From NCBI GenBank assembly GCA_021781455.1, contig JAJXWV010000052.1:1-57512 (forward strand): 57,512 nucleotides of DNA, in the 5' to 3' direction. Made by a program: the position numbers and the translations under genes. How positions within the stretch are numbered: position 1 is the stretch's first letter; every line of letters starts with the position of its first letter. This DNA comes from Acidobacteriota bacterium. GTDB lineage: Bacteria > Acidobacteriota > Thermoanaerobaculia > Gp7-AA8. Shown one piece after another: positions 1-57,512 of the stretch. A model generated the notes under the pieces. It had not been told where the DNA came from. It made no database searches and saw nothing but the letters and a program-made list of their open reading frames with translations.

Positions 1-74
1 GCTCGAACCACCCGGCTCCTGGCTCGGCTCTCCAACTCCTCCCGATCCGACTTCTTGAGTTCCAGCTTCTCCAT
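1..74 (-). CDS. IS630-type transposase, N-terminal fragment at window edge
   Basis: An open frame begins with ATG at 74 and runs off the left edge. The visible peptide (MEKLELKKSDREELESRARS, then RVVRA) is the charged, helical N-terminus seen in IS630-family (DDE, Tc1/mariner-like) transposases, which start with a DREELE/ARSR stretch before the helix-turn-helix. Only about 25 residues are visible, so the catalytic domain cannot be checked. A 9-bp inverted repeat lies just upstream. The family call is from memory of the motif and is moderately sure. Confidence 0.6.
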   Translation of the reverse strand, partial: MEKLELKKSDREELESRARSRVVR

Positions 75-111
75 GCAATTGAGAACAACAGTTTACTGGT
101 CCCAATTGCAT
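73..111. repeat. 9-bp inverted repeat upstream of the transposase
   Basis: ATGCAATTG at 73-81 and CAATTGCAT at 103-111 form a perfect inverted repeat. It overlaps the transposase start and lies about 12 bp from the stop of the next gene. It may belong to the insertion-sequence end; the exact IS boundary is not visible. Confidence 0.5.
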
Positions 112-123
112 CTTTCCACTCCA

Positions 124-1245
124 CTAGTTGATGTCCTGGTTCTGCTCGAGCTTCTTCACGGCGTCTTCCATCGATTTCTTGTTGATGGGATCCGGCGCCT
201 CGTTGGCGGCGAGCTTGGCGTACTTGAGGGCCTGCTTGTAGTCGCCAGTCGCTGAGTAGCCGCGGGCCAGCCCGACGTTGACCGGCCACTCGTTGGGATG
301 CTTCTTCGCGTTCATCTGCCAGATGCGCAGCGCTTCCTGTTTCTGGCCCTTCGCGAGCAGGGTGCGCGCGTACTGATGGAGATCGAGCGGGCCAGCCACA
401 CTGATTGCCTTGTCGCGGGTCAGTTTCGCCTCGGCGACTTTGCCGGTCGCTTCCTGTGCGTCAGCGAGGGCGCTGAGCGTCGTGAAGTTTTCCTGTCCGA
501 CAAAAACCCGGTTCACCGCGGCCTGAGCCCATTCCAGCGCATCCTCGTTGTGCTTGTTCTGGAGCGCGTACTGCGAAGCCTGCACCAGGTTCTGCCACAT
601 GAATCCGGGCTCAGCACGCATCTCGTTCCGAAGGGCCGTCATGAAAACCGCGTCGCTGTCGGGAACGGCGATGCGGATCGGGATCTGCAGCTCCTCCCAG
701 CGCAGCGCGAGGGTGGCCTGGTCCTTCGTCGAATCGGTGAAGTCGTAGGAGAGCGCCTCCTGGTAATCCGCTTTCGACGGCTTGACCTTCACGCGCAGCG
801 CGTCGTCGGCGGGGTCGTAGAAGAAGCTGCCCCAGGCGGTGGAGTTCCTCGAGAAGATGACCGTCCACTCGTTCGGGCCGGGAATCATCGACAGGCCATA
901 GGAGCCAGCGGCCAGCTTCTGCCCTTCGACGTCGATGTCATGGGAGGTGGTGAAGACCGTGTTCTCGTTCGCGCCGGCGCGCCACGGACATTCCTTGCAC
1001 GTGCCGAAGCCGAGGTTCACCATGCCGTAGGGGACCAGCGTGCCCCAGATCTTTCCGCGGCGGTCGGTGCCGTTAGGCGCATGGACGCGAGGGCTGCTGT
1101 AGTCGACCGAGACCTTCACCAGGCCGATCATCCGGGAGACGGATGCAGCCTGGCTGTCGCGGGGCAGGGTCAGCGAGGCGGCATTCGCCGAGACTGCCAC
1201 GAGACCGAAACAGAGCGCCGCCAGGAGCGTGCGGGATCGATTCAT
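124..1245 (-). CDS. Exported DUF2911 protein with C-terminal TPR region
   Basis: The protein is about 373 aa. The start is placed at 1245 because GAGGAGG precedes this ATG and a signal peptide follows (MNRSRTLLAALCFGLVAVSANA). Residues ~25-190 match the DUF2911 pattern: SVDYSSPRV, GKIWGTLVPYG, GANENT, AAGSYGLSMIPG and WTVIFS. The rest is helical with TPR-like repeats (WQMNAKKHPNEWPVNVGLARGY, then a second unit). DUF2911 proteins are exported and of unknown function. The gene ends beside the IS630 fragment, so its 3' end may be recently disturbed, but the frame closes normally. Confidence 0.85.
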   Translation of the reverse strand: MNRSRTLLAALCFGLVAVSANAASLTLPRDSQAASVSRMIGLVKVSVDYSSPRVHAPNGTDRRGKIWGTLVPYGMVNLGFGTCKECPWRAGANENTVFTTSHDIDVEGQKLAAGSYGLSMIPGPNEWTVIFSRNSTAWGSFFYDPADDALRVKVKPSKADYQEALSYDFTDSTKDQATLALRWEELQIPIRIAVPDSDAVFMTALRNEMRAEPGFMWQNLVQASQYALQNKHNEDALEWAQAAVNRVFVGQENFTTLSALADAQEATGKVAEAKLTRDKAISVAGPLDLHQYARTLLAKGQKQEALRIWQMNAKKHPNEWPVNVGLARGYSATGDYKQALKYAKLAANEAPDPINKKSMEDAVKKLEQNQDIN

Positions 1246-1348
1246 AGGTCCTCCTCTTCGATGTCCGTGGATCATACGAGCGGCCCTGTTGCGGGGTCGT
1301 CAGCGATCGGAAAACAAGCGGAAAGCCTCCGTCACTCTGACGGGGGAG

Positions 1349-1378
1349 AAGAAAACGGCCGCGCAATCGCGCGGCCGT
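1349..1378 (-). terminator. Rho-independent terminator after pckA
   Basis: On the minus strand ACGGCCGCGC and GCGCGGCCGT pair perfectly over 10 bp with a GATT loop, followed by TTTTCTT. It lies 25 bp past the pckA stop and upstream of the DUF2911 gene, so the two genes are probably separate units. Confidence 0.9.
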
Positions 1379-1402
1379 CTGATCGATGAAAGAAGAAACG
1401 AG

Positions 1403-3076
1403 CTACACGGTCACAGGTTCCGGCACTCCCGACTCCAGGCGCTTCGGCCCGGCCTTCACCACATCGGCCGGACAGCCGGACGCCAGGATCTTGAAGTTTT
1501 CGATGTACCGCGCCGCCAGGGCGTCGTATTTCCTGAAGTACTCCTCGCGACTGCCCCAGGTGTTCGCCGGATCGAGGATCTCGGAAGGGACGCCTTCGCA
1601 TTGCATCGGCACGTCGAAGCCGAAGATCGGGTCCTTGCGGTAGGGCACGCTGTTCAGATCGCCGGAGAGCGCGGCGTTGAGCAGCGCGCGGGTGTGGCGG
1701 ATGCTGATCCGCTTTCCGACGCCGAACGGGCCGCCGGTCCAGCCGGTGTTGACGAGCCAGCACTGCGCTCCGTGCTGGAGCATCTTCCGGCGCAGCAGAT
1801 CGGCGTAGACGTAGGGATGATGGACCATGAACGGGCCGCCGAAGCAGGCGCTGAAGGTGATTTCCGGCTCGATGCCGAGGCCGATCTCGGTCCCGGCGAT
1901 CTTCGAGGTATAGCCGGAGACGAAGTGGTAGATGGCCTGCTCGGGTGAGAGCCGCGAGATCGGCGGCATGACGCCGGTGGCGTCGCAGGTCAGGAAGATC
2001 ACGTTCTTCGGATGCCCGGCGCGTTTCGCCGGCATGGCGTTGGCGATGAAGTCGAGCGGGTAGGCGCCGCGCGTGTTCTCGGTCATCCGCTCGTCGTTGA
2101 GGTCGAGGATGCGCGTGACCGGATCGTAGACGACGTTCTCCAGGATCGTCCCGAATCGGCGTGTGGTGGCGTAGATCTCGGGCTCGGCGTCCGGCGAGAG
2201 GCGGATCATCTTCGCGTAGCAGCCGTCCTCGATGTTGAAGACTCCATTGTTGCCCCAGCCGTGCTCGTCGTCGCCGATGAGGTGTCGTTTCGGGTCCGCC
2301 GACAACGTCGTCTTTCCTGTTCCCGACAGACCGAAGAAGATGGCCACGTCGCCGGTATTTCCGACGTTCGCCGAGCAGTGCATCGACAGCACGCCGTCGG
2401 TTGGCAGCAGGTAATTGAGGACCGTGAAGACCGTCTTCTTGATCTCGCCCGCGTAGCCGGTGCCGCCGATGATGGCCAGCTTCTGCCGGAAGTTCAGGAC
2501 GATGAACGTGTCGCTGCGCGTCCCGTCCACCATCGGGTCCGCTTTGAATCCCGGTACGGCGACGACGGTGAAATCAGGGACATGCTTCCGCGCCTGGTCG
2601 ATGGTTGTGTTCTTGATGAACATCGTCCGCGCGAAGAGGCTGTGCCACGCCTTCTGTGTAATGACGCGGACGCTGATGCGATGCGCAGGATCGGCTCCGG
2701 CGTGTACGTCCTGCACGAACAGGTCGCGCCCCTGCACGTATCCCGCGAGCCGCGAGTGCAGCTGGCTGAAGCTCAGCGGGTTGAAGGGCCGGTTGTACTG
2801 ACCCCACCAGACGTTCTCTTCGGTCGACGGCTCGCGCACGACGAATTTGTCCGAGGCCGCGCGGGCGGTGTGCTTGCCGGTGTCGACGATGAACGGACCC
2901 TCATGCGCCATCTGCCCTTCCGACCGGAAGATCGCTTCTTCGTAAAGCGCCGGAGCGGGGAGGTTCCAGTAGATGCGCCGGAGCTGCGTGAGCCCGTGAT
3001 TCTCGAGCCCATACAGGCTGGCCAGCGCGGTGGCCTGTTTGACGGCGGGCGACTGGACGTCGAGATAGATGTTCAT
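1403..3076 (-). CDS. pckA: Phosphoenolpyruvate carboxykinase (ATP)
   Basis: Converts oxaloacetate plus ATP to PEP, CO2 and ADP, the first committed step of gluconeogenesis. At 557 aa it is close to the usual ~530-540 aa. The P-loop GLSGTGKT lies at residues 249-256, the metal-binding pair D269-D270 sits in GDDEHGW, and VDTGKHTARA and RSDTFIVLNF are also typical of the ATP-dependent family. The start ATG overlaps the stop of the upstream aminotransferase (ATGA), implying translational coupling. A strong terminator follows. Confidence 0.97.
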   Translation of the reverse strand: MNIYLDVQSPAVKQATALASLYGLENHGLTQLRRIYWNLPAPALYEEAIFRSEGQMAHEGPFIVDTGKHTARAASDKFVVREPSTEENVWWGQYNRPFNPLSFSQLHSRLAGYVQGRDLFVQDVHAGADPAHRISVRVITQKAWHSLFARTMFIKNTTIDQARKHVPDFTVVAVPGFKADPMVDGTRSDTFIVLNFRQKLAIIGGTGYAGEIKKTVFTVLNYLLPTDGVLSMHCSANVGNTGDVAIFFGLSGTGKTTLSADPKRHLIGDDEHGWGNNGVFNIEDGCYAKMIRLSPDAEPEIYATTRRFGTILENVVYDPVTRILDLNDERMTENTRGAYPLDFIANAMPAKRAGHPKNVIFLTCDATGVMPPISRLSPEQAIYHFVSGYTSKIAGTEIGLGIEPEITFSACFGGPFMVHHPYVYADLLRRKMLQHGAQCWLVNTGWTGGPFGVGKRISIRHTRALLNAALSGDLNSVPYRKDPIFGFDVPMQCEGVPSEILDPANTWGSREEYFRKYDALAARYIENFKILASGCPADVVKAGPKRLESGVPEPVTV

Positions 3077-4290
3077 TGCCAGTCCCTCACGAGCTTGCGG
3101 TCGCCGAGGAACAACTCATTCGGTGCGGCCGGATCGAGCGCCCACTTGATCCGCTCGACGCCGTCCATGATGTCTTTGATCGTGCCGCAGAAGCTGATGC
3201 GCAGGCGGCCTTCCATTCCGAACTCTTTCCCCGGCACGACCACGACCCGCACGCGATCGAGCAGGAACTCGGCGAGCTTCTGCGAGTCGTAGCTGTAGGA
3301 GCTGAAATCGGGGAAGCAGTAGAAGGTGCCGCTCGGCCTGGTCACGTGAATGCCGGGAATCGTGCGCAGCCGGTCGACGAGCACGTTGCGGTTGTTCTCC
3401 AGGGTCAGCCGCAGCGATTCGACGGCGTTCTGCACGCCCGAGAGCGCCCCGATGGCCGCCCACTGCGAGACCGTCACCGGTCCCGAGGTCTGATGCGACT
3501 GGATGTTGGCCATCGCTTCGGCGACTTCGCGGTTGGCGATGGCCCAGCCGATGCGGAAGCCCGTCATCGCGTACATCTTCGACACGCCCTGCACCACGAC
3601 GAGCTTCGACGACTCGCCGAGGTCGCGGGCGAACTGGTACGGATTCGCGACGGTTACTCCGTCGAAGACCAGCCGGTTGTAGAGGTCGTCCATCACCAGC
3701 CAGAGGTTGTGCCGCTCGCACATCTCGACCATGCCGGCGATGAACTCGCGCGAGTAGACGACGCCGCTGGGGTTGTTCGGGCTGTTGAGGATCACGGCCT
3801 TTGTGTACTGGCCGATCTTCTCTTCCATCTCCTTCAGCGTCGGCTGGAAGGTTCCGTCCTCGGGCACGACCACGACCGGAATGCCGCCGGCCAGCTTCAC
3901 CATCTCCGGGTAGCTGACCCAGTACGGCGCCGGGAAGATCACCTCGTCCTTCGGCTCGAGCACCGCGTAGAGCAGGTTCATGATGGCCTGCTTCGCACCG
4001 CTCGAGATCAGCACGTTCTCCGGTGCCACTTTCCTGTCGTAGTACTCCTCGGTATACCGGATGACGGCTTTCTTCATGGCCGGCAGACCGTCGGCCGGCG
4101 CGTAACGGATCTCGCCGGTGTTGAGCTGGGTGGCGCAGTTGAGGACAGCATCGAGTGGCGCCTTGCTCTTTGGCTCGCCGCCACCGAGGTGGATGACTGG
4201 CTCGCCTTTTTCGCGGAGCTTCGCCGCCGTTTCGTTGAGCTTCAACGTCGGCGAGGCTTTGATCGATCGAGCGAGTTGACTGATGCTCAT
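3073..4290 (-). CDS. Class I PLP aminotransferase, aspartate aminotransferase type
   Basis: A 405-aa fold-type I aminotransferase of the aspartate aminotransferase Ib group. The PLP lysine is K238 in SKMYAMTGFRIGWA; NSPNNPSG (~169-176) and the substrate-binding RISFCG near the end are present. The start at 4290 has GGAGAGG six bases upstream and the N-terminus SQLARSIKASPTLKLNETA fits the family; the longer frame runs into repeat DNA. It overlaps pckA by 4 nt, so the operon would turn aspartate into oxaloacetate and then PEP. Aspartate as the substrate is inferred from family and context. Confidence 0.93.
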   Translation of the reverse strand: MSISQLARSIKASPTLKLNETAAKLREKGEPVIHLGGGEPKSKAPLDAVLNCATQLNTGEIRYAPADGLPAMKKAVIRYTEEYYDRKVAPENVLISSGAKQAIMNLLYAVLEPKDEVIFPAPYWVSYPEMVKLAGGIPVVVVPEDGTFQPTLKEMEEKIGQYTKAVILNSPNNPSGVVYSREFIAGMVEMCERHNLWLVMDDLYNRLVFDGVTVANPYQFARDLGESSKLVVVQGVSKMYAMTGFRIGWAIANREVAEAMANIQSHQTSGPVTVSQWAAIGALSGVQNAVESLRLTLENNRNVLVDRLRTIPGIHVTRPSGTFYCFPDFSSYSYDSQKLAEFLLDRVRVVVVPGKEFGMEGRLRISFCGTIKDIMDGVERIKWALDPAAPNELFLGDRKLVRDWQ

Positions 4291-4393
4291 GGCCTCTCCT
4301 TCTGAGTGTTTGCAACATCGTGGTCCGCGGAGAGGAGGATGAGCCATGTTGTTGCTCACACGTCGTTGGTAATCAGAGGCAGAGGGGGCTTCG

Positions 4394-4446
4394 TGTAGGA
4401 CAGGCTTTCCAGCCTGTCCCGGCCGGTGTAGGACAGGCTCTCCGGC
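4394..4446. repeat. Small palindromes, GGACAGGCT..AGCCTGTCC type
   Basis: The unit GGACAGGCTTTCCAGCCTGTCC is palindromic and a second, partial unit follows directly. A relative (GGCAGGCTTTCCAGCCTGCC) occurs near 22118-22140 and a G/C-swapped cousin at 17394-17436. These are part of the non-coding 4291-4803 stretch, which holds no gene. Confidence 0.7.
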
Positions 4447-4480
4447 GAAGAGGCACAGAGCTCTCTGTATTACTAAACTC

Positions 4481-4748
4481 CAAATTCTTCGCGCCGCGAA
4501 GAGATTCTGTCGGGCGCTCCGCGCCCTCAACACTGATGGAACAACGCGAGTTCGGCGGCCTGACGGCCGCCGCTAAATTGTTTCGGCGGCTACGCCGCCT
4601 GTTCTTGCCATGACCGAAGAGTCGGCCACGGTCAAAGCCGGCGAAGCCGGCGACATCCTTTAGCGGCGGCCGTCAGGCCGCCGAACCGGGACCGTATTAA
4701 ATGATTGAGGGCGCGTAGCGTCCGACAGCATTTCGGTTGCGGGCGAGC
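4481..4748. repeat. Long modular repeat, copy 1
   Basis: This 268-bp block recurs almost unchanged, in reverse complement, at 11742-12010. It is built of nested palindromes: GGCGGCCTGACGGCCGCC, CGGCGGCTACGCCGCC and GCCGGCGAAGCCGGC, with GTCGGGCGCTCCGCGCCC at one end and GGGCGCGTAGCGTCCGAC at the other. There is no open frame of note. The rest of 4291-4803 is smaller palindromes plus a CTCTGTGCCTCTGTGGTGA element near 4770-4790. Confidence 0.9.
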
Positions 4749-4803
4749 CTCGCGAGCCTGCTCTGTGAACTCTGTGCCTCTGTGGTGAAAGGCGGTGGGG
4801 GGA

Positions 4804-7407
4804 CTACATCGTGCCGAGAGCCTTGTCGAAGGAGGCCTGCTGGGCGTTGCGGAAGGCGATGCAGGTGTCGATGGCCTCGAGCGTCCGGGTGGCGGTGCGC
4901 TGACCGCCGCGCATCGGATGCGTGGACAGGAACGATTCCACGTCTTTCCTCGATTCAGGATCGCAGAACGACGAGGTGGCCCCGGCGACGCGGCCGATCG
5001 CGCCAGGCGCCGTCTTCTCGAGCGCGCTCCAGCGCTGCTTGGCTTCGGCCCAGGCGGCGGGCCGGGTCGACGGATCGGAAAGCCCTGCGGCCGCGACGAC
5101 CGGCAGATCCTGCAGGCGCACTTTGTCACTGTAGATGTAGGCGAGCGCCCGCTGCTGTGCCTTTGGATCGCGGAACAACGGAAGCAGGTTGCGATAGCGG
5201 AGCGCGAGCTCGGGCGTCGGCGCGTTGGCCAGGTGCTCGAGAACGCTGTTGAGGAAAGCCTCGTCACCGTACGTCGCCGAGAGGCGGAGTGCCCGGTCGG
5301 CGATCACGGCATCGACAGACGAGGGATCGCGCATGGACTCGACGGCGATCTTCTTCGCGCCGGCGATCACCTGAGCATCGCCGGCGTAGCCGAGGGCCCA
5401 GAGAACCGAGGCACGGGCGATGCGCTGCTCGGAGCTCTCGGCGGCCGGCGCGTCCCAGCTGAAGGGTGCGTATCCGCGAAGCGCCTCGTGAACGAACTTC
5501 TGCCACGCCGCGCGATTACCGTCGTTGACGAGCCGCTGCTGAAGGTAGACGAGGTTGTCGGCGATGGTGGTGACGAGCGGCCGCTCGGCGGGGCGCGGCA
5601 TGGAGCGAAGGAGCCGCAGATATTCGGCAACGTCGAGGTGCGCCGTGCGGACGAGCAGCCACTCGTTTCCGTTGAAAGAGATCCGGTCCTGCGAAACGAG
5701 ATCGCCCAGACGCACACGGATCGCCTCTCGCTCGGCGGGCGAGTAGTCGACCGCGAAATAGCCGGAACCGATCCGGCTGAGGAACAGCGCCTGGCTCGGC
5801 GCGACGGTGTAAGTCAGGGTCTCTGGGCTTTTCGTGACGATGCGACAGGGCGCCTGAGCGATCTCTTTCAGACCGACGATGTCGGCGCAGATGGGAATCG
5901 TCCAGACCTGGGCGGCCGGAGCCGTCTGGTTGGTCGGCAGCAGGCGCTCCTGAGAGATCGTCACCTGCCTGGTGTTGCCTGACGACGTATCGGAAACGTG
6001 CAGCAGTGGAACACCGGTGAGGTCGATGAACGACGCCAGCACCACGTCGGTCGGCTGGTTCGTCGATGCCTTCATCGTTGCCCAGAAATCCTCGGCCGCC
6101 GCATTGCTCCATGAGTACTTCTTCAGATAGGTGCGGATGGCGTCGCGGAACTGGTCGGGACCGATCCACTGCTCGACCATGCGCAGCACCGAAGCGGTCT
6201 TGCCGTAGATGATGCCCGCATTGCCGAACCCGCTCTCACCGGATGACGGCGTCCGGATCGGCTGCGTCGACAGCGTTGAGTCGATGGACAGCGCTTCGTC
6301 GGTGGCCACCGGCTTGTCGAGATCCTCGCGCCACTCCGGCTTCCACGCTTCGATCGGTTTCTCGGACATGAACGTGGCGAAGCCTTCGTTGAGCCAGATG
6401 TCGTTCCACCACTTCATGGTCACGAGGTCGCCGAACCACTGGTGCGCGATCTCGTGGGCCACGACTTCGGCGACGCGCTTCTGCTGGAGCACGGATGCGG
6501 TCTTGGGATCCGACAGCAGGTCGGTCTCGCGGAAGGTGATCGCACCGGCGTTCTCCATCGCCCCGGCCGCGAAGTCGGGGATGCCGATCAGGTCGAGCTT
6601 TCCGAACGGATACGGAATCCCGTAGTACTGCTCGAAGAACGACACGGAGGCCTGCGCGGCCTGGAGAGCGAAGCCGCCGAGCTGCTGCAGCCCCGGTGTG
6701 GAGCAGACACGGATCGGGACGTTGCCGGCCGCGCCGCTGATGCACTGGAAGTCGCCGACCAGCATGGCCACGAGGTACGTCGACATCCTTTTCGAAGTCG
6801 CGAATTTGATGGCGTGCTTGCCGTTGGCTTCCGGCGTATCGGAGACGATCGCACCGTTCGAAATGGCCGTGTCGCCGTTGTCGACGACGAGAGTGATGTC
6901 GAATGTGGCCTTCATGGCCGGCTCGTCGAAGCAGGGGAAGGCGCGGCGTGCGCTGGTGGACTCGAACTGCGTGACGGCGTATTTCCGCTTGGCGGTCGTG
7001 CTGAGGTAGAGCCCGCGCAGCTGCTTGGTGAGTTTGCCGTTGAAGTCGATGCGGATCGTGGCGGGGCCGGGCGGGAGGGTCTGCCCGAGCTTGAAGGTCA
7101 CGGTCTCGTTTGGGACGTCGGCGGTGACGGTGGGCCGCATGCTCTGACCGCCGCCCGACGACGGTGTCTGAAAGGACCGTTCGACGAAGACGTCGCCGAG
7201 GGTCAGGTCGACCGAGTGCAGCGTGATCGAGTCGACCGGCTCGGTGATGTCGACGTCGATCGTCTCACTGCCGCTGAAGGTCTCATTGGCCAGGTCAGGC
7301 GCGATACGGATCGCGTAATGACTGGGAATCACGGTCTGCGGAAGTCGGGTGGCGGCAAGAAGGGGAGTGGCGAAGAGCGCGATCAGAATGATGGCCAGGC
7401 GTCGCAT
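4804..7407 (-). CDS. Exported M1 family aminopeptidase
   Basis: An 867-aa zinc aminopeptidase that removes N-terminal residues from peptides, probably in the periplasm. A signal peptide is present (MRRLAIILIALFATPLLAA). The exopeptidase motif GAMEN is at 282-286, and the zinc site is H318-E-x-x-H322 with E341 eighteen residues later. The C-terminal half is the helical ERAP-like domain. The start at 7407 gives the signal peptide; the frame upstream lies in repeat-like DNA. No strong ribosome site is visible. It diverges from the M3 peptidase gene at 7623. Confidence 0.95.
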   Translation of the reverse strand: MRRLAIILIALFATPLLAATRLPQTVIPSHYAIRIAPDLANETFSGSETIDVDITEPVDSITLHSVDLTLGDVFVERSFQTPSSGGGQSMRPTVTADVPNETVTFKLGQTLPPGPATIRIDFNGKLTKQLRGLYLSTTAKRKYAVTQFESTSARRAFPCFDEPAMKATFDITLVVDNGDTAISNGAIVSDTPEANGKHAIKFATSKRMSTYLVAMLVGDFQCISGAAGNVPIRVCSTPGLQQLGGFALQAAQASVSFFEQYYGIPYPFGKLDLIGIPDFAAGAMENAGAITFRETDLLSDPKTASVLQQKRVAEVVAHEIAHQWFGDLVTMKWWNDIWLNEGFATFMSEKPIEAWKPEWREDLDKPVATDEALSIDSTLSTQPIRTPSSGESGFGNAGIIYGKTASVLRMVEQWIGPDQFRDAIRTYLKKYSWSNAAAEDFWATMKASTNQPTDVVLASFIDLTGVPLLHVSDTSSGNTRQVTISQERLLPTNQTAPAAQVWTIPICADIVGLKEIAQAPCRIVTKSPETLTYTVAPSQALFLSRIGSGYFAVDYSPAEREAIRVRLGDLVSQDRISFNGNEWLLVRTAHLDVAEYLRLLRSMPRPAERPLVTTIADNLVYLQQRLVNDGNRAAWQKFVHEALRGYAPFSWDAPAAESSEQRIARASVLWALGYAGDAQVIAGAKKIAVESMRDPSSVDAVIADRALRLSATYGDEAFLNSVLEHLANAPTPELALRYRNLLPLFRDPKAQQRALAYIYSDKVRLQDLPVVAAAGLSDPSTRPAAWAEAKQRWSALEKTAPGAIGRVAGATSSFCDPESRKDVESFLSTHPMRGGQRTATRTLEAIDTCIAFRNAQQASFDKALGTM

Positions 7408-7622
7408 GAAGGCGGACAGTAGCAAAGGTTGCTGGTTCTGGAGTAGTGCTCCGGGCTCTTGGCTCTCAGCTCTCAGGCCACCGACCCGGCTTCGCAAGGC
7501 GCCTCCCTTTGTGTCGCCGGTGAGCCACGCGATATGGTTCGCACCGCAGGAACGGCGCGGCCCTTCGTGTCGCCTGCGCAACCGGCCTGATCCACGGGCC
7601 TCAATTCTTGGGAAGGATCACG

Positions 7623-9896
7623 ATGAATAGACGCCTTTCGATTGCCCTCGCGCTGAGCCTCGTCGTTATCTCGTGCTCGACGCAGCCGGCACCGAAGCCG
7701 GCACCACAGCCCGCAGCTGCGCCAGTCGCCGCGCCCGCTCCGCCTCCACCGCCGGCCCCTGAGCCTCCGCCGCCTCCACCACCTCCACCACCCATGCGCC
7801 AGAATCCGCTTTTCACAGCCAGCACTCTCCTGTACCAGGCTCCACCCTTCAACGAGATCCGGGACACCGACTACCAGCCGGCCATCGAAGAGGGGATGAA
7901 GCAGCAGCGCGCCGAGATCGATGCCATCGCCAGCAACACCGCGCCGCCGACCTTCGACAACACCATCGTGGCGATGGAGAAGAGCGGACAGCTGCTGACC
8001 CGCGCCGCGAAGATCTTCTTCAACCTCACCCAATCGAACACGAACGACCTCTTCCAGAAGGTCGAGGCCGAGGAGGCGCCGAAGCTCGCCGCGCACCAGG
8101 ACGCGATCTACATGGATCCGAAGCTGTTCGCACGCGTCAAGACCATCTACGACGCGCGCAGCTCCTCGAACCTCGATCCGGAACAGAAGTTCCTGGTGGA
8201 GCGGTACTACCGCAACTTCGTCCGCGCCGGCGCCCAGCTGAACGACGCCGACAAGGCGAAGCTGGCCGCCCTCAACCAGGAAGAATCGAAGCTCACCACC
8301 GATTACCGCGCGCATGTCCTGGCTGAGACCAACGCCGGGGCCGTGGTGGTCGACGACAAGGCAGAGCTGGCCGGCCTCAGCGAGTCCGACCTCGCCGCCG
8401 CCGCGCAGAAGGCGAAGGACCGCAACCTCCCCGGCAAGTACGTGATCACGCTGCAGAACACGACCCAGCAGCCGGCGCTGTCGACCCTGCAGAACCGCGC
8501 CCTGCGCACGAAGATCTTCACCAACTCCGTGGAGCGCGGCAATCACGGCGGCCCGAACGACAACAAGGCCCTCGTGGAGCGCCTGGCCCAGCTCCGCGCC
8601 GAAAAAGCCAAGCTCCTCGGGTTCCCGACCTACGCCGCCTACAGCCTCGACGACCAGATGGCGAAGACCCCGGCCAACGCCATCAAGCTGATGACCGGCA
8701 TCGTGCCGGCGTCCACCAGGCGCGCCCGCGAGGAAGCGGCGAAGATGCAGCGCATCATCAATAAGGAAAAGGGCGGGTTCAAGCTCGGCCCGCAGGACTG
8801 GGAGTTCTACGCCGAGAAGGTCCGCAAGGCCGAGTACGCGATGGACGAGTCGCAGGTCAAGCCGTACTTCCTGCTCGACAACGTCCTCCAGAACGGCGTC
8901 TTCTACGCCGCGAACAAGCTCTACGGCCTCACGTTCAAGGAGCGCCACGACATTCCCGTGTACAACCCCGATGTCCGCGTCTTCGAAGTGTTCGACGCCG
9001 ACGGCAAGTCGCTCGCCCTCTACTACGGCGACTACTTCTCCCGCTCGAACAAGAGTGGCGGCGCCTGGATGGATTCCTTCGTCGACCAGAGCGGCCTGAT
9101 GGGAACGAAGCCCGTCGTCTTCAACGTCGAGAACTTCACCAAGCCGGCCCCCGGCCAACCGGCGCTGCTCAGCTTCGACGACGTCACGACGATGTTCCAC
9201 GAGTTCGGCCATGCCCTGCACGGCATGTTCTCGAACGTCCGCTACCCGACCCTGGCGGGGACCAACGTCCCGCGCGACTTCGTCGAGTTCCCCTCGCAGT
9301 TCAACGAGCACTGGGCCCTCGACCCCGTGGTCTTCGCCAATTACGCGAAGCACTACCAGACCGGCGCGCCGATGCCGAAGGAGCTCGTGGCCAAGATCAA
9401 GAAGGCGCGTACTTTCAACCAGGGCTACGCGCTGACCGAGTATCTGGCCGCGGCGCTGCTGGACATGTCGTGGCACACGCTGGCGCCCGGATCGCCGCTG
9501 CAGCCGGTCAACACCTTCGAGCCGGCGGCGCTGAAGAAGTACCACGTCGCCATGACCGAGGTGCCGCCGCGCTACCACACCACGTACTTCTCGCACATCT
9601 GGGGCGGCGGCTACGCGGCGGGTTACTACGCCTATCTCTGGGCCGAGGTGCTGGACCACGACGCGTACTACTGGTTCCGGGCGCACGGCGGGATGACGCG
9701 CGCCAACGGGCAGCGCTTCCGCGACATGGTTCTGTCGCGTGGCGGAACGGAAGACGCGGCGGCGATGTACCGCGCCTTCAGCGGACACGACCCGCGCGTC
9801 GAGCCGCTGCTGATCGAGCGCGGCCTGAAGCAGGCGCCGACGCAGCCTACGGCGGCGAAGGACAGCAAAGCGCCGAGCACGACGCCGAAGAAGTAG
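7623..9896 (+). CDS. M3 family metallopeptidase, lipoprotein (Dcp/oligopeptidase type)
   Basis: A 757-aa peptidase of the thimet oligopeptidase / peptidyl-dipeptidase family. The N-terminus is a lipoprotein signal (SLVVIS then Cys) followed by a Pro/Ala-rich spacer (~25-57) that would hold the enzyme away from the membrane. The zinc site is H526-E-F-G-H530 with E555 as third ligand. GGAAGG lies 7 bases before the ATG at 7623. It is clearly paralogous to the gene at 15150, sharing long identical stretches around the active site. A terminator follows, and a peptide transporter gene comes next. Confidence 0.95.
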   Translation: MNRRLSIALALSLVVISCSTQPAPKPAPQPAAAPVAAPAPPPPPAPEPPPPPPPPPPMRQNPLFTASTLLYQAPPFNEIRDTDYQPAIEEGMKQQRAEIDAIASNTAPPTFDNTIVAMEKSGQLLTRAAKIFFNLTQSNTNDLFQKVEAEEAPKLAAHQDAIYMDPKLFARVKTIYDARSSSNLDPEQKFLVERYYRNFVRAGAQLNDADKAKLAALNQEESKLTTDYRAHVLAETNAGAVVVDDKAELAGLSESDLAAAAQKAKDRNLPGKYVITLQNTTQQPALSTLQNRALRTKIFTNSVERGNHGGPNDNKALVERLAQLRAEKAKLLGFPTYAAYSLDDQMAKTPANAIKLMTGIVPASTRRAREEAAKMQRIINKEKGGFKLGPQDWEFYAEKVRKAEYAMDESQVKPYFLLDNVLQNGVFYAANKLYGLTFKERHDIPVYNPDVRVFEVFDADGKSLALYYGDYFSRSNKSGGAWMDSFVDQSGLMGTKPVVFNVENFTKPAPGQPALLSFDDVTTMFHEFGHALHGMFSNVRYPTLAGTNVPRDFVEFPSQFNEHWALDPVVFANYAKHYQTGAPMPKELVAKIKKARTFNQGYALTEYLAAALLDMSWHTLAPGSPLQPVNTFEPAALKKYHVAMTEVPPRYHTTYFSHIWGGGYAAGYYAYLWAEVLDHDAYYWFRAHGGMTRANGQRFRDMVLSRGGTEDAAAMYRAFSGHDPRVEPLLIERGLKQAPTQPTAAKDSKAPSTTPKK

Positions 9897-9919
9897 ATCC
9901 CGGATCAACGATCCATGCG

Positions 9920-9955
9920 AATGCGGCGGGCCAAGTGCCCGCCGCATTGGTTTTC
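9920..9955 (+). terminator. Rho-independent terminator after the first M3 peptidase
   Basis: AATGCGGCGGGC (9920-9931) pairs perfectly with GCCCGCCGCATT (9937-9948) across a 5-nt loop, followed by GGTTTTCC. It lies 24 bp past the stop codon. Confidence 0.85.
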
Positions 9956-9958
9956 CAG

Positions 9959-10030
9959 GTAGGGACGCGCAGCAGCGCGTCCGCAACCCAGGCCGACGAG
10001 AGCTGCGGACGCGCTGCTGCGCGTCCCTAC
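9959..10030. repeat. GTAGGGACGCGC palindromic element, copy 1
   Basis: A 25-nt arm starting GTAGGGACGCGCAGCAGCGC and its reverse complement lie head to head around a ~20-nt centre. Each arm is itself palindromic (GCGCAGCAGCGC). Other copies are at 32518-32600 and 38405-38487. It sits between the terminator and the transporter gene. Confidence 0.9.
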
Positions 10031-10121
10031 ACAACCCCTCGTGTGCGCCTTCGCACAACGCCGTTCCTCCCCACCGCCTATCCTCCGCAGAACTTCGTCC
10101 CGTCCAGCGAAAGGAAGCGAT

Positions 10122-11696
10122 ATGACGGTCTCCACCGCTCCTCCTCATGCAGCCGCGCTCCCGGCCGAGCGCGTCGGAGCGCCGCCGGCGACCGAAAAGC
10201 ATCCCGGCGGTCTCTACGTCCTGTTCGGCACCGAGATGTGGGAGCGCTTCGGCTTCTACACGATGCTGGCCATGCTCACTCTCTACATGCGCGACGCCGG
10301 CGAAGGCTTCGGATGGTCGACTGCGCACGCCACCGGCGTCTACTCGTGGTACCAGGCCTGCGTCTACGCCTCGCCCCTGATCGGGGGCTGGCTGGCCGAC
10401 CGCTTCCTCGGCTACCGCAACGCCATCACCGTCGGCGGCCTGTTCTTCCTGGCCGGCTACCTGATGCTCTCCGTGCCGAAGAACGTGCCCGTCTTCTTCC
10501 TCTCGCTGGCGCTGCTCGTCATCGGCAACGGGTTCTTCAAGCCCAACGTCTCGTCGATGGTCGGCAACCTGTACAAGGAAGGAAGCCACCTCAAGGACCG
10601 CGCCTACCTGATCTTCTACATGGGCATCAACATCGGCGCATTTCTGGCGCCGATCTGCGCCGAATTCGTGCGGGGGCGCTTCGGCTTCAACCGCGCGTTC
10701 TCGGTCGCGGGATTCGGGATGCTGATCTGCCTGGCGATCTTCTGGGGATTCCGTCGTGCCACCGCGGGCGCAAACCGTCCGCGGGCCAAAGAGGAGACGC
10801 CGAACGCGGCCAGCGCGGCCATGGAAGCGATTCCGGAGTGGAAGCGCATCTTCGCGCTGATCGTGATCTTCCTGATCGTGATCGTCTTCTGGATGATCTT
10901 TCACCAGAACGGCAGCACCCTCACCTTCTGGGCGAACGACAACACCAACTGGAACGTCACCGGGATCATCTCCAACGCCATCAATCCGTTCTGGATCATC
11001 ACCCTGTCGTTGCCGCTGGCGTGGTTCTGGGGGTTCCTCGACCGGCGCGGACTGGAGCCCTCCACTCCGACGAAGATCGCCATCGGCATGCTGCTGACGG
11101 GCGTGTCTCTGCTGATCCTCTATTTCGCCGCGATCAGCGGCGGATACACGAAGCCCTCGGCACGTGTGGTGAAAGCTGCCGGTGCGCCTAATAGCTACTA
11201 CGTCGCCCTCCCGGACGCGTTGCGCGCGAACCTCGGTGTCCAGGCACCGGCCACGAAGGTGGACGTGCCGGTCAGGGGGAACGGCGGAACGCGCAGCGTC
11301 GAAGTGTGGGCGGCCAGCGCCGACGTCCCCCTGCGCGAAGGCGACCTCGTCGGCGTGTCGTCGCCGAACGGGCAATTGCAGCTGGAGGCTCTTCGGAAAG
11401 TCTCGCCGTTCTGGCTGATCCTCGCCTATTTCGTCATTTCGTTAGGCGAGCTGATGCTCAGCCCGATGGGACTGTCGCTGGTGTCCAAGGTCGCCCCGCC
11501 GCGCATGCGAGGCCTGATGATGGGCGGCTGGTTCCTGGCCACAGCCATCGGCAACAAGCTCACCGCGATCGGCGCGTTCTGGGACATCTGGAGCCACGCC
11601 CGCTTCTTCCTCACGCTCTCGATGATGGCCTTAGCCATGGCCGTGGTCCTGATCCTGATCCTGCGGCCGCTGAAGAAGGCCATGCCGGGCGTGTAG
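10122..11696 (+). CDS. POT/PTR2 family proton-coupled peptide transporter
   Basis: A 524-aa integral membrane protein that imports di- and tripeptides with protons. The family signature ExxERFxYY appears as EMWERFGFYTM at ~37-47 in TM1 and the PTR2 motif as FYMGINIGAFLAP. About 12 or more hydrophobic segments are visible. An insert of about 75 residues before the last membrane helices (VVKAAGAPNSYYVALPDA onward) looks like an extra soluble domain, seen in some bacterial POTs. AAGGAAG precedes the ATG at 10122. Its place beside two peptidases suggests uptake of their products. Confidence 0.93.
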   Translation: MTVSTAPPHAAALPAERVGAPPATEKHPGGLYVLFGTEMWERFGFYTMLAMLTLYMRDAGEGFGWSTAHATGVYSWYQACVYASPLIGGWLADRFLGYRNAITVGGLFFLAGYLMLSVPKNVPVFFLSLALLVIGNGFFKPNVSSMVGNLYKEGSHLKDRAYLIFYMGINIGAFLAPICAEFVRGRFGFNRAFSVAGFGMLICLAIFWGFRRATAGANRPRAKEETPNAASAAMEAIPEWKRIFALIVIFLIVIVFWMIFHQNGSTLTFWANDNTNWNVTGIISNAINPFWIITLSLPLAWFWGFLDRRGLEPSTPTKIAIGMLLTGVSLLILYFAAISGGYTKPSARVVKAAGAPNSYYVALPDALRANLGVQAPATKVDVPVRGNGGTRSVEVWAASADVPLREGDLVGVSSPNGQLQLEALRKVSPFWLILAYFVISLGELMLSPMGLSLVSKVAPPRMRGLMMGGWFLATAIGNKLTAIGAFWDIWSHARFFLTLSMMALAMAVVLILILRPLKKAMPGV

Positions 11697-11741
11697 CGGC
11701 GGGAGGACGTCACCACAGAGAGCACAGCGCAAACTCGCTCC

Positions 11742-12010
11742 GCTCGCCCGCAACCGAAATGCTGTCGGACGCTACGCGCCCTCAATCATTTAATACGGTC
11801 CCGATTCGGCGGCCTGACGGCCGCCCCTAAAGGATGTCGCCGGCTTCGCCGGCTCTGACCGTGGCCGACTCTTCGGTCATGGCAAGAACAGGCGGCGTAG
11901 CCGCCGAAACAATTTAGCGGCGGCCGTCAGGCCGCCGAACTCGCGTTGTTCCATCAGTGTTGATGGGCGCGTAGCGCCCGACAGAATCTCTTCGCGGCGC
12001 GAAAAATTTG
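11742..12010. repeat. Long modular repeat, copy 2 (inverted relative to copy 1)
   Basis: The reverse complement of this block matches 4481-4748 with only a handful of differences over ~268 bp. The two copies face each other around the M1-M3-POT genes. The 11697-12077 stretch contains no gene; CACAGAG/CTCTGTGGTGA words lie on both sides (11711-11730 and 12045-12070). Confidence 0.9.
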
Positions 12011-12077
12011 AAGATTATTCTAGTAGCACAGAGGAGGGCGTGATCTCGGTGTCCTCTGTGCCTCTGTGGTGAATCGT

Positions 12078-13712
12078 TCAATCCACCTCGCTGGCTTTCC
12101 GCATCTGCCACAACAGGTGGCTCAGGTAGTCCCGCCGCGACTCGCCGGTGGTCACGATCAGCAGCTTGGTGATCTTCAGCTCCAGCGGATCGGTGAACAG
12201 CAGGATCAGCATCTCGCGGATGAAGCTCGTGCTCAGGGTGATGTCGTTGTCGGTGCCGACGCCGAGGCGCAGGCCTTTCTTCTCCCACCAGGAAAACGGA
12301 TGGTCGCTGTAATCGGCCAGCTCGCCGGTCAGTTTCTTGTTCGACGACGGCAGCGAGACCAGGGTCAGGCGCTTGTCGATCATGCGATTGAGGACGTCGT
12401 GCTGGTAGTGCTCGACCTCGCGCGCGTGGTGGAACTTGGTCTTCGTCGCCAGGATGGCCTCGCGGTCCGACAGCGGATCGCCGCGCAGGAGCTTTTCCCG
12501 GATCGGCTCGCGGCCGCTCCAGTCCATGTCCATCAGCTCGGAATGCGCGCGCGTTCCCGCGACCACTGTCTCACCGCGCGCGTTTCCCCGAAGGACCTTC
12601 TGCAGGATGCTGTGGAAGTAGTAGTTCGGGTTGATCCCCATCGACAGGCCGTGCTCGATGGCGTCGACGTGCCAGATGTTCATGGCGTTGTCGACGGCCT
12701 GAATGCCCTGGCGGAGCGTGTTCCAGGTCTCGCCGTGATGGCTGCGCGTCCGGAATCCGTAGGCCTGCAGCTTGCGCATTCCCACCCGCATCTCCTGGAA
12801 GTGCACCTTGCGGTAGAAGCCCCGCTCGTTTCCGACCGTGTCCACTTCGGTGACCACGTCCGCGAGCTCGGGGAAGCGCTTCAGGAGATCGATGATCTGC
12901 CGCACCTGGTCGTCGAAGCTGGCCCGCTTCGACGGATAGCGCGAGGCATCGTAGAAGCCAGGCTCCTTGCGGAAGCTGGGCGAAAGCACGAAACGGAATT
13001 TCGGCACCTCGGCCTGGAACGCCCGGAAACCCTCGTAAAGCCCGAGCATCACGTCCTCGGGCGTCAGGTCCGCAATGCCGGGAATCTGTTCCGCGGCGTC
13101 GGTGGTCTCGCGGAAGAGCGTGAACTTCAATCGGATGGAGCCGACGTTCGAGGTGCGATACAGACGGCTGGCGATGTGATGCGCTGCCTGGCGATGCGCT
13201 TCACGGCTGGTGAGGATCAGCTTCGGCAGGTAGAGGATCTGGAGATAACGGTCGAAGCGGTCATCCTCGCCGAGGCGGATCAGCCGGTCGACGTCGCTCG
13301 CACTGCGGATCGGCAGCGCTTCGGGCCCGTACACCTCGGCGATCTTCTTTTCGTACAGCGCGCGGTCCGGCCCTTCGAGCAGGCGCTGCAGACGCGGAAA
13401 GACGAATTCGGCGTCGAGCGATCCGCTGAGGTGGATGTGCTCGTCGTGGAAGGGAATCGGGAAGGCCCGGAAGAACTCGGCGAAGGCTTTGGCGACCGGA
13501 TGCTCGAAGAGAGTTTCGATCGGCGTCTGTTTGAGCCGGAACTCGCCGAGCAGGTCGTGGAACTGGTGAAGGAGGCGCGCCAGATCGGGATCGCGAGCCA
13601 TCAGCGGGGCCTGCTCGGCAAGGGCGATCGTGTCTTCGAGCGTCAGCCCGCTCGTTTCGCTGATCAGCTGTGTGAAGAAGCGCGTCAGGCGCGCAACGGG
13701 CGTTGTGTGCAT
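12078..13712 (-). CDS. Adenosine/AMP deaminase superfamily hydrolase, divergent
   Basis: A 544-aa metal-dependent hydrolase with the core motifs of the adenosine deaminase superfamily: H92-I-H94 in EHIHLSGSL, the HGE-type catalytic motif at H326-G-E328, EHG with H354, LPSSNKKL, and a late TDND where adenosine deaminases have TDDP. It is longer than a standard deaminase (~340 aa) because of a ~90-residue N-terminal helical extension and insertions. The family is clear but the substrate is not, and the altered TDND motif argues against assuming adenosine. No strong ribosome site is visible at the chosen ATG. Confidence 0.75.
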   Translation of the reverse strand: MHTTPVARLTRFFTQLISETSGLTLEDTIALAEQAPLMARDPDLARLLHQFHDLLGEFRLKQTPIETLFEHPVAKAFAEFFRAFPIPFHDEHIHLSGSLDAEFVFPRLQRLLEGPDRALYEKKIAEVYGPEALPIRSASDVDRLIRLGEDDRFDRYLQILYLPKLILTSREAHRQAAHHIASRLYRTSNVGSIRLKFTLFRETTDAAEQIPGIADLTPEDVMLGLYEGFRAFQAEVPKFRFVLSPSFRKEPGFYDASRYPSKRASFDDQVRQIIDLLKRFPELADVVTEVDTVGNERGFYRKVHFQEMRVGMRKLQAYGFRTRSHHGETWNTLRQGIQAVDNAMNIWHVDAIEHGLSMGINPNYYFHSILQKVLRGNARGETVVAGTRAHSELMDMDWSGREPIREKLLRGDPLSDREAILATKTKFHHAREVEHYQHDVLNRMIDKRLTLVSLPSSNKKLTGELADYSDHPFSWWEKKGLRLGVGTDNDITLSTSFIREMLILLFTDPLELKITKLLIVTTGESRRDYLSHLLWQMRKASEVD

Positions 13713-13740
13713 TGGTGGTGATCGTATCGCGGCTGCCCAT

Positions 13741-13962
13741 CATTCTGAGCCGGCGGAGCCGCTGGATCCCGTCACTCTGATCCGGCGGAGCCACCCCCCG
13801 TCACTCTGAGCCGGCGAAGCCGCGGGTGGCTGGGTGGGTGCGCGGCGTAGCGCGGCGAAGAGTCTCAAACCTGCCCATCGTCCCGGCAAGAGACTCTTCG
13901 CCGCGCTCCACCGCTCCCGCCCATCCACCGCCCCCGCGGTTACGCCGGCTCAGAGTGACGGG
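13741..13962. repeat. CACTCTGAGCCGGCG element, copy with triple left end
   Basis: The left end has three tandem units of the type GTCACTCTGAGCCGGCG. The middle has GCGGCGAAGAGTCTC facing GAGACTCTTCGCCGC, and the right end is CGCCGGCTCAGAGTGACGG, so the whole block can fold on itself. The right end overlaps the last codons of the XRE gene and supplies its stop. Confidence 0.9.
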
Positions 13963-14249
13963 GGTGGAGGCGTCGTCTTCAGCGCCTCTTCCAGTTCGCG
14001 CACGATCTTGGCCGGATCGGCATCCATCGCCTCGGCGATCCGGATCAGCTCGATCACGTCCAGCCTACGCGTGCCGTTCTCGATCTTCGACAGATACGAC
14101 GCCGGCAGGCCGAGCCGCGCGGCAACCTCGGACTGTTTCAGGCCGGCCCGCTCGCGCGCAGCCACGAGCACGCGGCCGAGGACCAGGAGCTCGTTCGAGA
14201 GCTTCGCCTTCGTGGAGACGCGGTCGGCACCGCCGTGACGGGAGGGCAT
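13950..14249 (-). CDS. XRE-family helix-turn-helix regulator
   Basis: A 99-aa DNA-binding protein. The helix-turn-helix lies at ~28-65 (RAGLKQSEVAARLGLPASYL, SKIENGTRRLD), a textbook Cro/CI-type domain. The C-terminus (PPPPSL then stop) is encoded by the end of the intergenic repeat, so the original tail may have been replaced. The target is unknown. It lies downstream of the acidic protein at 14343 on the same strand, separated by a perfect 31-bp inverted repeat. Confidence 0.88.
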   Translation of the reverse strand: MPSRHGGADRVSTKAKLSNELLVLGRVLVAARERAGLKQSEVAARLGLPASYLSKIENGTRRLDVIELIRIAEAMDADPAKIVRELEEALKTTPPPPSL

Positions 14250-14261
14250 GGGTTTACCGAT

Positions 14262-14340
14262 TTAGGATTTGAGATTGATGATTGATGAACCGCAGACGCG
14301 ACCCGGCTTCGGTTCATCAATCATCAATCTCAAATCCTAA
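14262..14340. repeat. Perfect 31-bp inverted repeat, ATCAATCATCAATCT family
   Basis: The arms 14262-14292 and 14310-14340 are perfectly complementary with a 17-nt loop. Each arm contains the tandem word ATTGATG. It begins 3 bp from the stop of the 14343 gene and would form a strong hairpin, probably a terminator or a barrier before the XRE gene. Relatives are at 54835-54905 and 55691-55746. Confidence 0.9.
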
Positions 14341-14342
14341 GT

Positions 14343-14816
14343 TCAACCGTTTCCGTAGTTGAGCAGCAGCAGCAATTCCAGTGTGCGCATGTCGGGCGAA
14401 TCGGTGGAGATGACGCGGTATTCGCCTTCGTGCTCCCCGAGCTTCTTCAGCCGCTCGAGATCCTGCCGGCTGAGCCCCTCAGCGCGAGCGAACGGTCGCC
14501 ACTCGGGCGGTACTTCCAGCTCGATCTCGCTCTCGCTCAGCGCCGGCTCGCCGGCGCAGTTGACGTGCTCGCATCCGAACTGCTCTCCACATTCGGCGCA
14601 CGGCGGGGGATCGTTGAAATCCTGGAGCTCCTGCTCAGTCAGAAGCCGGATCGTCCCGCTCCTGCGGTCGCGGACGTAGTGCAGGCCGCTCTCGCTCGTG
14701 GAGAGATGCTCGAAGCGCTGGTAGGGCGCGTGTTCCGTCGCCGCGGAATCGGCGGCCTCTTTCGTCTCGGCGGTGTCACTCGTGATGACGCTGTCACCGC
14801 TGGGTTGCGTTGCCAT
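14343..14816 (-). CDS. Acidic hypothetical protein with Cys cluster
   Basis: A 157-aa, strongly acidic protein that I do not recognise. The middle holds a possible zinc site CAECGEQFGCEHVNC (~97-111). Around it are an HYVRDRRSGTIRLLTEQEL segment and a C-terminal part (EVPPEWRPFARAEGLSRQDL, then a helix). The N-terminal ~35 residues are low-complexity. AAGGATC precedes the ATG. The next gene on this strand is the XRE regulator. Confidence 0.7.
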   Translation of the reverse strand: MATQPSGDSVITSDTAETKEAADSAATEHAPYQRFEHLSTSESGLHYVRDRRSGTIRLLTEQELQDFNDPPPCAECGEQFGCEHVNCAGEPALSESEIELEVPPEWRPFARAEGLSRQDLERLKKLGEHEGEYRVISTDSPDMRTLELLLLLNYGNG

Positions 14817-14920
14817 TGGGGGATCCTTCGACCCGAATCTGAGCGGCGAGCATATGGAAAAACCGCCGGCGCGTCACGTCTGTGTTCTCTGGGCCTTTGT
14901 GCCCGTCGAGCCCGGGTTAC

Positions 14921-15007
14921 GCGGTTGCGCAGTTCCGCGGTCGCCCTCTCCGCCGTTCGCACTCGACGGCTCGACTCGGAACCGCGGAACCGCAGAACCG
15001 CGCAACC
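14921..15007. repeat. Inverted arms of GGTTGCGC / GCGCAACC words
   Basis: GCGGTTGCGCAGTTCCGCGG on the left faces ACCGCGGAACCGCAGAACCG plus CGCAACC on the right, around a ~40-nt centre. The same word recurs as a tandem array at 25330-25416. It fills much of the gene-free 14817-15149 space between divergent genes; beyond it I see only a probable promoter zone before 15150. Confidence 0.75.
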
Positions 15008-15149
15008 AGATCCATCGTCGACCGTGATTGATTCATCGTCCTTCTACTGTGATCCCCTCCCCACTCCTTGCGGCCACGGCTGGCGTATGCTGCGCCGTCG
15101 TCAATCGTCCCAATCTCAAGTCTCAAAACCTCGTTCAGAAGGAACACCT

Positions 15150-17330
15150 ATGAACCGACAGCATGCACTTGCCATCGCGCTCAGCGTCGCTCTCTCGTCG
15201 CTGGTCCAGCCGGTCGTCTTTGCGCAGACAGCCGCTCCGGCCGACAAGCCGGCCGCGGCTCCGGCATTCACCGAAGCGAACCCGTTCTACACACCGAGCA
15301 AGCTTCCCTACCAGGCGCCTCCCTTCGACAAGATCAAGGACTCCGATTTCGCGCCCGCGATCGAAGAAGGAATGAAAGAAGAGATCGCCGATTACGAGAA
15401 GATCGCGAACAATCCGGAACCTGCGACCTTCGCCAATACGATCGAAGCCATGGAGCGAACGGGCCAGCTTCTGCGGCGTGTGTCGCGCGTCTTCGGCGGC
15501 CTCGTGCAGTCGAACACGAATCCGACGCTGCAGAGTCTTCAGCGCGAGCTGGCGCCGAAGCAGGCGGCCCATCGGGACGCGATCTACCTCAACCCGAAGC
15601 TGTTCGCGCGGGTGAAAGCCGTTTACGAGCAGCGCGCGTCGCTCGATCCGGAGGCCAAGCGGCTCGTCGAAGAGGATTACAAGGACTTCGTGCGCGCCGG
15701 AGCGCTTCTGTCGCCTGAAGACCAGGCCACGCTGCGTGAGCTCAACAAGGAGCAATCGAAGCTCACCACCGAGTTCCGCCGCAGAATCCTCGCCGACACG
15801 AATGCCGGCGCGATCGTCGTCGACGATCCGAAGCTCCTGGCCGGCCTCTCCGAAGCCGATCTCGCCGGCGCAGCCCAGAACGCCAAGGAACGCGGACTCG
15901 CCGGCAAGTGGGTGCTGCCGCTCCAGAACACGACTCAACAGCCTCCGCTGACGAACCTCGATGACCGCGCCATGCGCGAGCGCATGTTCAAGGCGTCAAG
16001 CCAGCGCGGCGATCACGGCGGCGACAACGACACGAAAGCGATCGTCACCCGCCTGGCACAGCTCCGTGCCCAGCGCGCGAAGCTGCTCGGCTATCCGACC
16101 TTCGCCGCTTACCAGCTCGACCAGCAGATGGCGAAGACGCCCGAAAACGCGTTCAAGCTCATGACCGACCTCGTGCCTGCCGCCACCGCCAAAGCGGCGG
16201 ATGAAGCAGCGCGCATCCAGAAGGTCATCGACGCCCAGAAGGGCGGATTCAAGCTCGCGCCGTACGACTGGCAGTTCTACGCCGAGGAAGTGCGGAAGGC
16301 CGAGTACAACCTCGATGAAGATGAAGTGCGGCCGTATCTCCTGCTCGACCGCGTTCTCAACGACGGCGTCTTCTACGCCGCCAACAGGCTGTACGGCCTG
16401 ACCTTCAAGGAGCGGAAGGACATCCCCGTCTATCAGCCGGACGTGCGCGTCTGGGAAGTGTTCGACAAGGACGGAAAGTCACTCGCTCTCTTCTACGGCG
16501 ACTTCTTCGCCCGTCCTAACAAGGCCGGCGGCGCCTGGTCCAGCGGATTCATGGGCCAGAGCAAGCTCCTCGGCACCCGACCCGTCGTCACCAACACCGA
16601 GAACATCCCCAAGCCCGCACCGGGACAGCCGGCGCTGCTGACGTTCACCGAAGTCACGACCATGTTCCACGAGTTCGGTCACGCCCTGAACAGCATGTTC
16701 CAGAACGTGACCTATCCGTCGCTCAGCGGCAATCTGCCCCGCGATTTCGTCGAAGTGCCGTCACAGTTCAACGAGCACTGGGCGCTCGAGCCGGCGGTGT
16801 TCGCGAATTACGCGAAGCACTACAAGACCGGCGAGCCGATGCCGGCCGCGCTCGTGGAAAAGATCAGGAAGGCGGAGAAGTTCAATCAGGGCTACGCCAT
16901 GACCGAATATCTCGGCGCCGCCCTGCTGGACATGGCCTGGCACACGCTGCCGGCCGACGCGCCGCCGCAGGATCCTGAGGCGTTCGAAGCCGCGGCACTG
17001 GCGAAGTACAAGATCAACATGCCGGAAGTGCCGCCGCGGTATCACACGACCTACTTCTCGCACATCTGGTCGAGCGGCTATTCGGCCGGGTACTACGCGT
17101 ACCTGTGGAGCGAAGTGATCGACCACGACGCGTACTACTGGTTCAAGGACCACGGCGGAATGACTCGCGAGAACGGCCAGCGCTTCCGGGACATGGTCCT
17201 GTCGAAGGGCGGCACGGAAGAGGCGGCGGCGATGTACCGCGCCTTCGCCGGACGCGATCCGAGTGTCAAGCCGCTGCTGATCGAGCGCGGACTGGAGAAC
17301 GAGAAGCCCGCGACCGGCGGAACTCGGTAA
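15150..17330 (+). CDS. M3 family metallopeptidase, exported (Dcp type)
   Basis: A 726-aa paralogue of the 7623 gene, with an ordinary signal peptide (ending VVFAQ) rather than a lipobox and no proline spacer. The zinc site is H507-E-F-G-H511 with E535, one residue closer than in the paralogue. AGAAGGA precedes the ATG at 15150; the longer frame upstream is repeat DNA. Expected to cleave oligopeptides in the periplasm. The two copies differ mainly in how they are localised. Confidence 0.95.
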   Translation: MNRQHALAIALSVALSSLVQPVVFAQTAAPADKPAAAPAFTEANPFYTPSKLPYQAPPFDKIKDSDFAPAIEEGMKEEIADYEKIANNPEPATFANTIEAMERTGQLLRRVSRVFGGLVQSNTNPTLQSLQRELAPKQAAHRDAIYLNPKLFARVKAVYEQRASLDPEAKRLVEEDYKDFVRAGALLSPEDQATLRELNKEQSKLTTEFRRRILADTNAGAIVVDDPKLLAGLSEADLAGAAQNAKERGLAGKWVLPLQNTTQQPPLTNLDDRAMRERMFKASSQRGDHGGDNDTKAIVTRLAQLRAQRAKLLGYPTFAAYQLDQQMAKTPENAFKLMTDLVPAATAKAADEAARIQKVIDAQKGGFKLAPYDWQFYAEEVRKAEYNLDEDEVRPYLLLDRVLNDGVFYAANRLYGLTFKERKDIPVYQPDVRVWEVFDKDGKSLALFYGDFFARPNKAGGAWSSGFMGQSKLLGTRPVVTNTENIPKPAPGQPALLTFTEVTTMFHEFGHALNSMFQNVTYPSLSGNLPRDFVEVPSQFNEHWALEPAVFANYAKHYKTGEPMPAALVEKIRKAEKFNQGYAMTEYLGAALLDMAWHTLPADAPPQDPEAFEAAALAKYKINMPEVPPRYHTTYFSHIWSSGYSAGYYAYLWSEVIDHDAYYWFKDHGGMTRENGQRFRDMVLSKGGTEEAAAMYRAFAGRDPSVKPLLIERGLENEKPATGGTR

Positions 17331-17353
17331 CAACTTTCCCCTTTGCCTCAACG

Positions 17354-17387
17354 AGCGGCGGGCGTGAGCGCCCGCCGCTTTTGTTTT
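17354..17387 (+). terminator. Rho-independent terminator after the second M3 peptidase
   Basis: AGCGGCGGGCG (17354-17364) pairs perfectly with CGCCCGCCGCT (17369-17379) over a TGAG loop and is followed by TTTGTTTT. It lies 24 bp after the stop. Confidence 0.93.
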
Positions 17388-17393
17388 AGGAGT

Positions 17394-17436
17394 GCGGGCA
17401 TCCTGCCCGCCGGTCGCCGGGCTTCCAGCCCGGCGA
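17394..17436. repeat. Two small adjacent palindromes
   Basis: GCGGGCATCCTGCCCGC and CGCCGGGCTTCCAGCCCGGCG are neighbouring palindromes just after the terminator and 20 bp before the next gene. They resemble the GGACAGGCT unit at 4394. Confidence 0.7.
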
Positions 17437-17455
17437 CGATCGGCCTGCACCTGGA

Positions 17456-18712
17456 ATGCTTCCTGCTGAGATCGTCGCCGCTGATTTGTTCGATGCCCCT
17501 CGCGCGCAAGCCATGGCTTCGCCACCCGACAGTCCACCGGATTTCGCCGGCGCTCCTGAGAGAGCGGCGGCTGAGCCATTTCGCGAACGGCGTGTGTTCA
17601 ACCTCTTCGAAGAGCTCGGCGACGGAACTGCCGAGCCTCTCCGGAGCGTGCGCCTCCGCCTGACGCTGCGTTGGCTGCGATTCGCCCCGATCATCATCTT
17701 CCTCGGGCTGGCTGTGCACTTCTTCCTGCCGCGGCTGGGCGGTCTCGCGGAGTCACTCGACACCATCCGCAACATGTCGTGGTGGGTGCTCACGTTCGCT
17801 GTTCTGACCCAGGGGCTCAGCTACCTGGCCAACGGTTCGCTGCTGAAGGCGGCAGTCGGCTTCACCGGCGAGCACATCCCGCTGCGGCGGGCCACGGTGA
17901 TCGTCATGGCAGCCTCGACAACGGCGCTGGTCGCCGGCGGCGTGGTCGGTTATGCCGCGGCCATCTACCAGTGGACGCGGAGGAGGACCAGCCGCCATGC
18001 CGCGGCCATCGCCACGACGGTGCCGACGCTGTTCGACACGGGCGCGCTGCTCGTGTTCGCGCTGGCCGGCGCGGTCGAGCTCTTCGCCATCGGGCGCCTT
18101 CCGCGCACGGCCATCATCGGGCTGGGCATCGTGACCACGGTGTTAGGCGCGCTGCTCTTCGTCGGTTTCTATGGCCTGGCGCGTCCCGCTCGCCTTCGCG
18201 CGCTGCTCCAGGCCGCGGGCCGCACTCGTCCGGGGCGCAGGTTTCTGGGCGAGGACGTGATCGCCGATGTCGTCGAGCGATTTCGCGAGGTCGCACACGC
18301 ACTGAAGAACCGCGGCGGTCTGACGGCCGCTGCGGCCGCCCTGCTGAATCTCTTCTTCGACGTCGCCACGCTGGAGATCGCCTTCATCGCCACCGGCCAT
18401 CCGGTTCCGGTCTCCGTCCTCGTGGCCGGCTATGGAGTGCCGCTGCTGCTCGGTCGATCGAGCTTCGTGCCCGGAGGTGTGGCAGTCGTCGAAGTGGGAA
18501 TGACCGCGATCTTCGTCTCCCTCGGCGTGCTGTCGCACATCGCCGTCGTGGCCATCCTGACCTACCGCCTGCTGTCGTTCTGGCTGCCGACGCTGATCGG
18601 AATTCCGATGGCCGTCATGCTCCAGGCCTCGCGCCGCCGGCTTCCCGCGCACGACCGGCGCAAGACCGCGCGAACACGCCAGGCGCCGAGCGCCGCCCCC
18701 CCGTCACTCTGA
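17456..18712 (+). CDS. Flippase-like integral membrane protein (LPG synthase TM / UPF0104)
   Basis: A 418-aa protein with a ~70-residue soluble N-terminus and about eight hydrophobic segments. The C-terminal half carries the family pattern: PGGVAVVEVGMTAIFVSLGV followed by YRLLSFWLPTLIG. This domain occurs in lysylphosphatidylglycerol synthases and in stand-alone putative lipid flippases; the aminoacyl-transfer domain is absent here, so transport or flipping of a lipid is the better guess. The start is uncertain (ATG at 17513 also possible). The last residues PPSL and the stop come from the repeat at 18701. Confidence 0.8.
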   Translation: MLPAEIVAADLFDAPRAQAMASPPDSPPDFAGAPERAAAEPFRERRVFNLFEELGDGTAEPLRSVRLRLTLRWLRFAPIIIFLGLAVHFFLPRLGGLAESLDTIRNMSWWVLTFAVLTQGLSYLANGSLLKAAVGFTGEHIPLRRATVIVMAASTTALVAGGVVGYAAAIYQWTRRRTSRHAAAIATTVPTLFDTGALLVFALAGAVELFAIGRLPRTAIIGLGIVTTVLGALLFVGFYGLARPARLRALLQAAGRTRPGRRFLGEDVIADVVERFREVAHALKNRGGLTAAAAALLNLFFDVATLEIAFIATGHPVPVSVLVAGYGVPLLLGRSSFVPGGVAVVEVGMTAIFVSLGVLSHIAVVAILTYRLLSFWLPTLIGIPMAVMLQASRRRLPAHDRRKTARTRQAPSAAPPSL

Positions 18713-18874
18713 GCCGGCGGAGCCTCGGGTGGCTGGGCGGGTGTGCGGCGGAGCGCGGCGAAGAGTCTCCAGATTGCACGGTCGCGGAGTCTTGCCCTTG
18801 ATCACCGCTCCTCGTGGAGAAGCCGGCTCACCACAATCGTGCAATTTTGAGACTCTTCGCCGGCTCAGAGTGAC
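18701..18874. repeat. CACTCTGAGCCGGCG element between convergent genes
   Basis: The left end CCGTCACTCTGAGCCGGCGG supplies the stop codon of the 17456 gene and the right end CCGGCTCAGAGTGACGG ends 2 bp from the stop of the 18878 gene. The element therefore is the whole intergenic space. GCGAAGAGTCTC and GAGACTCTTCGC lie inside. Confidence 0.92.
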
Positions 18875-18877
18875 GGT

Positions 18878-21800
18878 TTACCGCATCGCGATCGGGGCGA
18901 GGCCGGCCGTTTTCAATTTGTCGTTGAATGCGGCGAGATCCTTCGCCTTGAACTCGCTCCATGCGGCGACAGCGCCGTCGGACGTCGCGCGCAGCTTTGT
19001 GTACGAGTCGCGCGCGTCTTGCGTCGGCGCGGCGTCGGCGCCGTCGACGGCACCGGCGAGGGTCTGCAGAGCGGTCGCGGCGAAGGTCAGGCTGGTCGTC
19101 GTTTTCGGCGGGATCCACCAGCTGTTCTCTTCGTTCGCTGCCGGAACGATTCCGGAAATCTCGCTGGCGCGGGCCAGCGCGGCTTCTGCGGTTTTCGTCA
19201 GACCGCCGGAGAACGTGCCGTGACGCTTCGTCAGATTCCCGATCACGGCCCGTGCCTCGTTGAACGCCCCGGCCACCGCCACGCGAGTGGTCTCGACCTG
19301 CCTTGCCAGGGCGTACTGCTCCGCGTACGCGGTGGCCGGAAGGTTCACGCGCGGATCGGGAGCGACGGTCAGCGGCTGCGTCAGGCGCTGTGTGCCCACG
19401 GTGAGTGCGACCGTGTAGTTGCCCGGCGGCGCCCAGACTCCTTCGCCCCCGCGCCGGCCTGCTGGCAACCCCGCCGCGGCGGCGTAGTACAGCGGCCACA
19501 CGAAGCGGTGCATGCCCGGCGTGGTCTGCAGCGCCGGCGGCGTGACGAACCATTCCGGCGCCACGGTCAGCGTCTGCAGATTCGGCCTGGCCACGGGATC
19601 GCTGCTGCTGTAGCGGCGGACCAGGTTGTTCTGTGCGTCGAGTATTTCCAGGGTGATCGCCGGCGCCCCCGCCGGAACGACGTAGTCGATGTACGCGCCG
19701 TTAGGCGGATTGGACGCCAGGGCCTCGTCCTTCGGCATCGGAGTTCCCGTGAACCCGGCCTGGCGCTCGCGGATCGCCGTGGCCGGCTTGAACAGCCAGG
19801 CGCCCGCGCTCACCTCGGTGGCCTGCCGCAGCGGCGTCAGGTCGTCGATGGCCCAGAAGGCGCGGCCGTGCGTGGCGATCACCAGATCGTTGCCGTGCAC
19901 GTCGAGGTCGCGAACCGACGTCACCGGCAGGTTCAGCTGCAGCGGCTGCCAGTGGTCGCCGTCGTCGAACGACACATAAACGCCCTTTTCCGTTCCGGCG
20001 TACAGCATGCCCTTGCGCACGGTGTCCTCGCGGACGGCGTTGACGAAGCTGCCGTCGGGAATGCCGCTGGCGACCAGCTGCCACGTTTTGCCGCCGTCGT
20101 GGGTGCGATAGACGTAAGGCTTGAAGTCGTCGAGACGGTGCCGGTCGATCGCGGCGTACGCGGTCTCGGCGTCGAAGTGTGAGGTGTCGATGAGGCCGAC
20201 CTTCGACCACGCCGTCAGCTCCGGCGGGGTGACGTTCTGCCAGTGCGCGCCGTCGTCGCGGGTGCGCCAGATCAGGCCGTCGTCGGTGCCGACCCAGACG
20301 TCGTGGTCGGCCGAGCGCGACGGGGCAATGGCATAGACGACACCGAGACGCGAACCGGGGCCGGGCTTCAGCGCCGCGGTCACCGGATCGAGGTTCGCTG
20401 GTGCCCCGGGATTCTCGCGCGTCAGGTCGGGGCTGATCACACTCCAGTGATTGCCTCCGTCGGCGGTGCGGAAGACGCGCTGGTTCGCAAAGTAGAGCAG
20501 CCGCTGATCGCGCGGCGAGAACACCAGCGGCAGCGTCCAGGTGCGGCGACCATTCTCCGGATAGGCGAGCGTCGGATCGACCGACTGAGTCTGCATCGTC
20601 CTGGTGTCGAGCTTGTTGACCCGCCCGCCGTAGATGACCTCGGGGTCCTTCGGGTCGGGAGCCACGTTGTCGCTCTCGCCTCCCGCGGTGATCTCGCGGA
20701 AGTTCATCAGGTTGATGCCGTCGATGGTGTTGGTGCGGCTGGGAATGCCGGCCGCGCCGGAGTCCTGCTGCGCGCCGTAGACCCAGTACGGAAAACGATT
20801 GTCGGTGATGACGTGGTAGAACTGGCCGGTCGGCTGGTTGTACCAGGAGCTCCAGGTTTTTCCGCCGTTGAGGGATACGACGCATCCCTGGTCGACGCCG
20901 AGGATGCGGTGCGCGGGATTCTGCGGATCGATCCAGAGCTGGTGGTAGTCGTCGCCGCCCGGCGCGCCCTTGATGGGGATGAACGTCTTCCCGGCGTCTG
21001 CGGATCGATAGACGTTGATGTTGATCGAGTAGACCACGTCGGGATTCTTCGGCTCGACGTTGACGCCGCCGAAGTACCATCCTCGGCCCCACACGCGCGA
21101 GTCGGCGCTGGCGCGGGTCCAGGTGGCGCCGGCGTCGTCGGAGCGGTACATGCCGCCCTTCCCGGCGTCGACGACGGCGTAGACGCGGCTGGGCTGGCTG
21201 GGTGCCACGGCCACACCGATGCGCCCCGGTTTCGCGGGCAGGCCGCCGCCTAACATCGTCCAGCTGTCGCCGCCGTCGGTGGACTTGTACAGCCCGCTGT
21301 TAGGCCCGTTCGATGGTGGGTAGACGCTCCAGGGCGTGCGGCGCGTCTGCCAGAGCGCGGCATAGAGGACTTTCGGGTTGCCGGGCTCGAAGGCCAGGTC
21401 GATGGCTCCGGTGTCGCTGTCGAAGCGGTCGGTCGCCGTCACTTTGCCCCTGGAGGGGCCGCCGAGGATTTTCGACCAGGTGCGGCCGCCGTCGGTGGAG
21501 CGGTAGACGCCGCGCTCGGCGTTGGCAGCGTACGGATGGCCTAACGCGGCCACGTAGACCAGATCGGGGTTCGACGGGTCGACCAGGATGCGCCCGATCT
21601 GCTGTGAATCGCGCAGCCCCACGTTCGCCCACGTCTTTCCGCCGTCGACCGACTTGTAGACGCCGTCGCCCTGGGCGATGTCCGAGCGCATGTCCGCTTC
21701 ACCCGTTCCGACGTAGAGAACTCGCGGATTGGAGGGGGCCACGGCGAGCGCGCCGATCGAGCCGACCGGCTGGCCGTCGAAGATCGGATCCCAGGTCCGC

Positions 21801-22012
21801 CCGGCATCGCGCGTCTTCCACACCCCGCCGTTCACGCTGCCGAAGTAGAAATGCTCCGGCTCGCCCGGCACGCCGCTGACCGCGAGCACCCGCCCGCCGC
21901 GGAACGGCCCCAGGAGCCGCCAGTGCAGGTCCTGGAAGAGAGCGGGATCGACCGCGTATGCAGAGGTGGCCAGCAGCAGCAGTGCGAAAACCGTCAGTCG
22001 ACGCAGCGTCAT
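18878..22012 (-). CDS. Exported Asp-box (sortilin/VPS10-like) beta-propeller protein
   Basis: A 1044-aa secreted protein with a signal peptide (ending TSAYA) and about ten Asp-box units of the form S-x-D-x-G-x-T-W (for example SVDGGKTW, STDGGRTW, SDDAGATW, HDGGKTW) over residues ~40-700, giving one or two propellers. The last ~300 residues hold a beta-rich domain and a helical end. Such proteins resemble bacterial sialidase/xyloglucanase propellers but lack a visible catalytic set, so the function is unknown. GGAGG precedes the ATG. Confidence 0.88.
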   Translation of the reverse strand: MTLRRLTVFALLLLATSAYAVDPALFQDLHWRLLGPFRGGRVLAVSGVPGEPEHFYFGSVNGGVWKTRDAGRTWDPIFDGQPVGSIGALAVAPSNPRVLYVGTGEADMRSDIAQGDGVYKSVDGGKTWANVGLRDSQQIGRILVDPSNPDLVYVAALGHPYAANAERGVYRSTDGGRTWSKILGGPSRGKVTATDRFDSDTGAIDLAFEPGNPKVLYAALWQTRRTPWSVYPPSNGPNSGLYKSTDGGDSWTMLGGGLPAKPGRIGVAVAPSQPSRVYAVVDAGKGGMYRSDDAGATWTRASADSRVWGRGWYFGGVNVEPKNPDVVYSININVYRSADAGKTFIPIKGAPGGDDYHQLWIDPQNPAHRILGVDQGCVVSLNGGKTWSSWYNQPTGQFYHVITDNRFPYWVYGAQQDSGAAGIPSRTNTIDGINLMNFREITAGGESDNVAPDPKDPEVIYGGRVNKLDTRTMQTQSVDPTLAYPENGRRTWTLPLVFSPRDQRLLYFANQRVFRTADGGNHWSVISPDLTRENPGAPANLDPVTAALKPGPGSRLGVVYAIAPSRSADHDVWVGTDDGLIWRTRDDGAHWQNVTPPELTAWSKVGLIDTSHFDAETAYAAIDRHRLDDFKPYVYRTHDGGKTWQLVASGIPDGSFVNAVREDTVRKGMLYAGTEKGVYVSFDDGDHWQPLQLNLPVTSVRDLDVHGNDLVIATHGRAFWAIDDLTPLRQATEVSAGAWLFKPATAIRERQAGFTGTPMPKDEALASNPPNGAYIDYVVPAGAPAITLEILDAQNNLVRRYSSSDPVARPNLQTLTVAPEWFVTPPALQTTPGMHRFVWPLYYAAAAGLPAGRRGGEGVWAPPGNYTVALTVGTQRLTQPLTVAPDPRVNLPATAYAEQYALARQVETTRVAVAGAFNEARAVIGNLTKRHGTFSGGLTKTAEAALARASEISGIVPAANEENSWWIPPKTTTSLTFAATALQTLAGAVDGADAAPTQDARDSYTKLRATSDGAVAAWSEFKAKDLAAFNDKLKTAGLAPIAMR

Positions 22013-22095
22013 CGTTCCTCCATGCGCGCGAGGGCGCGAAGGGCGAATTATGCTTCAGACGGCAGATCGCAGATGGCAGATCGCAGGTGGTGGCA

Positions 22096-22333
22096 CCGTC
22101 ACTCTGAGCCGGTCGGTGTGGGGCAGGCTTTCCAGCCTGCCCTCCCTGGCGGGCTCGAACGATCGCACCACACGAGGGGCGGCGAAGAGTCTCCAGATTG
22201 CGCGATCGCGGTGAGCCTGCTGCCACATGTGATCCGCTCCAGCCTAACAATCGTCCCGGTAAGAGATCCTTCGCCGCGCTCCACCGCTGCCCCCACCCAC
22301 CACCCCCGCGGTTCCGCCGGCTCAGGATGACGG
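22096..22333. repeat. CACTCTGAGCCGG element with inserted palindrome
   Basis: The ends CCGTCACTCTGAGCCGG and CCGGCTCAGGATGACGG bracket GCGGCGAAGAGTCTCC and a TAAGAGATCCTTCGCCGC counterpart. A GGCAGGCTTTCCAGCCTGCC palindrome is nested inside the left half (~22122-22142). Next to it, 22050-22088 holds CAGATCGCAG tandem words. Together they fill the gene-free 22013-22355 stretch. Confidence 0.85.
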
Positions 22334-22355
22334 ATTCGCGATCCGCGATCCGCAA

Positions 22356-24638
22356 TCACCGCTGCCAGGCGTACGAGACTTTCACGAACGCCTGTCGCAA
22401 TGCGGGCGAGTACCCGTAGCCGGGACCGCTCTCGGGAGCCACGAGCTCGCGGTCGTCGCCGTACCCGACGTAGAAGACCGTCTGCCAGTTCAGCTTGAAC
22501 GCGTAGAGGGCGGAGAGCGTTCGGGAGCCGTCGCGAAAATCGACGGAGTCGAGGTACAGCGAGGCGTCGCGATCGGTGCGCACGTACTGCCCGACGACGC
22601 GGAGGAACGATCGCGCCGTGAAGTTGTACGTGGCCTTCAGACGCTGCACGCGCGCCGTAAACAGGCGCTGTTGATCGAGCAGCGTCAGCCAGTCGTACTG
22701 GCCGTTGTAGTCGAGCTCGAGGTGATCGGTGGGGCGGAACTGCGCATTGCCCTGGATCGATCCGCCGCGGCCCGGGCGGCCGTTGTCGAAGTCGATGTCC
22801 GAGCCGAACTGCCCTTCCACCTCGATGCGCTGGACGACGCGGGAGGGGCTGGCCCGCAACCGAAAATGTGTCTGCTGGCGCCTGATCGTGACCGCGCCGG
22901 CGCGGATGCGGTCCAGCGAGTACTGCACGCTCATGTACGTCGTCCATCGGCCGTCCGCTTCCACCCCCGGCGCGATGAAGCGGTAGACGAGCTTGCCGTC
23001 GCGCTGGCCCGTGTAGTCGGCGTCGACGAACGGCCTGACGCGCGAGAAGAAGCCCGTCGGGCGGAACGTGTACCCGCCCTCTCCGAACGACTCGCGCGTG
23101 CCGACCTGCGGCACGAAACCGAGGTCCGCGCGGAAGTCGTTGCCGCGGTCGATGAGCTCCAGTCTCCAGTCGACGTGCACGGTCGAATGCGACCATTCCA
23201 GCTGGCCGGCATGCGATCGAAGCCGCCGCCCGTCCCACTCCACAGCCAGGTCGGGACGATCCGGTGTCAGGCTGTCGCTGAAGAGCAGCTGTCCCTGGAT
23301 GTTGTCGTGCTCGCCGGCCCGCCACAGAAAATCGGGCCCGAAGACGCGGTTGTGCGCACCCCCTTCGATCTCGCGGTCGGTGACGAGGAAACTGGCGAAC
23401 GACGATCCGATGTCGTGACGGGCCCGGCCGATCAGGTTCCGTGAGCTGAGATCGAGGTTTGCGAACGAGGAGTTGTTCGGTCCCGGGATGATCACCGATC
23501 CCCCGCCGCGGTCGTCCGCCACCAGGATCGTGTAGGCGGTGTCGCCGGCCGTACCGGTTGCGCGCGCTCCCCAGCGTGGCGAGTTGATCTCCCGCGTGTA
23601 TACGGCCTGGATCGGCGTTCCGAACAGGTCCTTGCCTTCCAGGAAGAAGGGCCGTTTCTCGGGATAGAAGAGGGCGAAGCGCTGGTTGGCGGTGACGGCG
23701 GCAACGTCGGACTCGACCTGTGAGAAGTCGGGGTTGATCGTGGCGTCGAGGGCGATGTGGGTGTTAGGCGTCCATTTCGCGTCGGCGCCCAGCTGCGTGT
23801 CGGTGGTGCCGTTGCCGAGGGGCGAGCCAGTCCCGTCCACCGGCTGGTCACTGTGCGTGATGGTCGTGTAAGGCGCCACCACGAAATGAGAAGAAGACGG
23901 CAGGTCGTGCAGGCCGACCATGGGCGGGAAGAGACAGACGGTGCAGTTCGCGCCGCGCGGCACCGGCTGCGAGGCGATCTGGTAGCGGCGGTCGCGCGGA
24001 TAGTTGCGGAACAGCAGCAGCGGCCAGTTCTGATCGTTTCCCGGCGAGTAGCGCAGTGACGAGAAGGGGATGCGCATCTCCACGGACCAGCCCTCGGCGC
24101 TGATGCGCCCTGCCGAGTCCCAGTAGAAATCGGGGGCGGCGTCCTCGCCGGTGGCGTCGCTGTTGAGGCCGTCGCCCTGCACGCCGCGCGGAGTGGCGAT
24201 GAACTCCACCCCGGTCTTGTGGTCCTCGCTGGGGTTGAGGATGACCACGTTGTAGTCGATGGTGTCGTCGATGTTGTCGCGATCGGTATAGGGAGCGCGG
24301 ATGGCGCGGGGATCGGGGTCGTAGTTGACGAAGGCGATGTAGAGGAAGCGGTCGTCGTAGCCGAGGTAGGCCACGGTGCGGACGCGCGGCTCGATGTTGT
24401 CGTCGGGGCTGAACTCCCACCACTTCTCGACGCGGGCGGCCCCCTGCCACTCCGCGGCGGTGACGTTGCCGTCGATGACCGGCGCCGCGGCGAGCCGGTG
24501 AATCTCGAATTGCGCGGGCGCGCCGGGAACCTTCACGGTCTGGCCGAAGGCACACGCTGCGACCAGAACCGCGCCAATGGCGAACCGTGCGGCGAACCGC
24601 CACGGCGCCACGGCAACTCTGGTCAAACACGAATTCAT
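22356..24638 (-). CDS. Exported DUF5916 / CBM9-like domain protein
   Basis: About 760 aa. A signal-like N-terminus (VLVAACAFGQ) is followed by a carbohydrate-binding-family-9-like domain at ~40-230 (APVIDGNVTAAEWQGA, FLYIAFVNYDPDP, VEMRIPFSSLRY). The rest is DUF5916-like and beta-rich, with alternating aromatic strands typical of an outer-membrane barrel, including FYPEKRPFFLEGKDLF. The function is unknown; an outer-membrane role is inferred. The start at 24638 is chosen because the signal follows it. Confidence 0.85.
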   Translation of the reverse strand: MNSCLTRVAVAPWRFAARFAIGAVLVAACAFGQTVKVPGAPAQFEIHRLAAAPVIDGNVTAAEWQGAARVEKWWEFSPDDNIEPRVRTVAYLGYDDRFLYIAFVNYDPDPRAIRAPYTDRDNIDDTIDYNVVILNPSEDHKTGVEFIATPRGVQGDGLNSDATGEDAAPDFYWDSAGRISAEGWSVEMRIPFSSLRYSPGNDQNWPLLLFRNYPRDRRYQIASQPVPRGANCTVCLFPPMVGLHDLPSSSHFVVAPYTTITHSDQPVDGTGSPLGNGTTDTQLGADAKWTPNTHIALDATINPDFSQVESDVAAVTANQRFALFYPEKRPFFLEGKDLFGTPIQAVYTREINSPRWGARATGTAGDTAYTILVADDRGGGSVIIPGPNNSSFANLDLSSRNLIGRARHDIGSSFASFLVTDREIEGGAHNRVFGPDFLWRAGEHDNIQGQLLFSDSLTPDRPDLAVEWDGRRLRSHAGQLEWSHSTVHVDWRLELIDRGNDFRADLGFVPQVGTRESFGEGGYTFRPTGFFSRVRPFVDADYTGQRDGKLVYRFIAPGVEADGRWTTYMSVQYSLDRIRAGAVTIRRQQTHFRLRASPSRVVQRIEVEGQFGSDIDFDNGRPGRGGSIQGNAQFRPTDHLELDYNGQYDWLTLLDQQRLFTARVQRLKATYNFTARSFLRVVGQYVRTDRDASLYLDSVDFRDGSRTLSALYAFKLNWQTVFYVGYGDDRELVAPESGPGYGYSPALRQAFVKVSYAWQR

Positions 24639-24739
24639 GACTTCTGCGGCGCGCGAGTTTAGCCGAACGCGGGAGCTGCCTGCCGCACCTATCGCACACA
24701 TGCCTGTAACTTCTACGATCGGTCCCGTCCGATGTTCTA

Positions 24740-25174
24740 ATGACGCTCATGCGTGACCTCGACCTCGGCCGCGGCATCGTCGTCCCGGCGCAGCTCTTGC
24801 GCGCGGTCACTTCGCGCAGCGGTGGACCGGGAGGGCAGAACGTCAACAAGGTCGAGACGCGGGTCACGATCGAAGTGGACGTCGAGGCGCTTCCGCTCTC
24901 GGCCGACGAGAAGCAGCTCGTGCGCGGTCGGCTGGCCGGCCGGATCAACCGCCAGGGGGTCCTGCGCGTGACCTCGCAGGCCGAGCGCAGTCAGATCGCC
25001 AATCGTGATCGCGCGCTGTCGCGGCTCGAGGAGATCCTTCACGACGCGATCGTTCCGGTCCGCCCGCGGAAGAAGACCAGGACTCCGAAGGCGGCCAAGC
25101 GCAAGAGGCTCGAGGAGAAACGGCGGCGGAGCGAGATCAAGAAGCTGCGGGGGAGGGGTGAGGGCGCCGGGTGA
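24740..25174 (+). CDS. arfB: Peptidyl-tRNA hydrolase ArfB (stalled-ribosome rescue)
   Basis: A 144-aa release-factor-like protein. It has the catalytic GGQ at residues 31-33 within SGGPGGQNVNKVETRV and a basic C-terminal tail (RPRKKTRTPKAAKRKRLEEK) that enters the empty mRNA channel of stalled ribosomes. It lacks the codon-recognition domains of RF1/RF2. It hydrolyses peptidyl-tRNA on non-stop ribosomes. An internal ATG at 24749 is an alternative start. Confidence 0.93.
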   Translation: MTLMRDLDLGRGIVVPAQLLRAVTSRSGGPGGQNVNKVETRVTIEVDVEALPLSADEKQLVRGRLAGRINRQGVLRVTSQAERSQIANRDRALSRLEEILHDAIVPVRPRKKTRTPKAAKRKRLEEKRRRSEIKKLRGRGEGAG

Positions 25175-25237
25175 GGGGCGTGGACCTCAGACGATCCAAG
25201 CGCGCGACGGGCGCGATCGATCCTTGGTCCGCCGCGC

Positions 25238-25416
25238 CTTCTGTCGGGCACTTCGTGCCCTCGTACGCTGATGTGCGGGCTCGCCCCGGCGGCCTGACGT
25301 CCGCCGCTAAATTCTTGCGGCGGCTACGCCGCCTCGCAACCGCGCAACCGCGCAACGGCGCAACCTCGCAACGGCGCAACGGCGCAACCGCGCAACCCCG
25401 CAACCGTGTAACCCGC
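25238..25416. repeat. Palindromes plus GCGCAACC tandem array
   Basis: The left part repeats modules of the 4481 element (GTCGGGCACTTCGTGCCC, CGGCGGCCTGACGTCCGCCG, GCGGCGGCTACGCCGCC). The right part, 25333-25416, is a run of about ten CGCAACCG/CGCAACGG words. No gene is visible in 25175-25503; the last ~80 bp should hold the promoter of the molybdenum hydroxylase operon. Confidence 0.8.
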
Positions 25417-25503
25417 AGGTGCGACACAGGTCATTGACTCCCCGAACTACCGCGGTACGATGCCGCCTTCACGAGCCGGCCCAGCTCGCCTCAGGAGGGC
25501 CGC

Positions 25504-25980
25504 GTGAAAACCACAGTCAAGTTCCGCCTTAACGGGCGTCCTACCACCATCGAGACCGACGACGACCGCAGACTGCTCTGGGTCCTGCGCACCGATCTCG
25601 ACCTGACCGGCACCAAGTACGGCTGCGGCTCGGGCTTCTGCGGAGCGTGCACCGTCCTCGTCGACGGGAAGGCCGTCCGCTCCTGCCAGACGCCGCTGCG
25701 CAGCCTCGACGGCAAAGAGGTCGTCACCATCGAGGGTCTCTCCCGCGACGGGCAGATCCATCCGCTGCAGCAGGCCTTCGTCGACCACGGCGCCTTGCAG
25801 TGCGGCTACTGCACGCCCGGCATGATCATGAATGCCACGGCGCTGCTCCAGCAGCAGCCGCATCCCACGCGCGAGGCCATCGTGCAGGGGATGGAGCGCA
25901 ATCTCTGCCGCTGCGGCGCACACCAGAGGATCATCGCCGCCATTGAAGATGTGTCCCGCGGCAAGGGAGGTGCGGCATGA
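25504..25980 (+). CDS. Molybdenum hydroxylase small subunit, 2x[2Fe-2S]
   Basis: A 158-aa electron-transfer subunit of the xanthine dehydrogenase family (isoquinoline oxidoreductase alpha / aldehyde oxidoreductase type). The plant-ferredoxin motif is CGSGFCGACTVLVDG plus C61-type RSC, and the second cluster is CGYCTPGM and CRCG. The start is GTG at 25504 with AGGAGGG seven bases upstream. Its stop overlaps the start of the large subunit (ATGA). The protein passes electrons from the Mo centre to an unknown acceptor. Confidence 0.93.
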   Translation: MKTTVKFRLNGRPTTIETDDDRRLLWVLRTDLDLTGTKYGCGSGFCGACTVLVDGKAVRSCQTPLRSLDGKEVVTIEGLSRDGQIHPLQQAFVDHGALQCGYCTPGMIMNATALLQQQPHPTREAIVQGMERNLCRCGAHQRIIAAIEDVSRGKGGAA

Positions 25981-28100
25981 CCACGAACAAGTCGGGTCTG
26001 GACCGCCGCTCGTTCTGCAGGCTCGTCGGCGGCGGCATCGTCGTCTTCGTCAGCGTCGGCCCTTCCGCTCTCCTGTCGCAGGAGCGCCGGCGTACGTATC
26101 CCGAGGATCTGAACGCGTATCTGAGGATCGACGAGAACGGCCTGGTCACGATCTTCTCCGGAAAGATCGAGATGGGGCAGGGCGTGATGACCTCGCAGGC
26201 CCAGATGGCGGCCGACGAGCTCGGTGTCGGCCTCGATTCCATCCGCATGGTCCTCGGCGACACCGACGTCTGCCCGTGGGACGCCGGCACATGGGGCTCG
26301 CTGACCACTCGCGTTTTCGGACCCGCGCTGCGCGCGGCCGCTGCCGAAGCGCGGACGGTCCTGACGCAGCTCGGTGCGAAACAGCTGGGCGTCGCGAAGG
26401 ACCAGGTCGTCGTGGCGAACGGCGTCGTCTCCGTCGCTGACGACCCCTCCAGGAAAGTGACCTACGGAGAGCTGGCGAAAGGCAAACAGGTCTCGCGACT
26501 CGTCGATGAGAAGGCGGTCCTGCGGTCGGTCAAGGAATTCAAGGTCATGGGTCTGTCGCCGAAGCGCATCGACGGACTCGACAAAGTCACAGGCCACGCG
26601 AAGTACGCGGGCGACATCAGGCTGCCCGGGATGCTCTACGCGCGCATCCTCCGTCCGCCCGCAATGGGGGCGAAGCTGAAGAGCGCCGACACGTCGGCCG
26701 CGAAATCGCTTCCCGGTGTGACAGTCGTCGAGCAGGGTGATCTCGTGGCCGTGCTGCACGCTCAACCGGATGCTGCAGCGGAGGGAATCGGGCGCGTGAA
26801 GGCGGAGTGGGACGTGCCGAAGCCCGAAGTCGATGACACGTCGATCAGCGGCTATCTGCTGCGGAAGGCTCCTCAGCCGCGGGTACGGTCGACGAAGGGT
26901 GACGTCGCAGCTGCACGCGCTGCCGCAGGTCGTGTGTTCGAGTCGACGTACGAGACGCCGTATCACGCCCATGCGCCGATGGAGCCGCACACCGCGATTG
27001 CCGAGTTCAAGGACGGAAAAATGACCATCTGGTCCTCGACGCAATCGCCGTTCGGGACTCGCGACGTGGTTGCGAAGGAGCTCGCGCTCGACCCGAAGAA
27101 CGTTCGCGTCATCACGCCTTACGTCGGCGGTGGATTCGGCGGGAAGGGCAGCGGCCGGCAATCGGCCGAGGCGGCCCGCCTCGCGCAGATCACGGGGAAA
27201 CCCGTGCAGGTCGCGTTTACGCGCCCCGAGGAATTCTTCTACGACACCTTCGATCCCGCTTCAATCATCAAGATCGCCTCGGCCGTCGACAAGGACGGGA
27301 AGATCACGCTCTGGGACTACGACACCTATTATGCGGGCGACCGCGGCACCGAGATCTTCTACGAAATCCCCAACTCGGCGATTCGGACGTACGGATCGTG
27401 GGGCGGCGGCACGCCGCCGCTGTTCCCCGTCGGACCGTGGCGCGCGCCGGGCGCGAACATGAACATCTTCGCCGGCGAGTCGCAGGTCGACATCATGGCC
27501 GCCGCGGCAGGCGTCGATCCGCTCGAGTTTCGTTTGCGGAACACGCCCGATCCGCGCATGCGCAGCGTCCTCCAGGCCGCCGCGAAGCAGTTCGGCTGGA
27601 AGGCCGCTCCCGGCCCGAGCGGCCAGGGGCGCGCCGTGGCCTGCGGCGTCGACGCCGGCACGTACGTCGCCCTGATGGCCAGTGTCAAAGTCGACAAGGC
27701 CAGCGGCAAGGTGACGGTCGATCGCGTGGTCTGCGCGCAGGACATGGGCATCGTCGTCAACCCCGACGGGGCCAGGATGCAGATGGAAGGCTGCGTGACG
27801 ATGGGCCTCGGCTACGTTTTCAGCGAAGAGCTGAAGTTCAAGGGCGCCGAGATCCTCGACCACAATTTCGGGACCTATCGCATCCCGCACTTCTCGCAGG
27901 TGCCGCGGATCGAGACCGTTCTCGTGAAGAACGACGAAGTCCTGCCGCAGGGCGGCGGCGAGCCGGGGATCGTCTGCATGGGCGCGGTCATGGCCAACGC
28001 CGTCTTCGATGCCACCGGCGCCCGCCTTTTCCGTCTGCCGATGACCCCGGAACGGGTGTTGGCGGCGTTGAAGAAGGGGGAAAAGGCTGCGTCATCCTGA
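25977..28100 (+). CDS. Molybdenum hydroxylase large subunit (isoquinoline 1-oxidoreductase beta type)
   Basis: A 707-aa molybdopterin-binding subunit. The N-terminal DRRSFCRLVGGGIVVFVSVG looks like a Tat signal, so the folded holoenzyme is probably exported with its small subunit. Family motifs include KIEMGQGVMTSQAQM, PYVGGGFGGKG and the catalytic-glutamate region QGGGEPGIVCMGAVMANAVF near the end. No FAD subunit is encoded next to it, which fits the two-subunit exported types. The substrate (an N-heterocycle or aldehyde) cannot be told from sequence. Confidence 0.92.
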   Translation: MTTNKSGLDRRSFCRLVGGGIVVFVSVGPSALLSQERRRTYPEDLNAYLRIDENGLVTIFSGKIEMGQGVMTSQAQMAADELGVGLDSIRMVLGDTDVCPWDAGTWGSLTTRVFGPALRAAAAEARTVLTQLGAKQLGVAKDQVVVANGVVSVADDPSRKVTYGELAKGKQVSRLVDEKAVLRSVKEFKVMGLSPKRIDGLDKVTGHAKYAGDIRLPGMLYARILRPPAMGAKLKSADTSAAKSLPGVTVVEQGDLVAVLHAQPDAAAEGIGRVKAEWDVPKPEVDDTSISGYLLRKAPQPRVRSTKGDVAAARAAAGRVFESTYETPYHAHAPMEPHTAIAEFKDGKMTIWSSTQSPFGTRDVVAKELALDPKNVRVITPYVGGGFGGKGSGRQSAEAARLAQITGKPVQVAFTRPEEFFYDTFDPASIIKIASAVDKDGKITLWDYDTYYAGDRGTEIFYEIPNSAIRTYGSWGGGTPPLFPVGPWRAPGANMNIFAGESQVDIMAAAAGVDPLEFRLRNTPDPRMRSVLQAAAKQFGWKAAPGPSGQGRAVACGVDAGTYVALMASVKVDKASGKVTVDRVVCAQDMGIVVNPDGARMQMEGCVTMGLGYVFSEELKFKGAEILDHNFGTYRIPHFSQVPRIETVLVKNDEVLPQGGGEPGIVCMGAVMANAVFDATGARLFRLPMTPERVLAALKKGEKAASS

Positions 28101-28123
28101 TCCTGGGCCGGCGAACCGCAGCC

Positions 28124-28275
28124 CCGTCACTCTGAGCGGGCGGGGCCGCCTCCGGCGGCGGAGCGCGGCGAAGAGTCTCTTACCGGGACGATCAGCAGGC
28201 TGGAGACTCTTCGCCGTGCTGCGCCGCTCCACCCAACCAACCTTCCCCGCGGCTCCGCCGGCTCAGAGTGACGGG
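28124..28275. repeat. CACTCTGAG element
   Basis: CCGTCACTCTGAGCGGGCGG on the left, GGCGAAGAGTCTC facing GAGACTCTTCGCC in the middle and CGCCGGCTCAGAGTGACGGG on the right. A degenerate left unit (GTCATCCTGATCCTGGGCCG) precedes it at 28091. It separates two genes on the same strand. Confidence 0.9.
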
Positions 28276-28325
28276 AACCCGCCGCGCCTTCGCCTCGCAT
28301 CCGCCCGTGATATGACCTCTTCCCG

Positions 28326-29372
28326 ATGACCACCGACTTTCGATCCGACAACACCCTCGGCTCCTCCCCCGAGATCACCGACGCCATCGTGCGGGCCAGC
28401 ACGGGGGCGATGGCGGGCTATGGGAACGACCCGATCACCGAGCTCCTGCGCAGGCGCTGCTGCGAGATCTTCGAGACCGATGTGGCGATCTTTCCGGTGC
28501 TCACCGGCACAGCAGGGAACGCGCTGGCCATCGCGGCGATGACGCCGCCGTGGGGGGCGGTCTTCTGCCACGAGGACGCGCACATCCAGCGCGACGAGCT
28601 CGGTGCCGTGGAGTTCTACACCGGAGGCGCGAAGCTGATCCCGATCCCCGGGACCGATGGGAGGCTGCATGCGGACGCGCTGGGGCGATCCATCGCCGAG
28701 ATCGCCGAGAGCCGCCGCACCGCGGTGCCGGCGTGCGTCAGCCTGACGAACGCGACCGAGGCGGGAACGGTGTACTCGGCGGACGAGATGCGCGAGCTGT
28801 TCGCGATCGCGAAGCGGAGCGGTCTGCGTGCGCACATCGACGGCGCGCGCTTCGCCAACGCGCTCGTGTCGCCGAAGGCCGCCGGCGTTTCGCCCGCCGA
28901 TTTCTCGTGGCGTGCCGGCGCCGACGTCCTCACGTTAGGCGGGACGAAGAACGGCGCGCTGGCGGCGGAAGTGATCGTCGTCTTCCGCAAGGAGCTCGCC
29001 GGGGAACTGGCCATCCGCTATCACCGCGGGGGGCATCGGCTGTCGAAGATGCGCTTCCTCTCCGCGCAGATGGAGGCTTATCTCAGGGACGACGTCTGGC
29101 TGCGGAATGCACGGAACGCCAATGCCATGGCCACACGCCTTCGCGACGGGATCGGCGCGCTGCCCGGAATCGAGATCCTCAGACCGGTCGAGGCGAACAT
29201 CGTTTTCGCGCGCATTCCCACGAAGATTGCCGCGGCTGTGCAGAAGGATGGCTTCCTCTTCTACGACTGGCCGATCTTCGGAGCGGATGCCTATCGACTC
29301 GTGACCGGGTTCAGCACGACCTCCGCCGCCGTCGATGCGTTCGTGGCCGCGCTGCGAAGCGCGGTGGGGTAA
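28326..29372 (+). CDS. ltaE: Low-specificity L-threonine aldolase
   Basis: A 348-aa PLP enzyme of fold type I that cleaves threonine or allo-threonine to glycine and acetaldehyde. The PLP lysine is K208 in TLGGTKNGAL. DFRSDNT at the start, HIDGARFANA, and FPVLTGTAGNALA are family signatures. It is a stand-alone gene flanked by repeat elements on both sides and fits the amino-acid-degrading profile of the window. Confidence 0.92.
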   Translation: MTTDFRSDNTLGSSPEITDAIVRASTGAMAGYGNDPITELLRRRCCEIFETDVAIFPVLTGTAGNALAIAAMTPPWGAVFCHEDAHIQRDELGAVEFYTGGAKLIPIPGTDGRLHADALGRSIAEIAESRRTAVPACVSLTNATEAGTVYSADEMRELFAIAKRSGLRAHIDGARFANALVSPKAAGVSPADFSWRAGADVLTLGGTKNGALAAEVIVVFRKELAGELAIRYHRGGHRLSKMRFLSAQMEAYLRDDVWLRNARNANAMATRLRDGIGALPGIEILRPVEANIVFARIPTKIAAAVQKDGFLFYDWPIFGADAYRLVTGFSTTSAAVDAFVAALRSAVG

Positions 29373-29385
29373 GGAGCAAACGTCG

Positions 29386-29543
29386 CCGTCGCTCTGAGCC
29401 GACGAGTCCCGCCTCCCCGTCACTCCGACGCAGAGAACACAGAGCAGCGAGCCTGCGCTGTGTTCTCAGTGCTCTCTGTGGTGCACCGGCACTCCGGTAA
29501 TCGCGGCTTCAGCGATTTCTGCACAGCCTCTCAGAGTGACGGG
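29386..29543. repeat. Diverged CACTCTGAG element with CACAGAG words inside
   Basis: CCGTCGCTCTGAGCCGACGAG at the left and CTCTCAGAGTGACGGGA at the right bracket GCAGAGAACACAGAGCAG facing CTGTGTTCTCAGTGCTCTCTGTGG. Two repeat families appear nested. Confidence 0.75.
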
Positions 29544-29570
29544 ACTGGAATCAGCGACAATGGCGAGGCG

Positions 29571-30302
29571 ATGAAGGTTTTCTCCGCCATCTTTCTCCTC
29601 GGACTCTCCTGCGCGACGCAGGGACTGCCGGACCAGGGGCGGCTCACGGCGCGGCCTCACCCGGTGGCGTCACAGTGCCGCGGCGGCCTGCGCGCTCTTG
29701 GCCTCGACGCATCGCGCGATGCGATGCTCTACGTGCCGCCGGCCGTGGCCGATGCCGGCCACCCGGCTCCGCTTCTCGTCGTTCTTCACGGCGCGGGCGG
29801 ATCGGGCCAGCGGATCAGCGAACGACTGAGGCAGGCGGCAGACGCGGACGGAATCATTCTCCTGGCGCCGAGCTCGAGAGGCGCGACGTGGGACTCCATT
29901 CGCGGCGCGCTCGGTCCGGACGTGGCGTTCATCGATCGTGCAATGAAGACTGCATTCGACGAATGTGCGGTCGAGCCGTCGCGCGTCGGCGTGGCCGGCT
30001 TTTCCGACGGCGCCTCTTATGCCCTGACGCTTGGCATCGCCAATGGCGACCTCTTTCACGGCGTCATTGCATTCTCCGCCTGCATGCTGACCGATGCCGT
30101 CCCGCATGGCTGGCCGCGATTCTTTCTTTCGCACGGCCGGGAGGACGACATTCTTCCGATCGCCGACTGCGGTCGTCATCTGGCAGCACGGCTTCGCGAA
30201 CGGGGCTACCGCGTGCGTTTCGAGGAGTTCGACGGCGGTCACGAGATCCCGGGGCCGATCGCGGACGAGGCGTTCCGCTGGTTCGGCGCCGGGGGCCGGT
30301 GA
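29571..30302 (+). CDS. Exported alpha/beta-hydrolase (LpqC/PHB-depolymerase-like esterase)
   Basis: A 243-aa secreted hydrolase; the signal-like start MKVFSAIFLLGLSCATQ follows GAGG at 29571. The oxyanion-hole loop is VLHGAGGSGQ, the nucleophile serine is in GFSDG, the acid is in SHGREDDILP and the histidine is in GGHEIPGPI. This order fits carboxylesterase / polyhydroxybutyrate depolymerase-like enzymes. The substrate is unknown. It converges with the kinase gene, with the two stop codons only 1 bp apart. Confidence 0.85.
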   Translation: MKVFSAIFLLGLSCATQGLPDQGRLTARPHPVASQCRGGLRALGLDASRDAMLYVPPAVADAGHPAPLLVVLHGAGGSGQRISERLRQAADADGIILLAPSSRGATWDSIRGALGPDVAFIDRAMKTAFDECAVEPSRVGVAGFSDGASYALTLGIANGDLFHGVIAFSACMLTDAVPHGWPRFFLSHGREDDILPIADCGRHLAARLRERGYRVRFEEFDGGHEIPGPIADEAFRWFGAGGR

Positions 30303-30303
30303 C

Positions 30304-32430
30304 TCAGGTCCTGGCCATCAGCGCCTGGAAACGGGGGTTGTGGCGAAGCGGATCGAGATCGGGATCATTCTCGACCCAGCTCTTGGACAGGGCATCGCTG
30401 AGGACGGACGATTCCAGGCAGGCGATGGCATCGTCGTATTTGCCGAGGCTCGTGTAAACGCAGGCGGCGTTGTATTCGATGATGGGCTCATCGGAGTCGA
30501 TGAGAAGGGCGCGGCGGACCCACTCCTCGGCGCGCTCGGGCTCGCCGAGCTCGGCGAAGATGGCGGCGCCCATCGTCCACGCCCGGGTGTCGTCGGGATG
30601 GTCGCGCAGGCGCTTCTTGGTCGCTTCCACGCAGGCGATCGAGGTGGCGCGCGCCTTCGTCGTCTCGCCGAGCTTGCGGTAGCACATTCCCAGCAGGTAC
30701 CAGGAGTCGTAGGCATCGGGCGAGATCCGGCAGGCTTCCCGGAATCGAGCCGCGGCCTCTGCCATCCGCCCCTGTCCGAAGGCAACGCGGCCGAAGATGT
30801 AGTGGGCATCGTAGAGCGCGGGATCGAGCTCGATGGCGCGGCGGAGCTCGACTTCCGCCTCTTCGTTGGCGTTCGTCAGGAAGAGAGCCAGCCCGCGCGC
30901 GGCCCTGGCCTCGGGCAGGTCGGGATCGATCTCCAGCGCTTTCTCGCTTGCTTCCACGGCCGCAGCAACCGTGCTCGCATCGCCGCCGAAGTAGAGCCGC
31001 AGAAAGGCATTGCATTCGGCGATGCCGGCGTAGGCCCGCGCATTGCGGCCGTCGATGTCGATGGCCTGACCGAACGAATGGATGGCGATCTCCAGCGCTT
31101 TTCGCCGGTGCTGGTGAAGGAACTGGCGTCCCTGCAGGTAGGCCTCGTACGACTCGGTCTCGGCGCCGGACATGGCGCGCCTGACGCGCTCGCCTTTGAG
31201 CGTGACCTGGAGCGCCGCGGCGATGTTCGCCGCGATCTCGTCCTCGACGGCGAAGATGTCGCGCATGTCGCGGTCGTAGCGTTCGGACCAGACGCGATAG
31301 CCGTTCTCCACTTCGACGAGCTGTGCCGTGATGCGGAGGCGATCGCCGGCCCGGCGCACGCTGCCTTCCAGGAGGTGATCGACGTGCAGCTTCGCGCCGA
31401 TGTCGCGCGTATCGGCGGCGCGGTCCTTGAACTGGAAGGCCGAGGTCCGCGAGGCGACGAAGAGATCGCGAATCGGCCGCAGCGCCGCCAGAATCTCCTC
31501 GGCAATGCCGTCGCAGAGGTAGCCCTGGTCGCGCGCCGGAGTCATGTCGGCGAAGGGAAGAACGGCGATCGAGGCCCTCTTCGTCGCGGCCCGCCTGCGG
31601 ATGGTCACCGCCGCGGGATCGCTGTCATGCTGCAGCAGTCCGAGGTCGCTGATCAACGTGTCGATCTGTTCGTAACGGAGGCGGCGGTCCTTTGCCAGGG
31701 CGCGGTCGATGATGCCGTTGATCGCCGGAGGGAGGTTCGCCCGGAGATTCGTCAGCGGTTCGTGCGGCTGGTTGAGCACTGCATAGATGAGCGCCTCCAC
31801 CTGATCGCCGCGGAAAGGCGCAGCGCCGGCCAGCATCTCGTAGAGAACGACACCCAGCGACCAGATGTCGGCGCGCGGATCGATGCTTTCGCCGCGGAGC
31901 TGCTCGGGGGCCATGTAAGCCGGCGTGCCGATGATGATGCCGGCGCGCGAGGCACGGGCGCTGGCGAGCTTGGCCAGCCCGAAGTCGAGGATCTTCACCG
32001 TGTCGCGGCGCGTGATGACGATGTTTTGCGGCTTGATGTCCCGGTGGATGATGAGCTCTTCATGCGCCGCCGCCAGTCCGCGCGCGATCTGCATGGCGAT
32101 GCCGACGGCGCGCTCCAGCTCGAGCGGGCCGCGGCTGATGACGACGTCGAGCATTTCGCCGTCGTAGAACGGCATGACGATGAAGGTCTCGCCGTCCTCG
32201 GTCGTGTCGATGTCGAAGACGCCGCAGATGTTCGGATGGTCGAGCGAGGAGGCGGCGCGCGCTTCGGCCATGAATCGCTGCCGTGCCTCTTCGCCCGGAA
32301 TCGAGCCGGCCTGCAGGAATTTCAGGGCCACGCGCCGGCCGAGCTTCTCGTCGACGGCGCGGTACACCATCCCCATCCCGCCCGCCCCGATCTTCTCTTC
32401 GATGCGGTAGTGCGAGACAGAAACGGGCAT
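30304..32430 (-). CDS. Ser/Thr protein kinase with FlgO-like and TPR domains
   Basis: About 708 aa. The kinase domain at ~8-270 has GAGGMGMVY, K37, HRDIKPQN (129-136) and D149-FG, all needed for activity. Residues ~300-430 form the domain that follows kinases in such proteins (IAVLPFADMTPARDQGYLCD, LVEVENGYRVWSERYDRD), related to the FlgO/TolB-N type. The last ~270 residues are about six TPR units. No membrane segment is seen, so it is probably cytoplasmic. ATGs at 32445 and 32457 are alternative starts; none has a clear ribosome site. Confidence 0.9.
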   Translation of the reverse strand: MPVSVSHYRIEEKIGAGGMGMVYRAVDEKLGRRVALKFLQAGSIPGEEARQRFMAEARAASSLDHPNICGVFDIDTTEDGETFIVMPFYDGEMLDVVISRGPLELERAVGIAMQIARGLAAAHEELIIHRDIKPQNIVITRRDTVKILDFGLAKLASARASRAGIIIGTPAYMAPEQLRGESIDPRADIWSLGVVLYEMLAGAAPFRGDQVEALIYAVLNQPHEPLTNLRANLPPAINGIIDRALAKDRRLRYEQIDTLISDLGLLQHDSDPAAVTIRRRAATKRASIAVLPFADMTPARDQGYLCDGIAEEILAALRPIRDLFVASRTSAFQFKDRAADTRDIGAKLHVDHLLEGSVRRAGDRLRITAQLVEVENGYRVWSERYDRDMRDIFAVEDEIAANIAAALQVTLKGERVRRAMSGAETESYEAYLQGRQFLHQHRRKALEIAIHSFGQAIDIDGRNARAYAGIAECNAFLRLYFGGDASTVAAAVEASEKALEIDPDLPEARAARGLALFLTNANEEAEVELRRAIELDPALYDAHYIFGRVAFGQGRMAEAAARFREACRISPDAYDSWYLLGMCYRKLGETTKARATSIACVEATKKRLRDHPDDTRAWTMGAAIFAELGEPERAEEWVRRALLIDSDEPIIEYNAACVYTSLGKYDDAIACLESSVLSDALSKSWVENDPDLDPLRHNPRFQALMART

Positions 32431-32517
32431 AGCAATGCCGGCCATCGAAGCGAACATCGCGCCGGCCGGAGTGTCTGTCGGCGGCAGATGTCACCGCGCG
32501 AGGAGACAGCGGACGTT

Positions 32518-32600
32518 GTAGGGACGCGCAGCAGCGCGTCCGCAGCTTTGTGGTCGTCCATTTCCCCCCCGGGTTGCGGACGCGCTGCTGCGCGTCCGCA
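32518..32600. repeat. GTAGGGACGCGC palindromic element, copy 2
   Basis: Arms starting GTAGGGACGCGCAGCAGCGC and ending CGCGCTGCTGCGCGTCCGC lie around a 40-nt centre. It ends 18 bp from the helicase stop and lies upstream of the kinase gene. Confidence 0.9.
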
Positions 32601-32618
32601 CAACGGAGGCAACAGGGG

Positions 32619-33953
32619 CTACGGCCGCCGGCGCGCGAATGAACGCGGTGCGTCGGCTGGGCGCCCGAACGAGCTGCGCGGGGCATTCGGGCCGCGGGTC
32701 TGCGCGGGCCGGCCGTGCGGTTTGCGTGAGCTCGCGGACCCGCCGCGCGCGTCGGCATGGCGGTACGGCGAGGTCGCAGGGCGCGGATGCGGGCGCTGCT
32801 CGACCCTCACGGACCTGATCGTCTCGCGCTGCACGACGAAGCCTTCCGCGGTCTTCCGTTCGATGCGCCGGCCGACGACGCTCTCCACGCGCCGCAGGTC
32901 GGCGCGATCCTCCGGAGTGACGAAGCTGATGGCCTCGCCGATGGCCGCCGCCCGGCCGGTCCGGCCGATGCGGTGCACGTAATCCTCGGGAATGTGCGGG
33001 AAATCGAAGTTGATGACGTGCGAGATGCCGTCCACATCGATTCCGCGAGCGGCGATGTCGGTGGCCACGAGCACGCGTACGCGGCCGGCGCGGAAGCTCT
33101 CCAGTGCGCGCTGGCGCTGGACCTGGCTGCGATTCGAGTGAATCGTGGCCGTGGCGTGTCCGGCCGCTTCGAGCTTGCGGGCGATCTTGTCGGCGCCGTG
33201 CTTGGTGCGCGAGAAAACCAGCACCGAGCTCATGCTGGTGTCCCGCAACAGGTGCAGCAGCAGGTCGTTCTTCTGGCCGTGCGGCACTTCGTGGACGTGC
33301 TGGCTGATCGTGTCCGCCGGCTTGAGGCGCGGCGCCACTTCGATCATTTCGGGATTGCGGAGGAAGTCGGACGCGATCTGCTGGATCTCGTGCGAGAACG
33401 TTGCCGAGAAGAGCATCGTCTGCCGCTCTTTCGGAACGGCTGCGAGGATCTTCCGGATCGCCGGGAGAAAGCCCATGTCCAGCATGCGATCGCCCTCGTC
33501 GAGCACGAGGTACTGCAGTCCGCCGAAGCGGACGTGGCCCTGGGCCATGAGGTCGAGGAGCCGGCCGGGAGTGGCGATGACGACGTCAACGCCTCGGCGG
33601 AGCGCCGCGATCTGCGGCTGCTCACCCACGCCGCCATAGACCATGACCGAGCGGACATGAAGGTGGTTCGAATAGGCGCGGAGGTTTCCCGCGATCTGCA
33701 CGACGAGCTCGCGCGTCGGCGCCAGAATCAGGGCACGCGTGTGCGGCTGAGCGGGGCGGACGGCCAGCCGCTCGAGCAGAGGGAGGACGAACGCGGCCGT
33801 CTTGCCGGTGCCGGTCTGGGCGACGCCGACGAGGTCGCGCCCTTCCAGAATCGCGGGAATGGCTCTGGTCTGAATCGGTGTCGGTTCGGTGTATCCGGCC
33901 TCGCGGACCGCTTTGGCGATCTCCGGGCGCAGGCCGAGTGAAGCAAATGGCAT
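32619..33953 (-). CDS. DEAD-box RNA helicase, RhlE type, with DEGD motif
   Basis: A 444-aa ATP-dependent RNA helicase. Q motif PTPIQTRAIP, motif I AQTGTGKT, Ia PTRELVVQI, III SATFS, V TDIAARGIDV and VI HRIGRTGR are all present. Motif II reads VLDEGDRMLD instead of DEAD, leaving the metal-binding D-E intact but replacing Ala with Gly. The C-terminal ~90 residues are basic and disordered (Arg/Pro/Ser-rich), typical of RhlE-like RNA-binding tails. AAGGA precedes the ATG at 33953; the frame upstream is non-coding. Confidence 0.95.
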   Translation of the reverse strand: MPFASLGLRPEIAKAVREAGYTEPTPIQTRAIPAILEGRDLVGVAQTGTGKTAAFVLPLLERLAVRPAQPHTRALILAPTRELVVQIAGNLRAYSNHLHVRSVMVYGGVGEQPQIAALRRGVDVVIATPGRLLDLMAQGHVRFGGLQYLVLDEGDRMLDMGFLPAIRKILAAVPKERQTMLFSATFSHEIQQIASDFLRNPEMIEVAPRLKPADTISQHVHEVPHGQKNDLLLHLLRDTSMSSVLVFSRTKHGADKIARKLEAAGHATATIHSNRSQVQRQRALESFRAGRVRVLVATDIAARGIDVDGISHVINFDFPHIPEDYVHRIGRTGRAAAIGEAISFVTPEDRADLRRVESVVGRRIERKTAEGFVVQRETIRSVRVEQRPHPRPATSPYRHADARGGSASSRKPHGRPAQTRGPNAPRSSFGRPADAPRSFARRRP

Positions 33954-34156
33954 GGGATTCCTTTTCTCAGGTTCGTGATGAATCACTCTCTGAGGTGGAA
34001 ACCACGCGACAGAGACGCGATACAGCGCTGGTGGACCCTGCAAAACGCGGGTAGTACGGGATTTATTGCCTTTTGTCAGTTCAGGCCGGCTGGGAAGGTG
34101 AGTGTCGACTGCCCCGAGGGACCCGTATCATCCACCCGTTCCGACAATCCGATGCC

Positions 34157-34406
34157 ACTGGCGAGCTTGCTGCAAAGGCGAAGACGGATCGCGAACGCGA
34201 TTACCTGCACGCCATCGAGGTTCTGTATGGCGACGGCACGAAAGAGGATCGCGATTTCAAGTACGCCGCGGCCATGGCGGTTCTGCACCAGCGCTATCCC
34301 GAAGACGTCGACGCCACGGCCTTCTACGCTCTTTCCCTTCTTGGCACTGCCCATCATGACCGCGATTTCGCGATCTACATGAAAGCAGCGGCGCTGCTCC
34401 CGAGAG
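34157..34406 (+). pseudogene. Internal fragment of a TPR-containing protein
   Basis: About 83 codons (AAKAKTDRERDYLHAIEVLY, then RDFKYAAAMAVLHQRYPEDV and DATAFYALSLLGTAHHDRDF) match the middle of a large acidobacterial-type TPR family (normally ~500 aa or more) in which KT-RERDYI-AI and RYPDD-EA-FYAL are conserved. There is no signal peptide, N-terminal TPR or C-terminal part on either side. The match stops just before the zinc-finger gene. It is therefore a decayed remnant. The rest of 33954-34410 holds only the helicase leader and no other gene. Confidence 0.7.
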
Positions 34407-34410
34407 GGAC

Positions 34411-34668
34411 ATGGCGAAGCGACGGACGGTCGAACCGCCGTACTGGCTCGTCGGTTTCGAGGTGTTCTGCGGCACGTGTCATGCCCTCTATGCGCATGCG
34501 GTCGCGGCGCACTGCGACGGCTGCGACCGCCCGCTCTGCCTGAGCTGTCGCGTCACGCGAAGCGGCCGGATCTTCTGTTCGGAATGCGACGAGAAAGAGA
34601 GGAAGCAGTGGCGGCACGCGCGATCTGGAAAGGCGTCATCGTCATCGGCAGGCAGAAGCTCCCGGTGA
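34411..34668 (+). CDS. Small Cys-rich zinc-binding protein
   Basis: An 85-aa protein with four CxxC pairs at C20/C23, C35/C38, C43/C46 and C56/C59, plus H24, H29 and H34. This spacing fits a cross-brace double zinc finger of B-box or RING-like appearance. I do not recognise the family. The basic, Ser-rich tail (from ~62) is read from DNA that overlaps the start of the first ku gene by 61 nt, so the two are co-transcribed and probably co-translated. A role with Ku is inferred from position only. Confidence 0.6.
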   Translation: MAKRRTVEPPYWLVGFEVFCGTCHALYAHAVAAHCDGCDRPLCLSCRVTRSGRIFCSECDEKERKQWRHARSGKASSSSAGRSSR

Positions 34669-35402
34669 AGCTCTACTCGGCAGTGCAGGACCGGACCATC
34701 CACTTTCGCCTGCTGCACCGCACCGATCACGCACCGGTCAAGCAGAAGCTCGTCGATGCCGGCAGCGGCAAGGAAGTGGGCGAGGATGAGGTGAGGAAGG
34801 CCTTTCCGGTCACCCGCAACCAGCTCGTGGCACTCGACGAGAAGGACCTGGAGAACCTCGAGCCGGAGCCTTCGCGCGACATCGAGATCAGCCGCTTCGT
34901 CGATCCACAGGACATCGACCATCGCTGGTACGAGCGCGCCTACTTCATCGGTCCCGATTCCGACAACGGCGACTACTTCGCCATCGCCGAGGCGCTGACG
35001 AAGACGAAGAAGGAAGGCGTCGCGCACTGGGTGATGCGCGGCAGGAGGTACCTCGGCGCGCTGCGGCCGGAAGGACCGTACCTGATGCTGATCACGCTCC
35101 GTTATGCCGACGAGATCGTCGACGCTTCCTCGCTCGAGGCGCCGGGCGGCCGCGCCCTCGACAAGCGCGAAGTGTCGATGGCCGAGCGGCTGGTCGAGGC
35201 ACTGGCCGGCCGCTTCGATCCGAGCGAGTACCGCGACGAATATCGCGCCCGGGTCATGGATCTCGTCGAAACCAAGGAGAAGGGCGGCAGCGTGAAGGTG
35301 AAGAAGTTCAGGCCGCGGCCGACCCGGGAAGGCGCGCTGACCAGTGCGCTCGAGGCCAGCCTGGCAGGGCTGGGAAGGAGAGCAGCCGGTGGCAAACGAT
35401 GA
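34608..35402 (+). CDS. ku: Ku homodimer/heterodimer protein, first copy
   Basis: A 264-aa DNA-end-binding protein of bacterial non-homologous end joining. The start is GTG at 34608, with AGAGAGGA six bases upstream; it gives the family N-terminus VAARAIWKGVIVIGRQKLPV, followed by KLYSAVQDRTIHFRLLH. Typical Ku-core motifs follow (EVRKAFPVTRNQLVALDEKD, ERAYFIGPD, LMLITLRYADEI, KREVSMAERLVEAL). It overlaps the preceding zinc-finger gene by 61 nt and the second ku by 14 nt. Confidence 0.93.
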   Translation: MAARAIWKGVIVIGRQKLPVKLYSAVQDRTIHFRLLHRTDHAPVKQKLVDAGSGKEVGEDEVRKAFPVTRNQLVALDEKDLENLEPEPSRDIEISRFVDPQDIDHRWYERAYFIGPDSDNGDYFAIAEALTKTKKEGVAHWVMRGRRYLGALRPEGPYLMLITLRYADEIVDASSLEAPGGRALDKREVSMAERLVEALAGRFDPSEYRDEYRARVMDLVETKEKGGSVKVKKFRPRPTREGALTSALEASLAGLGRRAAGGKR

Positions 35403-36285
35403 CGAAGAAGTGAGCGACGGCGGCGAGGAATCTGCCGGATACCGTTCCTTCTGGAGCGGCACGATCACATTCGGCCTGGTCACGGTGCCCGTGGCGTTGT
35501 TCCCCGCCAGCAGGCCGCGGGGAGTGGCCCTGCGCATGATCGACGGCGAGGGCACGCCGGTGGGGCGCCGCTACGTCTGCTCGAAAGACGGGCAGGATCT
35601 CGAATGGGACGAGATCGTCCGCGGGTACGAAGTCTCGAAAGGGAAGTTCGTGGTGGTCAGCGACGACGAGCTCGAAGCGATCGAGCCGCGCAAGTCGCGC
35701 GAGATCGATCTTCGCCTGTTCGTCCCGCACGACGACATCGACCCGGTGTACTTCGAGCGCGCCTACTACCTCGCGCCGGCCGGAGGGGCGAACAAGGCCT
35801 ACCGGCTGCTCGCGGCGGTGATGGAGAAGAGCGGGCGAATCGGCATCGCCACATTCGTCATGCGCGCCAGGGAGTACCTGGTGGCCATCATCGCGGAGAA
35901 GGGGATTCTCCGCGCCGAAACGCTCCGCTTCCAGGACGAGATCCGCAAGCCGGGAGAAGTCGGGCTGCCGAAGAAGGGCAAGGTCAGCGCCGCCGCGGAG
36001 AAGAAGTTCGAGACGCTCATCACGAAGCACAGCGGCAGAGTCGACTTCCACGAGTTCCTCGACCAGTACGCGAAGAACCTCGACGAGCTCGTGGAGAAGA
36101 AGCGGCGCGAAGGGAAGGATGTGGTCAAGGCACCCGCCGAGGCGGCCTCTTCGTCCGCAGGCGGAGAGACGAACGTCATCGACCTGATGCAGGTGCTGCG
36201 CCGCAGCCTGGCGGGGGAGGGAGCGCGCAAACCCGCGAAGCGTGTGGCCGCGGCCACAAAGAAGAGCTCGCGGAGGAAGAGTTAG
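35389..36285 (+). CDS. ku: Ku protein, second copy
   Basis: A 298-aa Ku paralogue, clearly diverged from its neighbour: YRSFWSGTITFGLVTVPVAL, EIVRGYEVSKGKFVVVSDDE, DIDPVYFERAYYLAP, KAYRLLAAVMEKSGRIGIAT. The start is GTG at 35389 with AAGGAG upstream, giving a 14-nt overlap with the first ku. The C-terminal ~50 residues are Lys/Arg/Ala-rich, a tail that in other bacterial Ku proteins helps DNA binding and ligase recruitment. No LigD gene is in this window. Confidence 0.93.
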   Translation: MANDDEEVSDGGEESAGYRSFWSGTITFGLVTVPVALFPASRPRGVALRMIDGEGTPVGRRYVCSKDGQDLEWDEIVRGYEVSKGKFVVVSDDELEAIEPRKSREIDLRLFVPHDDIDPVYFERAYYLAPAGGANKAYRLLAAVMEKSGRIGIATFVMRAREYLVAIIAEKGILRAETLRFQDEIRKPGEVGLPKKGKVSAAAEKKFETLITKHSGRVDFHEFLDQYAKNLDELVEKKRREGKDVVKAPAEAASSSAGGETNVIDLMQVLRRSLAGEGARKPAKRVAAATKKSSRRKS

Positions 36286-36306
36286 GCGGGAAGTCGCGCC
36301 CCAGGA

Positions 36307-36438
36307 CGCTTGTCATCCCGAGCACTCGAATCGCGCAGGCGCGACACCGGAGAGAAGAACCGTTCGATCGTTCCCCCTCTCCCCGCCGCAGCGGGGAGAG
36401 CGCCGGGGTGAGGGGTCTCGTTTTCGTTCAAAAGGAGA
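36307..36438. repeat. CTCCCCGCCGCAGCGGGGAG element, copy 1
   Basis: A ~130-bp block (CTTGTCATCCCGAGC, AATCGCGCAGGCGCGA, CTCTCCCCGCCGCAGCGGGGAGAG, GGGGTGAGGGGTCTCG, TTCAAAAGGAGA) recurs at 57274-57404. A further CTTCTCCGCGCTGCGGCGGGGAG unit lies at 36462-36484. Between genes of opposite direction, 36286-36581 contains no gene. Confidence 0.85.
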
Positions 36439-36581
36439 ACCCTCATCCGCCTTCGGCACCTTCTCCGCGCTGCGGCGGGGAGAAGGGCAACGAACGCGAG
36501 AGCCGCATGAACACTGTGAGTTTCTTGGAAGCGTCAGCGAGGAATGACAGGTCGGAATGACAGGATCGGGTCGGGCGGTGG

Positions 36582-37322
36582 TCAACGCGGTTCGGGTGTC
36601 TCGGGATTCTTCTCCACGCTGACTCGGGCCAGGAGCTGGATCAGTTTCCGTTCGTCTTCGCCCGCGCTCAGATAGGTCTCGCAGAGCTGGTCGATGTGGT
36701 CGGCCGGCTCGGTGGCCAGCACGGTGAACCCCTCCGGCGGCTGCTCGGAGGTGCGGCTCCATTTCTTGTCCCAGCGCATGTTGTTGACCAGCGTGCAGCG
36801 GATGTAACCGCGGTCGATGACGACTTCCGCCTTCGGGAGGAGCCGCTCCGCCTTCCCCGCGCTTTTCGCATCGAGACCGCTTGCGGTGACGACGCCGGCG
36901 CGGAACACCGGCATGTTGCGCTCGGTGACAGGACCGATGCCGCGCGCGTTGGCGACCTGCTCCGCCAGCGAGCGGGCGATCGACGTCGAGACCAGTTCCT
37001 TCAGCTCTTCCTGGGCGTCGCCGACGTACTCGACGAACTTGAGGCCCGACTGGAACACCGTCGCTCCCTGCTCGCCATGAACGAATCGGTGCACCTTGCA
37101 GCTCACCACGAAGGCTTCGGTCTGGATCTCCTTCTCTTGCCACTCGAACCGGAAGAGGGCCTTCTTGCCGATCTCCAGGCGGGTGAAATGCTCGATACGC
37201 GCTCCGGTCTCGCTGGCGTCGATCATGATCACGCCGAGGGTGCCGAAGCGGGCGATGACTCCGCGCGTGAGCGCGATGCGCTTTTTCTTCCGGCGTTCCG
37301 GATGTTTCGCGAGCGGGGGCAT
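36582..37322 (-). CDS. PilZ-domain protein with C-terminal extension
   Basis: A 246-aa protein. The N-terminal ~110 residues fit PilZ: a basic RRKKKRI stretch and the D-x-S-x-x-G motif in MIDASETGARIEHF, the two parts that bind cyclic di-GMP. The C-terminal half (RNMPVFRAGVVTASGLDAKS, ADHIDQLCETYLSAGEDERK) is not one I recognise. It lies downstream of the phosphatase and sigma genes on the same strand but 297 bp away. Confidence 0.7.
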   Translation of the reverse strand: MPPLAKHPERRKKKRIALTRGVIARFGTLGVIMIDASETGARIEHFTRLEIGKKALFRFEWQEKEIQTEAFVVSCKVHRFVHGEQGATVFQSGLKFVEYVGDAQEELKELVSTSIARSLAEQVANARGIGPVTERNMPVFRAGVVTASGLDAKSAGKAERLLPKAEVVIDRGYIRCTLVNNMRWDKKWSRTSEQPPEGFTVLATEPADHIDQLCETYLSAGEDERKLIQLLARVSVEKNPETPEPR

Positions 37323-37619
37323 GGGATCGGAAAGATCTTAGCCCGTTTCGCGACAGGCAGAACGTGGCGCCCCGATTGCAAACTGGAATGTCCGGGAGTC
37401 CGAACGTGACGACTTCACCGATACGCACACCGATCGACGATGAGCGCCAGCCCCCGAACGTTGACGCAGTTCTACGGCGTCTGCGCGAGGAGCAGGAGCT
37501 CCGCACACGCGTGGTCGAACGCCGCGGCAATCTCGTTGCTCCCGATTCGAGTGAACCGGCCGACGAGACTCTTGCCGGCCTCGCACGGGCCCGGTGAGGG
37601 TCGTGCTCCGCGCAAGCGC

Positions 37620-38384
37620 TCAATTCCCTGACATCGGCCGCTTCAGCACGATCAGCGTGAGGTCGTCGTCGCGCGCATCTTCCGCATAGGCGGCGGCCTC
37701 CTCGGCGACGCATGCCGTGATCGCGCGCGCACTCCGCGAACGACCGGCTCTCAGGGAGCGCTCGATGCGCTCGATACCGTATTCGCAGCCGTCCGCCGAC
37801 TTCGCCTCCAGCAGGCCATCGCTGTAGACGAGCAGCGATTCCTCCAGGTCGAGCCTCGTGGAGAACGAGATCCACGATGCCGTGGGTAGGATTCCGATCA
37901 CCGGGCCTGTGGAGTCGATCCGCTCGATCGATCCGTTGCGCCGCGCGATGAGCGGAGGGCAATGGCCGGCATTGGCGATGACGAGTGCCCCGTCGTCGCG
38001 GAGCTGTCCGACCACAGCGCTGACGAAGCGGTTCGCGGGAAGGAGCGGCCGAAGAAATGCCTGCAGGCGGAGCACCGTGGTCGCAGGGTGGACGTCGCTG
38101 GTCGCGCAGGATGCGAAACGCCGCTCCAGCTCTTCCTGCACCATTTCCATGACCACCGCCGCCGATAGTCCCTTGCCCGCGACGTCGCCTAACGCGAACC
38201 AGAGGCGGTCGCCGCACCGCTGCGTGAAGTAGAAGTCTCCTGTGAACGTGCGAGCCGGCCGGGAGACGGCGTGGAAATCGACAGCCGTGGATGACGAGGC
38301 GCTCGAAACGAAGAGCGGGAGCTGGGCCCCACCACGGCAACTCGGCCGTGCCGGGGAGCTTTGTGTAATCACTTCAGGAGCCAT
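37620..38384 (-). CDS. SpoIIE/PP2C-type serine phosphatase
   Basis: A 254-aa single-domain phosphatase. The metal-binding motifs are in ARTFTGDFYF and ALGDVAGKGLSAAVVMEM, then ANAGHCPPL, YSDGLLEA and ARDDDLTLIVLK. There is no sensor domain, so it probably acts in a partner-switching circuit, for example on an anti-sigma antagonist. GAGGTG precedes the ATG. It follows the sigma/anti-sigma pair on the same strand, with a palindromic element in between; whether it belongs to that circuit is unknown. Confidence 0.88.
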   Translation of the reverse strand: MAPEVITQSSPARPSCRGGAQLPLFVSSASSSTAVDFHAVSRPARTFTGDFYFTQRCGDRLWFALGDVAGKGLSAAVVMEMVQEELERRFASCATSDVHPATTVLRLQAFLRPLLPANRFVSAVVGQLRDDGALVIANAGHCPPLIARRNGSIERIDSTGPVIGILPTASWISFSTRLDLEESLLVYSDGLLEAKSADGCEYGIERIERSLRAGRSRSARAITACVAEEAAAYAEDARDDDLTLIVLKRPMSGN

Positions 38385-38404
38385 GAATCACCTCGTGCAG
38401 GGTG

Positions 38405-38487
38405 CAGGGACGCGCAGCAGCGCGTCCGCAACTCTCGTCGTGTCCTCGTGCCACCGGGCTGCGGACGCGCTGCTCTCGCGTCCCTAC
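38405..38487. repeat. GTAGGGACGCGC palindromic element, copy 3
   Basis: Arms GCAGGGACGCGCAGCAGCGC and GCGGACGCGCTGCTCTCGCG lie around a 30-nt centre. The right end, read on the minus strand as GGTAGGGACGC, supplies the TAG stop of the alkyltransferase fusion gene. Confidence 0.88.
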
Positions 38488-39359
38488 CGGAACGGCTGGC
38501 AATGCTGGCAGGGACGGAAGCCGCCCTTCACGGCCTCGCTCTCGCCGTGCAACGGGACGCGATTCTCTTCGCGGATGCGCCGGGCGTCGCGGCACGTCGG
38601 CAAGCAGACGACGTGGGTGGTCCGCGATCCGACGAGCCGGATGCCCTGGCGAGCGAGCGCATCGAGCTGCTCGAGGTCCACACCCTCGCGCTGGAGCAGC
38701 TGCCGTTTGGTCCTGCTGCCGAACGCGTATTTTCCGACGCCGCCCGAAAGAGGAACCACGCGATGGCAGGGAACCACGAACGGCACCGCGTTCCGCGCCA
38801 CGTAACTGGCGACCGCTCGGACGGCTTTCGGCTTTCCGACCTGGCGCGCCAGCCAGGAGTAGGTGCGCACCTCGCCGCGCGGAATCCGCAGCAGCGCATC
38901 CATCACCTTCCGCTCCAGCGGCGTCGCCTCGATCAGGTCGAGCCGCGGCTTGCGGACGCCTTCTCCGCTCAGCGCGTCATCGACCTGCCGGCGGACGTTC
39001 TCCGGCAACGCGCGGCGCTCGACGGCGCGGCCGTATCTCTTCGCATACAGCTTCCTGAAATCGTCGAACGAGCCGCGATGGATCAGGCGAATGCCGCGAT
39101 CGGAGAAGCCGACCCACACCGTGGGTGTGCCGGAGCCGATGCGGTCGAAGCCGTCCGCCAGGGCGATCGTTTCCCGGCACGACTGCGCCGGGGCGATGGC
39201 CAGGGCCTTCACCGCGTGCGCCAGGTGGTCGACGTCGTCGAACGAGTCGTGGCAGCTGGCGCAGCGGCTGATGTGCTGCTCCACAGCCTTGTTCTCCGCG
39301 CCGGCCAGCTCGCCCGTCCGCAGAGCGTCGATGCGCATCAAAGCCGATTTACACCGCAT
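38484..39359 (-). CDS. Anti-sigma zinc finger - O6-alkylguanine transferase - Ada metal-binding fusion
   Basis: A 291-aa three-part protein. Residues 1-40 form an anti-sigma zinc finger: C3-x25-H29-x3-C33-x2-C36. Residues ~60-230 are a complete O6-alkylguanine-DNA alkyltransferase with the acceptor cysteine C198 in VPCHRV and the upstream RTYSWLARQVGKPKAVRAV. Residues ~245-291 are an Ada-type metal site, C252-x3-C256-x27-C284-x2-C287, ending FRPCQHC. In E. coli Ada the metal domain comes first; here it is last. The ATG at 39359 has AGAGAGG eight bases upstream and overlaps the sigma gene by 11 nt (GTG at 39368 is possible). Each domain is seen; the link to sigma control is inferred. Confidence 0.9.
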   Translation of the reverse strand: MRCKSALMRIDALRTGELAGAENKAVEQHISRCASCHDSFDDVDHLAHAVKALAIAPAQSCRETIALADGFDRIGSGTPTVWVGFSDRGIRLIHRGSFDDFRKLYAKRYGRAVERRALPENVRRQVDDALSGEGVRKPRLDLIEATPLERKVMDALLRIPRGEVRTYSWLARQVGKPKAVRAVASYVARNAVPFVVPCHRVVPLSGGVGKYAFGSRTKRQLLQREGVDLEQLDALARQGIRLVGSRTTHVVCLPTCRDARRIREENRVPLHGESEAVKGGFRPCQHCQPFR

Positions 39360-39966
39360 AGGTGACACCTCTCTTTTCCAGCGCGTCCCGCAGCAGTTTC
39401 AGAGCGCGGAACACTTTCCCGCGGAGAGCCGCCTCGGACGAACCGAGGGTCCGGGCGATCTCCCCGTACGACATTTCCTCCATGAAGCGCAGCACGATCA
39501 GCTCGCGCGCATCGACCGGCAGGAGAGCGATGGCCCGCCGCAGCAGCTCCACCTCCTCCTGCCGCTCGAGATTCGAGCCGGCCGTCGCGACGAACGGACC
39601 GATGCGGCCGTCGTCGAACGAGTCGAGAGGCTGCTCGATCGCGCGCCCTTTCGACCTTCGTTTGTTCAGACAAAGATTCCGCACGGTGCGGAAGAGCCAC
39701 GGCCGGAGCATCAGCGACGCGCACCTGGCCTCGTCGTACTGGTGGGTGAGGGCCCGATGCGCGCGGACCATGGCGTCCTGCACGACCTCCTGCGCATCGA
39801 ACGGGTTCTGCAGCATGCCGTGGGCATAGGTGAAAAGAGGGGATTCGTAACGGTCGATCAGACGCTCGAACGCCCCAGCCTCGCAGCGATGGACGAGCAG
39901 GGCGAGGTTCTCGTCGTCGCCCTCAGCCGCCGCGGCCGCCTCGCCGCCGGTCCAGGAGTTCTTCAT
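39349..39966 (-). CDS. ECF-type RNA polymerase sigma factor
   Basis: A 205-aa sigma-70 family protein with region 2 at ~25-105 (FERLIDRYESPLFTYAHGML, DAQEVVQDAMVRAHRAL, LRPWLFRTVRNLCLNKRR) and region 4 at ~140-200 (LRRAIALLPVDARELIVLRF, MSYGEIARTLGSSEAALRGK). Regions 1 and 3 are lacking, as in ECF sigmas. The gene overlaps by 11 nt the fusion gene whose N-terminus is an anti-sigma zinc finger, the usual sigma/anti-sigma arrangement. No strong ribosome site precedes the ATG. An inverted repeat and a possible ECF-type GAAAC promoter box lie upstream. Confidence 0.93.
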   Translation of the reverse strand: MKNSWTGGEAAAAAEGDDENLALLVHRCEAGAFERLIDRYESPLFTYAHGMLQNPFDAQEVVQDAMVRAHRALTHQYDEARCASLMLRPWLFRTVRNLCLNKRRSKGRAIEQPLDSFDDGRIGPFVATAGSNLERQEEVELLRRAIALLPVDARELIVLRFMEEMSYGEIARTLGSSEAALRGKVFRALKLLRDALEKRGVTYAV

Positions 39967-39991
39967 ATCGCTAACAACACGGGTGGGGGAG

Positions 39992-40010
39992 GTTTCGTTC
40001 GCGTCGAAAC
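39992..40010. promoter_or_regulatory. Inverted repeat GTTTCG-N7-CGAAAC upstream of the sigma gene
   Basis: GTTTCG (39992-39997) and CGAAAC (40005-40010) are separated by 7 nt, 25 bp before the sigma ATG. On the minus strand its GAAAC half could be a -35 element, with GTT about 16 nt downstream resembling an ECF -10. It may be an operator or an autoregulated promoter. This is a weak, pattern-only call. Confidence 0.3.
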
Positions 40011-40047
40011 GAGCTTTTTTCTCGTGTGCCGGGCGTAACCGCGCCCC

Positions 40048-40257
40048 CCGTCACTCTGACTCTGAACCGGCGAAACCGCGCCCCCCCGTCACTCTGAGCC
40101 GGCGGAGCCGCGAGGCTGGATTGGTTGGGCGGGAGCGGCGCAGCGCGGCGAAGAGTCTCAAGCCTACTGATCGTCCCGGTATGAGACTCTTCGCCGCGCT
40201 CCACCGCTCCCGCCCGTCCTCCGCCCCCGCGGTTACGCCGGCTCAGAGTGACGGGGG
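40048..40257. repeat. CACTCTGAGCCGGCG element, copy with double left end
   Basis: Two left units (CCGTCACTCTGACTCTGAACC and CCGTCACTCTGAGCCGGCGG), GCGGCGAAGAGTCTC facing GAGACTCTTCGCCGC, and CGCCGGCTCAGAGTGACGG at the right. It fills most of the gene-free 39967-40268 stretch and ends 12 bp from the stop of the S66 peptidase. Confidence 0.92.
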
Positions 40258-40268
40258 GTAACCTCGCG

Positions 40269-41321
40269 TCACACCACGGCCGCTTCGTCCAGCGTCAGCG
40301 TTCCGGCGTCGCCGTCGAGGGTGGCCATCACTCCGATGGGCATGGTCAGCTTCTGTTCGAGGTGGCCGAAGGAAAGGCCGGAGATCATGGGCTTCCGCAG
40401 CGACCCGAAGCGGTCGTCGAGGATTTCCTCGAGGCTGAACGTCGGTCCGCTGTACTTACAGTCGGTGCAGCGGCCGAAGACGACGCCGGCGGCGCTGTCG
40501 AACTTGCCGCCGAGGGCCAGCTGGGTGAGCATGCGGTCGATGCGGTAGAGCTCCTCGTGAATGTCCTCGAGGAAGAGGATCGCTCCGGTGGTGTCGATCT
40601 CGTAGGGCGTCCCCATGAGCGAGGTCACCATCGTCAGGTTGCCTCCGACGAGGCGGCCCGAGGCCTTGCCCGGCGAGACCTTGATGATCCGGTTGATGCG
40701 GTCGACGAGCTCGTTCGTCTTCTTCGGCGGCGGCTGCAGGAGGCCTGCGGGCTGCGGGGTCATGACCACGCGGCGGAAGTTCTCGAGCGTGTACGGCTCG
40801 AACATCGATTCGCCGACCGGTCCGTGGAAGGTGACGAGGCCCGTGCGCTGGTAGATCGGATTGATCAGGGCCGTGACATCGCTGTAGCCGATGATCACCT
40901 TCGGCTTGCGGCCGATGAGATCGAAATCGAGGAAGGGAAGAACGCGCGGCGAGCCCCAGCCGCCGGTGAAGCAGACCACTCCGGCGATGCGGTCGTCGGC
41001 GAACATGCGATTGATGTCGTCGGCGCGGTCGCGATCGTGGCCGGCGAAGTATCCCCATTTGTCGTACACATGTTTTCCGAGCTCGACGTGAAAGCCGATG
41101 GCCTCGAGCTGCTCTTTGGCGAACGAGATCTCGTCGGCCTGAAACGCGGCGGTGGCGGGGAGCACCAGGCCGACGGTGTCGCCGGTCGAGAGCCGCTTCG
41201 GCTTGATGACGGGACGCTCGGCGCGCGCAGTCGTTTTCGGATCGGCGCTCGCGGCAAAGACGGTCGCAGTGCCGGCGGCAGCAATGGAACAGAGACGTGC
41301 GAAGTCGCGTCGGTTCAGCAT
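40269..41321 (-). CDS. S66 family serine peptidase (LD-carboxypeptidase/MccF-like), Tat-exported
   Basis: A 350-aa protein with a twin-arginine signal (MLNRRDFARLCSIAAAGTA) when started at 41321. The nucleophile serine is in IIGYSDVTAL, the catalytic glutamate lies in AILFLEDIHEELYRIDRML and the histidine in GLSFGHLEQK. The family cleaves L,D-peptide bonds in murein tetrapeptides or, as in MccF, acyl-peptide antibiotics. It diverges from the hydroxyproline operon, sharing a 120-bp upstream region filled with a repeat. The substrate is not certain. Confidence 0.9.
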   Translation of the reverse strand: MLNRRDFARLCSIAAAGTATVFAASADPKTTARAERPVIKPKRLSTGDTVGLVLPATAAFQADEISFAKEQLEAIGFHVELGKHVYDKWGYFAGHDRDRADDINRMFADDRIAGVVCFTGGWGSPRVLPFLDFDLIGRKPKVIIGYSDVTALINPIYQRTGLVTFHGPVGESMFEPYTLENFRRVVMTPQPAGLLQPPPKKTNELVDRINRIIKVSPGKASGRLVGGNLTMVTSLMGTPYEIDTTGAILFLEDIHEELYRIDRMLTQLALGGKFDSAAGVVFGRCTDCKYSGPTFSLEEILDDRFGSLRKPMISGLSFGHLEQKLTMPIGVMATLDGDAGTLTLDEAAVV

Positions 41322-41342
41322 GGCGCGCCATTGTGACATGGC

Positions 41343-41431
41343 GAGTGCTGAGTACTGAGTGCTGGGTACTGAGTGGGCGGGCCTTACGGTCGGCTTTCAC
41401 GCTCAGTACTCAGCACTCAGTACTCAGCACT
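41343..41431. repeat. Inverted arms of 7-bp ACTCAGY words
   Basis: The left arm is GAGTGCTGAGTACTGAGTGC plus TGGGTACTGAG and the right arm is CTCAGTACTCAGCACTCAGT plus ACTCAGCAC, around a ~28-nt GC-rich loop. It occupies the divergent promoter region of the S66 peptidase and the hydroxyproline epimerase. Confidence 0.9.
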
Positions 41432-41442
41432 AGAATCGTCCG

Positions 41443-42384
41443 ATGTCGGTCCGCAAGATCCAGATCATCGACTCCCACACGGCCGGCGAGCCGACGCGCG
41501 TCGTCATCAGCGGCGGTCCCGATCTCGGCACCGGCTCGATGGCGGAACGGCGCGAGCGCTTCCGCCGCGATTTCGATCAGGTCCGCTCCGCCGTGGTCAA
41601 CGAACCGCGCGGGTCCGATCCGGTCGTCGGCGCCCTGCTCTGCAAGCCATCCGATCCGGCCTCCGCCGCCGGCGTGATCTTCTTCAACAACGTCGGATAC
41701 CTCGGCATGTGCGGCCACGGCACCATCGGCCTCGTCACGACGCTCGCCCATCTCGGCCGCGTCGCCGCAGGAGCGCATCGAATCGAAACGCCGGTCGGCG
41801 TCGTGACCGCGGAGCTTCTCCCGAGCGGCGAGGTGGCCGTCGCGAACGTCCCGAGCTATCGCCATCGCAAGGCCATCACCGTGCACACCGACGGCTTCGG
41901 CTCGTTCACCGGCGACGTTGCCTGGGGCGGCAACTGGTTCTTCCTGGTCAACGATCACCGAGAGGAGCTCGACCTGCGCCGCGTCGACCGTCTCACCGAA
42001 GTCACATGGGCGATCCGCGACGCGCTCGAGAAGAACGGAATCACCGGTGCAGGCGGCGCAGAGATCGATCACATCGAGCTCTTTTCCACGCCGCATCGCG
42101 AGGATGCCGACAGCCGCAATTTCGTGCTCTGTCCGGGCAAGGCCTACGACCGCTCTCCGTGCGGCACTGGCACGAGCGCGAAGCTGGCCTGCCTGTTCGA
42201 AGACGGCAAGCTCGCCGAAGGGGAAGCGTGGCGGCAGGAGAGCATTGTCGGCAGCCTGTTCGAAGGATCGGTCAAGGTCGCCGGCGGCACGATCCAGCCG
42301 ACGATCCGCGGCTCCGCGTTCGTGAACGCCGAGGCTACGCTGATCCTCGATGATCGAGATCCGTTCTGCTGGGGGATACGGTGA
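41443..42384 (+). CDS. 4-hydroxyproline 2-epimerase (proline racemase family)
   Basis: A 313-aa cofactor-free epimerase that turns trans-4-hydroxy-L-proline into cis-4-hydroxy-D-proline, the first step of the pathway encoded here. The two catalytic cysteines are C90 in GMCGHGT and C240 in [10 protein letters not shown], as expected for 4-hydroxyproline epimerases rather than dehydratases (which have Thr in the second site). [14 protein letters not shown] is the family N-terminus. It is the first gene of a four-gene set on the plus strand. Confidence 0.93.
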
Positions 42385-42385
42385 A

Positions 42386-42464
42386 GACGGCAGACCGCAG
42401 ACGCCAGGCCGCAGACGGTCCGCGGTCTGCGGTCCGTGGTCTGCGGTCCGTGGTCTGCGGTCTC
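42386..42464. repeat. Inverted arms of GCAGACC / GGTCTGC words
   Basis: GCAGACCGCAGACGCCAGGC plus CGCAGAC on the left faces several GGTCTGCGGTCCGTGGTCTGC-type words on the right. It ends 2 bp before the next start codon and occupies the place where a ribosome-binding site would be. Confidence 0.88.
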
Positions 42465-42466
42465 AA

Positions 42467-43714
42467 ATGAAACACATCCTCATCATCGGTGGCGGCATCA
42501 TCGGGCTCTCGACGGCCTACTACGCGAGCCGCCGCGGGCATCGCGTGACTGTGGTCGAGCGGGGAGATGCCACGCACGACGGCTGCTCGTTTGGGAATGC
42601 GGGCTACATCACGCCGAGCCATTTCATCCCGCTCGCGGCACCGGGCGCCGTACGTCTGGCGCTGCGGTGGATGAAGGATCCGGAAAGCCCCTTCTACGTC
42701 CGGCCGCGGCTCAGCGCCGAGCTGCTCTCGTGGGGCTGGAGATTCTGGCGGGCCTCGACGCCGCGGCGGGTCGAGCGCGCCGCGCCGCTGCTGGCGGAGA
42801 TCAATCTCGCCAGCCTTGCTCTGTACGAGGAGCTCGCGGCCGAGGCGGACGACTTCGGGCTGCAGAAGAACGGCCTGCTCATCGTCGTTCGGAGCGACCG
42901 CGCGCTCGAGGAAGAGGCTCACGTCGCGGAGCTGGCGCATCGGCTCGGAATGCCGGCCGAGATCGTCGACGCGAAAGGTGTCGCCGCGATGGAGCCCGAG
43001 ATTCGCATGAGCATCGCCGGCGCGGCGTTCTATCCACGCGACGCGTGCTTCGCGCCGGCCACCCTGATGGGCAGCATGAAGCGCCGGCTCGAGGAGCGCG
43101 GCGTCCAGTTCGCCTGGGATACGAACGTGACCGGCTGGCGACTCGGCAACGATCGAGTGGAGGCGGTCCGCACCTCGCGCGGCGATCTCTCCGCCGATGA
43201 GTACGTCGTCAGCGGCGGGTCGTGGTCGCCGTCGATCGTTCGCGGCCTGAAGCTGAAACTCCCGATGCAGGGCGGTAAGGGCTACAGCCTCACCCTTCCG
43301 CACCCGCCGCACAAGTCGAAACGCGCCATCATCCTCGGCGAGGCGCGCGTGGCCGTCACTCCGTTAGGCGAAGGCATCCGCTTCGGCGGGACGATGGAGA
43401 TTGCCGGGCTCCAGGAGCGCGTCAACCCGGCACGCGTGCGCGGAATCGTGAAGGCCGTCGTGCGCTACTTCCCCGATTTCACTGCCGACGATTTCCGCGG
43501 CGTCGACCCGTGGTACGGCTTTCGCCCCTGCTCGCCCGACGGGCTGCCCTACGTGGGCCGCTTCGCCCGATACGCAAACCTCTCCGCTGCCACGGGCCAC
43601 GCCATGATGGGCATGAGCCTCGGTCCGATCACCGGCAAGCTGATGTCCGAAGTGCTCTCCGACGAGCCCCCGTCGATCGATATCGGCATGCTGTCGCCGG
43701 ACCGGTACGCGTAG
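42467..43714 (+). CDS. FAD-dependent D-amino-acid (D-hydroxyproline) dehydrogenase
   Basis: A 415-aa DadA-like flavoprotein. The dinucleotide-binding motif IIGGGIIGLSTAYYASRRGH is at ~5-24. The C-terminal end (DPWYGFRPCSPDGLPYVGRF, ATGHAMMGMSLGPITGKL) is typical of amine/amino-acid oxidoreductases. By operon position it should oxidise cis-4-hydroxy-D-proline to 1-pyrroline-4-hydroxy-2-carboxylate. The start at 42467 follows directly on a tandem-word repeat and has no visible ribosome site, so translation may depend on coupling or a leaderless-like mode. Confidence 0.9.
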   Translation: MKHILIIGGGIIGLSTAYYASRRGHRVTVVERGDATHDGCSFGNAGYITPSHFIPLAAPGAVRLALRWMKDPESPFYVRPRLSAELLSWGWRFWRASTPRRVERAAPLLAEINLASLALYEELAAEADDFGLQKNGLLIVVRSDRALEEEAHVAELAHRLGMPAEIVDAKGVAAMEPEIRMSIAGAAFYPRDACFAPATLMGSMKRRLEERGVQFAWDTNVTGWRLGNDRVEAVRTSRGDLSADEYVVSGGSWSPSIVRGLKLKLPMQGGKGYSLTLPHPPHKSKRAIILGEARVAVTPLGEGIRFGGTMEIAGLQERVNPARVRGIVKAVVRYFPDFTADDFRGVDPWYGFRPCSPDGLPYVGRFARYANLSAATGHAMMGMSLGPITGKLMSEVLSDEPPSIDIGMLSPDRYA

Positions 43715-43718
43715 CTCC

Positions 43719-43769
43719 CCGTCACTCTGAGCCGGCGGAGACATGTTCCCGTGTCTCAGCATGACGGGA
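43719..43769. repeat. Short CACTCTGAGCCGGCGG element
   Basis: CCGTCACTCTGAGCCGGCGG followed by a diverged right end (GTCTCAGCATGACGGGA) and little in between. It is the minimal member of the family, and lies inside the hydroxyproline operon. Confidence 0.8.
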
Positions 43770-43795
43770 TCGCGCTGGAGTTACGATTGCGCCCC

Positions 43796-44701
43796 ATGAA
43801 CATGAACTGGCAGGGCGTCATGCCGGCGATCACGACTCCGTTCGACGAGAAGCTCGAGGTGGATCACACATTTCTCGCTCGTCACGCCTCGTGGATGGTC
43901 GATGCCGGCTGCAGCGGCATCGTGGCCCTCGGCTCGCTGGGCGAGGGAGCAACACTTCAGGAGGACGAGAAGATCGCCGTCCTGAAGACTTGCATCGGCG
44001 CGGTCGGGCAGCGCGTGCCGGTGGTGGCCGCCATCTCCGCATTATCGACCTCCGATGCGGTCAGGCTCGCCAGACGCGCCGCGGACGCTGGCTGCAGCGG
44101 TCTCATGGTCCTGCCGCCGTACGTCTATTCGACCGACTGGCGGGAGATGAAGGCGCACATGGTGGCCGTCCTGCGCGCCACGAAGCTCTCCTGCATGCTC
44201 TACAACAACCCGATCGCCTACCGTACCGACTTTCTTCCCGAGCAGGTCGCCGAGCTCGCCGCTGAGCACGAAAACCTGCAGGCCATCAAGGAATCGTCGG
44301 CGGACGTGCGGCGGCTCGCGGCCATCCGCTCGCTGATCGGCACGCGTCTGGCGCTGTTCATCGGCGTGGACGATCTGATCGTGGAGGGGATCGACGCCGG
44401 TGCAGTGGGCTGGATCGCCGGCCTGGTGAACGCTTTGCCGGTCGAGTCGGTGCAGTTGTTCGAACGCGCCAGCCGCAGCCGGCGTGAATCGGCGTTCGAG
44501 CTCTATCGCTGGTTTCTTCCCCTGCTGCGGCTCGATACCGTGACGAAGTTCGTGCAGCTGATCAAGCTAGTGCAGGCGGAGGTGGGGATGGGCAGCCCGC
44601 GGGTGCGGCCGCCGCGGCTGGAGCTCGCCGGCGAGGAGCGTGAAGCGGCGCTGCGCACGATTCGCGATTGCCTCGCCAGCCGGCCGGAGATGGCTCGATG
44701 A
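43796..44701 (+). CDS. DapA-superfamily lyase, probable 1-pyrroline-4-hydroxy-2-carboxylate deaminase
   Basis: A 301-aa TIM-barrel aldolase-type enzyme. The Schiff-base lysine is K165 in LQAIKESSADVRR and the catalytic tyrosine is Y136 in MLYNNPIAYRTD; GSLGEGATL replaces the GTTGE of true dihydrodipicolinate synthases. In hydroxyproline operons this family deaminates 1-pyrroline-4-hydroxy-2-carboxylate to 2-oxoglutarate semialdehyde, and the gene order here fits that. Its stop overlaps the next start (ATGA). The chosen ATG lacks a clear ribosome site (ATG at 43802 is an alternative). Confidence 0.9.
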   Translation: MNMNWQGVMPAITTPFDEKLEVDHTFLARHASWMVDAGCSGIVALGSLGEGATLQEDEKIAVLKTCIGAVGQRVPVVAAISALSTSDAVRLARRAADAGCSGLMVLPPYVYSTDWREMKAHMVAVLRATKLSCMLYNNPIAYRTDFLPEQVAELAAEHENLQAIKESSADVRRLAAIRSLIGTRLALFIGVDDLIVEGIDAGAVGWIAGLVNALPVESVQLFERASRSRRESAFELYRWFLPLLRLDTVTKFVQLIKLVQAEVGMGSPRVRPPRLELAGEEREAALRTIRDCLASRPEMAR

Positions 44702-46248
44702 CCATCCTGGGCACGTCGATGATCGGCTTTGCGCGCGGTGCGTCTGAAGAGACTTTTCGCGCGGTGAATCCCGCAACCGGCCGCGACCTCGATCCATCGT
44801 TTTCGTCCGCGACATCGGCCGATGTCGATCGCACCGCGTCGCTCGCTGCTGCCGCATTCGTGGAATCCTCGAAACTCGCCGGCACAAGAAGGGGAGAGCT
44901 GCTGCGCCGCATCGCCGGCAATCTCGAGGCGGGCAGCGAAGCGCTCATCGAGCGCGCGCACCTGGAGACGGCCCTTCCTGTGGGACGGCTCCAGGGTGAG
45001 CTCATGCGCACCACCGGCCAGCTGCGGATGTTCGCCGCGCTCGTCGAGGATGGCTCGTGGGTAAGCGCTCGCATCGATCATGGAGACGCGGAGCGGAAGC
45101 CGCCGAAGCCCGACCTTCGATCGATGCTCCGCCCGATCGGGCCAGTGGCGGTGTTCGGTGCCAGCAACTTCCCGCTGGCGTTTTCAGTCGCCGGAGGGGA
45201 TACCGCCTCGGCGCTCGCAGCCGGTTGTCCGGTCATCGTGAAGGCGCACCCGGCGCATCCCGGCACCTCCGAGCTCGCCGGCGTGGCGATCGTCGACGCG
45301 GTGCGCGAGCTCGGGCTGCACGAAGGGACGTTCTCACTTCTCTTCGACCGCGGATTCGAGATCGGCGCGGCGCTGGTGAAGCATTCCTCGATCAAGGCCG
45401 TCGGCTTCACGGGATCGCGACGAGGCGGCCTGGCACTGGTGAACATCGCGGCGCAGCGGCCGCGGCCCATCCCGGTCTACGCGGAGATGGGGAGCGTCAA
45501 CCCTGTCTTCATCCTGCCGGAGGCGCTGCGCACACGCGGCGCGGAGATCGCCGCCGGCCTGCACGCCTCGGTCACGTTAGGCGTGGGCCAGTTCTGCACG
45601 AATCCGGGTCTGGTGGTCATCGAACGCGGAACCGCGGCCGGTGCCTTCATCGATGATCTGGAGGAGCGGATCGCGACCACGGCTGTCGGAACGATGTTGA
45701 CTGCGGGCATCTGCAGCGCGTATCGGGCAGGCCTGGGAAAGCTGGCGAGTTTTTCGAGAACCAGGCAAGCGACGGATGCGGATGCGCATTCGGCCGGGGC
45801 GGCTCTCTTCGTCACCGGCGCGGAGTCGCTGCTGGCGAATTACGAACTGATGGAAGAGGTCTTCGGTCCGTCGACGATCGTCGTCGAGTCGACGCCCGGC
45901 CAGTTGATGGAGGTTGCCCGGGCGCTCGAGGGACAGCTCACCATCACCGTGCATGCCGCGGATGGCGAGCTCTCCTCGCATCGCGAGCTGCTCGACGTCC
46001 TGGAGACAAAGGCGGGCCGTCTCATCGTCAACGGTTTCCCGACGGGAGTCGAAGTCTCACCGGCCATGGTTCACGGCGGCCCGTTTCCGGCGACCTCCGA
46101 CGGCCGCTCGACCTCCGTCGGCACGCGAGCCATCGAGCGCTTTGCGCGTCCGGTGTGCTATCAGAGCTTCCCCGATGCTCTGCTGCCGGATGAGCTGAAG
46201 GAGGCGAACCCGCTGGGGATCAGAAGGATGGTCTTCCCGTCACTCTGA
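44698..46248 (+). CDS. 2-oxoglutarate semialdehyde dehydrogenase (aldehyde dehydrogenase family)
   Basis: A 516-aa NAD(P)-dependent enzyme finishing hydroxyproline breakdown by making 2-oxoglutarate. The catalytic cysteine is C300 in LGVGQFCTNPG and the general base E263 is in YAEMGSVNPVF; the Rossmann region has VGFTGSRRGG. The GQFCTNPG form is typical of the KGSA dehydrogenase subgroup. It is coupled to the upstream deaminase by a 4-nt overlap. Its last three residues and stop (PSL-stop) are encoded by the repeat element that follows. Confidence 0.93.
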   Translation: MTILGTSMIGFARGASEETFRAVNPATGRDLDPSFSSATSADVDRTASLAAAAFVESSKLAGTRRGELLRRIAGNLEAGSEALIERAHLETALPVGRLQGELMRTTGQLRMFAALVEDGSWVSARIDHGDAERKPPKPDLRSMLRPIGPVAVFGASNFPLAFSVAGGDTASALAAGCPVIVKAHPAHPGTSELAGVAIVDAVRELGLHEGTFSLLFDRGFEIGAALVKHSSIKAVGFTGSRRGGLALVNIAAQRPRPIPVYAEMGSVNPVFILPEALRTRGAEIAAGLHASVTLGVGQFCTNPGLVVIERGTAAGAFIDDLEERIATTAVGTMLTAGICSAYRAGLGKLASFSRTRQATDADAHSAGAALFVTGAESLLANYELMEEVFGPSTIVVESTPGQLMEVARALEGQLTITVHAADGELSSHRELLDVLETKAGRLIVNGFPTGVEVSPAMVHGGPFPATSDGRSTSVGTRAIERFARPVCYQSFPDALLPDELKEANPLGIRRMVFPSL

Positions 46249-46400
46249 GCCGGCGGAGCGTTGGGTCGAGTCACTCTGAGGGGGCGGCATACTCGATCCG
46301 TTGCAGCCTAACAATCGTTCCGGTAAGAGACAGTTCGCCGCGCTCCACCGCTCTCGCCCGCGCCGCCGCCCCCGCGGTTCCGCCGGCTCAGAGTGACGGG
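46237..46400. repeat. CACTCTGAGCCGGCG element between convergent genes
   Basis: The left end CCGTCACTCTGAGCCGGCGG supplies the stop of the dehydrogenase; the right end CGCCGGCTCAGAGTGACGGG ends 1 bp from the stop of the facing gene. A second left unit (GAGTCACTCTGAGGGGGCGG) and TAAGAGACAGTTCGCCGC lie inside. It is the entire intergenic space. Confidence 0.92.
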
Positions 46401-46401
46401 T

Positions 46402-47235
46402 TCACTCGATCCTGACCACGCCCTCGGCCACCTTCGGGAATCGCTGCAGCACCGCGGGGTCGTGGCCGGGGATGATCAGCCGCGGATCCTTGACCAGCGT
46501 CTTCATCGTCTCCTGCGCGCGCAGGTTCGACTGCTCGTCGAACGTCTGGGCGATCGGCAGGTGCTTGTCGAGATTCTGATAGAGGTAGACGTTGTCCGAT
46601 GCCAGGACGATCGTGCCTGGCTTCGCCGTCACGGTCACGTACTGGGATGCGAAGGTGTGGCGGCCGCCGGTGTAGACGCGGATTCCCGGCAGTATCTCCT
46701 GCTCGCCGTCGACGAGGTGCAGTTTTCCGGCGGTGTTTTCGCGCAGCAGATAGGCCATGTCCGCCGGGTCGATGCCGCCGTGCTTGCCGCCGCTCTGCCA
46801 GGCGTCGGCGGTGTAGTAGACGTACTCGTCGCGCTGGATCCAGATCTGTGCGTTCGGAAACAGGTCCGCGCCGTCGAGGTGATCCCAGTGCGCGTGCGAG
46901 ATGATCAGGTCGGTGATGTCCGCGGCCTTCACTCCGGCCCGCGCCACCGCTTCGTCGGGCCGCACGAAATCGGCGGGCTTCCACTGCTTCATGAACTGGG
47001 GCCTGTAGAAGCCGGAGTCGACGAGGATGTTGCGGCCGCCGCCACGGATCAGCCACACGTAGCACGGCACGTCGATCTTCACCGCTGCGTCGCCGCCCTT
47101 GACCAGCGCCGAGATCGGGAACTGCGGCAGCGTCGCGTAGCGGATCGCGTAGACCTCGTACTGCGGCGGAGTCTGCGCGAGGGCGGTCAGGGCCACGCCC
47201 AAAAAAGAAAGGGTTGCGATCGTCAGAGTGCGCAT
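46402..47235 (-). CDS. Exported metallo-beta-lactamase-fold hydrolase (lactonase-like)
   Basis: A 277-aa protein with a signal peptide (ending TALA). The zinc motif is H114-A-H116-W-D118-H119 in ISHAHWDHLDG, and further ligands are likely in GGRHTFASQ, ASDNVYLYQN and IPGHDP. This order is that of the AHL-lactonase-like branch of the fold, where YTGGRHT and GHD are conserved. Lactone cleavage is only a possibility. GGAGG precedes the ATG at 47235, inside the small upstream gene, with which it overlaps by 13 nt. Confidence 0.85.
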   Translation of the reverse strand: MRTLTIATLSFLGVALTALAQTPPQYEVYAIRYATLPQFPISALVKGGDAAVKIDVPCYVWLIRGGGRNILVDSGFYRPQFMKQWKPADFVRPDEAVARAGVKAADITDLIISHAHWDHLDGADLFPNAQIWIQRDEYVYYTADAWQSGGKHGGIDPADMAYLLRENTAGKLHLVDGEQEILPGIRVYTGGRHTFASQYVTVTAKPGTIVLASDNVYLYQNLDKHLPIAQTFDEQSNLRAQETMKTLVKDPRLIIPGHDPAVLQRFPKVAEGVVRIE

Positions 47236-47408
47236 CGGGCGTCCTCCGGATACCACGTTCTCTCGATGGCCGCCTTCTTCGGCGGATGAGAGCTCAGCGG
47301 GAAAATCCGCAGGAACTTCACCAGGATCAGCAGCAGCAGGATGATCAGGTAGATGCGCAGGAAATAGAGCGCGAACCTGACGGCGGGGGTGGTTTCGATT
47401 CGGGCCAT
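47223..47408 (-). CDS. Small single-pass membrane protein
   Basis: A 61-aa protein with one strong hydrophobic helix (residues ~10-35, YFLRIYLIILLLLILVKFL) and a basic, hydrophilic end. It starts 3 bp after the stop of the MgtE-N/CBS gene and overlaps the next gene by 13 nt, so it sits inside a tight operon. I do not recognise it. The tight spacing and clean helix argue that it is real; it may be an accessory of the transporter encoded upstream. Confidence 0.6.
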   Translation of the reverse strand: MARIETTPAVRFALYFLRIYLIILLLLILVKFLRIFPLSSHPPKKAAIERTWYPEDARCAL

Positions 47409-47411
47409 GTC

Positions 47412-48689
47412 TCAGGCGCGCGTTGACGCCGGTCCTTTCGTGACGTCTTTCCGATACACGACGCCCATGATCCGGTGCTGGTCGTCGACGATCGGCAGCA
47501 TGCGGTAGTGATAGCGCGCGAACAGCTCGGCCAGGTCCTCCCGGGCGTCGTCGGGACCGGCGCAGACGACCGTCTCGATCATGAGCTCGCCGAGAGTGGT
47601 CTCGTCAGTGGCCAGGATGATGTCGCGCAGGTCGGCCACGCCCAGCAGCACCCGGTCGGCGTCGACGACGAAGATATAGGTGATGGAATCGTGGTCGCGG
47701 TTCGAGGCTCTGATGTCGCGCAGGATCTCGCCGGCCTTTGTGCTCGCGGGCATGGCCAGGAAGTCATCGGACATTGCGGATTCGGCGACGCTCTCGTCGA
47801 GCGACAGGATCTCCGCCACCTCGTCCGCCATCTCTTTCGGCAGGAGAGTCATCAGAGCCATGCGGTTCTCGAGCGGCAGGATCGTGAAGAGTGCCGCCAG
47901 GCGCTGTGGCGACATCTCCGACAGGATGGTCCGGGCACGGTCGAGGCGGAGGTTGGCCACGAGTTGCCGTTGCGCGCGCGGCTCGGCCTCGCTCAGCACG
48001 TCCGCCGCCTTCTCCGAATCGAGGGCCGAGAACACCGCCTGCTGTTCCTCGCCGCTCAGCTCCTCGAGCGCGTCCGCCAGATCCTCCTCGGGAAGATCGG
48101 CGATCTGTGCGCGCGTGATCGACAGAGCCACCGAGTCCGTCGTGCCGACATCCTCCAGCGACAGAGGCTGGACGTACTTCCAGGGGATGAGCTGTTCCTT
48201 CGCCGAGATCAGGCCGTAGATGCCCCATTTGCGCAGGAACCCGTTGAAGGAGATGTCGACGAACACCAGCGCCACCCGTCCCTTCGACGCCAGCAGCTGC
48301 ACGTCGTTGACCACCTCGATGCTGCGCCCGTTCATGTCCAGGATGGTCCTGCCGATGAGGTGCTCGTTGAGGAGCATCCATCCCGGCTGGTCGACGAACG
48401 GCGTGTAACTCTCGCCGTTAGGCGGCTCGACTTCGATTCCGTGAGCCGTCACCGAGGCGACCTTGTCCCAGGGAATGAACTCCGTAGGCCTGCCCCAGCC
48501 GTGCTCGAGGAGGATGCCCACCGCTTCCGGATAGGGCTCGGCGATGCGGAACACCAGGTCCGTCGGCTTGCCGAGGCGGCGGCCGGTGACCCGCTGCCGG
48601 ATTGACGGCCTCACCAGCTCGGAGAAGTAAAGCAGCGCGTATCCAGGCTGTTGCGGCACGCTCGCGGCGGTCTCGACGGTCTGCGACAT
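47412..48689 (-). CDS. Soluble PRC-barrel / MgtE-N / CBS protein
   Basis: A 425-aa cytoplasmic protein with no membrane segment. The first ~190 residues hold two PRC-barrel-like beta parts. An MgtE N-terminal helical domain follows at ~200-300 (ALEELSGEEQQAVFSALDSE, KAADVLSEAEP, LAALFTILPLENRMALMTLL), and a CBS pair at ~305-420 (ITYIFVVDADRVLLGVADLR, YRMLPIVDDQHRIMGVVYRK). In MgtE these last two domains sense cytosolic Mg2+ and gate the channel; here the channel is missing. It lies 10 bp after the Nramp-like gene and probably regulates it. Confidence 0.88.
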   Translation of the reverse strand: MSQTVETAASVPQQPGYALLYFSELVRPSIRQRVTGRRLGKPTDLVFRIAEPYPEAVGILLEHGWGRPTEFIPWDKVASVTAHGIEVEPPNGESYTPFVDQPGWMLLNEHLIGRTILDMNGRSIEVVNDVQLLASKGRVALVFVDISFNGFLRKWGIYGLISAKEQLIPWKYVQPLSLEDVGTTDSVALSITRAQIADLPEEDLADALEELSGEEQQAVFSALDSEKAADVLSEAEPRAQRQLVANLRLDRARTILSEMSPQRLAALFTILPLENRMALMTLLPKEMADEVAEILSLDESVAESAMSDDFLAMPASTKAGEILRDIRASNRDHDSITYIFVVDADRVLLGVADLRDIILATDETTLGELMIETVVCAGPDDAREDLAELFARYHYRMLPIVDDQHRIMGVVYRKDVTKGPASTRA

Positions 48690-48699
48690 GCGTCCTCCA

Positions 48700-50013
48700 T
48701 CATGCGCCGAAAAGGCCCGGGAACAGCACCGAAAGTCCGAACAGCGTCGACATGATCACCACGAAGAGCGTAATGCTCCAGTTGGCGAAGTTCTGCCATC
48801 GCGTGTTGGTGTAATCACCCATCAACGGCTTGTCGTTCAACAGCAGGATCAGGAACATCAGCGCGGCCGGCAGCAGTGTAACGGCGACCACCTGCACGAA
48901 CATCGTGATCTCGATCAACGGTGCGTTCGGGATCAGCACGATGGCCCCGGCGGAGATGAGGGTCAGCAGGTAGACGGCGTAGAACCACGGCGCGTCGCGG
49001 ACGCTCCGGTTCAGCGAGTGCGCCCATCCGAAGACCTCGCCGACCGCCCAGGACGTCGACAGCGAGATGCAGAGCGCGCCGAGGAAGCCGGCGTCGAACA
49101 GGCCGATGGCGAACAGCCGCCGCGCCCATTCGCCCTCCGCCTTCGGAAGCAGCGGCGACAGCGCGTAGGCGGTCTGCTTGGCGTCCTGCACCACGATCTG
49201 CGGCGAGTGGTAGTAGAACGCGGCGCCCGTGGCGATGATGATGAAGATCGCCACCAGACCCGTGAACAGCGAGCCTGCGAACGTGTCGAACTTCCCGAAC
49301 TTGATGTCGTGGACGTCCATCCCCTTGTCCACCACCGCGCTCTGCTGGAAGAAGATCTGCCACGGCGTGATCGTCGTCCCGATGTTGGCCATGATCACGA
49401 AGAGGAGGTCCGCAGTGAATCCGCCGCGGAACGTGGGGTTGTAGAACCCCCGCCACACCGAATGCCATCCGGGGTTGGTCGGCATCTTCATCGCCCAGAG
49501 CGCGGCCGGGATGTAGACGAAGTTGAAGACGCAGAAGAACAGCGTCATCTTCTCGAACGTCCAGTAGCGGCCGGTCATGACGATGCCCATCAGGATCAGC
49601 GACACCACCACGTACGTAATGGCCGGCGGGATCCCGAAGATGCTCATCGCTTCGGTCATCCCGATGTACTCGGTGACCAGGGTCAGCCAGTTCACGATCC
49701 CGAGATCGATGATGGAGAACCAGCCCCAGACCGGGCCGAAGCCGTCGAAGATGGCTTCGGCGTGACCGCGCTTGGTCACCGCTCCGAGGCGTACTGTCAT
49801 CTCCTGGACGTAGTACGCCATCGGGATGAGGATGAAGAACACCCAAAGGAGGTTGAAGCCGTACTTCGAGCCGGTCACCGCGTAGGTGGAGATGCCGCCG
49901 GCGTCGTTGTCGGCCACCATCGTGATGACGCCGGGACCGATGACGGCTAGAAGGACCAGCGTGCGGCGGCGGAGCCGCGCCAGTTTGTGAAATAGCTTGC
50001 TGATCCAGTACAA
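48700..50013 (-). CDS. Nramp-family metal transporter with atypical binding site
   Basis: A 437-aa membrane protein with about eleven helices. TM1 (GPGVITMVADNDAGGISTY) has D37-A-G-G40 where classical Nramps have D-P-G-N, and TM6 (NIGTTITPWQIF) has T216-P-W218 where they have M-P-H. The metal-binding Asn and Met and the proton-linked His are thus absent, which argues against ordinary Mn2+/Fe2+ uptake. The start is taken as TTG at 50013: GGAG lies 8 nt upstream and no ATG is nearby; the frame further upstream is repeat DNA. It is the first gene of a four-gene operon with an MgtE-N/CBS protein. Confidence 0.88.
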   Translation of the reverse strand: MYWISKLFHKLARLRRRTLVLLAVIGPGVITMVADNDAGGISTYAVTGSKYGFNLLWVFFILIPMAYYVQEMTVRLGAVTKRGHAEAIFDGFGPVWGWFSIIDLGIVNWLTLVTEYIGMTEAMSIFGIPPAITYVVVSLILMGIVMTGRYWTFEKMTLFFCVFNFVYIPAALWAMKMPTNPGWHSVWRGFYNPTFRGGFTADLLFVIMANIGTTITPWQIFFQQSAVVDKGMDVHDIKFGKFDTFAGSLFTGLVAIFIIIATGAAFYYHSPQIVVQDAKQTAYALSPLLPKAEGEWARRLFAIGLFDAGFLGALCISLSTSWAVGEVFGWAHSLNRSVRDAPWFYAVYLLTLISAGAIVLIPNAPLIEITMFVQVVAVTLLPAALMFLILLLNDKPLMGDYTNTRWQNFANWSITLFVVIMSTLFGLSVLFPGLFGA

Positions 50014-50095
50014 GCGGCTCGCTCCGGACGTGAGGATGGTGCCCGCGATGGACAACGCGGGCGACCTCGGGCTTGTAACAGACGTCCGGAGCGAG
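50014..50095 (-). promoter_or_regulatory. Structured leader that would sequester the ribosome site of the Nramp-like gene
   Basis: On the minus strand CTCGCTCCGGACGT (50095-50082) and ACGTCCGGAGCGAG (50031-50018) pair perfectly over 14 bp. Between them GCCCGCG and CGCGGGC form an inner 7-bp hairpin, with GAGG/CCTC able to extend it. The 3' outer strand contains GGAG, the only ribosome site for the TTG start 8 nt later. Folding would therefore block translation. It matches no riboswitch class I know; a plain hairpin remains possible. Confidence 0.55.
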
Positions 50096-50112
50096 GTCAA
50101 TGAAGGTTGCGG

Positions 50113-50229
50113 GGTCCCCAGGTCACCGAGTCCCCAGGTCACCGAGTCACCAGGTCACCGAATCACCAGGTCAAGTGGCCGGCGCTTGCCGAGTCGTTGA
50201 GTGCATCCCTCTGGTGACCCGGTGACGCA
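50113..50229. repeat. Tandem GGTCACCGAGTC words with inverted partner
   Basis: Four to five units of GGTCACCGAGTCCCCA type at 50119-50171 face GGTGACCCGGTGACG at 50213-50226 around a ~40-nt centre. This is upstream of both the Nramp-like operon and the PilZ gene. Confidence 0.85.
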
Positions 50230-50303
50230 GGGACCCTTTCCTCACCGCCAACGGGGATCGGCATTGTCCACGGTCCTCGCCGGAGCTACACTCTCCGCAT
50301 CCC

Positions 50304-50615
50304 ATGAGCACAACCGAGCGGCGTCGTTTCACGCGAGTCAACCTGCACCAGCCTGTCCGCGGTGCCGTCGGTGACGCGCGCGTCTATCTCGTCGACGGAT
50401 CCATCGGCGGGATCCGGATCGTGCACCAAAGTCCGCTTCCGACGCCCGGCGCCTACTGCCGCGTCGAGATCACGTCAGACCTCGGTCCGGTGAAGCTCGA
50501 CTGCGAGATCATCCGCACGGTCATGCACAACGCGCTCTACCACAGCGGACTGGCCATCGTGGCCGCCGACCGGCAGTCGACGGAACGGCTCAAGACGATC
50601 GTCGGCGACCATTGA
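50304..50615 (+). CDS. Single-domain PilZ protein
   Basis: A 103-aa protein that is just a PilZ domain: RRRFTRV at 6-12 is the RxxxR-type motif and VDGSIGGIRI at ~30-39 is the D-x-S-x-x-G motif, together the cyclic di-GMP site. It is a likely c-di-GMP effector acting by protein contact. No strong ribosome site precedes the ATG. It converges with the ketoacyl synthase gene across a short hairpin. Confidence 0.85.
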   Translation: MSTTERRRFTRVNLHQPVRGAVGDARVYLVDGSIGGIRIVHQSPLPTPGAYCRVEITSDLGPVKLDCEIIRTVMHNALYHSGLAIVAADRQSTERLKTIVGDH

Positions 50616-50616
50616 G

Positions 50617-50643
50617 GAATTGAGAATTCTCAATTCTCAATTC
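50617..50643. terminator. Palindromic hairpin between convergent genes
   Basis: GAATTGAGAATTCTCAATTC is a perfect palindrome followed by a second TCAATTC. It lies directly after the PilZ stop and 8 bp from the facing stop, and could end transcription in both directions. It has no long T-tract. Confidence 0.55.
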
Positions 50644-50650
50644 AAACCCC

Positions 50651-51739
50651 TCAAGCCCAGCGATACACCACGGCGTTGATGTGCATACCGGCGCCGACCG
50701 AGGCGAAGATGATGTTGTCGCCCGAGGCAATGGTGTGGCGCGGCATCTCGCCCTTGCAGATCAGGTCGAGCATGGTGGGCAGAGTGGCCACGGAGCTGTT
50801 GCCGAGCCAGGAGATCGTCATCGGCATGAGATCTTGGGGCGGCGTTTCGATTCCGTAGAGCTGGCAGAGCGCGGAGAGGATCGCTTCATCCATCTTGCCG
50901 TTGGCCTGGTGCAGCAGGACCTTGCGGACGTCACGGAGGTCGATGCCGGCGCAGTCGAGCGCTTCCTTCATCGCGATCGCCACCGTGTTGAGCGCGTACT
51001 TGTAGAGCTTGCGCCCTTCCATCTTCAGGAAGAGCGCCTCCAACGCCTGCTCCTTGTACGACTCGCCCATGAACAGCATGCCGGAGTGCTCGAGCGTATC
51101 GGAGCGGACGGCATGCGCCAGGATTCCCATCTCCTCTCCGGCATGCCGGCCCTCGAGGATGACGGCGCCGGCGCCGTCGGCGTAGATGAGGCTGTCGCGG
51201 TCGTGCGGGTCGGAGATCCGCGACAGCGTGTCGGCGCCGATGACCATGATCCGTTGCACGTTGCCGGAGCGGATCATGTAGTCCGCCTGAATGACCCCCT
51301 GCAGCCAGCCCGGGCAGCCGAAGATCAGGTCGAAGGCCACGGTGTGCGGGTTGCGGATCTTCAACCTGGCTTTGACGCGTGCGGCGATGGCCGGCACCAG
51401 GTCGGAGCGATGGCTGCCGGCGCGTACATCGCCGAAGTTGTGGGCCACGATGATGCCGTCGAGCTGCTCGCCGTCGACGCCTGACGATTCGAGGGCGTTC
51501 CGCGCCGCGTCGAACGCGATGTCCGTAGTGACCTGGTCCTCGCGGACATAGCGGCGTTCCCGGATGCCGGTAATCGACTCGAACTGCGCGAGGATCTCGG
51601 CGTTGGTTTTTTCGATCCGCTTCTGGTCCGGGCCGTGGAATTCGTGCTCGAGAAAGGCGTCATTCGGCACCCTGACGTCGGGGATCCGGCATCCGGTGCC
51701 GACAATGACTGAACGGATCGGTCTCAGGGTATTGGGCAT
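50651..51739 (-). CDS. 3-oxoacyl-ACP synthase III-like (FabH family) enzyme
   Basis: A 362-aa thiolase-fold condensing enzyme. The catalytic triad is C142 in LIFGCPGWLQG, His in KVLLHQANGKMDEAIL, and Asn in WLGNSSVATLP. AAAGG precedes the ATG at 51739. Features such as PDQKRIEKTNAEILAQFESI and GIRERRY place it in the FabH-like group outside core fatty-acid synthesis. No partner biosynthetic genes are adjacent, so the product (unusual lipid, alkene or secondary metabolite start unit) is open. Confidence 0.87.
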   Translation of the reverse strand: MPNTLRPIRSVIVGTGCRIPDVRVPNDAFLEHEFHGPDQKRIEKTNAEILAQFESITGIRERRYVREDQVTTDIAFDAARNALESSGVDGEQLDGIIVAHNFGDVRAGSHRSDLVPAIAARVKARLKIRNPHTVAFDLIFGCPGWLQGVIQADYMIRSGNVQRIMVIGADTLSRISDPHDRDSLIYADGAGAVILEGRHAGEEMGILAHAVRSDTLEHSGMLFMGESYKEQALEALFLKMEGRKLYKYALNTVAIAMKEALDCAGIDLRDVRKVLLHQANGKMDEAILSALCQLYGIETPPQDLMPMTISWLGNSSVATLPTMLDLICKGEMPRHTIASGDNIIFASVGAGMHINAVVYRWA

Positions 51740-51938
51740 CGTGCCTTTGGCTCCCAAGTGCTGGAAATGGAGTCGCGAAGGGGGATTCTATGCGTTGGAC
51801 ACTCTGCTGATGTGATGTTTATCGCCGGGTCGGGTAAGGAGTTACATTCCAAAACTGGTGGTGTTGCTGCAAAAGCTTTCACGCAAAATCAACGATCATT
51901 CATATGGATTAATCCTCCTCCGACGGTACCTTCATCTC

Positions 51939-52229
51939 GTGGCAAGCGAGACACCGTTATCCAACCAGGCCGGCATCTGCCTCATGTGCGCGTGCGAAAA
52001 CGGCGACAACCGCCTCGCCAGGCTCCTCCTCGTACGGGCGGGCGCAATGTCAGCGACCGGCGTGATTGCGGCGGTGTTCATCGCCGACAGCCATGAGCGC
52101 GGCGACCTTCTCGTCCTTGCCCGCGGAGCCATCGCGGAACAGCGCGACCGCTGCCTCCGGGAGGGCCTCTTCGCCTCCTACCGCTGCCCCGATTCGGTGC
52201 GGAAGAAAACCGGCACCGACGACGAGTGA
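51939..52229 (+). CDS. Small hypothetical protein
   Basis: About 96 aa from GTG at 51939 (ATG at 51984 is an alternative). The third codon positions are strongly G/C, as in neighbouring genes, and the frame closes just before repeat DNA, so it is probably a real gene. Features are CLMCACENGD near the start, a mildly hydrophobic MSATGVIAAVFIAD stretch, and a charged helix (AEQRDRCLREGLFASY). I do not recognise it. The 51740-51938 stretch before it is unusually AT-rich for this window and probably carries the divergent promoters. Confidence 0.5.
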   Translation: MASETPLSNQAGICLMCACENGDNRLARLLLVRAGAMSATGVIAAVFIADSHERGDLLVLARGAIAEQRDRCLREGLFASYRCPDSVRKKTGTDDE

Positions 52230-52735
52230 AACGAGTGCTGAGTGCTGAGTACTGAGTACTGAGTACTGAGTACTGAGTCTTTAGCACAGACTACTGAGAG
52301 GTGCACAGACTACTGAGAGGCGGCGAAGGCGGCGTAGCCGCCGCAAGAATTTAGCGGCGGCCGTCAGGCCGCCGAAATGAGCCGCAAGTTCCAGGTAGAG
52401 GGCGCGAAGCGTCCGACAGAATGCCCCAACCGGTGTGCATCATCTGTCGCGCGCTCCGCGCGCTCGGACGCCGGGCTCACCCGCTCGAACGGCGGCCTGA
52501 CGGCCGCCGCTAAATTCTGTCGCCGGCTTGCGCCGGCTCCACCTGCACTCAGTTCTCAGTACCAGTCTCAGTACCAGCACTCAGCGCTCAGCACCCAGGA
52601 CTCAGCACTCAGGACTCAGCACTCAGCACTCAGGACTCAGCACTCAGCACTCAGGACTCAGCACTCAGCACTCAGGACTCAGCACTCAGCACTCAGGACT
52701 CAGCACTCAGCACTCAGGACTCAGTTTCTCCCCCG
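52227..52735. repeat. Nested palindrome with 7-bp tandem-word arms
   Basis: The left arm 52227-52277 repeats GAGTACT; the right arm ~52552-52731 repeats the reverse complement as 21-bp units (AGCACTCAGGACTCAGCACTC, about seven copies). Between them lies a module like the 4481 element: GGCGGCGTAGCCGCC, GGCGGCCGTCAGGCCGCC, GCGCTCCGCGC and a second GGCGGCCTGACGGCCGCC. CACAGACTACTGAGAGG is doubled at ~52286-52320. No gene lies in 52230-52748. Confidence 0.9.
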
Positions 52736-52748
52736 TACAATCCACTCC

Positions 52749-54842
52749 GTGAAAGCCGCCGCCCTTCTTTTTGCGATGGCCCTTCCGCTCGCGGCGGCCG
52801 AGCCGATCAGGATCGTGGTCGACACCGCGCGGCCTCTTCACTCGTTCGATCCGACCACGGCTCTCGGTGCGACGATCGACGCGCATGAGGAAGGTGAAAA
52901 CGAGCAGATCTTCACCAGGCCGAACGTCGATGCCATCCGCTCTGCAGGGTTTCACCGGATGTCGTATCGCCTGATGACCGAGCTGGCGGGGGAAGCGTGG
53001 CACTGGAATCCGGCGGGCAGCTGGAGCGACGAGCAAAACCGGCAGGGCTACTGGACGTCGTCGTCGACGCCGGCTGGGCCGATCGCCCTCTCGTACGGGT
53101 ACCGTCTTCCGCGGCGCGGCAACAGCAGGGACCAGGCGCACGACGACGGCTACTCGCGCATCGACGACGGTGAGCTGTCGAGTTTCTGGAAGAGCAATCC
53201 CTATCTCGATGACCACTTCACCGGCGAGCCGCGGCCGCAGTGGGTGCTGGTCGACCTCGGATCGGCATTTTCGATCGACGCCGTGCGCATCGCCTGGGGG
53301 GCGCCGTTCGCCGTCGACTATCGCGTGCAGTACTGGCCCGGCGACGATGCCATCCACATGCCGCAGTCCGCGCGATGGGTCGATTTTCCGCGAGGCGCGA
53401 TCACAAACGGCCGCGGGGGAACGGTGACGCTTCGCCTAGCCAGCCGTCCGCTGCGAGTGCGCTACGTTCGACTGCTGCTGACGCGTTCCTCCCACACGGC
53501 CGCACGACCGTCGGACGATGACCGCGACCGCGCGGGCTATGCCATCCGTGAGCTCTTCATCGGTTCGCTGGCGGGCTCACGGCTGATCGATCGCGTGCAC
53601 CATGGCCGAAGGCATGACAGGCAGACGTTGATCTGGGTCTCGTCGACCGATCCCTGGCATCGCGCCGTCGATCGCGACCCGCAGACGGAGCAGATGGGAA
53701 TCGATGCTGCCTTCGCCGCGGAGTTGACCGGCCGCGGTCCGATGCTCATGCCGGCGGCCCTGCTCTACGGCACTCCGGACGACGCCGCCGCCGAAGTGGC
53801 GTACCTCATGGCGCGCGGCTTTGCGGTCAGCGAGATCGAAATGGGCGAAGAACCGGACGGGCAGAAGTTCGAGCCGGAAGACTACGCCGCGCTTTACCGC
53901 CAATGGGCGCATGCCATCCACGCGGTGGCTCCTTCGATGCGTCTCGGCGGCCCGGCGTTTCAGAGCACGATCGACACGACGGCGACGTGGCCCGACGCTG
54001 CAGGCAAGACATCCTGGATCGGCCGGTTCATCGACGATCTCCGCGCTCACCGCCAGCTCGGCGACTTCAACTTCTTCTCCTTCGAGTGGTACCCGTTCGA
54101 CAACCTCTGCCAGCCGCCGCAGGAACAGCTCATGCGCGCGCCGTCGATGCTGCCGCCCGTCCTGCGCAGCTGGACGAGCGGCGGACTGCCGGACGACATT
54201 CCGTGGCTCGTCACCGAGTACGGCTATTCCTCATACGCCGCTGCCCCCGAGGTGGAAATGATCGGGGCGATGTTCGACGCGGAGTTCGTCGCGCAGTTCC
54301 TCAGCATCGGCGGGGCAGCAGCCTACTTTTACGGAATCGAGCCGGATCTGTTGATGACAGAGGAGCGGTCGTGCCGGACGTGGGGAAACCTGCTGCTGTT
54401 CCTCTCGGACGAGGAGCATCACATCCGCTATCGGCTGCCGGCGTACTGGGCCGCCCGCATGGTCAACGAGGATTGGACGATGCCGGCGGGTGGCGAGCAC
54501 ACGTTCTACAACACGACAGTCGGTCGAAGCGGCGGCATCATCACCGCATACGCGCTGCATCGGCCCGATGAGACCTGGTCGCTGCTGTTGTTCAACAAGA
54601 GCGAGAACCGGAGAGAGAACGTACGCGTGAGCTTTCGTCACGATGGCACGGAGAGTCCGTTTGCGGGTGCGGTCACGACGGTTCAGTACTCCAACGAACA
54701 GTATGCGTGGCGCGCCGCCGGGGAGTCAGGGCATCCGACGCGCGATCTGCCGCCGGTCCGGCGGACGCTCAGCGATCCTTCGACCTTCGATCTGCCGCCG
54801 CACTCGATCACGGTTTTGACCGGGACGAATTCAGGATTTTAG
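52749..54842 (+). CDS. Exported glycoside hydrolase with inserted discoidin-like domain
   Basis: A 697-aa protein starting at GTG 52749, directly before a signal peptide (VKAAALLFAMALPLAAAEP). Residues ~140-260 resemble an F5/8 type C (discoidin, CBM32-like) domain: QWVLVDLGSAFSIDAVRIAW, RVRYVRLLLTRSS. The remainder looks like a clan GH-A barrel with probable acid/base E368 in EMGEEPDG and nucleophile E490 in VTEYGYSS, followed by a C-terminal beta domain. The family (near GH39/GH30/GH79) and sugar substrate are not certain. The stop TAG lies inside the hairpin that follows. Confidence 0.75.
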   Translation: MKAAALLFAMALPLAAAEPIRIVVDTARPLHSFDPTTALGATIDAHEEGENEQIFTRPNVDAIRSAGFHRMSYRLMTELAGEAWHWNPAGSWSDEQNRQGYWTSSSTPAGPIALSYGYRLPRRGNSRDQAHDDGYSRIDDGELSSFWKSNPYLDDHFTGEPRPQWVLVDLGSAFSIDAVRIAWGAPFAVDYRVQYWPGDDAIHMPQSARWVDFPRGAITNGRGGTVTLRLASRPLRVRYVRLLLTRSSHTAARPSDDDRDRAGYAIRELFIGSLAGSRLIDRVHHGRRHDRQTLIWVSSTDPWHRAVDRDPQTEQMGIDAAFAAELTGRGPMLMPAALLYGTPDDAAAEVAYLMARGFAVSEIEMGEEPDGQKFEPEDYAALYRQWAHAIHAVAPSMRLGGPAFQSTIDTTATWPDAAGKTSWIGRFIDDLRAHRQLGDFNFFSFEWYPFDNLCQPPQEQLMRAPSMLPPVLRSWTSGGLPDDIPWLVTEYGYSSYAAAPEVEMIGAMFDAEFVAQFLSIGGAAAYFYGIEPDLLMTEERSCRTWGNLLLFLSDEEHHIRYRLPAYWAARMVNEDWTMPAGGEHTFYNTTVGRSGGIITAYALHRPDETWSLLLFNKSENRRENVRVSFRHDGTESPFAGAVTTVQYSNEQYAWRAAGESGHPTRDLPPVRRTLSDPSTFDLPPHSITVLTGTNSGF

Positions 54843-54905
54843 ATTGATGATTTGTGAACCGCAGGAGCATGGTCTCATCGGTTCATCAATCATCAATCTA
54901 AAATC
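54835..54905. repeat. ATCAATCATCAATCT hairpin overlapping a stop codon
   Basis: The arms GATTTTAGATTGATGATTTG and CATCAATCATCAATCTAAAA (ending ATC) pair over ~27 bp with two mismatches. The TAG of the glycoside hydrolase gene is in the left arm. The hairpin lies between convergent genes and probably acts as a two-way terminator. Confidence 0.85.
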
Positions 54906-54917
54906 TCAAATCGGAGC

Positions 54918-55613
54918 TTACGACGTCACTCGCTCCTCGAGCTCTTCCCACTCCCACTCGTTCCACCATTCGCGCTCGATGCCGCGGCACGAATCCATGT
55001 ACGCCGGGCACATCGCGCAGCCTTCGCCGCGGACCAGATTGGCGTCCTCGGCGGGCGGATAGGTGTGGACGAGGGCGTCGCCGAGGATGCCGGCATCCTC
55101 CTCGTCGCGGGTGATGATCGCCGAGGCGAGCTCGTGGACTCCGGCGTGTGCGAGGCGGAGCTCGAGCTCGGGGAAGAGGACGGAGTTCTCCGCGTCGATG
55201 TGCGACCACAGTGTCCGTGAATAGCGGATGGCGAGGGTCTCCAGCTCGCCGAGCTCGTTCCTGGTCAGAGAATCCTTTCGCAGGAGGAACTTCATGCAGT
55301 CGAGCAACGCCGCCAGCTCGTGGTGCGTCTCGACGAGCACGTTCACGGGGGCCGAGTCGGCCGCCAGGGAAAGCTGGTTCCAGACGGCGGGAAAGAGCAC
55401 TTCCTCCTCGAGGCGGTGGTGCCGGTTGCCGACGTAGACCTCGAAGAAGCGCGTGAATTTGCGTCCCTCGGCAACGGGCGCATCGCCCTGGAGAAGGCGG
55501 TTGACCCAGGTGCGCAGGGAACCGGCGACGCGGTCGATCCGTTCGTGCTCGCTCTTGAGCTCGTCGATGAGTTTCATGATTCGAAGGTAGGCGCTGCGGT
55601 CCGCGGCAGCCAT
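54918..55613 (-). CDS. Hemerythrin HHE-domain protein with Cys tail
   Basis: About 231 aa. The four-helix hemerythrin domain covers ~15-185 with iron ligands in KSEHERID, NRHHRLEEEVLFP, ETHHELAAL and SHIDAENSVLFPEL. It probably binds O2 or NO, or buffers iron in the cytoplasm. After the domain comes a short tail with GEGCAMCPAYMDSCRG, three cysteines that could bind a metal or cluster, followed by a Trp/Glu-rich end. The start is uncertain: ATGs at 55643, 55625, 55613 (GGAGG just upstream) and 55577 are in frame. Confidence 0.82.
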   Translation of the reverse strand: MAAADRSAYLRIMKLIDELKSEHERIDRVAGSLRTWVNRLLQGDAPVAEGRKFTRFFEVYVGNRHHRLEEEVLFPAVWNQLSLAADSAPVNVLVETHHELAALLDCMKFLLRKDSLTRNELGELETLAIRYSRTLWSHIDAENSVLFPELELRLAHAGVHELASAIITRDEEDAGILGDALVHTYPPAEDANLVRGEGCAMCPAYMDSCRGIEREWWNEWEWEELEERVTS

Positions 55614-55690
55614 GACCTCCGTCATACGAAGGTCACGGCGCATTGGCCAGGGAATGCGTACCGCGGGTCACAGCGGACCCATGACGAAGA

Positions 55691-55746
55691 GAACGACGAA
55701 CGATGAACAGGTCGCATTGAGCAAGCAGGTTCATCGTTCATCGTTC
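55691..55746. repeat. GAACGATGAAC / GTTCATCGTTC hairpin
   Basis: GAACGACGAACGATGAAC (55691-55708) faces GTTCATCGTTCATCGTTC (55729-55746) around a 20-nt loop, with one mismatch. It is made of tandem GTTCATC words, like the other hairpins of this family, and lies 30 bp before glpK. Confidence 0.8.
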
Positions 55747-55776
55747 ACATCTCCCATCCCGCAGTAAAGTGACTCC

Positions 55777-57270
55777 ATGCGTGCCGTCCTCGCGCTCGAC
55801 CAGGGAACGACGAGCTCCCGGGCGCTGCTGTTCGACCGGGAAGGGCGCGTGTTGTCCGTCGCGCAGCGGGAGTTCCGGCAGTCGTATCCGCAGCCGGGAT
55901 GGGTCGATCACGACGCGGACGAAATCTGGTCGGCGCAGATCGCCGTGGCGGCGGAGGCGATCGCCCGGGCGGGCGCGGTGACCGTCGAGGCGATCGGCAT
56001 CACGAACCAGCGCGAGACGACGCTGCTGTGGGACCGCGCCAGCGGCCGGCCGATCGCCAGCGCCATCGTCTGGCAGGATCGCCGGACCGCCGGTTTCTGT
56101 GACGAGCTGCGTTCCCGCGGCGCCGGGGAGCTGATCCAATCGCGCACGGGGCTCGTTCTCGATCCCTATTTCTCGGCGACGAAGATCCGCTGGCTCCTGG
56201 ACAACGTGGAAGGTGCACGCCGGAAAGCGGCAGAGGGGCGGCTGGCGTTCGGCACGATGGACAGCTGGATCGTCTGGAACCTGACGCGCGGCCGCAGCCA
56301 CATCACCGACGCCACGAACGCCTCGCGGACCATGCTCTTCGACATCCATCGCGCGGCATGGGATCGGGAGATCCTCGCGCTTTTCGACATCCCGGAGTCG
56401 CTGCTTCCGACGGTGGTGCCGTCGAGCGCCGCGGTGGCGACGACGGCGGACGCGCTTCCCGTCCCGGCCGGGATCCCCATTGCCGGAATCGCCGGCGATC
56501 AGCAAGCGGCGCTTTTCGGCCAGCGCTGTGCGCGGCCCGGCATGGCGAAGAACACATACGGCACCGGGTCGTTCGTGGTGATGAACTGCGGAGAGGTCGC
56601 TCCCGTTTCGAGCAGCGGACTGCTGTCGACGATCGCCTGGTCGCGGCCGGAGCAGCCGCTGCAGTACGCGCTCGAAGGAAGCATTTTTATCACCGGCGCG
56701 GCCGTGCAATGGCTTCGCGACGGTCTGGGGATCATCGACTCCGCGCCGGCCGTCGAGGCGCTGGCCGCGTCGGTTCCCGACAGCGGCGGCATCGCCTTCG
56801 CCCCCGCGTTCACGGGCCTCGGCACGCCGCACTGGGATCCATACGCACGCGGCACCATCGTCGGCCTGACGCGGGGGACGACCGCCGCCCACCTGGCGCG
56901 CGCGACCCTGGAGAGCATCGCCCTGCAGACCGCCGACGTCCTCGAGGCGATGCGCACCGACTCCGGCATTGCGCTGCGGGAGCTGCGCGTCGACGGCGCC
57001 GCCTCGACCAACGACCTCCTCATGCAGATCCAGGCCGACCTCGCCGCAATCCCGGTGCTGCGCACGGCCGTCAGCGAGACTACGGCATTAGGCGCGGCCT
57101 ACCTGGCCGGTCGGGCCGTGGGTTTCTGGAAGTCCGACGAGGAGCTCGACGCGCAGTGGAGAACCGATCGAGTCTTCGAGCCGCGCATGTCCGAGCCTGA
57201 GCGGCGCGAGCTCTTCGATCGCTGGCGGCGCGCCCTGGCGAGAGCGAAGGGTTGGGCGAACGAGTGCTGA
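55777..57270 (+). CDS. glpK: Glycerol kinase
   Basis: A 497-aa FGGY-family kinase, the usual length, making glycerol-3-phosphate from glycerol and [22 protein letters not shown] is the N-terminal ATP-site motif; [41 protein letters not shown] and [13 protein letters not shown] are GlpK signatures, and [20 protein letters not shown] lies in the second half. No glpF or glpD is adjacent. No strong ribosome site precedes the ATG; a hairpin lies just upstream. Confidence 0.97.
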
Positions 57271-57273
57271 GTA

Positions 57274-57404
57274 CGCTTGTCATGCCGAGCGTTCGAATCG
57301 CGCAGGCGCGAGACCGGGAAGAAGAAACGATCGAAGTTCCCCCTCTCCCCGCCGCAGCGGGGAGAGGGCCGGGGTGAGGGGTCTCGTTCTCGTTCAAAAG
57401 GAGA
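57274..57404. repeat. CTCCCCGCCGCAGCGGGGAG element, copy 2
   Basis: The same ~130-bp block as at 36307-36438, in the same orientation: CGCTTGTCATGCCGAGC, AATCGCGCAGGCGCGA, CTCTCCCCGCCGCAGCGGGGAGAG and TTCAAAAGGAGA. After it, 57405-57512 shows no gene or structure that I can name. Confidence 0.85.
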
Positions 57405-57512
57405 CCCCTTGTACGTTATCGGGGCGGGCCTCAGGATACGAGACACGGTCCGGGAGAAGCCGAAAGCACCCCTGAAGCCATCGAGCTTGTGGATGAGAAA
57501 GGCTCCCCGCCC

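Follow-up and report, generated by a model that had tools for sequence, protein, structure and literature searches.

The window analysed here, a stretch of 57,512 nucleotides from a soil bacterium of the Acidobacteriota, harbors at positions 38484-39966 of the minus strand an ECF sigma factor gene followed by a gene encoding a three-part fusion protein. Both open reading frames were found exactly where a first-pass annotation of this DNA had placed them, as was the 11-nt overlap that it had reported with the 205-aa ECF gene, counted from the fusion ATG and kept in relatives. The features of the locus, from upstream to downstream, are:

39976..40001, minus strand: predicted ECF-type autoregulatory promoter, CGAACG-N14-CGTGTT, ending 9 nt before the sigma ATG
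39349..39966, minus strand: ECF sigma factor, 205 aa, ATG start (Sigma70_r2 E 3.5e-12, Sigma70_r4_2 E 2.8e-12)
39349..39359, minus strand: overlap of the sigma stop with the fusion ATG, 11 nt
38484..39359, minus strand: fusion protein, 291 aa from the ATG, consisting of an anti-sigma domain, an O6-alkylguanine transferase (OGT) and an Ada metal site
39162..39359, minus strand: class I zinc anti-sigma domain, residues 1-66, ligands C3, H29, C33 and C36 (zf-HC2; PDB profile and model matches)
38925..39161, minus strand: OGT N-terminal (ribonuclease-H-like) domain region, residues 67-145 (alignment to 1sfe)
38679..38918, minus strand: OGT DNA-binding and active-site domain, with C198-H199 in PCHRV, E225, N190, R181 and Y167 (PF01035 E 2.6e-27)
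38493..38639, minus strand: Ada-type metal site, C252, C256, C284 and C287 (PF02805 E 9e-10; profile matches to 1adn and 1u8b)
37620..38384, minus strand: stand-alone SpoIIE/RsbU-type PP2C phosphatase, 99 nt downstream of the fusion (PF07228 E 9.9e-36)

The sigma protein is about 200 residues long and, at the Pfam cut-offs, contains regions 2 and 4 only, which identifies it as an ECF factor; its closest sequence relatives in the PDB are sigma-E and AlgU-type ECF factors. The fusion gene has a second possible start, a GTG located 9 nt upstream of the ATG. Nearly all close relatives of the window locus retain the ATG (protein beginning MRC or MQC) together with the 11-nt overlap, and the same overlap is found in nearly all Zixiibacteriota-like loci and loci of type A, in which the fusion carries the anti-sigma domain, the exceptions being L026, with an overlap of 22 nt, and L087 and L088, with gaps. 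This arrangement suggests that translation of sigma factor and fusion is coupled. The phosphatase gene is probably a member of the same operon, and in families f1, f53 and f2 nearly every type A locus has a phosphatase gene of this type after the fusion gene. Elsewhere in the window are two overlapping Ku-family genes in tandem (34476-36285, plus strand) and a run of genes that by eye resembles a hydroxyproline-breakdown cluster (41443-44701, plus strand), with proline-racemase-like, FAD amino-acid oxidase-like and dihydrodipicolinate-synthase-like members.

In Pfam the N-terminal part of the fusion matches zf-HC2 over residues 3-37 with 23.0 bits against a cut-off of 22.2. Since this score is barely above the cut-off, the anti-sigma identity was examined further by profile and structure. 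A profile of the N-terminal 73 residues, compared with all PDB sequences, had RsiW as its best match (E 8e-4), followed by DdvA and RslA and, further down, RsrA. AlphaFold2 modelled the same part alone with a mean pLDDT of 90, and when this model was compared by Foldseek with 350,542 PDB chains the best 14 matches were all anti-sigma chains (RslA, MucA, RskA and ChrR), with E-values of 0.4-3 that are weak, as expected for a domain of only 73 residues. VIA-align superposed the model on MucA with a Z of 6.3 and an rmsd of 2.1 A over 53 residues, and it also aligns to RslA, RskA and ChrR. The zinc-ligand pattern C...HxxxCxxC is present in the window protein and in 22/22 type A members. The N-terminal part is thus predicted to adopt the class I anti-sigma fold, and this fold, together with the gene pairing, suggests that it may hold the cognate sigma factor.

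The remainder of the protein is related to Ada. A profile of fusion residues 67-229 aligns to the C-terminal half of E. coli Ada (1sfe, E 1.5e-26), the same structure being the best Foldseek match of the middle part of the fusion model (E 9.4e-11), and the whole fusion was modelled with a mean pLDDT of 91. DNA_binding_1 (PF01035) spans residues 148-227. Ada_Zn_binding (PF02805) covers residues 241-289, corresponding to profile positions 17-64 of 65, with C252 at the methyl-acceptor position of Ada; in a profile search this part matches the N-Ada structures 1adn and 1u8b, the family profile being what found them, as a phmmer search of the PDB with only the Ada-site fragment had no match. The intact zinc finger, alkyltransferase and four-Cys metal site described in the first-pass annotation are all real: C3, H29, C33, C36, C198, H199, E225, C252, C256, C284 and C287 do not vary between the window protein and 20 relatives with identities of 42-64% (21 sequences in total).

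The fusion is present in 18/18 genomes of the window's family, full length in 16 and as contig-edge fragments in two, and therefore does not reflect a chance joining. The nearest named relatives are metagenome bins of Thermoanaerobaculia and 'gp7' Acidobacteria. Beyond the family, fusions were found in other Acidobacteriota, in a Zixiibacteriota-like group (13/16 genomes) and in Actinomycetota (10/250 genomes of the order of Actinomycetospora). Whether proteins joining zf-HC2, OGT and Ada-type domains sit beside sigma genes had been proposed as a check, and they do: 56 fusions with readable upstream DNA were tabulated from Acidobacteriota, the Zixiibacteriota-like group and Actinomycetota, and immediately upstream of every one lies an ECF gene, in most cases with an overlap of 4 to 22 nt and otherwise with a short gap. 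We also considered that an ECF gene might lie near any OGT gene by chance; this was rejected, since such an ECF gene occurred within 5 kb of 0/57 plain OGT loci recovered in the same scan. One Actinomycetospora genome (G311; L183, L187, L211 and L212) harbors four ECF-OGT pairs, only one of which includes the Ada metal site.

The predicted promoter of the window locus recurs, with no mismatch and 9 nt before the sigma start, in nearly all family relatives. In a more general form, [GC]AAC-N14/15-[CGT]GTGTT (SAAC-N14/15-BGTGTT), it was found within the 130 nt upstream of the sigma gene in 46/50 loci outside family f28 (that is, not of type B), where 0.055 would be expected from shuffled sequences. 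Most type A loci and many actinobacterial ones have 9 nt between the end of the site and the start codon, implying a near-leaderless message. A conserved site before a sigma gene is the expected signature of autoregulation, and we infer that the sigma factor uses it. In one genome of the set, two identical inverted copies of the promoter and start region lie 1 kb apart (G015:C82, 9322-9359 on the minus strand and 10351-10388 on the plus strand); this duplication is possibly an assembly artefact.

A pattern scan for further copies of the promoter gave candidate regulon members. In Actinomycetota the pattern has many matches within coding sequences (GTG TTC codons), and matches were counted there only if within about 40 nt of a gene start. 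With this restriction, the genes that follow the site at 8-37 nt are Oxygenase-NA (PF09859, a family to which Pfam ascribes action on damaged DNA) in both G566 and G522, a second OGT in G312 and an SDR in G522; in G570 a related SDR gene is slightly further from its site. An Oxygenase-NA gene also lies just downstream of the fusion in family f28 and in Actinomycetospora, and an AlkB-type gene lies nearby at L225. In Acidobacteriota, the site precedes DUF1203 genes by 17-24 nt in three genomes (L314, L319 and L329) and Class I SAM-methyltransferase genes by 8-10 nt in three others (L316, L321 and L322), and from its promoter the DUF1203 protein may be an alkylation-response protein that has so far gone unstudied. 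Most other matches look like chance. The scan of the window's own genome gave extra sites on two contigs (G000:C31 and C90) with no clear target, and no second target was identified there.

The OGT-domain tree, which includes 66 further OGTs, places 50 of the 56 ECF-linked ones in one clade (SH-aLRT 91) and the six of family f28 in a separate one. The sigma tree gives the same groups, its deep joins being unsure owing to long branches. The f28 loci (L030, L031, L034, L035, L037 and L038) carry a module of ECF, OGT-Ada and Oxygenase-NA genes with a different promoter, TTCCACC-N15/19-GTATAA, in 6/6, and this module is apparently independent of the 50-member clade. Because both the OGT clade and the promoter of f28 are distinct, the pairing of ECF with OGT-Ada seems to have been assembled at least twice. 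Some genomes of family f37 (L029, L033, L036 and L094) harbor a stand-alone OGT, without anti-sigma or Ada parts, that falls inside the ECF-linked clade, an apparent case of one later loss of the ECF linkage.

A general feature of the fusions is the unequal conservation of their parts. Cys198, His199, Glu225 and Asn190 are invariant in 56/56 and R181 is kept in 55/56, whereas the zinc ligands are decayed or absent in half of the lineages and the Ada metal site, complete wherever the domain is present and readable, is absent in 7/15 actinobacterial fusions. The OGT is therefore the constant part. The first-pass annotation had regarded homologues lacking the zinc finger as evidence against its proposal. 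Such homologues do exist: in Actinomycetota, L028 and family f28 the ligands and the whole three-helix part are missing; the ECF gene is nevertheless still adjacent. In these zinc-less members a short helix remains before the OGT, at the place of anti-sigma helix 4, and according to PMC7406223 it is helix 4 that contacts sigma2 in known class I complexes. By analogy, the short helix may contact sigma2 as well; since it is all that precedes the OGT, the anti-sigma function of zinc-less members is uncertain. Pfam gives no zf-HC2 match even for the zinc-intact L191, which may explain why the anti-sigma part has been overlooked.

This pattern bears on what the sensor could be. The zinc anti-sigma domain itself could sense oxidants, electrophiles or zinc loss, as in RsrA or ChrR, with the OGT and Ada parts as co-controlled cargo. 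The H-x3-C-x2-C motif and C3 are intact and invariant in type A, cytoplasmic zinc anti-sigma factors are often redox sensors according to PMC7406223, and electrophilic alkylating agents attack thiols too. The loss of the ligands in so many members, including 10/12 tabulated Zixiibacteriota-like proteins (L190-L201) that are otherwise intact, while OGT and ECF pairing persist, argues against the zinc finger as sensor, and the promoter copies lie before DNA-demethylase and OGT genes rather than thiol-redox genes; we consider this explanation unlikely. It could also be that the OGT senses by binding alkylated DNA, with no need for alkyl acceptance, and that docking on the lesion pulls the anti-sigma domain off the sigma factor. 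Alkyltransferase-like proteins that lack the cysteine show that lesion binding alone can signal, and nearly all members retain R181, Y167 and N190, which contact DNA. Against this, the invariance of Cys198, His199 and Glu225 in all tabulated fusions implies that catalysis is under selection, and no member without the active-site cysteine was found among the 56, so that sensing by binding appears improbable.

The fusion might, on the other hand, be no damage-gated inhibitor but a mere co-expression device, or a positive cofactor, the methylated fusion aiding sigma at promoters. Many members have no recognisable anti-sigma domain, the ECF122 group is filed without an anti-sigma factor in a review (PMC8999054), and there is a precedent in methylated Ada, which according to PMC4437013 acts positively with RNA polymerase. 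Since type A carries a complete class I anti-sigma fold that matches known anti-sigma proteins in both sequence and structure, we regard this as very unlikely. The repair enzyme is the best candidate sensor, given the domain fusion, the ECF adjacency, the cross-phylum conservation and the link to alkylation-repair genes. The annotation had proposed sensing at either alkyl-accepting site; of the two, only the OGT cysteine is universal and the Ada site is dispensable, which makes alkyl transfer to the OGT the likelier trigger, with the Ada site and the zinc finger as accessories that lineages lose.

Among repair proteins that sense their own substrate through suicide alkylation, Ada is the textbook example. 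E. coli Ada, like the fusion, is a single protein with both an OGT and a four-Cys metal site, and it is an autoregulated transcription regulator, a role that is only predicted for the fusion. The two differ in that Ada has an N-terminal metal site and, between this and the OGT, an AraC-type HTH, where the fusion has an anti-sigma domain and a C-terminal metal site, and in that some relatives of the fusion have no Ada site at all. The Ada/AdaA-AdaB and Ada-AlkA regulators likewise use alkyl acceptance as a switch for repair-gene expression, as proposed here, but act through AraC-type DNA binding. Pfam found no HTH_18 in the fusion, which is therefore not an Ada-type regulator, however Ada-like its proposed working. 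In the window's own genome, listed as 100% complete, PF02805 has no match besides the fusion and the single HTH_18 match is a 138-aa frame on a different contig, so that the fusion is the only Ada-like regulator visible. Within the family a second strong Ada metal domain was found only in G003, G004, G006 and G012 (frames of 441-563 aa), and an AraC HTH in the same frame was confirmed only in G004.

With RsrA, ChrR, RslA and RsiW the fusion shares the class I domain, the HxxxCxxC zinc motif and a gene that adjoins and overlaps its ECF gene. The sensor half of these proteins is a cupin, a redox disulfide or a membrane segment, whereas in the fusion it would be a suicide DNA-repair enzyme, and, unlike them, relatives of the fusion can lose the zinc ligands. 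The closest described case is that of the ECF122 sigma factors, whose genes, according to the review cited above (PMC8999054, which refers to the ECF reclassification), have that of a 6-O-methylguanine-DNA methyltransferase as a conserved neighbour and which are listed there without a cognate anti-sigma factor. The likeness lies in the neighbourhood, and the neighbour in type A differs in carrying an anti-sigma domain. A literature search for an anti-sigma factor joined with an alkyltransferase gave nothing relevant beyond this remark on ECF122. The earlier statement that no such system has been described was hence too strong; the OGT-ECF neighbourhood was already known, and it is the anti-sigma fusion, its spread and its regulon that appear to be new.

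Our preferred reading, to which we assign a probability of about 0.6, is that the locus encodes an alkylation response that is autoregulated and independent of Ada, with a suicide repair enzyme as the anti-sigma factor and with alkylation driving release of the sigma factor. What stands of the initial interpretation is that an anti-sigma-type domain and an intact alkyltransferase are joined next to an ECF gene with predicted autoregulation, that this is conserved across phyla and that there is a link to genes of alkylation repair; the zinc finger proved not to be essential and the Ada site dispensable. In the resting cell, the N-terminal domain would hold sigma as MucA, RslA or ChrR hold theirs. 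An alkyl group taken by Cys198 of the OGT, or by Cys252 of the Ada site, would spend the single-use fusion, which would then change conformation or be degraded and release sigma. Free sigma would transcribe its own operon from the SAAC-N14/15-BGTGTT promoter, giving more sigma and more unused OGT for DNA repair, as well as targets elsewhere that vary by lineage (demethylase, OGT, SDR, methyltransferase and DUF1203 genes). Once the damage is cleared, unused OGT fusion would re-capture sigma and the response would end. Speaking against this reading, the genes behind the extra promoter sites of Acidobacteriota (DUF1203 and SAM methyltransferase) are no textbook repair genes, and the window's own genome yielded no second target.

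In a wider form, for which we see about even odds, this would be an adaptive response other than that of Ada, with at least two origins and with regulons in at least three phyla that include genes of unknown function such as DUF1203. Each repaired lesion would irreversibly spend one inhibitor, sigma release would count repair events, and newly made, unalkylated enzyme would reset the system. Such a scheme predicts that one inhibitor is lost per lesion and that C198A abolishes induction, and it puts forward DUF1203 proteins, SDR proteins and SAM methyltransferases as new alkylation-response genes. If true, it would represent a second, apparently independently assembled form of Ada-like sensing, in which a sigma factor replaces the activator, and sigma factors so far listed with an alkyltransferase neighbour but without an anti-sigma factor would have found their missing regulator. 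It would also provide an explanation of how alkylation might be sensed in bacteria that lack the usual Ada.
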